NCBI GenBank assembly: GCA_023231475.1
Contig: JALJEE010000537.1
Span: 1-64,000 of the forward strand
DNA from: Seison nebaliae
Lineage: Eukaryota; Rotifera; Pararotatoria; Seisonacea; Seisonidae
Direction of reading: 5' to 3'
DNA: 64,000 nucleotides
The notes beneath the pieces are model-generated. The model was not told the origin of the DNA. It did no database searches and saw only the letters and a list, made by a program, of their open reading frames with translations. A program made the position numbers and the translations under genes. Of this stretch, positions 1-64,000 are shown piece after piece (position 1 is the first letter of the stretch; each line of letters begins with the position of its first letter).

Positions 1-247
1 ACTTTGTGTTAGGAAATGAACTTCCAATAGTTGTAATCGTTGACTATCGTTAAAACGATGTTCGACGATCTTCCAAAACATGATAATCGTCATATGTTTA
101 TCATGATATCCTGTCAAATGGAAAATTATTTATTTTTGTAAGTTTATAATGCCAACCTCCTTTATATTCCGTATACTTCTTCCAATCTTCCACATCCACT
201 TCTTGTTTACCGGAAGTAATTAGATGAAGATCATCTGGTTCGATATA
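1..247 (-). pseudogene. HECT E3 ubiquitin-ligase C-lobe fragment, runs off left edge
   Basis: The minus strand reads as the part of a HECT domain between N- and C-lobe. Seen: DLHLITSG, then EVDVEDWKKYTEYKGGYHD, then a FWKIVEHRF segment. These match the usual HECT order LLI.G...DVDDWK..TEY..GY......FW..V..F. A 46-nt intron (156-111) with GT...AG ends joins exon 247-157 to exon 110-1 in phase. An acceptor AG falls just before DLHLI, and a possible upstream exon piece (about 350-290) can join it in phase. I cannot find the larger N-lobe in the 900 bp before the Islet gene. The sequence just before the edge (LLEVHFLTQS) also departs from the usual LLQFVTGTS. The catalytic Cys region would lie beyond the edge. 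It may be a decayed copy or the 3' end of a divergent gene; HECT homology is fairly sure, status is not. Confidence 0.5.
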
Positions 248-903
248 AGTTCAAATTAATTTCGCATCGATTATCTTCAAACATATTTGAAAAGAGAAAT
301 TAAATTTTAAAATAAACTTCATAAAATCCTTCTTGAATATATTTCAAGTTCCGTTCCATATTTCGATGTAATCTCCAACTAATCATCCCATATCTTCATT
401 CTTCTCATAACCATTGTATTTTAAATTGTTTTAAAATGCTTATAGATAAGTAAGACAAATATTTGTTAAGTTTCCGGAAGAAAGTAATTCTTTTTCGATT
501 TTAAAGATTTTATGTTTTTATTATTCTATGTATTAATTGTATATAATCTTTTTTATATATTATATACTAAAATTGTATATACCACCATTATTGCATTTAT
601 AGTTTATATATGAATTTTGCACCAATTTGGGCACTAATTTAAGTTATTGGCAGGAAATAAAAATGCTATCTGAAGCAGCATTATTTTTTACGTAGACTAA
701 TTATTTTTATTTGTAATTTGCTTTCGGCCCCATCGAGTACTTCCCTTGTAAGAGGAAAAAAAATTTATGGAATTAGACAATGAAATTTTAATGGGAAAAA
801 AACTATAAAATTTATTTAGAAAGTAAATGTTCTGTACGATAAATTGAGTGAAATAAATAAATAAAAAATCATTTAATAGTAATTGAATTATCATATGTCA
901 TTC
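248..903. other. No gene resolved between the HECT fragment and the Islet 3' end
   Basis: AT-rich stretch that should hold the Islet 3' end on the minus strand. Sequences reading AATAAA on the minus strand (TTTATT on the plus strand) occur near 806-811. Reading frames here look non-coding, except for a possible HECT upstream piece at about 290-350. Confidence 0.4.
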
Positions 904-3340
904 TTATTTGTTTACATTACTTATCAATCCTTCTGCATTGTTCATCGATAACAAGGTTGACGTCTCATTGTTCATCAGGTTATTATTATTATTATTATTA
1001 ATGTTATTTGGATTTGATGTGGTAACGAATTTTTTTGTTGAATTTATTAACATTTGTTGAGCTGCCAAATCAGCAGGATTGATTAATGGTGACATATTTT
1101 GTGGTCTTAAAAGATTTCGAAGGAATTGAGGATGGTTAAAACCGTTGGGTGTTGAATGATTGAATTGACCAGTTCCAGATAAACCGGCAACACTAGCGGC
1201 AGCCATCCAAGCGGCATGAGCAGGAGAAAATAAGGCCGAATGAGCATTAGTGGCCACATTTGGATTAGCGAAAGTTTGAATATCAACACTAGTAACGAGA
1301 TCATTTCGAACGGGTGAATGTGCCACTAATGGAATGCCCATTCCCAAACGATTCTATAGAACAGAATAATTTCAGTATTGAAATTCAAAGTTAAATTAAA
1401 TCAGTCACAAACACAACACCAAATTACAAGTAAAAAATCAAAAAAGGATAAGTGATGATTTCATTTTGAGAAGATAAAAAATCAAATCCTTAAAAGAATT
1501 GATTAAATAATAAATTATGATAATATGATACACACAAGTATGAAAAAAATGATGGAAATGGTTTTTAAGTGTGAATGGAAAAATCAGGTTTAGCAAACGA
1601 CAGTTTTTGAGTGGCAAAAGGCAAAAATGGATGTAACAAAGGGGCTAAGGTTACTGGTGCGGCAGACGAATGCAGAAAATTACCAACTTTCTGTGCATTG
1701 TCTTGCATTTGTTTCAGAAGTATACTCTTCTTCTTATCTTTACATCGTTTATTCTGGAACCAAACACGAATGACTCGTGGAGATAAACCGGTCATCTCAA
1801 CCAACTGCTCTTTCATCAAAGCATCCGGTCGAGGATTTGCAGCGTAACATGTTCGTAACATGTGTAATTGTTTCTCATTTAAAACAGTTCGAATACGAGT
1901 CGCTTTCTCTTTGTTCATTGGTTGTTTGTTAAATGTTGATCGATTATTATTATTATTATTCGTATTATTATTCGATTTATTATTGGTATTCTTCGATTTA
2001 TTCTTTAATCGATTCTTCTTATTTTCATCACCATCTTCATTATCAAAATCGGAATCTTCTTCTTCGTCGTCATTTTCGATCTCATTCTCGTACTCTTCGA
2101 TGTTCTCTTCATTCTCAATATTCGTATTAATTTCCAAAGACTTGTTACCTTCCGACGAGTAACTTTCGTTAATCGAATTTTCAAAATTCTTCAAATCTTC
2201 TTCGCCGGTAAAATTGTTCGATTTTCCATTATCTCCTCCTCCACTCACTGGCGTCAGAAGAGCAATAGATGCTTCATTTTGATCATTCAACATATTCGTT
2301 TCATTGATGGTATTTGTATCTATAAATTCAAACGAGAATAAGAAAATATTATTTTATTTTAGAAATAAAGTTTTAAATTAATTTTTCCTGATTTTCACAT
2401 TTATAAAATAAATAAAATGAAACTTTTAAACTAACCACTTTTAGAAAGATTATTTAAATTATTCGTCACAAGACCATTCAACAATAAATTGTTTGTTTCA
2501 TTAACACAAACACCACTATCATCATCGCTTAATAAGGAACCGTCGGATCGTTGATGTTTGTTCGATGCGGAACTCGGAACAAAATGAGCGAATGGTAATG
2601 GAATGGGAGAGGAGCAATAACAATTCTCTCGATATCCATATCGACTATGGATCTCGTTCAAATGTGTTTTGATAATATTATTGGAATTGATGATGAAACC
2701 GTTGCAATTCTGACACACCTCCAATGTCAACGACAAATAAGTTCCTGGAATATTTTGAAAATTGTTTATTTGATTCATATACTCTCGATTCGTCACATCA
2801 TCGTCATCTAATTTTGATTTTTTGATGGAAACACTGTCGTTCGTGTCTTCCGTTGGATGAGCACGTTTGTCATTCCTTTCGACGTTATTCTTCTTCTGCT
2901 CGATATACAGATGAGTATCATTCTTACAAACGATTTCCGTATTTTCCGTTACAATATATTCGTCACCCGGACAAAGGACTTTATGACAGAAGATACATCG
3001 GAAACAATCCACATGATATTTCACGTTTTCACTATTCTTCATCACTAGACTATCGTTCGTAAATTCAACTCCACACGCAAAACAACTCGTTCCATGAAAA
3101 CTGAAATTTTAAAGAAAATTAAAAAATAAAATTTCAAAAAATTTTTAATTTATCAATTAACCGATTATAATCTTTCTTACAATATATGGAACCGTTCTTG
3201 ATGAAACACGTGTAGGCTTCGTTGAGGAAAGTGGAACAAATGGAACATTTCAAACATTTGGAATGCCATTCAATGTTATCGCCTACTTTCATGACAAACA
3301 TATCGGTGATCTTCTCTCCACATCCGAAACATTTTCCCAT
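904..3340 (-). CDS. ISL1: Islet-type LIM-homeodomain transcription factor
   Basis: Nuclear LIM-homeodomain factor used in neuron specification. Four exons: 3340-3162, 3100-2436, 2319 to about 1688 (or 1655), and 1353-904. LIM1 is at about residues 4-55 and LIM2 at about 67-122, both with full C..C/H..C/C..C/C..D zinc ligands. The homeodomain (about 420-480) has [20 protein letters not shown] and [12 protein letters not shown], which is diagnostic of Islet. The C-terminal [11 protein letters not shown] resembles the vertebrate Islet GMTGTPMVAASP segment. At about 640 aa it is longer than vertebrate Isl1 (about 350) because of acidic and Asn-rich insertions. A C2H2-like finger lies between LIM2 and the homeodomain. 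An acceptor AG sits 2 nt before the ATG. The exon 3 donor is ambiguous; both options keep frame. Whether it is the Isl1 or Isl2 type cannot be told. Confidence 0.93.
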
Positions 3341-6300
3341 ATCTATTTTTGAGAATAGAAAAAAGAAGTGAAATTATTTAGTTTTGAAAAGAAAACAAAT
3401 AAATGAATGAAGTTGATGGTGAAAGGAAGAAAGGATAATGATCGAAAACGAGAATCGCATTGATGAGAGGTGGTAAGTTAGATCACGAAAAATGGAATTC
3501 TTAAAAAAGTATGAGATATTTCCACCGACATTTATTACACATATACCTTTCGTGTGATTGGTGGAAGTTTTATCTGAGGAAATATGGAACAGTTTTAGGA
3601 GAAAACTGAGAATTAAGCGATGATTATCTAAAAGGAAAATGATTAGAAAATTAAGAAAAGTATGAAACAAATTTGGAGAAGTGTAAAACTTATTTCCTTA
3701 GAATAAACAAGACATTTATCTCAATTTCAATGGGGAGGAAACATTTATTATTACTATCGTTCGTACTGGTAGTTTCGCGTAATTGAAAGAATTCAAAAAT
3801 AATAAATAAACTTTCATCTGATCGCCTACTCTTCCTTCATATCATCTCAACCAATACATTTCTTTTGACTTTCTTTTGATTTGTTGCACATCCGAAAGAT
3901 TAATGGATGGCTGTTACATGTTCAATATTGTGGGGTCGGGAAAACTATATGCAACATCAAATGGAGAACATTACTCGCACGATTACAATCTCAAACAAAA
4001 AACATTTATGTGAAGAAACATTTGGATCTCTCGAAAAATATCCTTCATAAAAACGAAGAGTTTCATTTTTCTACTTTGCAGTAAGAATGGATGACATAGT
4101 GGAAAATCTTTATCTCTATTTCAACCTTCACAATGAGAGATTGTCTTAACGCTTCCCATAATCCATCGACGTCATCTCGTCAATCATACTAATGCATATA
4201 AAAAGTGTAGAGGAATAAGCAGGAAAAGGGAGAGACTATTGAGAAGTTAATGGTTTTGAATGTGGAAATCCGTTTTTTCATTATCTTCTTCTTTAAGAAG
4301 TTTATGTCAACAAAATTGGTTGATTTCCCCAACAATTTTTAATATAAATGTACTCGAATTCAATGGGCTTCTTGGAATGTTCTCTAACGACAACTAATCG
4401 ATTTCTACTCGTCTTCAATTGCCCATGGAATTCGAAATATTGGTCCGCGAATGACAATGTTGTTGGGAATACGATGGTGTGGATATTCCACCAAAACAAC
4501 AAGATTAGATCGACGATTATTTGTAATAAAAATGTGAGTGAAAGGATAAGAATAATAAATAGGAACGATGATGATGGTGATGGTGATGGAAAGATTGTGG
4601 ACGGGAGAAGGTTTTTAGTATTTTCTTCATTCTGGAATAAAAGGAACTATAAGTGAATTACTCAATGGGAAAACATTGGACAATTCTGTTTTCTTAATGG
4701 ATTGTAATGAACAATAACAATGGAATTAGTATGAACCATCATAATGGAAACGAAATGAAGGTAATATAGAATAGTGAGTGAGTCACACAAAATTCAGAGA
4801 GCCCATCCACAGTAACACCGTTCGATGGAGATGGAAATAAGAAAGAAAGACGGAATTATTCGCCAGAAGCCATTGAATAACTCCGATTCTCCAGCAATAG
4901 AAGCGCATCAGTACATTCCAGATTGGAAATGTCCGAAAACTATTGGCGGCAATTTACTTCAAATAGACAGCAGAGAGAAAGAGAGAGAAAGGAATGCCAC
5001 ATGGGAAATTCTTGCAAGTAATGAAATTAGCATTGATTCGAAAATATATACATATGGAATATGTTCGACATTTCCTTTTATCATAAACTTTCGTAAAATA
5101 TATTAGGACGAACCATCCGACACAAATGTAAAATATCATTAAACGATGTTATCGTCGGAGATTCCCCCCACAATATCTGTAGGGAGAAAGTTTATTTTAA
5201 TTTATGGAGGCGAAATAATATGGGGAATATAGAAGATTGATAAACAATCCTTTCTTGTTGCTAATGTACTCAAAGGCTTTTAGTCTCCACCAATCATTAT
5301 TCTTCAAATCTGCACCATCTTCCATTCGGAGAGTGAATATCGTTAAATAAATACAGAATAACTATTATCCATTTAAAAAGAGGAGGAGACGAAATGTAAA
5401 AAAATAATCGTTCTATTTAGTTGTATAATGATGATGTTATGAAAACAAAAAGAATCTGTCTACCAAATCAGAAGAATTATTATTTTTTGGAAAATTTATT
5501 TTCCATCGAAATTTGGAAATAAAATAATTTTCTCATTTTGCACTCTCCTTTGGTTAGATAAAGAAATTTCTTTAAAAGAAACCCTCTCGTATAAAATAGG
5601 ACATTGAATAAGACATTGAATTCACCATCATGATGATCGTATCAAAATGAAGTGACGGAATTGTGAATACGCACGCCAAACAATTATTAGGGGAAAATGA
5701 GAAAGACAAGAGAATCTTATTGAATTAATACAATATCTTCTTCTTGTCAAAATGAATTTGACAACCTGTCAATTTTACATTAGATGATAACGAGAAATGA
5801 TCTTGGTCGATATCGGCTATTCGCACCAAACGTCGTATTCTATAACTCTTCTCTCAGATAAAGATTCGTGAAGCAAAACGCGAATAAATAATTCTCACAA
5901 TCGACCGATATCATCAACAACTTTCTGTCATTCAAAGAACTACCGTCAAATTCGACGATCATTCCACAATCTGTTAGTTCTTCCATTAAAGTTGTAGAAT
6001 TACGAGATGATTATGTTAAGTGACATAATGGAATATAAGATGGAACTCCTTACCACAATTCAAGTTCCACCAATTACCGAGTAGGCGGAGTTACATGAAA
6101 TTTCGAATTAGAATAATGACAGAGTGATTTCCCATACCAACATCGACAACATCACTAACAAGTAATATTTGCCTTTCTAATTATATTGTAAACATTTGAA
6201 GAGGTCAAAATAATTCGACGTTAACTCAAATCGAATTACGAGCACGTTTTACTGTTGAAAGTACTTAGAATTCTCTGTTGAAAAAGAAATATTGATTATG

Positions 6301-9300
6301 AAAGCAAATGTTAGCCAAATGTGTATATATAATTGAGGGGGGGAGATAATCTAAATCTCATCACCTCATTATACGAATGTGTTGGCCATGCTTCTATTTG
6401 ACGAACACAACATCTTCACAGTGAATTCTCCTAGTTTATTTTGACGCACTATCCGTCGCGAGTGAAGGAAAGTTCATTCAATTATCAATTCTCATCCATT
6501 CACACCAACTCATTGAGAAAGGATGTTTATTAATCTCACTCTAAATACATTAAGGAAAGAAAGTAGATCCACAAATCATTCTCTCGATAAATAAGAATTT
6601 TGAACATATTCAACCGATATAATTCAACAGACCACTCTTAAATGGAGCATATTCAATGCATACTTCACTATTCGTTATACAACTGAATTAAATTCCTGGC
6701 AACGAGTGTACTAAACAAATGTGGTTTGTTGTGAACTCATTTAGTCCAATTCGACTACTCTCTCCTCTACACTTTCTTAGATAAATTATGTAATTGGTCT
6801 TTGTTGTTTCTTACAAATTCTTCCCAATTCAACATGTCAATAGGTGACGAATTATATCGTTTAGTTAACATTCCTCTCCACTTCGTCAAGTAGAGATCGA
6901 AGTTTTTTAGGAAATAAGAGAAGGAAATTCCTAATTGAAAAGAAGGAGAACAATCTAATGAAATTGTTGGAGTAGAATGAGATTATATGGAATAATATTT
7001 CAATATTCTTCAGTTGTTTATTTAATGTCGAGAAAGGAATTCTCATCGACTATATTCTGACAGGAAATGGTAAATTCTTCGAGAGCTGATTCCTTACCAA
7101 AACTTTTCCTAGACAATTGTTGTTGTGCTGATTCCGTTTGGCATAAACTGATCAATCAAATGAAATAAATACTCGATCGATAACACGAGAGAAAAGGAAG
7201 TGCTTCCTAAATAATCTTGTCGAGAGTTCCAATACATACAATCCTTGTTGTTGTTGATGATGATGATGATGAAGAGATTCCACCAATTCACACTTTGTGC
7301 ATATTGTCTGCTGCACACTTATTGTGAGAGGGAGAAAGAAAGAAGATGATAGTAGAAAAATAAATACTGGAAATGAATGAAGAATGAAAGGGAGATATGT
7401 GTGCAAACGTCAAACACTCCTTTCCATCGCCATTCTCATCATGATGATTATCGTTATCATTATTATTGGGGGATGGAAGCAAAGTGGAATAATGCTTCTC
7501 CTACCAATAATAGCCGTATCGTACAAGTGCAAAGGTAAATGTAAAGTAATCAGCCTAAAAGCATTTACCACTTTACATTTCTGCAGCAAGATACCAATCG
7601 TATATTTGTAAGGTTTATGCAATACATTTAATCTTCCTTCTCATCTAACGTGACAGCTAATGGAACATCCTCTTCCAACTAATATAATATAAGTGAAACC
7701 TTCATCCATAAAACATGTTTCCTTCTCCACCATTAAACGGTGTAATAATAACCCCATTAAAAATTGAGTAAACAAATATTTTTCAAATTTAATTTATCAA
7801 ATTAAATCGATAACGTTTCGTACGAACATTTTCCTAAACAAATTCCAAAAGAAAACTTTACTGAGAAATGGTAAAAGAAATGGTGTGGAGGACGGCAATC
7901 AACAAGCGAACTCTCAGTTTAGTTTCAAATCGGAAAAAAGAACAGGAAAATGCATTTATTAAAATCAGTATCAAGTAGCTTATGTACTCAAATGTTTGCC
8001 CCAATTCATCTTATGCCGAGTGGTGACTTCCATCTTAATGGATTTTTTAATTGAATTAATGCATCTATTGATTCGAAATGACGAATAAAGCTAGAGGTAA
8101 CTAACTTTGCATATGCATCCATCGGAATCACATACAGAAATAGAATGACGTTCTTTTAATCTTTCGCGTCAATTTTCATTCTCGCTACTTCTCTATCAAT
8201 TTCTCCCGTCGTATCGCGACGAAAGTGAAAAAAGGTTTAACTGAAATTTATGAATAAAATTCATGTCGACGAAAGACCGCCTCATTAAACTCGGGTGTTA
8301 AGGTAAGCGAATGGAAAATACAGATCTTTTGATTGAGAAAGGATGAAGAAGACAGCGAATTGCGAGCACGATAACTTAATTTAATTCAATGACCTCCAAT
8401 CGATCACTAAGAAGTTAAGCGGCGAACTGAACATTATCGTGAGGCGAAAAACAATTCGATAGTGTCGTCGAGGAAATACTTCAATTTCATACATATCGTT
8501 TCTTCTACTCACGTCAGTTGAATCAGAAAAAGGTTTTGACGAATTAAAATGATATTTCGAGAAAATTTTACCTCCTTCAATTTTCATAGAATTTCGAAGA
8601 TTTCGGTAATTATCTTGAGACAATATCAATCTTATTTTCAGGTTCGAGTGATAAGTGATTAAGGAAGGCAGATGCTCAACTCGAGAGAAGAGAAGAGATT
8701 TGAGCACAATTCACTAAACGGAATAGATAATAGAAGAAAAGATAAACATTCAATCTGAGATAGACCAATCTAAGCATAAATTAATCACCATTCATTCAAA
8801 TATATTATTTCTACAACCAACTCAATTTCCAATTTATCAATATATGAGATCGATTCTATATAATTCTCTTATTATTCGCCACACGCCCCATATATTCACC
8901 AATCTTTCCCATATTCCTCATTCTAGAACTTTATGATACAGTTTGGCAGGTGTAAGAAATTTTATATTATAATGAAACATGAAGTACCCCGTGATTGAGT
9001 TATCGGAGTTGGAAGCGGCCAAAATTCTTTCTTGACACATCCAAACTTCATCTTCGATTCATGTCAAATTAATAATCTCAAGTTCATTTGAAAATAATAC
9101 TTCTTGAAGAGACCTAATTCCGACACATTAATTTCTAATGCAATTATATCTCTACTATTTTCACTTTCTCTTCTCTCCTTTCAAAATCTCAACAACATTC
9201 TCTTATTATCAACAATCTGGTAATTAACGACATCTCTACACGATCCTTTTCACTAAATTTTAATCTGTGTCAAATTCTGAATAGAGTCGACCTTTCGGTC

Positions 9301-9881
9301 GAATGTGCATTAGCAGAAAATTCATTCATCTGCTTCTTTCCGTGAATTAAATATAAATTTATACAAATATGAGCTCTCTATCGTGGCCCAACGTGATAAC
9401 TAATGATACGGTTTAATGGAACTATAATGATGATATTTATGCCATTACCATTATTAATACTATTCCATTTGCTACTACCAATACGCGAAAGTCAAGAGTC
9501 CTAATTAAAATTTTTCCAGGTAACACATTCCTCATTATTTATTCCACTCTCTCAACTAAGCGAAATGTTTTCGTTCCAATTCTCACTCAAGAGTTTTACT
9601 CTATCGCAATTTGAGAAATTAACTATACCCTCCCAACCTAACATAAAACTGATCTTTGAAACGATTTAGCTTTTAAGAAAATTTGAATGATAGTCTTTCA
9701 TGGAAACCGTAAAAAATTTGAATACTAAAAATTAAATTTATTTGAAATTTATAAAGATGATGATATCAGATTTTATTTCCTAGGTGATTTTATTATTTTA
9801 GTTCAAAAACAGTCGAAAAAATAGTTTTTTTTACTTTTCTTCTTCTTCGGCCTCACTTATCGTAAAATAATTTGGTTTTCG
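3341..9881. other. 6.5-kb gene-poor region upstream of Islet
   Basis: I see no convincing coding exon on either strand. Open frames are short and lack family motifs. It holds simple repeats (GA-rich near 4974-4993, GAT near 7257-7272), an inverted pair TGTGCA/TGCACA at 7296-7316 and one clear hairpin at 7528-7585. Its position beside a developmental homeobox gene makes cis-regulatory DNA a reasonable guess, which is inference only. Confidence 0.4.
7528..7585 (+). ncRNA. Candidate stem-loop RNA
   Basis: AAATGTAAAGTAA (7537-7549) pairs with TTAC-c-ACTTTACATTT (7565-7580), with one bulged C and a loop of about 15 nt. An outer TGCA/TGCA pair lies beyond an asymmetric internal loop. The size is like a small miRNA precursor, but the lopsided internal loop is not ideal. 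No expression evidence is available. Confidence 0.25.
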
Positions 9882-10651
9882 TTATTCTCTTTTAGTTTTC
9901 GGTTCATTTTCTTCGTTGGAAGTTAATTTGTCATCAATTGTAGTGGGCGATTCGTTTTCTGGTTGTTGTTCAATTTCCTCCTCAGCGAGAAGTTGCTGAT
10001 CACTTTTAGATTTTGTAGGTTCATTGACTATTTCGTTATCATCGGGAGAGTTCGCAAATTGCTTCTCATTTATTGATTTGCCATTAGCCATTTTTTCTTT
10101 TTGAACTGAATATAAATTTTTCACGAAAATTTCTGAAAGTTGATTCACTCTTCGTTGTAGACGAAATTCTGAAATTTTCAAATCTCCCAAATAATTCGTG
10201 AGGAAATCGAATGTTGTTCCAGTTGCCTTTGCAAATAATTCTTGTAAGTTATCTAATTCGTCATGTACCTCGGTAACTAAAGCTAAATAATCTTGAGCTT
10301 CGTCAATGTCGACGGTGTCCAAGGTGGATTTGGTTAATTCGACAATAGTATTTATTCGAATTTTTATTTCTTCGGTATTAGCCGCCAATTTCATTTTCAC
10401 CAGATTTTTCAAATATTTCAAATCGCTGTAAGTTATGTCCGTTCGAGATTGATGCATCTCAGCCATTCTTTCTATGTTACAATTATCAATTAATATCAAT
10501 TATTATCGGCAATAATTTTCTAACGGAATGTAGTACTGTACGCCTTATTGGAAATGCGTTGTATTTCATCCAGTTGTTGTTGTTGGACTTCTTTATCTGT
10601 GACACCATCGACTTGAATTATAGACAATAAGATCAAGGTTGGTAAAATCAT
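9882..10651 (-). CDS. Small secreted/coiled-coil protein of unknown function
   Basis: Two exons, 10651-10537 and 10471-9882, joined over a 65-nt GT...AG intron in phase; 234 aa. The N-terminus MILPTLILLSIIQVDG is a plausible signal peptide. The middle (about residues 45-150) is heptad-rich and probably helical. The last 70 residues are low-complexity and rich in Glu, Asn and Ser, ending KTKRE. I do not recognise a family. If the first exon were not used, a start at the internal Met after the intron would remove the signal peptide. No acceptor AG is seen close before the ATG, unlike many neighbours. Confidence 0.65.
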
Positions 10652-11002
10652 TTAAAAGCAAATTAAAAAGGAAAAAGAAAGTTTATTTTGATCTTAATCT
10701 AATCAAACTGTTTCAATATCCAGCTGTTTTCCATATCTATTCCTGAAATATAGTTTACTCTTCTTTCATAATTGCACCAAAGTTAATATAAATCATCACA
10801 TGGTATAATAGAGAAATCTAGTCAAATTATAAGATCCTGATTTAATGATAGCGATGCTAAATTGCTTGACATATTGCTTAATTTATGATTATAGATTAAT
10901 AATTAAATTCTTATCATATTACAATTGCCCAAAAGTGTAAACCTAACCATTTAATGATACACGTAAAAAGAACGACAGAAAACGGTAAAGTATGACAGAT
11001 TA
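10652..11002. other. Short intergenic stretch
   Basis: AT-rich; no coding signal seen. It lies between the minus-strand secreted protein start and a doubtful plus-strand ORF, so it would hold the promoter of the former. Confidence 0.3.
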
Positions 11003-11290
11003 TTGACGAAAATGAACATTGACGAAAAGTATCAAATTATACTAAAGCAACTTGATGATGTGGAAAAGAATTCACAAAGAATCCTTATCTTAGAAATCCG
11101 CTTAGAATCTCTATCTAAAAGCCGAGAATCAAGAAGTGTTAAAGACATTTTTAAAAACGTCAACCGGTCGCAATTACTTTTTCACAATCAGAATATTCTA
11201 AAGAAACTTTTGAATCATCTACTTCTTCATCTTCTCAATCATCTTCTTCATCAATTTCTTCTTCATCATCTCTTTCATCTTTTAAATTAA
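11003..11290 (+). CDS. Doubtful small ORF with Ser-rich alternative frames
   Basis: An ATG-started frame of 95 codons begins with a charged, helix-prone segment (KYQIILKQLDDVEK), then turns into Leu/His repeats. Over the same bases the +2 frame reads as a Ser-rich tail (ETFESSTSSSSQSSSSS). A third frame from about 11310 continues LSSGSSFSLNN to a stop at about 11421. The Ser-rich readings look more protein-like than the Leu/His one, so this may be a gene with an intron I could not place, or a frameshifted relic. No family recognised. Confidence 0.3.
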   Translation: MTKMNIDEKYQIILKQLDDVEKNSQRILILEIRLESLSKSRESRSVKDIFKNVNRSQLLFHNQNILKKLLNHLLLHLLNHLLHQFLLHHLFHLLN

Positions 11291-11429
11291 TTTCTTCTCC
11301 CCATCAGTTTTATCTTCTGGATCGTCATTTTCATTGAACAATCGTAAATTTAGTTCAATCTCAGCAAATGGTATACACAATGCACGGATTAATAAATTCA
11401 AAATTACATTGATTACAGATTAACGAACA

Positions 11430-12538
11430 GTGCTATTGACGATCTTTTAAGTTATGTTTTAAATCACCTCGATAAAAATTAAAATAAATTAAACAATTTT
11501 TAATGCAGGAATATCTCTTGAACTATTTGTATATCTTAATATCTATAAAAGTAATTTGATTTTTTTTATAAATATAATTCTTCATTATTTTCAGTTTTAT
11601 GCGGTTTTTTGTTTTATCATTCATAATAAATTTGTTGTTATTGAAAACTTTATTTTAATTTCTCGATACATTAAAATTAATATAAAATGAAATAAAAATG
11701 ACGGAACTACCATCGAGAATTGGAGTACGATGATGTGTCCGAGTGATGAAAATAAAATATATGTACAAATACAAGGTCATTGCTCAATAATAATTGGTAT
11801 CAAGGTCAATTTTAATAACACACCAAAGAAGTGTAGTTTCAGTATAAAAAATTTCCTCAAAAACATTATAATTTTCAACGAATCATCTGATCCAATTTCG
11901 TAGAATGATAAATTATTTTCTTTCGATTTCCTTCATCGACTTGTTTCCTTGTTTTGGAGACATAATTTCCTCATTTCTTTTTCCGAAGCAATCCAGCAAT
12001 GTCTATGAATTTCCTATTTCTCTCACTTAGAGGAAATATATCTATAAATTTATTCCAAACAATGTTACATCATACAGTATGACGTGAAGTTATTTCGATG
12101 GAATGGAATGGAAATTTAGTTACTGGAAAATAATTCAACACCAAAAGCTGAGAATATATGTATGAGGCGGTGATCAATTATAAATTTTAAATTGAAAACT
12201 CTATTCATTAGTTACTTAATTATTAATTTTCAATTTAGTTTATGATTATTAATCATTTGATGGTGGTGTGAATTTAACTACTTTTCAGTATAGTTATTTT
12301 CCTGGAAACATCAAATAATTGACTGACTAATTTGAATAGGAACGATATTGGAATTAGTGATCTGGAACTATAATTAATTGCATAAAATTGTTGTTCTTGT
12401 GTCACAAGAACTCTTCTTCACTTTCATTCGTTTATCGAACTTAGAGAAAAGAGAGAGAGGTTTATGTTGGAAATAAATATTTGAATGATAACTCAAATGA
12501 AATTATTTATTCAACCGTATCGAAATTAGAGAACGAAA
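11430..12538. other. Intergenic region before the LicD-like gene
   Basis: AT-rich, no exon recognised. It ends in an acceptor-like CGAAATTAG (to 12529) 9 nt before the LicD-like ATG. Confidence 0.35.
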
Positions 12539-13771
12539 ATGGTCAAACATACGATAGCGAGATTAATCAGTCGTTTATGTCACAAACTAAATTTGAATAG
12601 AATTTTTGGTGCGATTGGTGTTCAAGAGAACAATTACGATAAATTGAACTTCCAATTTTCTCGAGTAAACAAAAATATTAAAAGTAGACGAAAATGTTGT
12701 TTCGTAACTTCTCTTTTTCTTCTTCTTTTCTTCATTTGTTTCATTTATGTGTTACACAATTTCATTCTACCAAGTTCCATGGGCTATTACGATAAGCCAT
12801 GTATTATGACTGAGAATGAGTTATCTTATTCGATATGTGAAATGTATAGTATTGTTCGAACGATGGTTCTTTTAAATCAGACAATTTGGATCGAAGATGG
12901 TACTTTACTCGGTTTCTTCAAATATGGTTCCATTTTACCATGGGATGGTGATATCGATTTGTCAAGAATGAAATATACTTCGGAATCAATGGAAGATAAA
13001 TTAGCCGCGAGATTTATGATGAAAATTTCCCAAAGAGAAATCATCAATTGTCTGGGATCGGTTGTTGGCATCGTCTGTAATAGCAAGTTCGGATATGTCA
13101 AGATCGATTTGGAGCGATGGGAATTGAAGAAATCGTTATTCGATCAATCACCAAGGATTTGGCAACCGGATTCACCCGAACTTCAAATCATTCCATCGAA
13201 ACAAATTCGAATATTACAAAATTCAAATGATTTAGAGAAATTACTCAATCAGGACACTGAAGTTCAACTAGTGAAACATTTCCACTTGAGTACTTATCGA
13301 CGTGAACGTCATTTACAACAATTTGTCAAATTGTCGTTCGATCCGAAAGAAATATTTCCCATCCATTGGATCATACCAAACCAATTGACGAAGGAAACGG
13401 CCGAAGAACTCGGATATAGTACGGGGGAATTTTTTAAAATTATGAGATCGAAAATTTTCCTTCGAGCAGCTAATTTACCGATGGAATTCTGGAGGAAACG
13501 TCAACAAAACATAATTGAGAACAATTATGATTATAAGAAGAATAATTGGGATGAAATATATCATTTATATCTCTATAATAATATCAATTGTGAGACGACA
13601 CCGGAAATTGCTTGGGAATTATTGAAGCGTCTTCCAATTCCTTTTCCTCATCGTCCTGTGGAAATGTTAGTGAGTAAATATTCGAGATCATTTTTATTTA
13701 ATTTCCCTTATAAGTATAAATGTTATAATGTACAAAATTTCATTTATTATTTATATAAATTAATTTTCTAA
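12539..13771 (+). CDS. LicD/fukutin-family type II membrane protein
   Basis: Single-exon ORF of 410 aa. A short basic cytoplasmic tail precedes one membrane segment at about residues 54-77, typical of Golgi type II enzymes. The body carries WIEDGTLLGFFKYGSILPWDGDID (about 117-140; key residues D120/G121 and the acidic cluster D136, D138, D140). This is the hallmark of LicD/fukutin/FKRP nucleotidyltransferase-like proteins that transfer phospho-sugars or phosphocholine. The substrate cannot be told. It is not a clear FKRP or fukutin orthologue, as the flanking sequence is divergent. An acceptor AG ends 9 nt before the ATG. The TAA stop overlaps an AATAAA signal, and the convergent CATSPERB stop is 8 bp away. 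Confidence 0.82.
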   Translation: MVKHTIARLISRLCHKLNLNRIFGAIGVQENNYDKLNFQFSRVNKNIKSRRKCCFVTSLFLLLFFICFIYVLHNFILPSSMGYYDKPCIMTENELSYSICEMYSIVRTMVLLNQTIWIEDGTLLGFFKYGSILPWDGDIDLSRMKYTSESMEDKLAARFMMKISQREIINCLGSVVGIVCNSKFGYVKIDLERWELKKSLFDQSPRIWQPDSPELQIIPSKQIRILQNSNDLEKLLNQDTEVQLVKHFHLSTYRRERHLQQFVKLSFDPKEIFPIHWIIPNQLTKETAEELGYSTGEFFKIMRSKIFLRAANLPMEFWRKRQQNIIENNYDYKKNNWDEIYHLYLYNNINCETTPEIAWELLKRLPIPFPHRPVEMLVSKYSRSFLFNFPYKYKCYNVQNFIYYLYKLIF

Positions 13772-13775
13772 TAAA
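13770..13775 (+). terminator. Polyadenylation signal overlapping the stop codon
   Basis: AATAAA starts on the second base of the LicD-like TAA stop (13769-13771). Cleavage 10-30 nt downstream would end the transcript inside the opposing CATSPERB coding exon. Confidence 0.5.
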
Positions 13776-13779
13776 ATTA

Positions 13780-16700
13780 TTAATCTTTCCCAAATAAATC
13801 GAATGAATACAAATATCCTTTCGCCTTACTACCTTCCATAATGACGCCTTTCGTCTTCCGAACACGCCACAAATAATAAAGAATCAAAAATAATAAAAGT
13901 GATATACTCGTCACTCCCATCACCATTTCAGGCACAGGATATGGTAACGGACTACTAAGAACATAAACCTAAAAAAAGTTAAGCCGAACTCATAAGAGAC
14001 AAATTAAAAAAAAAACCATAAATTCCGTTCTCAATTCGCAATATGAGAAACCTTTCAATAAATAAACGGAAAAGTGGAATAATCCAGTGGCATCAAATGA
14101 GAGTTTTGCATTTTTCGGATTGAATAAAATGTACTCGATTCCATCTCGTTTCGACGTTTCCAAAATACTGATATTGTCGAATTGGAAACTTTCCGGTAGT
14201 TCATCAGCTAATGGAAATTATCGTTCATGAATTGAAATAATTGAAAAATAAGAAACCGAGAATATGAAATCGTGTCCGTCGATTAAGATCGCCAATATAC
14301 AAAACGTGATTTTCGTTAATATCAACACTTTTTGAATAAACTTCTTCCATGACGAATTTCAACGGAAAAGTATCATCAAATGCAACTTGAAATACTTTTC
14401 TTTTACAATCACTTATCTTTACTGAATCCACTTTCTCCAATTCTTCGTTACATCGACATTCCTTCTTCGATTTCTTCCCCGAACATTGTTTATAGACACC
14501 ACGTCGATAACGACTAATTCGAGGCATAATCATTTTAATTTCCGGATTGCCATTATAAACATTATCAGTTTCATAAATCTTAATACCCAAATCACTCGGT
14601 GGTCGATAATTATCATTTAATGTCACATACTCTCCATCTTCCGGATAGACGAAAACAAGTTTTTTCGATTGGGCACATCGCGCTTCGATGGTAACGAGAT
14701 AAGTGGTAGACGGACAAAATACATTCGACACTTTCAAATGAGCAGTTAATGCCGCAGTCGATGTGATTTTATTTACCGATTCGACATTCATCTCTATATT
14801 TTGTGAGTGAATATCTTTCTCGTATTTACTCTCCGTACTCACTACCACTCCGTCGATATTCGTCAATCGAAGAAACGCCAATGGATGTCTGATGGATAAT
14901 TCTTGTAAATTTTGCATTTTATTCTGATCATAAGAATATGCGGCCGAATAAATATGAAGATGACGTTTTATTTTCTGAGCTACATCCAATTCCACTGCGG
15001 CGTCAGCTCGTGCTCGAACTAAATTTGTACTTTGGACTGTGTAACAATCATCTAAACTCGTTTCTACCATCTAAAATCGTCACAGAAAATTTACAAAAGT
15101 TGAATTAAAGAAAAGTAACTTGATGTTTCGGACAAAATATCCTCCAGTGATTTTTCTTGATAACATTCTTGCGCACTTTGTACAAACCATATAGTTTATG
15201 ATTGATGATCAATATGGAATTCTTATGAAAGAAGATCGTACAACCATTAATCAGCCGTAGAAATTTACTTCTAACGTCCGGTGTTTCAATACCAACTGAA
15301 AATTAAAATTTGAATAAAATTTGAATATTTGTAAAATTTCCAAAATTTAACTTTTCGGATCGATAAATTTAAAAGTTGCTCGATATTCATTTTTACTTTT
15401 AACATCAACATGTAAATCGTGTTTCTTACTAAATTCATCAAAATCCGTTTTCAATTTCGTCGTCGCTGTTGTCACAATCTCCACCGTACTAAAATATGGT
15501 GACGGTTTTAAAATCGGACTGCTTTCGATTTCGTTTCTTAACCGAATTTTTCTTATGAAAATCTTTCCGAAATTCTTTATCAAAATATTATGTCCCACAT
15601 AGTTCGATGTTAATCCTATGATAGTGTTCGTTGGCTTTGCCGTATCGTTGAAGAGAAAGAGTAGAACATGTAACGAACTTAATGGGAAAACGACGAATTT
15701 CTTTCGAAAATTTATTAAATATTTCTTCTCCACTTTCGACAAAGTTTCTCGGTCGAGATACTTCTTATCGAAATATTTTTCGATAAAGATCCCTTTCGTC
15801 GTTCTCCAAAGGATGGGACGACTTTGAAGAATATTCGAATTGTAAAAAGGAAAAACGGTCGTATTGCCGATATTGATGGCTTTGCGAGAAGATTCTTTCC
15901 GAGTCAAAAACATATCTTTTATTCCAATTACTAATAGACTTTCCGTCAATGTCATCATTAATTTCTCTGATGCTTTGATCGAAGCTACATGAACTAATTG
16001 ATCAGGCCCAATTCTCGTCATGAAAATATTATGATCTCGAGTACGAAAGACGAAAAGATCATCATCGAATCCAGTTAAACAATCCACAAAGAAATTATGC
16101 GGTTTCAAAAAACGGAACATTTCGATCCAGTTGTTTCCTGAATCATGAGAAATCCATAATTCATTTCCGTACGCTATTAATATCATGGTCAATTTTTGGA
16201 CACAAATACCATAAACTTTAAAACGTTCAGGAAATGTAAATTTTGGATATGTGGGACGAGAACTTAAAATTAAATCGTCACTATGATCTTCAGTTGGAAG
16301 TAGAAGACGGTAAGAAATTATATTATACGTCTCGTTCATTCTCATCAAAATGACCACCAGATGACCATGAGATAACCATTCCACTTGAATAATCTCACTA
16401 TCAGGTTCACTGAAATTCCTCTTTCTCATTTCCGCAAATGGTGGATAAGTATAATATAAAACCGGTTTCTCATTTCGTACCCAAATAAATAAAACATCTT
16501 CAACTGAACGAAAGAGAGGGTGAAGGAAATGGAGAAGGGAAAAATGTAACTCATTTGATCATTAGCTAATTCGAATTGAAATGGATTACAAGAGAATGCA
16601 TGTAATGTATGAATATTATCAAAGTCTTTAGCAATCCCCTAATGAGAACGATTAAAATTTTTAAATTTACGAAAAATGAAAATTCAAAATTTAAACTTCC

Positions 16701-17753
16701 AAACTTAACACTTTATTCATCTGTAAATTATCACTATGAGGATGAATAATCAATTTATTTCTCGTGTGTAATATCGTCCATTTAGTGGAAGTGAGAATAT
16801 GATTCAATTCTTCAATCTCATATGATTTGCCTGAAAAGAAAGAATTATAAGAGAAATTATCAAAAATTAACTCAATAATCTCTGCAACGATTCCAAACTG
16901 AAAGTTTTTGTATGATATGGTGAGAGGAATGCATCGAATGATAATGACATTAGAATTTGTTTATTTGCTAAATAAATAAAATACGTTTTCAATTTCTAAA
17001 GATAAACTTATTATGACAGCTATTGCAGCATCAGGGAAACATTTCACCGGATATAATTCGAATTTTTTAACATATTCATAGTCTCCAATTGCTTTCACCA
17101 ATTCGTCATTGGGAACCCTTTCGAAATATGTAAACAAGTTAACTAGAATCATCAGAATGTTATCGATTTATAGAGATGATAGAACTAATATACGAAAGTA
17201 TTAGACTTCCGTTACTATGATGTGCTTCCATATCCGCATCTAATCGAACATCTAATTGATATTCTTGATGTGCCACTAACATTGGAATAATTTTAAAGTA
17301 AATTATTTTAAGAATGAAGTAACGCGCAGGAGCAATGTAGAATGTTGGGATGTTTAATTCCCACATTCCATCACCGACGTCAAATCTCCAGGATGCAGTC
17401 CAAGTAACATTGGAAATAGTAATAAGTGGACTAAATCCCAACATCATATAATAATTATTAAGAATTTGTCGATGTTCCACCGTATCATTTGCTACATCGT
17501 AAATTTGACAGTAAATTCTCTAAACATACAATTTCCTCCTATGACTTAACAGACTAACAATTACTTGAAATGCCCCATCAACTACGATGATGTTAGAGAT
17601 TGCACTGTCGAATTTATTTTCTTGAGTAATATGAAATTGATAATTGGCTGGAAATTAAATGAATTTTATAATAAAATAAACATTATTCTATTAACAATTT
17701 CCCCGAACGAATAATACTCGATAAAATGTGATGAAGATGAAGATAATTCTCAT
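13780..17753 (-). CDS. CATSPERB: CatSper channel auxiliary subunit beta
   Basis: Accessory subunit of the sperm flagellar CatSper calcium channel, with a large ectodomain and one C-terminal membrane span. The first exon gives a signal peptide (MRIIFIFITFYRVLFVRG). Later exons include GNELWISHDSGNNW (beta-propeller part, near 16170-16130) and NYRPPSDLGIKIYETDNVYN. After these come a Cys-rich YKQCSGKKSKKECRC, GLFHFSVYLLKGFSYCEL, and SSPLPYPVP directly before the membrane helix. These segments appear in the same order in vertebrate CATSPERB. More than ten small exons; I estimate 1,000-1,100 aa, close to the family length, with several borders unresolved. An acceptor-like AG lies at 17807, 53 nt before the ATG. 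It is head to head with U2AF2 and tail to tail with the LicD-like gene. Confidence 0.88.
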
Positions 17754-17964
17754 TTCCGTTATACGGTTTTTTTGGTTTGTGTCAATGTTAAGCTCAAAGT
17801 GAAAAGCTAAAAATTAGAAAAATATGTTTCCTCTTAAGTTGATTATTAATGAGTATTGTGTAAATAATATTCCCAAAAAAATTTTTTTTTTTCATTTAGT
17901 GAACATTCTTCTCGTACAATCGTTGTACTCAAATTTTACCGATACTTTCAAATTTCGCAGAAAA
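17754..17964. promoter_or_regulatory. Compact bidirectional promoter/leader region
   Basis: Only 211 bp separate the CATSPERB and U2AF2 start codons. Both sides carry an acceptor-like AG pointing at their ATG (17807 on minus, 17960 on plus), so any outrons would overlap. No TATA box is clear. Confidence 0.5.
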
Positions 17965-19647
<1,683 letters not shown>

Positions 19648-19723
19648 CGGATTTTATTCGTGTTGGAAATTGAGCGAAATAAAAACGAAATTTTTTATAA
19701 TTCAAATGAATTAGTTATTTGTT

Positions 19724-19961
19724 TTATTCCCGTATTGAATCCACTTCTGCATTGTCACCACTTTCTGATCCACTTGCATAAAATGTGTCCGTTTCTATCG
19801 GATCATCTTTCTTCGGTTCTGATGAGACCACCGATAAGTCTTTTCTCGATGTCTCTTCTACATCTTCCAATTCGTCATTGATATTGAATAAACTTGGAAA
19901 TCTCTTCCGAATCGAATTGTAATTTTCTAGAAATTCCGCTTTGTTACTCGACGAGAATTCT
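19724..19961 (-). pseudogene. Truncated 3'-terminal fragment of the Hsp70-like gene
   Basis: About 238 bp almost identical (about five differences seen) to the last exon of the Hsp70-like gene at 21712-21950. It keeps the acidic tail SGSESGDNAEVDSIRE and the GAATAAA stop/polyadenylation overlap. Homology stops abruptly at about 19961, inside the exon, and upstream frames close quickly. It is a broken copy left by duplication of the convergent U2AF2/Hsp70-like 3' junction. Confidence 0.85.
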
Positions 19962-21199
19962 CCATGGAATTATAAATTTTTTAAGAAAATTAAAAAATTT
20001 TTTTTTGAAAACAATCCATAAGTAAGAAACTCTATATTTGTCTATTCTTTAATAACAAATAATGGAAAGAAATTAACATTCGCTCATTGCAAATCTTTTT
20101 TTTTAAAATCCCAATATGGGCGATTGCATATTTCCCAGATGGATAATAGGATGAGAATGGATATAAGAAAAGTAATTAGAATATTTATATTTAAACATTT
20201 TCTTCTGTAAACATAAGTTTCCACACAGTATTTTAAATTTCCACAGATCAATATGATGGCTTCATTTTTATTCTTTCTTTTAACTCTCATAACCTCATTG
20301 TTCTACATTCCCTAATACTTTACTTCACCATCATTTACTTCTTCTAACATTTTTTACTTATTCTTCGTTTTACTTATCAAAATCTTTTTCCTAAAAAAAT
20401 AAGAACAGTTTACGTATGAGATACTACGTATTATGGTAGTAATACTAGCACTGTTAAGATAGATAAATAGTCTGTTATATCTGAGCATTAACAGATGATT
20501 CAATGGTCAAACGAACATTTAAGTTTACTGATAGTTAAGTTTTTTTCGTAGTTAATGTTAAGTAATCTTTTTTCAAAGTTTATTTTCTTATATTTTTATT
20601 CTCCTTTTATTTATTTACGAACTACTTTCAACAAAATTCTTCTGGTGACTCTCGATTGATCTTTTTTTATCGTTATAAATTCAAAATTATCTCCTCCATT
20701 CCAGACAACCAAAAGATGTCTAACATTCTTCGGTTTTTATGACATTGTATTCGGTAGTGTATTCTTTGACGATTTTATGGAAACAACGATTTTTTTTCCA
20801 TACGTTCTCGTCAACTTCCATGTAATTTGACTGATGTTCAGATTCCGGAGAATATATGTTCTTCATTTAATTTTTGAATTAATTCATTTCTGATGATAAT
20901 GTATCCAATTTATCATTCAATTACAAGAAGTTGTTTCTTGATCTCGACCTGTTCATTTTCCATCGTTTTTGATTTGCTCTACGTTTATTTTTACCGTGTC
21001 ACGTTTTATCGTAGAAGAAGATTCCAAATTTGGAAGAGTAACGTCATTCCCTATCTCATTCTCTTAAGTACCAGAAAGTAATTTTTGCAACTGTATTGCA
21101 ACGATTGAACTAATAGATTTGCAAATCGAATCGTTGTTTTTTCATTACTCATCTTTTTTTTGTTTTTTAAGAAAAATTTTCTTTTGTCTTTTGTCGAAG
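19962..21199. other. 1.2-kb spacer between duplicate copies
   Basis: Not similar to the flanking duplicate. On the minus strand two adjacent open pieces look coding. An ATG-started 48-codon frame at 20866-20720 has SPESEHQSNYMEVDENVWKK. A second at about 20735-20621 reads VRHLLVVWNGGDNFEFITI to a stop in a different frame. Together they resemble a frameshifted or intron-split gene relic of unknown family. A short Leu/Ile-rich minus frame at 20290-20084 could encode a membrane helix, but I cannot support it as a gene. Confidence 0.35.
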
Positions 21200-21635
21200 A
21201 TGGGAAGGAAACGATTAATTGATGAGAGTGAAATCATGAAAAATGAGACGAAAACGAGAATTCTTTGTCTTTATAATATAGTGACGTCGAATGAACTTGA
21301 GAATGATGAAGAGTTTGAAGGTTTTTTTTCCTTCAAAAATTGAATTTTTAAATTATAAAATTCAATTTCAAATATCAGAAATTAAAGAAGATATTGAAGA
21401 TGAATGTATGAAATTTGGAGAGGTCATTCAAGTGGTGATTCCACGTCCAGAACATGACAGAATTCCAACGAATATTCTTAATGATTGTCGAATTTATGTG
21501 GAATTCAAAACGGAGGAAGATAGTTATGCTGCACAACAAGGATTGTCTGGAAGACAATTCAATGACAATATCGTTATCATTCAATATTTTTCGGTGGAGA
21601 AATTCAAAGAAGAAATTTGTCAACAAAACTCTTAA
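21200..21635 (+). CDS. Standalone UHM-domain protein derived from U2AF2
   Basis: Duplicate of the U2AF2 3' half with an intact frame. Exons 21200-21320 and 21379-21635 (58-nt intron) give 125 aa, starting MGRKRLIDESEIMK. It consists only of the U2AF homology motif domain, which in U2AF65 grips Trp-containing ligand motifs of SF1 and SF3B1. The acidic helix (ENDEEFEEI) and the RXF motif (GRQF) are kept. About a fifth of residues differ from U2AF65. The ATG is new relative to U2AF2, and a pyrimidine-rich TTTTGTCGAAG acceptor ends directly before it, so it could be made as its own mRNA. A competitor or modulator of U2AF/SF1 binding is the obvious guess. It may also be a young, unexpressed copy. 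Confidence 0.72.
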
Positions 21636-21950
21636 CGGATTTTATTCGTGTTGGAAATTGAGCGAAATAAAAACGAAATTTTTTATAATTCAAATGAATT
21701 AGTTATTTGTTTTATTCCCGTATTGAATCCGCTTCTGCATTGTCACCACTTTCTGATCCACTTGCATAAAACGTGTCCGTTTCTATCGGATCATCTTTCT
21801 CCGGTTCTGATGAGACCACCGATAAGTCTTTTCTTGATGTCTCTTCTACATCTTCCAATTCGTCATTGATATTGAATAAACTTGGAAATCTCTTCCGAAT
21901 CGAATTGTAATTTTCTAGAAATTCCGCTTTATTACTCGACGAGAATTCTC
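21205..21950. repeat. Copy 2 of the ~750-bp direct duplication
   Basis: Matches 19213-19961. Its right end continues without a break into the full Hsp70-like gene, so this end is the ancestral Hsp70 side. Its left end begins inside the U2AF2 exon 5 match, so this copy lacks the rest of U2AF2. Confidence 0.92.
21711..21716 (-). terminator. Polyadenylation signal containing the stop codon
   Basis: The minus strand reads GAA TAA A, so the TAA stop of the Hsp70-like gene is inside AATAAA. The same arrangement is kept in the truncated copy near 19724. Confidence 0.5.
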
Positions 21951-24095
21951 GTAAGGGGAAAACTGATGGAAAAAAATTTTAAATTTTTTGAGAAAATTTA
22001 AAAATTTTTTTTTAAAATTTTTTGAGAAAAGAGAAAACTATGTTTCGGTTCCACATGTAAATCGATGAGATTTATGTCGACACCATCACTAAATGTTGCT
22101 TTCATTTCGATCATTCCATTTTCGTTTAGTGTCAATACAATTTTGATGGGACTACCTCTCGGTATCATTTCGATCATGGAAATGAGACTGAAAGATAAAA
22201 TCGGTCGCTAATAATTAGAAATGAAAATAAAAAAAAAATAAATTAAAATAATTCAAATGGAATTAAACATTTTTTGCTGTCAACATATGTTTCCCGTCAT
22301 GAAGATTAATACGGAATGAATAAAAACCTCCATCTTTCATAAAAAGTGTTTGTGGAATAGTTATGGGTAGAACGGTATGTTCGTGAATGATGGGAAAAGA
22401 TAAATTATCCATCATAATATTCAATGGGAAGAAAGTTCGTTCTCCCAATAATTGAATAGGAAGATAATGTCGTCGTCCATAATTCGACATCTTCTTATCA
22501 TCTATCACTTCATCTTCTATCGCTTTTAAATATGCATGAATTGCTGTTCGTGATTTATGAAAATATTTAAATTCATATCATAAATCTTCTAACCACATCC
22601 ATACATAACGGTATGTGGCCATTCGGAATAATATTCCACATCAATTCCATCCAAAATCTCTTTCAATTTATTTCGAACGAATTCCAATTGAAATCCTCCA
22701 CCACACGCAACAATATGCTGATGTTTCGAAGAGAAATGTAAAATGAAAATTTTTGTAATAAAAAGAAAGATAATTGTTGGGAGAATATGATGGAAAACCG
22801 AGAAACTTTTAAGTGATGAATCGAATGTAGTTCACTTTTTTTCAAACAACTTTTTATTCCGTTCTCAATCTCATTAATGAGAGGAGCGAAAATTGTATCT
22901 AAAACCGGTTCAAATTGTTGAACAACTGTGCTATATCTAAAAAATATGAGATGTAAATGATTTAGGAAGATATTCTGATGATAATGATGATCTGATGGTT
23001 CCAATACCATACAAATGAATATAATTAACCTTTGTTCTAATGGGATGGATAATGCATGTTTGATGATATTCATCCGTTTTAATTGGAGTGATCTTGTTGA
23101 ACCGAAATTGTAACGAGTCTTCTTTAATTTGGGTAATTCGTTAAACATTTTATAATCATAAAATCTTCCTCCTAAATATCGAAATTATTTGATAAATAAT
23201 TTAAAATTTTAAAATAAAAATCTGATGATTTAATTAACCACAATTCCATCCAACATGTTCATGAATGATTTTCAATTTGCCATTCTCGTCAATTTCGAAT
23301 AGACAACACAAGAAATTCTTATCACTCAATTCTAATAATAAATTATATTGTGAATGGAATTTATACTAAAATTATTCAAATTATATTTCTAATTATTCGA
23401 ATTGAAATTTAAACTGCTGTTAGGAAATTGGAACTACGTCCATTCATTTGTAATTGCCAATAAATGAGATTGGCAGTGGTGGATGAAATTAAATTATAGG
23501 AAGTGAATTCTGCACCTTTCGCTCCATTGGCGAAACATTCACGTTGTCTCGAATTGAACCAAATTGGCACATTAATTGTGGCGATAATGTTAAGATTGTT
23601 CGTTTCAAAATAATCTTCAATTGCCTGACGAATTTGGAGGAAGAAAATCGCTAGAAGTATATCCATTTCGATGACGATTGCTCCCGTACTCTTTTTAATC
23701 GTCAACGAATAGTCGTTCGGTTTGGCGTTATTCAAAAACAAAAATTTATCTTCATTATTATGGAATGGTGCCGACCAATCGATATTGGCAATAATATCTT
23801 CAAACAAATCATAAAACTATTTAATTCATTAAAATCAATTAAAACTATGAAGTCGATAATCATAATGAGGAATCTTCCCAATCGATCGATGATTGAAAAG
23901 TAATGTAAAATAATTCGGAAGATCTTTCGTTTCCGATAATTGTTTACCTGCATGAACATCATGAATTATGGCATATGTCAATCGATAATCGGAATTAGTC
24001 GATTCTCGAATTATATGAATTTTTTCGTTAACGAACACACCGATCGACGTCTTATAATTACCGATATCGATTCCGGTAAAAACGGTTCGGCGCAT
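21712..24095 (-). CDS. Divergent Hsp70-family chaperone-like protein
   Basis: Multi-exon; first exon 24095-23846, second from about 23797, last from about 21963 to 21712; I estimate about 600 aa. ATPase-domain landmarks appear in order. These are FTGIDIGNYKTSIGV (phosphate-1 loop), ATINVPIWFNSRQRECF (connect-1 region), EHVGWNCGGRFYDYKM (phosphate-2 region) and HIVACGGGFQLEFVRNKL (adenosine loop). They are followed by YGCGAIHAYL. The substrate-binding beta region shows PRGSPIKIVLTLNENG, and the tail is acidic. The motifs are degenerate compared with canonical Hsp70, so ATPase activity is uncertain; HSPA14- or Hsp110-type relatives are possible. The stop lies inside AATAAA. It starts 79 bp after the SH2-SH3 gene stop, with no acceptor AG just before its ATG. 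Confidence 0.78.
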
Positions 24096-24173
24096 TTTTC
24101 AATAATTTATAAATAATTTATTTGAAGTAAAATTGTGGAAAAAGAGACATAAATTAATTGAACTTAATCTTAA

Positions 24174-24179
24174 TTTATT
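24174..24179 (-). terminator. Polyadenylation signal containing the stop codon
   Basis: The SH2-SH3 gene ends GAC GAA TAA A on the minus strand, again placing the stop within AATAAA. Confidence 0.45.
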
Positions 24180-25090
24180 CGTCCCATTTTATATGGATTG
24201 GTGCAATCAATCCGGAGAGACCAGTTTGTTCATTCGCTCCTTCCCAATAATTATCATCCGACGCTTTCAAAATGATGATTTTATCATTTTTCTTCAATTT
24301 TAAATTTAAATTTAAATTATTAATCGGAAAATTGATTTTCTAATTTTTCAAAAAATTTAAAGGAAACTTTAAATCGAAGTAATGTATCATCATTCCATAA
24401 GGGATGGTAATGTATTAGAGCAACGGCTTTTTTAGGCAATTGAATATTTGGTGTTAATTTCGCCATAATTTGTGTCAATTCTTTATTTTCATCTGATGAG
24501 AGAATTTTTTATGGATTAATATTAATAATTTGGAAGGAATAATTATTAAACTTTCGTCGAAAGAAATATCAGATCTCCTTTTCACATCGATGTAAGGTGA
24601 AGCTAATTTTAATGATCCTGTACTAATGAGACGGAATGATGACGGAATCAACAATCTAATGATTAACTAAACCGCTCAATGGATTGACTCGATAGTATTC
24701 GATGAATCGTTGCATGGAATCGAATTCCATATTACCAATTTTGAAAGCGATCTCATTTCTCGAATCGATGCTTGGTGCAAATGTGAAATTCTTCAATAAA
24801 TCATTCACATCACTTGAACGATATAACGATAATATGAGAGAGAAAAAATGATGGAAACAGAACACTGAGAACATATTGATCTTCATAGGAATTACTATTT
24901 CTGATAAGATATGTTCCAACTGGTAATTCCAAAAGAATTTTATGTGCTTCATCTCTCGTAATTGATTTGACGAAGGCACTAAAACAAATTCGTTAAACTG
25001 ATGGAAATAGAAGGAAAAAAAATGAAAAAACTTATTGAAATAAGAATCTTTCTTCAATTTCTCATTAATCGCTTCACATGGAGAGAACAT
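24175..25090 (-). CDS. Crk-like SH2-SH3 adaptor
   Basis: Small signalling adaptor rebuilt from short exons. Exon 1 gives MFSPCEAINEKLKKDSYFN. The SH2 part has SITRDEAHKILLELPVGTYLIRN, matching the R..A..LL....G.FL(V/I)R core with the phosphotyrosine-binding Arg. Further on, IAFKIGNMEFDSMQRFIEYY matches the Crk-type LRIGDQEFDSLPALLEFY. The SH3 part has AVALIHYHPLWNDDTLLRFK, KNDKIIIL and DNYWEGANEQTGLSGLIAPIHI, with the ALYDY, WW-like and P positions recognisable though altered. Only one SH3 is present; Crk has two. The conserved SH2 Trp is replaced by Phe. The acceptor CGTCCACAG is 1 nt before the ATG. The SH2 middle exon joint is unresolved. It lies 152 bp downstream of ETFB on the same strand. 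Confidence 0.72.
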
Positions 25091-25242
25091 TCTGTGGACG
25101 AATAAAAATTAAATAAATCAAATTTTTTAGCAAAAAAAATTTAAATGTTTTTACCAAAAAAAAATTTAAATATTTTCTTTTGAAAACAAAAAGATAATCA
25201 ACAAAAAAGATAATCAACGAAATAAAATTTTTATTAGAATAA

Positions 25243-26065
25243 TCATTTAATCAATCCATCACTCTTCAATTTATCGATTAATTCATCGACTGATTCCAAT
25301 TTGATTCCAACACTTCTTTTCGGCGGTTCACTCACACCCAAATTCGTTTGTCTCTCGTCAAATTTGATATCTAATTCACTTAAGCTCGTTTTCTTCATCG
25401 GTTTCTTTTTCGCTTTCATGATATTGGGCAATGTAGCGTATCGTGGTTCGTTCAATCGTAAATCTGAACTGAAGACACAAGGCAAATCCATTTTGAGAGT
25501 TTGGAGACCACCGTCAACTTCTCTTGTGATTTGAACGGATTTCCCGTCGATTTTCACTTCACTTGCACAAGTGGCTTGTGGCCATCGGAGATAGCCAGCT
25601 GCCATAGCAGCTGTGTGTGAAGAATCGTCATCGATCGCTTGTTTCCCAACAATTAACATATCAACTTTTTCATTTTCTGCAATTTTCGAGAGAACTTTCG
25701 CAACATGAATCGGTTGTAATTTCTTCTCATTCTCCTCTTCACTCACTACACAATGAATTGCACGATCTGCCCCTATCAAATGTAAAGTAAATAAATTTTT
25801 TTTTATTTATTCTACGAGAAGAAATGAGACCTAAAGCTAAAGCATTACGTAATGTCTCTTGGGATTTGGTAGGACCACATGTTACACAGATCACTTCCTT
25901 AGCTATCTTCTTTTCTTTGAGACGAATGGCTTCTTCAATGGCGATCTCATCAAACGGATTCATCGAATGTTTCACACCTTGTGTCACTACTCCTAATCCA
26001 TTCGGTTTCACTTGAACTTTCACTGCATAGTCAATCACCCGTTTCACCCCGACAAGAATTCTCAT
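25243..26065 (-). CDS. ETFB: Electron transfer flavoprotein subunit beta
   Basis: Mitochondrial matrix partner of ETFA. It carries electrons from acyl-CoA dehydrogenases to ETF:ubiquinone oxidoreductase. Two exons, 26065-25831 and 25772-25243, with a 58-nt intron splitting ALG/ADR; 254 aa against 255 in human. Seen: [50 protein letters not shown] (AMP/FAD region), then [21 protein letters not shown], the recognition loop. It has no added targeting sequence, as is usual for ETFB. A possible acceptor (CCACACTTAG) lies about 58 nt before the ATG. It heads a closely spaced same-strand trio with the SH2-SH3 and Hsp70-like genes. Confidence 0.97.
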
Positions 26066-28440
26066 TATGATATGTATATGATATTTTGAATTTGCACTTC
26101 TTCCTGTTCCTCCGTCTCCCTAAGTGTGGAACGGCTCAAATTTCAATTTCTTTATCAGATCATTCGATTTAACAGGAAATTAATTTTTTTTAAATTTTTA
26201 TTTTTCCTTTTTAACCACCAAAATTCAATTTTGAAGATTATTTATGATATTCAATTTACGATTTTTGATGAATATTTATGATTTATAATTATGATTTTAT
26301 TTCAATTATATAATGGAATTAATTTTTAATTTTTACCAAACTTTTATTAAAAAATTAAATAGTTCCAACGTTTTTTTCTTTTCTTTATTTTATACGTACT
26401 AACACATAATAATAAAATTATAAGAAAGAAATTAGTGTTAGAAACCGTCTGAATTTCCATTAAATTTATTTAATATTAGCGATTATCGATAACACCAGAA
26501 GTAGGGAACAGTTTTGAGAGTTTCGAAAAAGTGTTGAGTTAATAAAAAATATTCATAATTTCAATTATGTTACTTATTCAGAGGAAATATGGTTCACCTC
26601 CAAAAAAGTTTTCTCTTCTCTTGAACAGTTTTGTTCTTCCTCTATTTCCATTGATTCATCGATTTGGGAGGAAGTATGCAATCATTCGCGCCCTAACGAT
26701 GTTTATGGGAATTATTTGGCAATCGGCAATGACTTTCTTATAATCTGGTGAATTAGAATGAATTCTCTTCGAAAAGTAATTGAATGAAATTTAATTATTT
26801 TAAATTGTCAGCAATTAATTCGAATTGATGGAAGGAAAGTATGGGCAGAATTGCTTTTGTTCATTCCCCGTGCACTCTTCTGCGTGTCATTGAATAACCG
26901 ATTACATTCCTATTAGAGATGAAGGAAAATTATTCGTATTTAATTATTCGGAACTAATGTAATATTTTTTGTATGTTGAGAAGGTTAAATTAAAAAAAGG
27001 AGAACACGTACATTTATGATCGAACGAATAAGTAATGCATTAAATCAAACTGACTGACTGACTGACGAAGAAATCAGTTCTCTTATCGGAATTAAGCTTT
27101 ACCGGAGAAACGAAAATCCATCATATCGTCTTATGTGAAAAGGAGAAAACGATTTTTTATTCAAGATGAATTGTTTTGCCTTTTTTTCCTGATGAATGAA
27201 CACCAAAAATAGCAATCAGTCGTCGAATGGAGTTCCATTGAAAAATTTATTCATAAAATTCTCTTATAATGTTCTCTCCCTAAAGACATGAAGATTCGTT
27301 TCACAAAATGGTCATATTATTACGATTAAGTCGAGATAAGATTCTTACCCTAGGAAAATTTCCAGCTGAACGACGAATGAAACGGAAACATTAATTTAGT
27401 GTGGATGATTTGAAGCATGTAACTTCATAATCGATTTGAATGAGACGATGTGTTTTTTTTTACTTTTATCTTTTTTTTTGAAAAGGAAAAACGATTCTCT
27501 TTAATAAATATTCCTGGTGAATTGGCATTAGTTGTGATAATCGAGTATCATATGACAAAATAAATGTGGTCGTTGTCTTATCAGCTCGAAGATATTGAAA
27601 AGGTAAAGAAATGATAAATAGAAAGAAATGGTTGGAAAGAATATTTACATAAAGAATTAGAATTAATAGAAAACTGAATGAATTGGAGAAACTTATTTTT
27701 CGAATCTTATTTGCACGAGAGGATTGTCTTTACTTCCTAGTCCACTAATTGTTAGTAGACTTTCCTAACGATATTCTCTTAATATGGAGACTAATCATTA
27801 ACGATAGGCAACTTAGTTAGATTATAAGTCGATCATATCTAATTCCTTTCTTCTAATCATCTCACCACCACAAGAGACCTGTTCTGATTACATTGACTCC
27901 AAAGAAAGGTAGGTAGAAATTTGTGCATTCGTCTGAATGAAGAACAATGTCAGATAATTATATTGAGAATGTTCGATTCATTTTTTGTTCTTGGAAGTCA
28001 CACGGAAAAAAGGAGGAAAATGATAAGGGGAAAGGTGATAAATATAATTGTTATAAATGTGAAATGTCGAGGTTATAGTGGAGAGAGGGAATATAATAGG
28101 AGTAATAATTATTGCTATTACTTCATTTGAAGTAAAATGGAGGAGTAACTAACTAGTAGTCCTCGAAAAAAATATCAGCAGATGTAGATTAGAAAGGAAG
28201 AATTTGAGGAGGAACTCTAGTACTTTGTGCGAAGTATTGGTATCAAGTACCACCTATATTTCTACCGCTTCTTTCGTTACATGATATGTGCTCAGAATTT
28301 ATTGTATAATGAGAAAGATCATGGAAATAATAAGAATTACACTATATAGAATGATTATATGTTTCCAGTCAGTTATCTACTCATCCATCCATGGAACTCG
28401 AGTTGACTATTGCCTTGTGTAAAGATAATTATTTGTGTTT

Positions 28441-28468
28441 GTGCAGTGTGTGTGCAGAGAATGTGCAG
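28441..28468. repeat. Three GTGCAG boxes at exactly 11-bp spacing
   Basis: GTGCAG starts at 28441, 28452 and 28463, one DNA turn apart. The sequence between the boxes differs, so it is not a plain tandem repeat. Confidence 0.6.
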
Positions 28469-29144
28469 AAAATGTTTGGTGATTATTATAAAGAAATTTC
28501 ATTCACTCACTCCTTCGATCTATCTATGTCGGTATCTTTATGTTAATATTGATGATTGGGAAGATATGAAATAATAGAAAGTTCGTCCGACTATCTATAT
28601 ATTGATTTGTTGATAAGGAAATGTAAGGAAATTCCACTTTGTGTATCGTATTGACGAATGCATATCGACATTATCAGAAGAAATGCATATTTTTCGATTG
28701 GAATAATAAGAATCGTAATAATTCTTTTCGAATAACTGGAATGCAAATATTAATAATAATAATGACAACAATAACAACAATGATTGTCAGTAACTTCTTC
28801 CTAATATCAATGCACTTATTGCTTGATACTTATCAACCTTCTTACTTCATCTCACAAATTATATATTTCCTTCCTACCTTTCCATTTAACTGATTTTGAT
28901 CGATTCTTCTTTTATCAAATTACACCTCCACAATCCATGGAAATCTATTGAAAGCATCTCGTCAAATTATCTAGTTGGAATTTCCAGTCCCACTCAGTTG
29001 ACCAGGAAGATCATGCTCAAATTTCTAACAGAATCAAATATGATCAATATAATTTCGTGCAATACAAGTAATTCGTCGGAGAAGACAATTCATAAAATTT
29101 ATTAATAACTTCCATTACGCGGACATCTGATGTGATTAGTTCTT

Positions 29145-29163
29145 GTGCACTGAATCGGTGCAC
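29145..29163. repeat. GTGCAC pair, 13-bp period
   Basis: Two perfect GTGCAC boxes at 29145-29150 and 29158-29163. Both are palindromic hexamers and are separated by TGAATCG. Confidence 0.55.
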
Positions 29164-31070
29164 ATGTACAATACGTAACTCATATGGGCAGAAGGCGATA
29201 TGTTATTGATTGATTGATAAATAGAGTCGATTGGAACTTCATGTTTTTTTATTAAAAGAAAAGAATGTTTATAGGAAGGAGGAAAAAGTGCCGTGGGGTA
29301 TTCTACGAACTAACTGTGCCAACTGCACAAACCGTCAAGTTACAATTAGTGGGAGTTATTGTTCAATTTATGATGTTTTCGGATGATTTATCTGAAAAGA
29401 AAAATATGAAATGAGATAAATCGAAGAACTAATTATAAATATATCTATCTAGAAGAAGATTCTTTTTTCTCCGCACACAATATCTTCATTCAAACCATTT
29501 CTTACTCATATCGGAAAGGAATTTCATCAACCGGATATATCAGATGTTGTTCCTCAATCCGAATTCAATTATCTCAATCTCTTCCATATACGGTTGTCGC
29601 TGCGATTTAATTCGGTGAAGAAAAGAAATATGAATGAGAAATTTTTGAGGAATTGTTTATGAATGGTCATATTGATCAGCATTGGATCGATTCGTAATAT
29701 TAATCGATTATCAACAGAATAGGAAGTTAATTTACTTAAACTAACGTTCAGAAGAATTGTTCGGTTAAATCAATATTTGTCTATGATTATTCGAACAATC
29801 CTGGAAGGTGGACATACGCACAAATGAATTGTTGGGGAACTGTAAAACTTTTACAAATTCAGTTGAGAAGAATTCCAATATGCATATTCAAGAGCATCAG
29901 AATAAAAAATTAATCTTTCTTCTTTTTCAAATCGTTCCGTTCGTTGAATACAGATGAGCATATCATATGCACAAATGTATACCTCCCAACTCCACCACTT
30001 CATTCGTCCTACACAACATGGACATGTGATGATGATGATGATGATGATGGTATTCCATCAGAATTATTTTATTCGTATAAATTATTTGAATGAATTCATC
30101 AGTTCTCCTCCTTTGCACATCTCTCCCATCTCAATTATGTGTGTGTGTGTGGGTGAGTGTGTGGAGAAAGCAGTTTTTTTATTCGATGCACATGAACAAT
30201 TACAGAATATGTAACTATATGAACAATAGTTCGTTTGATTGCATTTTCTATAATTGTCCGACGATAAATTTGCATGTCAACCAAACTTTCAATTAGGGAA
30301 ACATTCACACATTCCCACCCAATTCCAATGCATCTGATTAATCGTTATAAGATGTAAGTTTTGATGTTGACAACTGGAATGATTTGGTGGAGAATGTTAA
30401 TCTTTCTATGACGGAAATGAACAAACGTCTAAAACAGCATTCCTATAAAACATTTTCTCGTCTCAGCCAGATGTAGTAGGAATGATTCGACGATTATTAT
30501 GATTTATTATCTTCTCCAATTTATTGTTCACCATCAAGTAACCATCAAATAAATAGCGCCCGTTTCCCCTTCCATTAGTCGAACAGGAAATTTATGAATA
30601 TTCTCCCCATTTACCTTGTTCGTTCTATAATAATCATAAAATTTCAACGTTTCTTTTTCATCCTACAAATGTTCATTCCAATTTGCCACTTAATCGCAGT
30701 TAATATCGAGTGAATTGGTTGAATGAATTTGTAATTAGAAATCAATTGGAACAAATGTAAGAATAATATCGATGTATCATTTCATAAAGGACTTCTTCAT
30801 TCACACTTCAATTCTATCTCAACATCGAGTATGAAATGACTAATTCCTTAAAACACAATACCAAAGAAGTATGGCTACCAGTTCTTTGTTCCGAAGTTCA
30901 ACAATCTAAAAAATTGACATCTTATAAAATCAACATTTTCAATAAACTTTTGCTCAATATCTTCCTTTCAGTTAGTTCGATTTATTATAATTCATTATAT
31001 ATCGATTAATAATACAAATTAAAATTTAAAAAATTTTTTATTCAAATTAAATTTTTTCATATTTTTATAG

Positions 31071-34000
31071 TCGAAAGAATATGGCGTTACATTGTTCTCA
31101 ACAATTTGTAACATTTTCGATTTATTGGAAACCGATTATTTTGGACTATCATACATCAACGATAACATAGTTGTTCGATTTCTTTCTATAAAATTTTCAT
31201 TTTTTCTAAATTTGTTTCTATTCAGCATTGGATTGAATCCGAGAAATTGTTGATGGATCATAATATTCCAAAGAATTGTATCATCCAATTTTCCGTCCGT
31301 TTCTATCCAGCCGATCCTGGACAACTGGAAGAAGATTTGACTCGGTATAATTTTTTTATGCAAACTTGACTAATATTAATTTAATTCAACAATTTTTAAT
31401 TGAATCAGATTCTTTTTCGGTTTACAAATTCAATTAGATCTGCGCAATGGTGATTTATCCTGTTCGGATAATACTGCCGCATTGTTGATCTCATATTTGC
31501 TCCAAGGTTTTTTTCTGTCAATCATTCCATCTTTAATTTCATCCGTCATAAAATTGTCGTTCCCTTGTCATCTGATAGCTGAGTTGGGCGATTACGATGA
31601 AAAGAACGAAGTCAAATATAAGCAATGTCTGGAACAGTTAATTGAAAACAATAATTTGGAGAAGACGAATATTGCTCAAAGTAGTTATCGAATTATCGAA
31701 TATTATCATTCACATAAGTTTTATTCCATTCCTTATTCCATTCTAATCATTCAATTCCAGAGGACAGACATCTGATGATGCTGATTTGAATCTGTTAGAT
31801 ATTGCGAGAAAGATCGATGTTTATGGACTGAAATTCTACAGCTCAAAAGTTTCCATTTCTAAATTGTTGTTCGTAAAGTTTCTTATTTCCATACGAATTC
31901 TATTTATTATCAGGATTCGAATGGAATACCATTATCATTAGCTGTTTCACATGCCGGTGTCCTTATCTTCCAATGCCACACAAAAATTAATACATTCTCT
32001 TGGGCAAAGATCGGTAAATTATGTTTCAAACATAAGAGATTCATCATTCGAATGAAATGTGATTCATCCTCTACATCTGTTACTTTTTTTCTAATAATTT
32101 ATGTTAATGAAATCTCCTCACAGAAAAAATATGAGTCTGCCGAATTCCTTTTTCAAAAACGAGACGAAGCTAAATGTTTTTGGAAACGTTGCATTGAACA
32201 TCATTCCTTTTTTCGCTGCTTCACCATCTTCAACAACAACCAATTGACGAATACTCATGAAATAATTAAATTATCTTTCAAGAACACCTTCTTGAACAAA
32301 CAGAACAAATCGAAATATAAGTTTAATTTATTATCGAACCGATTCGTATTTTTCACTTCGACAGGTATTGGGGTCGTACACAGAAAGAATTGATGGAATA
32401 TTCCCGCACCAAATCCATCACAAGACGAAGTGACGAAACTCTAAAAAATCTTCGAGAGATTTTCACTTTACAGAAAACTTTGTCTTATGCAATTTATCTG
32501 AAAGACAAAAATTGTTTTACAAGTTCCGACAAAATCCTCAATGTCTCTCACATCAACATGAATGAATGTGGTGGTAAGAAACCGGTTCCAAGAATGAAAA
32601 GTGACATATCCAATTCGATAGATAAGTCAGTAATTTTTGTGTTTCATTCAAAAATCGAACGTTATTCCAATTATAGTTCTCTTGGAAAGGAGATGAATGA
32701 AGAGATTCCAATTACAAGAAAAACTTTTTCCACGACAGAAGGAATCATCGATATGGAAAGATTAGGATGTTCGACATTCGGTTCTCGAACATTGGACAGT
32801 TGCAATAAAACCAATTCGATTGATCAATCATCAACCACTTCGTCTTTATCGAAAGAGGATGAAAATGAATGTGTATTGATGGATAACGGTTTGTTCTATT
32901 TTCTATTTAATTTATTACAAAATTTCAAATGAAATATTTACAAATTACAAAATGAGAGAATGGAATAATATTTGAACTTTGATGAGAAGTTATGAACAAA
33001 GTAGAATTAATTATGTATTATATTTAATTAAATGGGAATTACTTAATAATATTATCTTTCCATTCGTTATTATGCGAAATGTACAAATTACTGCCGTGCA
33101 TATTAAGTAGGGGAAAGATATTGTGTTAATTAGATTGATCATTGGATATGAAGTAGGAATGACTTATTAGGAGTTTCATCCTGATGGGGAAAAATGTATG
33201 TGACCTTGTCGGATGGAACAGAAATATTATTTCTTTCCGAAAACATATCAACCCAATCCATGAATGTATTAAGTTAGTGAAACAAAATAATTGAAGAAGA
33301 TGGAAGATAATCAGCATTCTATTCATTCATTTCCTATATGAATTACATTTGAAAATCGATTTTCATTCCCTTCCTTCTTACACATCACTAATTCTCATCG
33401 AAATCATGCGGTGTCACTCGTTTCACGTAACGTCATTCATTCGAACATTATAAGAGATTGTTGGATCACCGATCGATAATAGAGTGATAGAATAATGCCA
33501 AATTATCACCAGGAAACTTCTTCGGATTCGATTAGAACTGTTTACCGAATAATTGACAGCGATAGCAACGTATTATCTTACGAATATATAATAACAACAT
33601 TCCAAACTACATTTGACATCACTGAAACGACTGACACATGTGAAACATCGGATCGTTATAGCATTCCCTTAATCGATAACATAGTTAGAGGTAAAAAGGA
33701 AATTGAAGATAATGGTATTGTTAATGGAGATGGAAGTCGAACGAGTTACAGATGTGCAAACAATCTGCACATTCCAAATAATAGTAATTCCAATAACGAT
33801 ACAAAGAGGATTGAGGCACCAAATGGGAAATTGATCTCAGCTAAAAAGTCGAGAGATGTGCAATATGAAAAAATATCGACCAATATCGAACAGCCCGCTT
33901 ATCACAATTTGACGAATGCTACATCGCATACTAATGACATATCATATATTGATGATGATGATGACGATAATGATTTGAAAGTGGAATTGGCATGATCAAA

Positions 34001-37000
34001 CTTATAATTTCATCCCTCTCAATTTTATATATTCAAGATCATTCATCGTCCAAAAAATGATTTCTCAAGTGATTCCATAATGACGGACGATATTAAAATT
34101 GTGCAGAATTTCTCATCGCAAATAAAATCATTAATTTCTCTTTCACAACTCTCATCAACTTAAACTATTCACCATCATAACTACTTTCCCACTGACTCCA
34201 CGTTAATGTATTCCAAATACATTCTCCTGAAGTCTCATCTCAAAATTGTGGTGTAGTTTCCAATTGTAAATTAATATTCTCCAAACCAACAGAGCAGTAA
34301 CTGGAGTAATAATAAAAAATTTTATAGTCCAATTTTCTTATGAATTTTCTAATATATATATTTATATCGATATTCTATCGATGATGATAATATGCGAATC
34401 CATTTCTTTCCCCATACAACTCGTTATTAATCGTTTTTTTCACCATAAAGAAAAAACGGATGTAATAATTGAATAACTACATAACAATAGTTTCTGTTCA
34501 TTTATTTTCTTCGTTAATTTCCTCCTTATTATAGTTTCATTCGATATCTGTGCACTGAATGTGCACTTATAAGAATACACGTATTTTTCTCTTACGTATT
34601 TGTGAATAGGTACCAAAGAATTTCCAGCGGATGTTCTTCCCCTCCTCATCATAAAAGTTAATAATGAAGAAATAGTTTGGGAAGAAGAAAGGGAAATTCG
34701 CCAGAATCGAGAACAATATCTTTCATCTTTATTGAATACATGCCAGTGAGCAACGGTTATTGTGAGCTAATGGCTATTTATAATGCATTGAACTGTCTTC
34801 TTTTATGAATTATTCTTCGCTGTTCCAGATGTAGTTTCATTAGTATTCATCACATTTCACCACTCAATGAATTATCGGTCAATACATCATTAGAATTTCA
34901 ATCAATGTTGAAGGAACGAACATTCCCCTCCCAACATTAATTCAAAACGACATTAGAATGATAATAAATCTTTCTCAATCATTTCTTGTAGTTAATTGGA
35001 TTGTTAAACGACGACAACGAATCGCTTATTCTTCAACAATGAGATTTATGTCTGCTCATTTGTTAATTTAGAAGCAGATTCATCGTCTTCATTTTCAATT
35101 AAATATTCATCTTTACTACCCAAACTAGCCATCTGTCCGACAATAATTTTCTTCTAGTACTGTCATATACAATCAGTTCATATGTCCTCCATTACTTATG
35201 TTAATTCTTCCCGCAAAACATACTTCAATCCACTCGCTCATTTCAGAACTATGTCACTCGACAACTTTCTCCTTCCAAATTTTTGAATACATTCCCATCA
35301 TTATTATTTTCATGAATCTCATAGCATTAATGATAGTGTGTCGAAAAATTATGTTCTTGAAATATTTCTCTCATATTCACTTCTAATTATTCGACTGATT
35401 TATTGGAAAAATTCCATTAAAATTCCTGATAATTTTCTTTTGGAGTAGTATCTTAACAATTCTTATCGAAAATCGTCGCCATCATTACGATTAGGTTAAA
35501 GAGTGATTCATTTAAAAGGTGCATAAATTTGTCATTGTCTTCCTCTCATCATCGATTTGCTGTTCCATCTCACCTTCCTCACTTCAACGAAGGGAAACTG
35601 TAGGAAATCTTTTTGAATTACTTCCTTAAACCGAATGGACAATCACACGCGAAAATTCGGATTTTTGTTTGATAAAGAAAACAATCTTACGTCTATAATA
35701 ACAACAGAACATAAACTTCCATTCATCACGGAAGTTAACGATGACATGAGGCTGCCAGGAACAGAATGATTGTAGCAAATTTACAAATGATTGTTTGTTT
35801 CTTACACCGAATTATATTGTGTGGCCGGGAGAGCAAGTCCTATGTGTATGGTGGCCCAGTTACTGAGGAATTATTGGTTAGCAAACACAAATTGCGGAGG
35901 GTTCTTCTACAGTGACTCCGAAATGTTTTAAATAATTTCTATTTGATGTTCTTTCTATACACACACACACACACACACTCATACACATACAGCACACTGA
36001 GACACACACCGACAATTCCATTCACATGTTACGTAAAGGTTTTCCTTATTTCGTTCCTTCTTATTTTGTAGTAAATTGGGAAGCCGTTCTAATTATTTGT
36101 ACCTTCTCACCACATGTGTTTGGGAAGAATTTAACAGTATTACAAGATTCTTATTAGAGCACAATACAGGAAATATGATGGAACATATTCTCATCAATTA
36201 TTTCACTTTCCTTCCCTGAGATTCATACATTCCAAATACCTACTACTTTACCTAATGCACAATGGTTTTTAGAGAATTAAATAATAGTTTCCTACAACCA
36301 AATAGAGTCGTGCTTTATCTTTCTTTCCATCCTGACGGAAATTTGGGGGATTAAATGAACAGATACATTTGTCTAATAAGCGACTGTAGTAATAATGATT
36401 TTCTTTATTAATGTTTTTGGATGAGCAGCATTTAAGTTATCGCCAATAATCAGTCGATGTCGAGGGAGAGGAGGAAAGATGGAAAGAAGAAGTTCATGTA
36501 GAATGTTTTCTAATACAGGGCATCGCACAACATCTGAACATAATGTGTATTCATGTTTTTCTCAAATTGAACTTAAACATGAAATATTGGAAATTAATTA
36601 TTTTTTTCAAAGAATCCAACTCGAATACGTAAAGCATAAACATGGTAGCTGATTGTGATAGAAATGGAAGAATTATGTGGAACTCATTTACTGTTCCAAC
36701 TTCCGGCCACTACATACTAATAGAAAAATTTCCGTTAAGTAATTGGTAAGAAGTTTAGCATGTCGAATTCTTTGTTGTTTTCGAGACGAACTTTCCTCCT
36801 TCTAATTTTCTAATGATATTCCTTAGCAATTTACTCTCGTTAGTCTATTATCTTCTCAGGGACATAAATTCCATACGTATTTATGAATACACATGACCTA
36901 ATGATAGGTTTAATGAAATTTTCCAGATGATTTCTCTTTCAATTCAGTTAACTGAATGATGTTATTCCATTAAATTATCTAATTCTTTTTCAACATTCCC

Positions 37001-40000
37001 ATTCTCATTTAATGAACTTCCATTGTTTGCAATCGGTTTCAAATGGAAGATGAAAAGGAAATGTAACATTTAACATCAAGGCGAAGAAGTTGGTATGATA
37101 AAAGTATGCACGATATCTAACTACCTATAAAGTCATAAAAAATATTGACTGTTACGTATATTCCCTAAATTATTCCGATGGGTTTCCATTGTGTTGTATG
37201 TGAGAGATTCACACTCCTTCTACACATCAACATGGAAGTGTAAAGATTCGTTATTTTTTTGTGAGATGGAAGAAAGGAGAATTTAAGTGTGTATATTGTT
37301 TATCGTGACGTCTTCCCGTTTATGCAGTGTTTATGCACTTTAATCTTTTTTCCATCATTCTTTATTTCTTTATTATTATTTCTTTTTCTTTAGTTCGATG
37401 ATTTGGAGCATTGTTCCGCTATACGACAAGCAGTTGCCAAATATTACACTTATTAATGTAATGTGATAAATAAATTGGCTATGTATTTCTACTGTCAGTC
37501 AGTCAGTCATTCAGTTAGTGATGCCACTATACATACATATATATATATCTTAGCAATATATTCTGAAATGATGATGATGGTGATGGTGGCGGTGGTTGGG
37601 AATGAAGTTTGGGAGAATTGGTCTGTTACTTCCATGTACATGTGTAGTTTGTAATTAATTGTATTCTTATATAACTCATATGAGACATATGATAGAGAAT
37701 GTAAGAGAATGAATCGACTAAACTCACAGAAGAATAATACGAAGAAATAAAATGAATAATTTATCGATAGTCGACTGCTGTTTGTGCACTATATGTGCAC
37801 CGACTATACATGGCGGCCTATCTTCCTTCCATGAATAATATATTTTTGGTGCATCTCTCTTAATATAATAAATTACAACAATAGTTATTGTGATAAGATT
37901 AGTATATTAAATGAATTCTTCGAATTCTTTCCACCATGTACACTGGATGATCTAATAATAATCTCTCCCTCTTTCCATTCGCATGATTATTGAAAGATGA
38001 ACGAACAAACGTGTTCACGAATACAATGATGTGTTTATGTAGAAATCATTTCTCCATTATCAATAACTTATCATCTCACTTATTTTCGGATTTAATTTTC
38101 GGATGAATTCAATTCCTCATTATTTATCTTACATGATCATTGTGATTTTCTCCTTAAAATATCAACCTAAAAGAAGAATTCTCAATCTATGTCTTCTTAC
38201 GTTTTCTTCTTATTGATAATCGAGAATCGAATAATACATCTGCCATACATGTCTCTCCTAACGTAATATTCGGCATATCAAGGCAATATATTGGGAAGCG
38301 TACATCGGCATCTGTTGGTAAGAGAATATTCGCGTAGCACTCCCATTATATCAATCTTCATTTCTCCGACTTATTCCAATACATCTCCTCTATTAAATTT
38401 CCCGTTTCGTTCATTAAATCGCATTAGATTCGATGAGAATTCAATTTGGAGAACAATAATCACCCGTATCAATAGCTGAACCTTCGTCATGCAATGTCCC
38501 CATTAACGATTCCCACCTTTGTTCTCGATGGAAATAGTTCCATAAATGACCTTGAGTTATTCCACCAAATCATATTGGAAACAGAGGAAAAATCTTATGT
38601 AATTAGTAGCCAACGAAAAGCAAATTTCATCGTTGACAATTTCCCTTCGAAAAAAAACTTTACCTCTTAATGTTAGACTCGTATGTGCTGAAATTCCTTT
38701 TAAAAATCATTTATTGTGAATTTATGAAAGATACTCGAAATCATTAGTCATAAAATATTATACTAAATTATTTATTTAATTCTTTTATCGTCCTGTCCCC
38801 GTTCCCAACGATAATATGTTTCCTTGAAATAAAACTCGTTAAGAAATCATCTCTCACTTTTCTATCAATAATTTCACACTATTTCAATTTATATCCACAA
38901 TTGTATTCTCATCAGAATTAAACTATTTAGATTTAACTCAATTCTATTTAGTGATAATTTTTAAAAAATTATTACTTATTTTTCAAAAATTGATAATATT
39001 TTGTTTGATAAAATTTATAGAATTTTCATCGCAACATAATTTCATTTCTGAAGAAAAGTAAATTTTTTTCGAAGTTTCCTTTAAGTATGTGAGAAGAGAA
39101 AGGTGAGGAGAAAGTATCAAGTTCGAAATTGCGAAGATATGTGTTGAAAGAGTATCGGTTTAATTCGATCTTCAAATTAGTTTATGTAATTATCAATAAT
39201 AATTGAATTATTCAACATTAAGACAAATATTGATTTATCCTTATTTACTCTATTCTAATCAATGCTTATTATTAAGTTATATACAGAAGAAAGTAAATAT
39301 GTCATGTTTGGAGAATGAAGAGAAATTCTTTTTATTCTTATTTCCGATTGTTTGATTGTCGACGATTTTTCTGAAGACAACCAATTCATTTACTCCTTGT
39401 CTCCATTTTCTTTCTAATGATTTTTCTCATAAATTTTTTATAGAAAAAGATTGCGAGAACCAATTAGCGAACTGGTCGGATAATCAGCGAAATATCGTCG
39501 ACCGTCAATTAGAAGATGATGACTTCCATTTGAACGATCATTTATCGAGAAATGCACATGACGAACTGAAAAACAGAATCGAATTCGAATATCGACAACA
39601 ACCGGAACAGAAGGAAATCGAACGTTTTCAGTATTGCGAGCCCATTGATCAACAACAACAATTAATTAAGAGAAATAATCGTTACGAGAATAATCAATTT
39701 TATTCATGTCATTCAACCGATGCTCTTGTCAAATCAGGCAACCAACTTAATCATTATCAATCATATTGTCATCCATCAAATGAGATTGTTTCTTGTAAAT
39801 CGTCAAATACTTTAGACTATAAGAAATATGAATGTTTAACTCAACCGAATCTCTTCCAGAATGGGTATCATACATGTCCAAAAGACGAGAAGATCATCAA
39901 ACTGATTTCACCCGATTCGAATCGACCGAAAAAATCGTTTGAAATTATTAATGATCGAAAAGTCAATTTCGATTATTTGACTAATTTGAGAAGTGTCATC

Positions 40001-40333
40001 AGTACTGATAGTAATACATCGATCTGTGATAATTTATCGAAACCTGAAGTGTTCGCCGAAACATCTCATCCATTCAATTCTGGACACGATCAACGGAAAT
40101 TGAATGAATTAAGTTTATTCAGCTCATTAAAAGATTATAAAGAGAACAAAACTAAAGACATCGACGTCGAAGGTGAAGAGATTCATTACAATTTCGAATA
40201 TACACATTCATTTCCTGTACTTGATCGTTGTCAATCGCAAGCGACTTCCATGTATCAGAAATCAAATCATGTAACATCTCCTCCAAACCAACGAGGACGA
40301 GATACATATTATGAACAACATATGCAACATCGC

Positions 40334-40364
<31 letters not shown>

Positions 40365-43300
40365 AACAATATAAGGGTCATTCACAGAAAGTGCAATCAT
40401 ATCAGCCCCTACACAACAGTTATGGTTACCAAATGAAAAATGAGAAGTCTCATCAAGAAATTCATTCGGAGGAATATAATCAAATAAATTCCTCGAAGAA
40501 ATATTATCCGAATGGGAAAACATCGTCGTCATCATCGCATTATAATGAAAATTCAAATATTCCATCGACGTTCAAAGATAATGAGAATAATTTTGCTTGT
40601 TCTTATGTAACACCGTCGTCGCAACAACAAGATCGATTACACCAACCAAAATCACAACAACCATCAACATTCGCTTCCACATCGAAGTATGATAAACAGA
40701 AACAATTATCTTCCACTAAACAATTTCATAAACAACAACAACAACAACAATTCCAATCGACTAATATTCAACCACCACCACAACAACAAGCACAACATTT
40801 TGATCATCAGAAACGATCGGCACATAACCAATTAGAAGCGCAACAATATCAACAATGTTATCAGCAACCATATGATCTGCCATCATATCATCCATATACA
40901 CCGACCAATACGAAAGTCTCTCAACATCGTCGATCGAAATCACATTATCAAGAGAATAAGAATAGTCCTCGTATAATTAACGATCTACATCAACAGCGAC
41001 CGACTAATGGAATGATGGAACAAATGGAGATGAATTACCAGACTCATCAATCACATGCCTCTCCATCAACTCATCCATATCAAATGGACATGTCCACCAA
41101 ACTCAATGGAGATAAGAGTAACGTCGTTCATTTGACTGAACAGTTCTCTGAAAATCGACCCATTAACACTTCCACTTGTTCTCACACATTCTATCCAGAA
41201 CCATTAGAAATGAACGATCAAATTCCTTATCACATTACTCAAACGAACAACAATAACAACAACAACAACAACAATTCTTATTCCATTCATTCTTCCGCAC
41301 AACACGAATGTCGTTTCATCAAGGAGAACGATATCTCACACTATACAATGTATCCTCCACAATATTCACAGAATATTCAATCAGAAGATTCTTATTATCA
41401 TAATTTTCAACCATCAACATCATGTCTCCATCAATCACGACAGAAAACAAGAACAACAACAACCACCAACAATGATTCTCCGACGATAATGAATACGCCA
41501 GGTAGTCGACCGGAAGCTCGAAGTTTACCACGCATTAATCCAAATGTGCGACTAAATTCATCGATCAATACTCCCGCCACACCTCAATCAACAAACGTCA
41601 CCCCGAGAATTCAAAAATCGAAAGATTCGATTCATGTACAAAACATGTTCCAGATTGCCAAAGAATTATTATTCACCGAACGGACATATGTCCGAGATCT
41701 CAATATTATTTGTCAACGATTACCAGAAATAATTCAAACGATTCTTGATGATAATCGCGACGAATTGCCATTACCGTTCATGACCGAAAATATGAATTGT
41801 ACGAACGACCTCCCAAAAGTCCACAGTAAATCGAACGGTTTCGATGAAGATAATTTCAATCAAGACAATTCCATAAGAAATTCATTAATCGATAAACAAT
41901 ATCGTCCATCCGAATTCACCACATTCGAATTGGCGTTACAGACGTGTGAAGCCGTCGTCGGAAAGATGAGATTCAACGCCATTCAACGATTGTTATCTCA
42001 TCATCAAATATTCCTTCGAGATATTGAGCAACGTCTCTTGTTATGGGAGGGACGATTACACACCATTACCATCGCTAATCATCGTCGAATTGGCGATCTC
42101 ATCCTCAATATGGTCACGAGAACGCTACACGACTATCAATTATTTATATTCGGTGATCAAACTAATCCAACTACTCCACTCAATTCCATTAACACGAGCA
42201 ACAACAACAACAATCATGAAGAGAATGATATTTGTAATCGTGCGTTGTTGAATTATCGGAGTTTATTGAATAGTTCCAATGACATTCGGAAGAAATTCAA
42301 TAAATTATTGGAAAGAATAGAAAAGAATGATGATGAAGTATCGGAGGATGTTGAGGAGAATCGATCGACATGTTTGTCTTATCTCGGTCTAATCGGCATC
42401 GAACGATTACAATTAACGAAACAATGTTATACGTCATTCTACAGTCTGATGTTAAGACCGATGCAACGATTATTTCATTATCAATTACTACTCAATAGTT
42501 AATTTGAGTTATTTCAATTTCTATAAATAGTTTTCCTTTTTTTTCAGAATTAGCAGATACGCCGAATAATGAGAATGAAGCGATTATGGATGAATGGGAC
42601 GATTGTAAATTGTCTTTAAAACGTCTCACTGATTTCACATCCAAATTCCTCCCCGTCATCAATAAGATGGTTTTTAAATTTTTCATTTTAATTTTTAATT
42701 AATTCAATAAATGTTTGCAGGTAAATTCTTATAAACTTTTCGAAATCGATCAAGAAATTCCCGATTCATCCGGAATTTATGACGATAACAGACAATTCAT
42801 TCGACAAGGTTGTTTGGAAAAATTAACTCGAAATGGATTTCAACAAAAATTGGTAATTTTAGTTAGACATTTTTTGAAAAAAAAATTGAAATATTTTTTC
42901 TCAGTTATCTGATTGTATATTGACTTGTACGAGAACGATACAAAGCCCGAATGATAAGAAGAATGAAACCACATCAAATTTGGCGTCATCTTCCTTATCA
43001 TTGACAACGACCGCCACTAATCAGACTAATAATGTGACGAGTGATAATAAAGAGAAGAATATCCAAAGGCGTATGAGTTCCGGTTCGAACATTATGTCAA
43101 ATGTGAATAAAAATAAGAAATTGACATATACTTCCAACTCGTCGACGTCGCTTCATAGTCAAACATATTCGTGGGAACAGATCGCTAATTTCCTGTCGGC
43201 TCTCCACAAAAACATTCAACCATATCTCAAATTGAGAATTTCCAGTTATTTACCGTTATCTTGTGTGGTTGAAGTGAAGTCCATACCGCCATGTTCCTTC

Positions 43301-44116
43301 GCCTTATTGACAATTGACGATGTCACATCTCAACAAAATCCGAAACTCACCACCAAATCTCCATTCACACTTCTCCTCTCTTGTACGACGGACAACGAAC
43401 GTCAGAAATGGCTGACGGACATTTGCCAATTGAAATCTTCCAAACTTCCTCACAATCCCCAAACGATTCGTACGATTATCTCCCGCAATAATCGTCAGAA
43501 CGACGAAATCTCTTCGTCAGTTACCGGTGCATCAAATACTTCAAGCAATATTCTCCACATATGTTGGCATCGAGACGTGTCCATATCAATCGACGATATT
43601 GTTGTTATAATTTCCATCTTTTCCATTTTCTTTCATTAATTTCCTATTACCAGAATACTTTCGATTGTAACGGAACGATGACTGGATATTTGAATAGAAA
43701 GTTTAAGAATTCGTCAGGATGGCAACGATTATGGATTGTATTTGCCAATGCTTCCATGTATTTCTTCAAAACTCCAAAAGTTATATTTTTAATTTTTCAA
43801 AATTTTTAAATTTTTTTTTTTCAAATAATTTTTTTTCATAATCAGGATGATTTCCCATTAGCTACCTTACCGTTATTGGGATACGTTCTCTACAAATCCA
43901 GCACTCCAATAACTGCGTCGACTTCTTTATCGAAATTTCCGCCGCTAACTTTCCGTTTGGAATATCGGACACATACTTATCTATTTCGAGCCGATTCAAA
44001 TTATTCATATCAAAGGTTTAAATTCTTTTCCGTTTTTGATTATTCAAATAATTTCATCATAAAGATGGATCCATATCTTATCAAATGCAACCACCACAAC
44101 AACCTTTAATGATTAA
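31071..44116 (+). CDS. FARP1: FARP-type FERM, RhoGEF and pleckstrin domain protein
   Basis: Links membrane receptors to Rho-family GTPases. Exons: 31071-31169, 31226-31344, 31409-31506, 31579-31717, 31761-31848, 31914-32078, 32124-32320, 32365-32888, 39444-42497, 42548-42669, 42721-42852, 42905-43600, 43654-43779, 43846-44015 and 44065-44116. All join in phase, giving 1,926 aa from the first visible exon; the start exon is missing. FERM: NIFDLLETDYFGLSY, VRFYPADPGQLEEDLTR, AELGDYD, CIEHHSFFR, YWGRTQKEL. DH starts at about residue 1207 (FQIAKELLFTERTYVRDL...FLRDIEQRLLLWEG...MLRPMQRLFHYQLLL). PH1: RQFIRQGCLEKLTRNGFQQ. PH2: TGYLNRKFKNSSGWQRLWIVF...PLATLPLLGY...RWIHIL. It is about twice the vertebrate length because of a Gln/Asn-rich linker (residues about 480-1200). 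FARP1 and FARP2 cannot be told apart. Confidence 0.92.
33495..33995 (+). CDS. Intact ORF inside the FARP intron, unknown
   Basis: A 166-codon ATG-to-TGA frame with Ser/Thr/Asp/Asn-rich sequence (YEYIITTFQTTFDITETTD) and an acidic Asp run near the end. Codon use resembles coding DNA here, with several CGA codons. It could be a nested gene or an alternative terminal exon giving a FERM-only FARP form, since an internal acceptor (TCACCAG) could be joined in frame to an earlier exon. No family recognised, and chance cannot be excluded. Confidence 0.38.
   Translation: MPNYHQETSSDSIRTVYRIIDSDSNVLSYEYIITTFQTTFDITETTDTCETSDRYSIPLIDNIVRGKKEIEDNGIVNGDGSRTSYRCANNLHIPNNSNSNNDTKRIEAPNGKLISAKKSRDVQYEKISTNIEQPAYHNLTNATSHTNDISYIDDDDDDNDLKVELA
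34550..34566. repeat. GTGCAC pair, 11-bp period
   Basis: GTGCAC at 34550-34555 and 34561-34566 separated by TGAAT. Same box and spacing as at 37784-37800. Confidence 0.55.
37784..37800. repeat. GTGCAC pair, 11-bp period
   Basis: GTGCAC at 37784-37789 and 37795-37800 separated by TATAT. Confidence 0.55.
40328..40370 (+). repeat. CAA/CAG triplet run in the FARP linker
   Basis: Encodes about 13 Gln within a longer Gln/Asn-rich segment. Similar shorter runs occur at about 40733-40750 and 41246-41274 (CAA/AAC, Asn). Confidence 0.8.
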
Positions 44117-44829
44117 ATGACCGGTTGATTCAATATTTTTTTTTGTTAATCTAATTCGACCGACAAATTTTTTTGCACCGAAACAAAACTTGGAAAGAAA
44201 CTTCAATTCGATTGATCGAAACAAGAGATTTATTCCGAAGAAGAGAATTTAAATTAAATCTCACCATATTTTTTATCTGTCTGAAAAGCACATTACTTAC
44301 CATAAAATCTACACAATCACATTTATTTCATTTGTATAGTTGATTCTTGTTGAAAAGAAAAATAAAAATTTATTTAACAAATCTTCTCTTTGTCGGATCG
44401 AACGAAAGTTATGTAATTCGCGTTCTGTTTTTCACTGTCACATTCTGAACAAGATCACAATCCATAAAGTCAACAGTTCCACTAGTCATTAGTCGATAGT
44501 TTAATGACGATCTGTTGAAATAGTTTCGGTGTTCACGAGTATTAAGAAAACTGTTGCGCGCCAAACTCCCCATAACTAAACAAAGTGACCATTAAAAATA
44601 TTCACTTGAAGTATGCGTCAGTTCGAAAGTTGATTTCTTGTCACTGCAGTCCATGAATGATATATATAAATCCATTCATATTCCATACATTTCATATTCA
44701 TTCTATTCTCATTCAAAATTCATTACTCGATTTCAGAAAATTCGCATTTAGATAAATAATAAATAATAAGAAATTTCGTGGAAATTTTTCATTTTTTATC
44801 AATTTTAGGTCGTTCAATCGATTATTATT
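44117..44829. other. Intergenic region between FARP and the homeobox gene
   Basis: No coding signal seen. It ends with a good acceptor (TATCAATTTTAG, to 44808) 21 nt before the homeobox ATG. Confidence 0.4.
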
Positions 44830-46230
44830 ATGGAAATGCAACCGAAACGGAAACGAACTCGAACCCAATTCACTAAACATCAATTGGAGACGTTGGAAGC
44901 GGCGTTCAATATCACACATTATCCTGATGTGACGGCAGTCGAAGAATTATCTGGTCAATTATCTCTCCAACACGAAAAAATTTCTGTTAGTTTTGAATTT
45001 GAAAAATTTTTTATATTTGCTTTTCTTTTATAGATTTGGTTTCAGAACCGTCGTGCTCGTTTTAAGAAACAGAAAAATGATATTGTCGTTAAACAGAAAC
45101 GTCAAGTGATGGCAGAAGCAACAATGAAAGCAATTCATCAAATCCAACCGATTTTCAATAAATTAGTTCCGGCTCCAATACCATCAACAATGAACAATCC
45201 TCAAAATTATCCCATTTCTAATAATCAAAATGGACCATCAAATCATCCAACAATTTCTTCACAAATTCCCATGTCATCAAGAATTTCTCCACCTATTCCT
45301 ACTCCAATCATGCCACCATCAATGTTACCTATACCATCAAATGATGGAAATCATCAGCAATGGAATACTGGAATTCAATTACCGAATGATGTGTCCAATT
45401 TTAATTCGATGAATCCGAATAATATGCAAATGATATTTCAACAATTACTATTCAAACAAATGTTGGAACGTCAACAAAACCAGCAATTTCCTTTCATTCC
45501 CAATGAACAGATGAAAATGAATGTCGGAAATAAAGAAAACATTTCCGATGATAAGAAAAATGTCATGACAATCAATTCGTTATTAAATAAAAGTAATGGT
45601 AATGTGGAAACTGAAGAATCAAAATCTCCGGAAAAACCGACTCATCTTCAACCACCTGTTTTATGTAGTACGCCAGTGATCGAAAATGAAAAAAATTTGA
45701 AGAGACGCTACGATAGTATATCAGACGAAGATGACGAAGAAAATAATTCACCGAAGAAACGAATGTCGACGAATTATATGAGCGATGTGAACAATGTATC
45801 TGAAGATAATGAGTACAATGATCAATCATCTAATAATCATCATCTGGCAACGGATCAACAATCCAATAATCTTTTCCAAACATACTTACAAGATTCTGGT
45901 ATTCAACAAGATTCAAGTATTCAACACAATTCAAGTATTCAACAAAATTCAGGAATTGATCTACAACAACATTCGGAAATTAAATTTCAACAAAATTCAG
46001 GTATGGATTTCTCGAAAGATCAGAATTTCTCTCCAGCAGAATTTATTAATCCTCAAACATTCACTTATCCTTCACAATCGTTCGATTATAATAATAATGA
46101 AGGAAATTCGACGTATGACAATAAAGAGGGCGTTCAATTTCAGTTACCTCATTCCAATGATCAATCAGCTAATTTATTCTGGTCGACATGGCAAATGAAT
46201 TGTCCTTCATTCGTTTCAAAGAACAACTAA
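44830..46230 (+). CDS. PRD-like (Q50) homeodomain transcription factor
   Basis: Two exons, 44830-44985 and 45034-46230, with a 48-nt intron; 450 aa. The homeodomain lies at about residues 5-65 and begins RKRTRTQFTKHQLETLEAAF. Helix 3 is KISIWFQNRRARFKKQ, with Gln at position 50 and Asn at 51. The intron falls between homeodomain residues 46 and 47, the classic site in PRD-class genes. No paired domain or octapeptide is visible. The rest is Pro/Asn/Gln-rich and disordered, with a basic acidic-flanked KRMSTN stretch and an 18-bp tandem repeat. Orthology within the PRD-like class (Hesx, Mix, Rax and others) cannot be fixed. It probably binds DNA as a dimer at TAAT sites. Confidence 0.85.
45892..45963 (+). 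repeat. Four 18-bp in-frame tandem units
   Basis: Units start at 45892, 45910, 45928 and 45946. They encode variants of a six-residue SIQQNS-like repeat in the homeobox protein tail. Imperfect, with the last unit most diverged. Confidence 0.75.
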
Positions 46231-46495
46231 TTAATTTATTAACTTCATTTATCTATTTAAATATTCCATTCATTAATTATTTATTTTAATTAAAAATTAC
46301 AAACAACTCTTTTACATTTTCAGTATGTTAAAAACAAAACTTATAGATATGGTTATATTTATGAGGAACTTTACAATTTTCACATTAGGGAAAAATTAAT
46401 TGAACATTTTGCCTTTTTCAACAGGTCAAATATTTTTCCACAGATATTTTTTAAAATTGTTTAAATCTATTTTCATCGGATAAATAGATAACGAA

Positions 46496-46885
46496 ATGAA
46501 GGCTATTTATTATTCGGATAAATATTATGATGATGTTTATGAATATCGGTTTGAATTTGATAACAAATTTCATACTTAGTTCTTCTTCAGACATGTTATT
46601 CTTCCAAAGGACAAAGTACCAGATATACCGAAGGGTCGACTAACCACAGAAGAAGAATGGCGTGCATTGGGTGTGCAACAATCGAAAGGATGGATCCATT
46701 ACATGCGCCATCAACCAGGTATCTTTCTAATGAGATTTCTACTAAATTATGATTGTTTATTGGCAGAACCACATATACTTCTTTTTAGGAGATTAAAGGA
46801 ACTTTCCTATGATCCAGAAATTCGAAAGGAATATTTTAGAAAGAAAAAAAAACAAAGAGAACTGACGGAAAAACAAAATTTATAA
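46496..46885 (+). CDS. CKS1: Cyclin-dependent kinase regulatory subunit, canonical copy
   Basis: Docks phosphorylated substrates to cyclin-CDK. Three exons (46496-46548, 46591-46718, 46767-46885), introns of 42 and 48 nt; 99 aa. Seen: [40 protein letters not shown], and the beta-hinge [12 protein letters not shown], all as in animal CKS1/CKS2. A basic Lys/Arg-rich tail extends about 20 residues beyond the usual end. An acceptor-like TTTTTCCACAG ends at 46443, 52 nt before the ATG. Confidence 0.96.
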
Positions 46886-47445
46886 TTTAGTTTGCGGAAT
46901 TGATATTTAATTCCATCTCACAGAATGGAATGTCAGTTCATGTGATGTCAATTCAATGGAATTCCATTGTCAGATATTAACAGAATTTCCTGTTCTGAAA
47001 ATTATTCTCAACAATTAGAAATATAAATTTTTAAAAATAAATTATCGATCATTAAATTATACTACATATATAACTTTTCTATTCGGTACCAAATTTTCGA
47101 GTAGTACATGAGATTAATAATATTTCGAATAACAAATTCAATTCGAAAAACAAAACTTAAGACGAAGTAAAATTATCAGACTTATTCAATTCCATTCGAA
47201 TTAAGAAAATCATAAAAGAGACGCGGAGTTAAGGGGAAGAATAATGAGAAGTTAATTAAGAGAAAATAAAATTGATATAAGTTTGTTCATGCGATCTGTG
47301 TAATTAAAAAAACATTTTTACCATCAAATAATGAAAAGATGATAATTAGAAAGTTGTTGATCATTATCATCTTCTCCGATCTTCCACATATTCATTAAGT
47401 GAGTTTTAAAATAAACAAATAGTTTCGATCATTTCGAAAAGTTTG
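46886..47445. other. Spacer between the two CKS genes
   Basis: 560 bp, AT-rich, no coding signal. It presumably holds the 3' end of the first CKS gene and the promoter of the second. Confidence 0.4.
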
Positions 47446-47864
47446 ATGGATGACAAGATATACTACTCTAATAAATATTTCGATGATACTTATGAATATC
47501 GGTACAATCTTTTTCTTTTATTTTCTTAATTGTTAAACTTGTGAATATTATTCATTTTCAGTCATGTAATTCTGTCGAAAGCACCAGAATGGAATAATCC
47601 CCAACATCGTCTACTGGAGGAAGAGGAATGGCGTTTATTAGGTATTCAACAATCCAACGGATGGGTTCATTACATGTTACATAAAACACGTTTCCATTTT
47701 AATTTCATTTTTCAATTAATTCTCAATTCATTCTTAAAATAGAACCAACAGTTTTATTCTTCCGACGAGTGAAATGGTTATCCAATGACATGTACATTCG
47801 AAAACGAGCGTTAAAAGAAGAGAAATTTCGAAAAGAATTTATTGAAAATTCGATTTCCAATTGA
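47446..47864 (+). CDS. Divergent second CKS subunit
   Basis: Three exons (47446-47501, 47562-47689, 47743-47864) with the same intron positions as its neighbour, so it is a tandem paralogue; 101 aa. IYYSNKYFDDTYEYRHVIL and EEEWRLLGIQQSNGWVHYM are kept. The hinge reads HKTQPTVLFFRR in place of [12 protein letters not shown], losing one of the two Pro and the Glu that control strand-swapped dimers. The phosphate-binding Arg and Trp positions appear retained. The stop is 5 bp from the stop of the convergent small secreted gene. Confidence 0.9.
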
Positions 47865-47869
47865 TCTTA

Positions 47870-48142
47870 TCATATTCGCCAATATGAGTCAGCAATGTTA
47901 TCGACTATCCGATCATTAACGGAATAATATCGAGTATGTCGTTCCTCACGGATATTCGTTAATCCAATAATAGTGTAATTATCCACACGAGTTCTATCTA
48001 GTGATACTTGTTTGACACCTGTCCATGTTTGTTGGAAATTCACAATAAAATATCGATTGGCAACTAGTCGATCCTCTTCAGGTGGTGTCAACATCTCATG
48101 AAAATTGAATGAGATAAAAATTAGAAAATAAAGAACGAGCAT
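47870..48142 (-). CDS. Small secreted protein, unknown
   Basis: 90-aa frame starting MLVLYFLIFISFNFHEM, a plausible signal peptide, then a 75-residue mature part (FIVNFQQTWTGVKQVSLD...) with no Cys. The frame stays open upstream to the CFAP65-like stop, but that longer form would start with a Lys/Ile-rich non-protein-like stretch, so I choose the Met at 48142. It lies 89 bp downstream of the CFAP65-like gene on the same strand, and its stop nearly touches the CKS paralogue. No family recognised. Confidence 0.55.
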   Translation of the reverse strand: MLVLYFLIFISFNFHEMLTPPEEDRLVANRYFIVNFQQTWTGVKQVSLDRTRVDNYTIIGLTNIREERHTRYYSVNDRIVDNIADSYWRI

Positions 48143-48231
48143 TTTTGTGAAATAGAGAAATTTATCGATTTTAACAATGTAGATTTTATTTGGGGGGAAA
48201 ATGAATTTAAATTTTATTTTTTTCGTCGATC

Positions 48232-51200
48232 TCATTTCCCCTTTTCACTATTAGTCGTACTTCGTTTCGGATTAGTTGGCATTGCAATAAATCGTGGTCG
48301 TTGAGTTAAGGAGAAACTGCCTTCTGCCGCTTCCGTCAAAATATTCACTATGGTATTATTGAGAATATCCTCCACCATCGTCATGAACGACAAATTTTCA
48401 ATAAGGCCATTTGTTGGTAATTCGATTTGTTTTATCGAACTTTCTTTCGTCGATTTTTGTGATTTGACCGTGTCCGTATCTGCATCTCCAAGATCATGAG
48501 AGAGTATGGGTATATCATAATGATATGATGATTGATAATAATCACCAAGTGCACTGGGTGTCACTGCGTCATCAATTTCACTCACAACTTCCAATTGTTC
48601 CGATTCAATGTCTGATGAAGTTTTACTCTTTTTATTCGCATTCTTTTTTGCTGTGACTAATTGTTTCATTTGATGGAATGTTAAATTGGGAATATCTTTC
48701 TTATGTTGGAGATCTTTTAATGCCGATATGAAATTACTCGATTTCAATACATCCCACAACAAATAATTGACTAAAAGATCAGTCGGTAAAATTGAATCTT
48801 CTTCCAATTCTTTCAATTGTCCTTCTTTCAATATCAATTCAGCATAAGAACAAGAAATTATGTCTCGAATACTCACATTCTCTTCAGCCGATGTTCTCAA
48901 TGTCGCTCTTCTCCAACGATCATCTTCAAAATCGAGTATAGCCGATCGATAATCAGGAATTTGTTTACGATCGAAAATTGGAACATTTCGATAAAATTTA
49001 TTAAATGATGAATCGATATAAAAATTGGAGGTTGGTGGTGGCATATCATCCGAATATTCGATGGCATTAGCGATAATATTTAAAGGAATAAATGTCTTTT
49101 GTATCGGCTCTTGAACTTGGACGGTATTTGAACCGATTTGATAAATTTTCGCTCTCTGTTTATTTTTATGAACTTTCGTGTATGTGTCTAATGGTTCGAT
49201 CGTTTCAAAATGACGAGTCTTTCTCATCATAACGAAATCAGGAGAAATTCTCATTTTCTGTTTGGTTTGATATGCCACTTCACATTTCAAACTGATCGTA
49301 TGGAAACCACATTGTTCACTAGGGTTATCATAAAGAAATGTTATTTGAATTATTCGGAAACCGTTCGGTTCTATTCGACCAGATAATGGTGTCACACCGA
49401 CCATCTCCTGTTCCGTTTCATGATCACAATGCCATTTGAATCGAAGGAATTCTTTCGGATTGGCATTGTACAAAAAGGCAATTTTCCTTCGTCTAATCCA
49501 CGGTTGTACTGGTCCGAAATTGACGATATCCTCCAAAAAATGTGAATTATATTCGATGTCTAAAGTTCCCTGATTGATTTTGTGAGAAGTGACAGCTAAC
49601 GATGTACGACAAGCGAAACTCGGTTGGAATGGTGGGGACATGCCAAATGATAAGTTCTTATCATATAACACTTTACATCGAAGTAGAACTCGTTGAGTTT
49701 TCTTTTCTTCATTTATCGAATCCTTCACAATAATCGTTACAGGAATTTCATAAATTTTATTTTGAATCGGCCAAAATTGCCATTGGGTTGGAAACGCCGT
49801 GTTGGGTTCGAGAGCAGCTGTTGGTGTTAAACATCGAATTAATGGATGACCATAATGTTGTTCATTCACACGTTTTAATTGTTCCATATCAACATAAAAA
49901 ATTCCAACTTCATCTCCGAAATTATAAATGGGAAATAATTGAATTGGCGGTTGTATGACACCTAATGACACAGGTTCAAAATCCACAACTGTTGTCGGAA
50001 CATGAATACAACTTGAATTTTTTGGGGTTGTAATTCCCACAAAATTTATCAGTAAAGGTTTCCGATAATTTCCAGCTTTGAAAAGAACCGGTAGAGAATG
50101 TTCTCCGATGATCGAATGACGATAAGATAAACGGATTGCATGACATTCGCCTGGTATTAATTCGCCTTTCCTTCGGTCGATCGTAAATAGTTGACGATTT
50201 AATACGCCGATTAATTTCACTTGAGCTTCCGTCAAACTTTTCGGATCTTGCCATTCATTGAAACAAGAAATATTAGTTTCATTACTATAGACTAATTCTC
50301 TGGGAAAGAAGAATTCCCATCGACTAGTTAACTGCCCCACATTCTGTATGACAATTTGAATTTCCGTCGGTATGGTTTTATGGGGTGCTGCACAAAAGTT
50401 GAATTGTAAATCTTCTTTCGTATCTCCGGCACCCGAAATGATGCCCATCTCATTGCCGCAAATTGTAACATCGTCACCTGTACTTTGGAGGATGTTCTTG
50501 GAAATCTCCTTGTTAATTTGAGGAAAAGAAAAACAGGATTGTAAAAATTCTCGACCGATCGCCAAATTACTTCCAGCAGTTAATCGAGCATCAACTAATT
50601 TCAATTCAGCACAAACACCATCTAACGATACGTGACACAAGAAATTAGAGAGATATGGTACGTCGTCTTTAGATATAGAATTGTGGAGATTATATTGAAA
50701 TTTCCATAAACATTTCCCAATCATTTTCGCTTTAGCGCGAACGATAATTTGCTTTTTAGTGAATGCTTCAAATATTTGTTTTTCGTTATCTAAAATTTCT
50801 AATCGACCGTCTCCTTTCTCCAAGACGGAACTCAAATTAAATAGAACGGCCGTATTGTTCCGATTGTAAATGGTAAAGTAGTGACACTTCCAAGTATTAG
50901 CCATTGTGGGAGAAATTCTTATTAATAAATCTTCGGCAGCAATTTTCTGATGAACTGACGTATGAAGATGAAGAACGGTTTTATATCGTCTAGCATCAAT
51001 TTGACCATCCGTCGACCATGTCACCAATTCTACTCCAATTTGACAAGTTTTAGGTTTTATTGGCGAATAAGTAAAATCGAAATATTTTATTTCACGTGGT
51101 TGAATTTGTCCTTTATTCGGATTGACTGACAACTCGTCAGTATTCTCAACTGGAATGATCCATTCGAAATGTAAAATCGTTCCATCTAACAGACTTTTGG

Positions 51201-54200
51201 CAGAGAATCGTTTAATGGAACTGGTACCAATCGCTGTCGCTTTGACATAAGCCGAACCGTCATTTTCTAATTCGATTAACGGTTTCGCATATCGAACATG
51301 AGTCAAACATGGATCATATTCTGGTAGACCGACATTCCTAATATTATGTGCCTTTCCATTCAAATGGACTGTGAGTGACGGCGATTCCTCACTGGAATAA
51401 TAATCATCTGAAGAATCCAATAATTTATCGACATATTCTACCGCTGCCAAAATCTCTTTGATTATTGGATTGAATTTGCCCAATTTCTTCTTAATGTGCA
51501 TTAATTTAAATGATTGAATAATCGTCTTTCTTAAGCTTAACGATTTTTTCACTAAAATGACCGAGGTGCAACTCGGATGTATGATACCAGATGGCGGATA
51601 ACATGACAGAAGAATATTATTATTTGTATTATTTACTTTTATCGTAAAAATCAATGGAACACTCTCACTTTCATTATGTATGGAAAACGTTTCGAATGTT
51701 GATACTGCCACTTTCAATTGATCATTGGTCGATTCCTGTAAATCCACTATCACATCTTCATTCCCATTCTTTTGAGTCAATAAATATTCGAATAATAACC
51801 AACTGGAAATATAACGATCATTCATTGCCTTATAAACTGGGGCGGTCAAATGCCTCGTATTTTTCAGAGATAATATTTCTTCTTTCTCCTCAAACTTCTC
51901 TACTAAGAATTTCAAATGTGACGTCGACAAATTACCTAATCCATGAATATTGGGTAAATTGAGCACATTCTTTGCACTAAGACTAAATGACGGTTCTGGC
52001 GTCAAATCATTCGACATATAAGTATGAGCGATACACTTCAAATTTACCATATCTGGAATTTGTATTTGGAGGAGATAATGATACAACAAAGTATAATTGC
52101 CTTCCGCTTTCAAATTGGCCGGTAACGGTTGTTCCATCGCCACACTGGTACAATAACATTCGAAGAAACTTTGGAACATTCCCACTTTATTCAACTTGCT
52201 ACATTTCACTTGAATTTCGATACTCGAACCACCAGATAAATGGAAAGTATTCGGAATAATTTCAAAAACACCTAAATTTCATTTCATAAAATTCAAATAA
52301 AGGACATTGAATTATTAATAATTAATTATAATTTTAAAAAAAAATAAAATCAAAAATTCGATAAAATGGAAACCGTGTGATTTTTCCTTTCGGATTTTTT
52401 GATGCCAACAACCGCGAATCGCATATGAATTGTGATTGGTAAGTAGAACGGTTTTACTCGCAAACGTCATATTGGTGAGTTTAGTGGCCATCAATTGGGA
52501 GAAATCGATCAGATTCGAATCTAAAGTCACACTATTTCGACATTGGAACGTTTGAATTACTTGTGCTATATTTGTATTATCTTCCTCCGATTCTCCACTT
52601 TTAGCAAATCCGATCATCTTTTGAACTTCGGAAGAAATGTCATTGGGAAGAGGATCCAATATCGCTAAATCTAATTTCGAATCATAATACGGAACCGGTT
52701 GCTGATTGGGAAAAGAGATGACATAAGCATCTTTCATCGTATGATCGACTTCCGCTATCAATTGACCGTTCTTGACCATTGTCACTATATCCTGAAAAAT
52801 GGAAAAATAAATAATTCAAAATAAGGAAAGATAAATATTAACGATCGGAGAGAATAAAGTTAATCCCATATATTGTAACTTCTTATATCTATCCAATGCA
52901 CTAAATGTCAAGTGATTGTGAACGATGTTGACATCACAACTTGCAACACCCAAACAATCCACATATAACGGGGCCTATTCAAATATATGATAAATATGCT
53001 TAAACTTTTAAAAAAGAACTTGATATTCGATTGTAATGAAAATTCTTCCGTAGAATTTCCCAGTATTTTCATAGTTACCAAAAGTAGCTTTAATTACCGT
53101 TTCGAAACCTGGTCTAACAATTCCAGATGATGGTTCGAAGCGAAATATCGAATATTCATCACTTGGAATCTATCGCACGGAAATTTTTTTGGATTCAAAT
53201 TATCAATTCAAAAAAAATCACTTCAAAATGTTTCTCACGATTTGATGGATTGTTCAGATAAATAATTAGGAACTTTTCCTCATTTTTTGCGATATAACCA
53301 AAATTCAATTTCCTCGTACTAATCGTTACTGGTTCATCTAAATATCATGAATAAAAATTATCATGAGAATAAAATTTAAGAAGAACATCTAGTGGTGGCT
53401 GTCATTTTCAGTAACGGTTGAGAAATGGTACGCCATTCAATCTCATAATTCTGGTCGACAAACAGACTGCTACTGAGAGAGGGACATTTGGCATAAATAT
53501 ATGCGATCTGCATCGAATTGACAACGGCAGTTTGAAAATTTATTCTCAATTTTAACAGTTTCTTTTTTGGAATCGTCATTTCAACATCTAATCCATCTCG
53601 AATAAAAAAATTTTTTGATCCCCTCAATTCTAATTGAAACAATTGATCGACCTGGAATGAAAAAATAAATAAAAGTGAAAAAATTTGTAGTAGAAAAATT
53701 ATAAACCGGAAAAGGATTATGAATGACAATTGTTCGAAAATATGATTTATGTTGATGTAAATTCTCTCCAAAGTTGATAAGTGGAACATCTTTAGGATTG
53801 AAAACCAGATCTTTCGTTTCAGGATTTTTCAGCATTATATTCATAAACTTCCCCACCCCAAATAATTGGACGGCACAATTTAAATTGAGTTTAGGTGGAC
53901 CATAACGAAGGATCGCCGTACCTTGATGAAGAGCACCAATCTGTTAATACAAATCGTTTTTATCAGTATCTATATTTAAATTGAAAATAACTTCAGGAAG
54001 GAAAGATATTTCAAAGATGACTCTTTCTCTTCTTTTTGAACATACTCCACATTGTGGCTTGACATGAAATGGCGCTTTGATATCCCATTCCCATTTAGTG
54101 GGCAAATTAGTCGTTGACCACATTTGAATTTTCAACGTTTTCTTCGTAAACAATTGCACCATTCCAAATCTCAACAAGTTACCCGATAGTTTAATATGAT

Positions 54201-54648
54201 GTGTTCTTTGTCTGGCACATAGAAAAACGGAACCGACTTTCTTTTTCTAGAAAAAAAGTCAATTCGAACTGGTTAAAAATTGAAATTTCAAACATTGAAA
54301 TAATAATCGACAGATTCTTCATAAACATCAGTCTCGCTATCTGGTTGGAATATTACATGAACTGTTAAAGGCTTTCCTATAACCAACGCTCCTTTCGGTT
54401 TGGCAGAAAAATTGAAGTAAGGACTCTTGGGAAGACTGAAAATTTCATAGAATTTTTATAATGAATGTTTAAAGAAATTTGGTTAATAACTCCAAAGAAA
54501 ATCGGACAAGTTTTGTGTTTGTGCTTTTGATGGCAATTTTCTGAACATATTCTTCATCTCTCTTATAATCAGAAAAATAGACCATCGATGGCAGAATCAC
54601 TTTATCTATTTCAACATAGAACTTCGGTGGCAATCGTTGAAGGGCCAT
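48232..54648 (-). CDS. CFAP65: CFAP65-like cilia/flagella protein with ASH/MSP-type beta domains
   Basis: Large axonemal-type protein built of repeated Ig-like ASH/MSP domains. It starts MALQRLPPKFYVEIDKVILPS at 54648, with an acceptor AG 13 nt before. Small exons run to about 52.3 kb, then one exon of about 3.97 kb ends at 48232. Recurrent motifs typical of such domains include SPYFNFSAKPKGALVIGKPLTVHVIFQP, LTSRWEFFFP, and IEPNGFRIIQITFLY after LSGR. The C-terminus (from about 49200) is a non-Ig region with FEDDRWRRATLR and Lys/Ser stretches. The total is near 1,900 aa, like CFAP65/CCDC108. Hydin or CFAP47-type relatives are the main alternatives. With CATSPERB it points to motile flagella. 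Confidence 0.68.
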
Positions 54649-55146
54649 GATTATACGCAATCTATTAATTCGAGATCATGGTAACTGCCAGAAAGAAGGG
54701 GATCCCTTATAGCACAAAAATAGAAGATTATTAGGACAAAAATATTTTTAAATTTTAAGGTTAAATCAAAACGATTATTAATTTTCAAAATTATCTTAAA
54801 TTTTAAGATATAAAAATTTTCTAAATTTTTTTCCAATTTTCTCAATCTTTTTTTTAAAAGAATTTCTAAAATTCAGACATATATTCGTCATATTACTAAT
54901 TTTTATGATACGTATAGTAAGATTAAGATTGAAAAATTTAATAGTTTCAAAAGGATTTTCTCAATAATAATCGACAAGAAAAAATTTGAAAAAGTTAACA
55001 ACAACATGAGAATTTTGCATGAATGTAATTTAGAGTTACGTGTTTGTTAGAAATTCATCCCGTTAAATTCAGTCAAATTAAATAAAACGAGAAATTGTTC
55101 AAAATCCATTTCAGTTAACTTGAGTGAAATAAAAAAATCATTCAAA
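54649..55146. promoter_or_regulatory. Head-to-head intergenic region, CFAP65-like/MON2
   Basis: 498 bp between divergent start codons; AT-rich with no core promoter motif I can name. Acceptor-like AG ends lie at 54662 (minus) and 55114 (plus, CCATTTCAG). Confidence 0.4.
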
Positions 55147-58100
55147 ATGTCAAAGTCAAATTTGACAATGTTAATCGATACCATTCAAACGGAACTTCAC
55201 AATTTAGTTCATGAATCGAAGAAGAAATATATTCCGGTGAAGGATGTGGCTGAATCGGCACTTGTCCAATTGAAGAAAGTGGACATGAATAATTATCCTG
55301 CTTGTATGAAGGAATTTGTGGACGATAAACTTCTGCGACCGTTAACAATGGCGTGTAATACATGTCAACCGAAATTGGTGACGGTAGCTCTCGGTCTCTT
55401 GCAACGATTGGCTCAATATCAATTGTTCTCAATTGATCATGTTCCCATAATTGTAGACGCTCTCTGGAAATTAGCATTCCATCGTCTTGAAGAATTGCGC
55501 GTGCTCCAAATTAGTCTCTTATTAATCAGTGATATTTCAGAGATTCGAAATGAACATTTATCAAGATTAATTTGTATTTCACTTTCATTCTGTGTGTCAA
55601 CAAACGACGTCATAACAGTCAATACAGCGACAGCAACGACACAACAAATATTTTATGCGATTTTTGAACGATTTCTACGAGAAACAGAAAATGAAAAGAA
55701 TAATAATGATAATAATAATAATATTAACAATAATAACAATAATAATAATAATAATAACAATAGGCCTATGGAGAAGATGGAGAAGAATTTGAAGAAGAAT
55801 AAAAAAGAGAAAATTGTAAGTGAATGTGATGAGAAGAAAATTTCGAATGATAATGATGATGTAATAAAAATTAATAGTGGAAGAAATAGAAATTCTTTAT
55901 CATCATCTGGTGAGGATGAGGAAGAGATTCCGATGTCACTCAGCGAATATGGAAAAGATGCTTATCGTCTTCTGCAGGATTTATGTGCGATAACTTCCGG
56001 TGATGATGATGTGATTTGGTTGAAGGATTTATTTCATCTAATGGATCATTATATGAAATATGTTCAAACGAATTCAAATCATCCTTCATCGCAATCTCCG
56101 AATAATCGAAAACATTTCTATCGAACTTGTCACCATAATTGTTGGTTCAATTTCGGATTGGAATTATTGGAATCCATTCTCTTCACTTTCCATTCGGCGT
56201 TCATTAAACATGAAGAATTTCGCGATTTACTCCGAACGAGAATGTGTCCACTTATCATCAAGAACTTTTCGACTTGTTTATCGATGCCGATGAAGGAAAG
56301 ACATTCCTCCGATTCAAAACATAAAAATCAAATGAATTTGTTAGTGAATGATTTTCTAGTAATGGAATATAATGGACATCATGTCACTAATCATTCGATA
56401 AGTCAACAACAAAATTCAAATAATTTAGGATTGGGAGGAAGTGGTCATTCAACAAACGGTACGTCTTCCGTTAATTCTTCAAATCAACTTTTCTGTCAAA
56501 TTGGAAATTGTTCTTATGGAATTTTTGGAGTGACTATCCGTCTCATTCGAATCGTATATATCGTTCTCCGTTATTATTTCCAATATCTGGTAACTGAATC
56601 GGAAATCTTCTCAACATTCCTCCTCAAAATGATCAATTCGGAACGATTTGTTTGGCAGAAAATTATCGCTCTAGAGACATTATTTAAATTATTTCATTAT
56701 TCAAATTATATCGAAGATATCGCTACGAAATTGGGACCGCGTCAACGAACAAATTCCACCACTTCATCCACTTCAACTATCAAAAATGGAAGTATTCATA
56801 GTGACGATTTACCACCAGATGATTTGGAAGGATCGTTGAATGAGAACGAGAGACATTTGACTGATAATCTTAAATTGAAATATCGGAGTCGTCATAAATC
56901 ACCTCCCATTTCCATATTGTCGGAAATTGTTAATGGATTAAATTCATATTTGAATTTTATTATCGATCGAATGCCATCAAAACATCTCTCCACCATCGAT
57001 ACGACGACGAATGAGAAAGAGAATGAGAATAAAAAAACGTTGAATCAAGTCTCAGGAATTAGTAGTTATGGAAATATAACATATACGGAAACGGAAGGAA
57101 ATTTGAATGATCAGAAAGAATATAACGGTTTTATTCATCATTCACTTCTTTTTCCTTTAGTGAATTCGGAGAAAGTTGAATCATTATTTGAACGTAATTC
57201 ATCTTTCAATCGTCAAATGAGTCAAGAAACGAAATATTCTCATCGGAAAGTATCGATGTCGAATAAATGTCTTTCACTTCTATTTGATGCTTTAGATAAA
57301 TGTGATGCTCCTACCATTCCTGAAGGATATTCGATGACATTACTCTACATTTGTAATATTTCATTAGTTCGATGTATCGAACAATTTTCAAATCAGTCCA
57401 CTATTTTGAAAGCGGTCGTTTTAAGTATCTGGTCTGGAATTTATGCTTCCCTCATTAATTGGTTGAAAATCAGTGCGACTTATTGGATCAGTGATATCGT
57501 TGTAGATAGTATGTTGAGAATGATAAAATATTCGTCAATGGTCAATTTGAAAACGGAAAGACATTTATTCCTCAACACTCTTTGTCAACATTCATTTCCG
57601 CTCCATTATTCAATGATCGTCATCGCTTCAACTGGTGAAACGGAAAAAAATCTCTCACGACCATTACCACCATCTGAATTTCTTACACTCATCAATCAAA
57701 CGAATAAAAGTTATGATAAACAACAACAACAACATTTATCGAAAGCAATAACAACATTTAATAATTTATCTGCTACATCAAATGTCAGTTCAGTATCGAA
57801 TGTAGCGACAGCTCTCGTTCCAACAACAACATCATCTACATCATCACTTAATCAACATGGAGGTCATTCAACATCGATTAATTTAACTTCATCATCTTCA
57901 ACAGCATTATCATCAACTTTGACGACTGCAGGAATCGTTTCACATCAATTGACGATGAATAATCAATTATTGGGATCGATTGTCGGTCATATGCAAAATT
58001 TCGTCGTTAACGGTTTCGCTTTGATGACGGAAACACGTCCCATTACCTCATCGGTAGGTTTAACACAAAAAAATATATTATGTATTAAATCAATTTTAAA

Positions 58101-61100
58101 TTATTTGAGTAAAGAAATGTCAGAATTTGATTCTTGTTGGTCACTCTTATTAACGACACTTCAACATTTCACTTGGATTATGGAAATCGAAGGGAAATGT
58201 GATGGAACATTCGTCAATCCATATCCAGCATTAGCGTCTCCCATCGATCAGCAGATCCAAACGAAAGAAGAAAAACCAGATAATGGTGACGGAAATAAAC
58301 GGGAAATAGAAATAGATAATCAAATTAAATTGACATCGAATATGGGAAAGAATGAACAGAAATATGAATTTTATGTTGAATTATCAAAATGGTTATTATG
58401 TAAACAATTGTCTCATCCGAGTCGGAATGAATTGAAAGAGATTTTATTGGCAATCGAAAAATTGAATGTGGAGAATTTGCGACTTTGTATTTCGTTGACT
58501 TCACATCGATCCTCTCCCAAACAACTCCTCCATCAATCCTTCAGTAATGATGATCTGGATAATGAAAATTTAGAGGATACACCAATTGATGGAACGATTT
58601 CATTATCGACGAATATGCATCGACATTTCCCTTCCTATTTCTCCATGACAGTTTTCATTTCGATTTATTCGAAAAATATCGAGAGATTTGATGAGTTCAA
58701 AGATTGTTTCTATTCAGCTCTCGTCAAAGGTTGTATGCAATCACATGAGAAATATCGAAATTTCGCCGTTTCTTGTATGTTACATGTGATTGAATTGAAT
58801 GTGGATTATTGTGTGAAGAAACGAGAGAAAAAATCGAGTGATCGAATGGAAGTTTGTTTTTTGAAAGATTCTTCCAATTTGACAGTTCGTCTGAGAAATT
58901 ACGAAGATTATTTAGAGAAAGAAACTATGGAATTATTAGCGGCATTAACAACAGTTCCATTTACTGATGTGAGACAAAAACAAATTCAAACAATTCTTCA
59001 AATTCTCAAATATCATGGATATTCTTTATCCACCATCAGTTGGTTTGCAATTCTCGATATACTTCTTTCCGTCGCTCATCTCATTAAGAAACATGCGACA
59101 CTAATCGAAATTATGAGAAGTGCATTCGGTATCATTTGTTTGATAGTGAATGATTTGATGGATCTCGTCTCATATCGAGCGATATCATCATTAATTTATC
59201 TCATTTCCATCTTTGTTCATCAACGTGTTGATTTAAATATGTCATTGACATCAGTCGGTCTATTGTTGAATGTAAACGATTTCCTCCATCACAAACAAGA
59301 GAAATTATTGAAACAAATTAATGATAATAAGATTCTGGAAAACCATCAAGATAATAATAATGATGGAAATTTATTAAATTTATTTTTCGAATCAAATCGT
59401 GATGACGAGAAATATTTATTGAATCTCGTCCAATCTCATGAATTATTTTCATCGAAATTATTGATGGAATCATCCACAAGCATTTATCATTCCATGGAAT
59501 TCTTCGAGAAAGGTAATGGAATTGAATTCATTAAACAAATCGAAAATAATATGACATTCATCGAATTATTACGAATGTATATTTATCAGCAATTGGCATC
59601 ATCATCATTAGATTCTCGATCGGCCATCAGGAAATCATCAGCTCAAACTTTCTTTTTAACATTATCTCAATTGAAAAATAGTTTAAATACGACAGCTCAT
59701 ATTTATTTGTTATTACAAATAGTTTTTCCAATGCAAATTCATATCGATCATCAACTTGTTTCCAATTGTCATTTATATCAGGAATATTTAGATGAAATTC
59801 ATCAATTAGATAATAAAGAATCATCCGAAGATCTTTCCACACTCAATTCTATGTCAAGTGCTGCCGATCCTATCGACATGGAAGATAAAACTATTCTTAC
59901 ACATCATTCTCGTAATACTCTCCTCAAACAATGGAGTGAAACGAGTGTCATCGTTTTATCGAATGTAACACGAATTTTTAATGCGGTAGAAATGTGTCAA
60001 AATGGAATGGTAGAAATGCCACAATTTCCGTTAATATGGAAAATTCTCTTATATATCATTCGAACTGGATCGTTACATTTCATTTCTGACGAAGTCTCTC
60101 AAGCATCTCTCCAATGTTTCCATGACATCATGCAAAATGATCTTGTTTCACTCGACGAATCGGCAAAGAATTCACATCAAATATTTTCCTCAGCAAATAA
60201 TGATATAAAAATTCAAAAATTTACTGGTGTTCTCTCATTGGAACATTATCAATTGGCTTGGGATGTATGGTATACCATCGCCAATACATGTCATCGTATT
60301 CTCATTAAACAATTAGTGAGTACTTTGAAAGAGAAAGATGACGATAATGACTCATTAAATAATCTTTTGAAATCCTCCAACAATATCATAACGGATGATA
60401 AAAATGATCAAGACAACGATCTTCCTATCAACATGAAACAAAAACAACTGATCAAATTGATGATTCGACACGGGAAATATGGACCTAATTCAACATATAT
60501 TGTTCGTCTTCTCATTCTGGTGAGGAGAATCATCAATAATTTGAATTTGAGTTTCAATTCGTTGAAATTCGAACAATTAATGACAATTGTCATGCAATTA
60601 CTCTTCACTACAACTGTCAGTGTCAAAGATTTTTCCACACAAGCCAATTTGATTTTGAATGAAATTCTCGATCCGAAAATAACCGCCGCACAAATCGAAG
60701 TGAGAACTTTATTCCGATTTCTTCTTGTTTGGCTTATCGTTGTTTATGGTGATCGGAAAGAAGAAGATTTAAATGAATTGAAATCGATTTGGTTCGGTCA
60801 ATTGGAGGTTGATGAAAAGATGGTAAATAATATGAAATATTTGAAATGTGAAAATTGTGAAATACTTTTCATCGAATCATTAAAATCCTTCAATAATGCC
60901 ATCGATCATTTGAATCAATATGGAAATGATGTGAGTCGTTGTATTTTGCAAGATGTTTATGATAAAATTCTCGCTTTCTCTGCCATGTCTTGTTTTCCTT
61001 TGATGCATCCACTTAAATTATATAATTCGAAATTGAGTTGTCTATACAAACAACCGATGTATTTCTATTTGTTATTATCAAGATCATCAATTGGATTCAA

Positions 61101-63246
61101 TTCGTTATATTTAGAAGATATTCGAAATAAAAGATCATCAAAACGGTTTCTTGATGAGACGATGGATTTCCTTTCAAATCATTACGAATATAAAGAGAAA
61201 TTGATGAAGAAAATGGATTTCTTATCGAAATTTTATGAACAAATTAAAGAGCAATTTATTTATAATGAATCGAAAAATTTGACAGATAATTTATCGACTT
61301 TAATCGCTTCAATGAAAAAGAGACGTCGATTACAAAAGAATAAAAATAAAAATAAAGATGAATGTAAAACTTTATTGAATTCTGTTGCTGATTCCAATCA
61401 TGAGAATTTGAAAGAGATTGATGATGTCGATGCTTTGGAACGATTGAAATTGCCAATCACTTCCGTATGGTATGTATCGACGATATCATTTGGTGAGAAT
61501 GTTCTCTCATTAATTGCCGATTTCACTTTAACTTATGCGATGCAAATGCAGAAGAATTATGATGAAGTAACTTCCACATCCAATCGACATATGGAAAATA
61601 AGGAGAAATTGGGCAATCTCTTAAATTTCTCGTCCGGTTCATATATTTATCTCATAGATCGTCTCCTTCATTCTCTCCATCTTATTCTTCGAATAAAATA
61701 TCGATGTTTCAATCTCTCTACGTGGCGATTGGCGATCGATTGTTACATTCGAATAATCGAGACGACAATGCCAATTTTGAGACGAGATCATTTCCTCCAA
61801 AATAATCTCATTACCATCAGTACTATGTCAATGGATAATCAGCGACATGTTACATCAGAGCAAATTTTTTATTTTGAATTATTTCGTCATTTCGTGGCGA
61901 TTACTTATGTGTTCCTTTATTCGTCGTCACAGAATGACGCGAATATCGCTAACGAACAAATTCAAGTTGATGAAATTCTCGATTGTAAATTAATAAATGT
62001 TTTTATTTTTATTATTATTATTAATTAATTATTTATTTATTTTAAGGTAATTAATAAAGAAATATTTGAACATCAAAGTCAATTTCCAACCAATTTCATT
62101 CGATCATTAATCCATTTGGTAGATTGTGGAACGGTGATCAATCGATCCATGAGTAAAACGGGACGACATGATCTAAATGAATTTCTCACCATGTTACCCA
62201 AAGTGGAATTGTGGCAGGAACAGGAATTAGACGTAAAAATAATAATTCGTCAACTCAATAACGGAATTCAACAGGATAAGAAGAATTTCATCGAATTATG
62301 TTATACCATCATGCAGGAATTGCAAAAACGAGCTATCGTCCATCAAAGTCGACGTGAAATTATCAGATTGAGTGGAATTGATAACGAGGAGAAATTCGAA
62401 CATCAAATGATCCATGAACAAGATACAATCGAATGTGATGATGAGAAAGTTGAACGATCAAAAAGAATTGACGTCGATAATTCCGATGTTGACGACGATG
62501 ATAGTGATGATGAAGAGGAAGAAGAAATAGTTTTATTACAAGACGCCACCAATCCAAATGTCATTCATAAACAACCATTAATTGATGCTACTAAAAATTA
62601 TAATAATAACAATAACAATGAGGTTAAGATGGAAATTAATTTTTTTGAAGGTGTCGATCTGATGGATTTCCTTTACAAATGTCATGACGGAATCATATCA
62701 CGAATTCATGATTTGAATATTGATTGGCGACCCACACCAAAATCGATTCCACTCATCAAATATTATTCGTGGACGATGACTGATTTCATCAATAAACATG
62801 TTCATGTCACTCAGACGTTCGATGAGAATGACGAAGTTTCATCATCCACTGGTGGTCGATTACAAGATGAACAAATAAGACATGATAATTTTCAGTACAT
62901 TTTGAAAAATGTCGAAGATTGTATGAAAGCGACGGAGGAGCGCATTCTCAATGCTCAATTGACGCCGAAACAAATCGATAATTTAGAAGCGGACGTCAAT
63001 AATGCTTATGAATCATTTATCGATATATATCGATTATTATTGGCATATCTCACACTCACACGATTTAGTGCCAATGAACGAGATAAAAACTCGCAAAATT
63101 ACATTATCTCTATCGGACATTATGATGCGATGAGAAGAAATCGAAGTAATATCAGAGATCATCGTTCGAAAATTAATGATCTTCTTTTACGATTCTCTCT
63201 CGTTTTCAGTTGGAAGGAAAGAATTCAATTGAAACGATCTAAATAA
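55147..63246 (+). CDS. MON2: MON2-type endosome-to-Golgi trafficking regulator
   Basis: Scaffold related to large Arf-GEFs but lacking a Sec7 domain; works in endosome-Golgi retrieval. Exon 1 is 55147-61998 (6,852 nt) and exon 2 is 62047-63246 (48-nt intron), giving 2,683 aa against about 1,720 in human. The N-terminus matches MON2: LIDTIQTELHNLVHESKKKYIPVKDVAESAL, LLQRLAQYQL, VNTATATTQQIFYAIFERF. The downstream HEAT-like helices include the HUS-type region around DLVSLDESAKNSHQIF. I see no Sec7 signature. Length comes from Asn-rich and acidic insertions (55691-55765, 62455-62530) and a C-terminal part after FPTNFIRSLIHLV that I cannot align with confidence. The first ATG (55147) lies 32 nt after an acceptor CCATTTCAG. 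Confidence 0.88.
55691..55765 (+). repeat. AAT/AAC run encoding Asn in MON2
   Basis: Nearly uninterrupted AAT/AAC triplets give a poly-Asn segment just after the conserved N-terminal domain. Probably length-variable. Confidence 0.85.
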
Positions 63247-63691
63247 CGATCATTATGAATTATATCTTGAAGTTTTATTCCATTTTTTTCCTTCTCCTAT
63301 TCCCGATATGAATTTATCCATTCATTTATTTTATAGAAAAATTTCAATAAAATTCTTCTAAATTCTTTCCCATCAAAAATTTTCTCATTTTCTTAAATTA
63401 TAATGAATTTTAATTAATTTTTTCTTATGAAAACAAAAATTTTTCATTTTCAAATTTGTTCAACTAAAAAATTTTTCCTTTTTAATTTTATCTTTTACTA
63501 AAACAATTAATTAATTTCCTTTTTTTTATTCTCTCCAGATTATTATTATTTTTAACATTTTAATTTTCTTCAATACTAAATTGAAAATAAGATCATCTCC
63601 GATGAAACTCAATTGCGATATAATTAAGAATGAACTCCAATATAATTTGCTCCAAAGTTAGAATGATTGTTAAGAAAATTTATTGAATTCT
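63247..63691. other. Convergent intergenic region after MON2
   Basis: AT-rich; several AATAAA-like signals on the plus strand (for example near 63346). No coding signal seen. Confidence 0.4.
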
Positions 63692-64000
63692 TTAGAAACG
63701 ATTCGAACAATCTCGAAATTGTCGTCTCGTATAATTATCCATTTCAAACAACATTCCACTGTTTTCGTTGTATCGGAATTTGACGATTGTGATCCGTGGA
63801 TGTGGAAGAGTATCAATAATGTTAAGGAGAATTGAGAGAATTTTTATAAATAATTTCAAATAGAATTTTCTTTTTACTAATTCGACAGTGAGAGGATATT
63901 CAGATGAAGCTAATGAAATAGTTGTCCAATTATCGTCGAGGGAACTTCGACAATGTTTCCACGACAGACAATTTGATAAGATCGAGAAAATATCGATCGA
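63692..64000 (-). CDS. Unidentified partial ORF at right edge
   Basis: A frame open from the window end to TAA at 63694-63692 (102 codons, no start inside). It begins SIDIFSILSNCLSWKHCRSS and later reads LPHPRITIVKFRYNENSG and DNYTRRQFRDC. Composition and CGA use look coding. A hydrophobic stretch about 45 codons in (FYLKLFIKILSILLNII) might be an unremoved intron, but no acceptor AG fits. No family recognised. Confidence 0.5.
   Translation of the reverse strand, partial: SIDIFSILSNCLSWKHCRSSLDDNWTTISLASSEYPLTVELVKRKFYLKLFIKILSILLNIIDTLPHPRITIVKFRYNENSGMLFEMDNYTRRQFRDCSNRF

Follow-up and report, generated by a model that had tools for sequence, protein, structure and literature searches.

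Young partial gene duplicates that lie beside their parents are a known kind of locus, and the established proteins with a UHM, i.e., PUF60, SPF45, RBM39/CAPER, U2AF35, and Tat-SF1, bear further domains. According to the excerpted part of a published account (PMC7648758), a UHM has a helix A of higher acidity than that of a canonical RRM and an Arg-X-Phe motif in the loop that joins helix B to the last strand. In the marine epizoic rotifer Seison nebaliae, the end of U2AF2 is duplicated beside the original gene (Table 1). We consider a partial, mosaic, intact, and probably unselected U2AF2 duplicate to be the most likely reading of this locus, with a probability of roughly 0.58. A literature search for U2AF2 in combination with both pseudogene and partial duplication returned no paper.

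In the window, that is, the whole 64-kb stretch of DNA that was analyzed, self-comparison with low-complexity filtering gave the U2AF2 block pair as the sole match at E ≤ 1e−6, a direct duplication of 19213–20010 and 21204–22017 with 90.7% identity over 818 columns. Ungapped match families start at 19207 in the first copy and at 21199 in the second, positions 19207–19212 of the first copy being covered by the ungapped family alone. The block holds the end of U2AF2 exon 5, the last intron, exon 6, the 3′UTR, and the 3′ end of a convergent Hsp70-like gene. Both self-comparison and alignment located the duplicate of the U2AF2 end where a preliminary description of the locus had put it; the picture of the duplication given there stands for the U2AF2 part, but overlooked the minus-strand 3′ end of the neighbor and the very uneven divergence. 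The inclusion of this 3′ end is as expected of a segmental event. The working 3′ end of the Hsp70-like gene appears to be the one in the second block copy; two of its ORFs, joined by hand, matched PF00012 at 7e−05 (21.7 bits vs. a cut-off of 20.6), and three ORFs taken singly gave no Pfam match at 1e−3. The orphan Hsp70-like 3′ end is the mirror-image counterpart of the UHM copy and might serve as a neutral yardstick.

Table 1. Positions of the features discussed, in window coordinates
Feature	Position	Strand	Remarks
Parent U2AF2, 467 aa, six exons	17965–19647	+	Stop 19645–19647
Parent U2AF2 exons	17965–17976, 18046–18626, 18670–18856, 18917–19039, 19085–19328, 19391–19647	+	
First block copy (U2AF2 3′ exons, 3′UTR, orphan antisense neighbor 3′ end)	19207–20010	+	
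Divergence break	19621		Maximum chi-square scan, 0/5000 permutations as extreme
Orphan 3′ end of Hsp70-like neighbor, beside parent U2AF2	19713–19962	−	Alignment and ORFs, by eye
Dispersed repeat relic between copies	20619–21160		10 further matches on 7 other contigs
Second block copy	21199–22017	+	
Copy exon A, with ATG 21200–21202	21200–21320	+	
Copy intron, 58 nt, GT..AG, phase 1	21321–21378	+	Parent equivalent 19329–19390
Copy exon B, stop 21633–21635, RXF motif GRQF	21379–21635	+	
AATAAA 3′ of copy	21666–21671	+	Parent equivalent at 19678
Convergent Hsp70-like gene	21712–24095	−	ORFs and weak Pfam match

The number of copies was searched for in the 36.0-Mb assembly (846 contigs), in which neither a third block copy nor a second U2AF2 locus was found. 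The nucleotide search returned both copies and one 67-bp match to the spacer repeat, while an assembly search with eight matches gave the two copies (four matches) and other RRM/UHM genes at 27–40% identity (four matches). No homology to U2AF2 (RRM1, RRM2, or the N-terminal region) was found 5′ of 21199, so the copy is not a full U2AF2 paralog. The genome has at least 141 RRM_1 matches (150 of 186 candidates scored). Inspected by eye, two C-terminal UHM-like frames (L016 on contig C367 and L017 on C655) resemble RBM39/CAPER and PUF60, and two U2AF35-like genes (L018 on C649 and L019 on C672) have a CCCH-UHM-CCCH arrangement; U2AF1 may be duplicated in Seison.

The spacer between the copies is 1.2 kb long and contains a dispersed repeat, a probable transposable element of unassigned class, whose borders were taken from the assembly search alone, as the pairwise repeat alignments were loose (permissive gaps), with the unrelated loci L020 and L021 scoring 122–180. 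The repeat matches on contigs C774 and C636 both stop at window position 21160. At one of the repeat loci (L003, among L003 and L005–L011), an ORF whose start falls in an A-rich leader where the repeat ends was seen by eye, as was a nearby reading that resembles reverse transcriptase.

The parent gene was modeled by spliced translation with GT..AG at every intron, and the model is unique among the four open border combinations listed in having canonical ends throughout. Its product is 44–51% identical to U2AF65/U2AF50 homologues (best 120 of 1608 matches). A near-identical Seison U2AF2 was found neither in these best 120 of 1608 matches (257–817 aa, top identity 51%) nor among all three matches of a second search at about 108–343 aa. 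The UHM copy of S. nebaliae thus has an entry in the protein database, and a near-identical full U2AF2 was not seen in the lists and length ranges searched.

As the preliminary description had read it, the copy has a complete frame and a working-looking intron: the spliced product is an intact frame of 125 aa with no stop, the intron keeps the parental position and phase together with its GT..AG ends, and the exons need no indel relative to the parent past the first few codons. The search for a disabling stop, a frameshift, or a lost splice site in the copy found none, so it does not have the marks of a pseudogene. The product matches the hypothetical protein SNEBB_007333 [Seison nebaliae] (P0121) at each of its 125 residues and is 78% identical to U2AF2 over the shared part; papers matching a search on SNEBB, judged by their listing, all concern other subjects. 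With its intact acceptor and matching phase, exon B of the copy could also be an alternative last exon of U2AF2: donor 19329 of exon 5 would be spliced to position 21378, the acceptor of the copy, to give a U2AF65 isoform with a variant UHM. This is highly improbable: the splice needs an intron of 2.05 kb, compared with 43–69 nt in the five U2AF2 introns, and the transcript must run past the parental AATAAA at 19678.

The start codon of the copy had been described as a new ATG. With an offset of 1992, however, it lines up in register with Met codon 19208–19210 inside the parent, therefore no new ATG is needed, and inheritance from this Met is the simplest reading, likely but not certain, as the 9 bases 3′ of the copy ATG align poorly with the parent (5 mismatches ungapped). 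In the 5′ direction, the first stop in frame is a TAA at 21065, with no further ATG in between. An acceptor-like pyrimidine tract had also been reported directly before the ATG, and a pyrimidine-rich stretch does exist (~21178–21195), but the 12 bases directly 5′ of the ATG (CTTTTGTCGAAG; the last of them GTCGAAG) end in AAG, while 5/5 U2AF2 introns end in CAG or TAG. A T-run further 5′ (~21153–21160) sits within the dispersed repeat. An acceptor ahead of the ATG, e.g., for trans-splicing, would be possible but is unsupported.

Divergence between the two block copies differs strongly by region, with identities of 88% in exon A, 97% in the intron, 90% in exon B, 100% in the 3′UTR (64/64), and 97% in the neighbor end, the region borders being accurate to within 3 bases. 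Coding exons differ at 40/374 sites and the 3′UTR at none. The break at 19621 separates a left part with 43/405 differing sites from a right part with 5/342, and suggests a gene-conversion boundary, from which we infer that the right part was converted later. Positive selection behind the exon-rich divergence was considered and rejected: synonymous sites are raised too in the left part (13/74), therefore the divergence is not due to selection on the protein, and a dS that is up together with dN on the left, along with the low count on the right, favors conversion. The copy intron differs from that of the parent by 2/58 changes (a count rechecked by eye) and two homopolymer indels, compared with the 13/74 at synonymous sites (Fisher p = 0.012). 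Its low divergence may reflect a conversion patch, splicing constraint in a working copy, or chance, and, within the diverged left part, is the one result that sits uneasily with the conversion picture.

A false duplicate could also have arisen during assembly, if diverged strains were pooled and the sequence of one was joined beside that of the other. Two lineages with 82% mitochondrial identity were indeed present in the S. nebaliae pool of Mauer et al. 2021, as stated in the excerpted part of that paper (PMC8351084), but the assembly used here (36.0 Mb, 846 contigs) is unlike both GA1 (99.0 Mb, 14,609 contigs) and GA2 (43.9 Mb, 3301 contigs) as given in the same excerpt. Such a chimera appears improbable on other grounds as well, namely the single U2AF2 locus found in the assembly, a window with 0 N, and a dN/dS that is rather high for an essential gene, while an identical 3′UTR next to exons with many differences is the reverse of what strain divergence would lead one to expect.

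The copy was predicted by AlphaFold2 (input of 22/123 proteins) to fold as a UHM, and hence to be RRM-like, with a pTM of 0.65 and a mean pLDDT of 72.5 in a model that leans on 21 homologues and does not address stability. The top five PDB matches of this model are U2AF2/U2AF65 UHM chains (target-normalized TM 0.86–0.89), and the solved sequences nearest to the copy are likewise U2AF65 UHMs, so that the structure prediction proposed in the preliminary description came out in agreement with it. The two features named there for ligand binding are retained in the alignment to human U2AF65: GRQF aligns to R452–F454, and the acidic helix A (DEEFEEIKEDIEDEC) keeps the equivalents of E397, D401, and E405. 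The copy therefore has the equivalents of all checked human residues (E397, D401, E405, R452, and F454), which we take to be ligand contacts. The genome encodes both SF1 (PF16275 match, with KKKRRRASRW) and SF3B1 (PF08920 match, with KKKTRWD and RFSRWN), whose motifs look ULM-like by eye and are candidate ligands for a free UHM.

With ligand genes present and contact residues kept, competition of the copy with U2AF2 for SF1/SF3B1 is possible. Transcription and splicing of the copy would then yield a protein of 125 aa that binds the ULMs of SF1/SF3B1, rivals U2AF2, and tunes 3′ splice-site recognition, an explanation with which the intact frame and splice sites, the database entry, and the predicted fold are consistent, as is an intron diverged less than synonymous sites if this reflects splicing constraint. 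We regard such a functional free UHM as possible but rather unlikely, since the ATG is not preceded by a canonical acceptor, no protein similar to the copy other than itself was found at E ≤ 0.001 and 69–219 aa (3 candidates scored), and selection was undetectable, as set out below. Still more doubtful is a specific form of this explanation, in which segmental duplication would have supplied the free UHM, an internal Met its start, and the repeat relic part of its leader, and the protein would naturally inhibit the contacts of U2AF2 with SF1/SF3B1 by competition, in an animal whose gene set is much reduced.

Between copy and parent, 28 nonsynonymous and 13 synonymous changes were counted (dN 0.10, dS 0.20, dN/dS 0.52; first two codons past the ATG excluded). 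Branch estimates of dN/dS, obtained with no close outgroup, put the copy at ~0.8 and the parent at ~0.3 with a wide error (even synonymous split, 5:2 polarization; a looser hand tally of 10:4 has an identical ratio), as expected of a freed copy beside a constrained gene. Compared with 119 of the 120 homologues (one without a VLCL/ILCL anchor was dropped), the copy alone departs at M26I, Y38F, P73L, V104I, and T107I (numbering omits the first Met), where the parent keeps residues conserved in 115–119/119 homologues; these five changes speak against a functional free UHM. At columns conserved to at least 90%, the parent alone departs at E39 and E43, and at five columns both depart, differently. 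In total, the copy departs at 29/58 and the parent at 26/58 such columns; the parent itself is thus unusual and departures from the animal consensus weigh less here, and the asymmetry of 5 vs. 2 is not significant (p = 0.45).

In a neutral simulation of 5000 runs each, 23%, 35%, and 48% stayed free of stops with 37, 27, and 18 substitutions, where 37 assigns all unpolarized changes to the copy and 27 and 18 are smaller loads chosen arbitrarily. Of the stop-free runs, 17%, 58%, and 93%, respectively, had UHM profile scores equal to or above that of the copy, with a profile that covered 102/124 positions and an inferred ancestor that carried the copy state at four positions (39, 43, 52, and 65), a list that differs from the polarization list. 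As the frame can survive and fit the profile in neutral runs, its integrity is weak evidence of function, and by both branch dN/dS and simulation the copy could not be distinguished from neutral drift. The copy scores 95.5 bits against the UHM profile and the parent 105.6, while Pfam RRM_1 is matched by the copy (22.8 bits vs. a cut-off of 20.7) and not by the parent fragment at 1e−3. The preliminary description had proposed a new standalone UHM splicing protein; sequence, frame, database entry, and predicted fold bear out that the duplicate of the U2AF65 C-terminus can encode a free UHM, but a new splicing protein is called into question by the changes at conserved columns, the lack of a signal distinct from drift, and the weakened arguments from start and acceptor.

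For the partial, probably unselected duplicate that we prefer, the following course may be proposed. A segmental tandem duplication would have doubled the 3′ ends at which U2AF2 and the Hsp70-like gene converge, with a repeat relic now lying between the two copies; gene conversion (or unequal exchange) would later have re-homogenized the right-hand 340 bp, leaving the UHM-coding part with its older divergence. The UHM frame of the copy would owe its integrity to its youth and shortness, no stop having arisen in it yet, and the copy, presumably devoid of function, is probably evolving with little or no constraint on its way to a pseudogene. Several observations weigh against this reading: the intact frame with no exon indel past the first codons, the SNEBB_007333 entry, the kept contact residues, the low intron divergence, the unusual parent, the non-significant 5 vs. 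2, and an RRM_1 cut-off passed by the copy where the parent fragment has no match.

Should the copy be expressed, it would rank as a natural protein of very recent origin that consists of a UHM alone, and one could learn from it directly, in vivo, whether SF1 or SF3B1 is titrated by such a lone domain. Should it not be, the locus would clearly illustrate how a drifting partial duplicate can have the look of a gene (frame, intron, motifs, and database entry) and how, within one block, noncoding sequence can end up less diverged than the coding part, here probably via gene conversion. The C-terminal UHM of U2AF2 (U2AF65/U2AF50), its direct parent, has the intron, RXF motif, and acidic helix in common with the copy, which lacks the N-terminal region, RRM1, and RRM2 and comprises just 125 aa. 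PUF60, SPF45, RBM39/CAPER, U2AF35, and Tat-SF1 share the UHM fold with the copy by sequence or structure match, but these are old families, whereas the Seison copy is a local duplicate. Young partial duplicates beside their parents resemble it in segmental origin, in relaxed dN/dS, and in a frame apparently intact by youth; what sets the Seison block apart from them is no more than its uneven divergence and the repeat relic that separates the copies.
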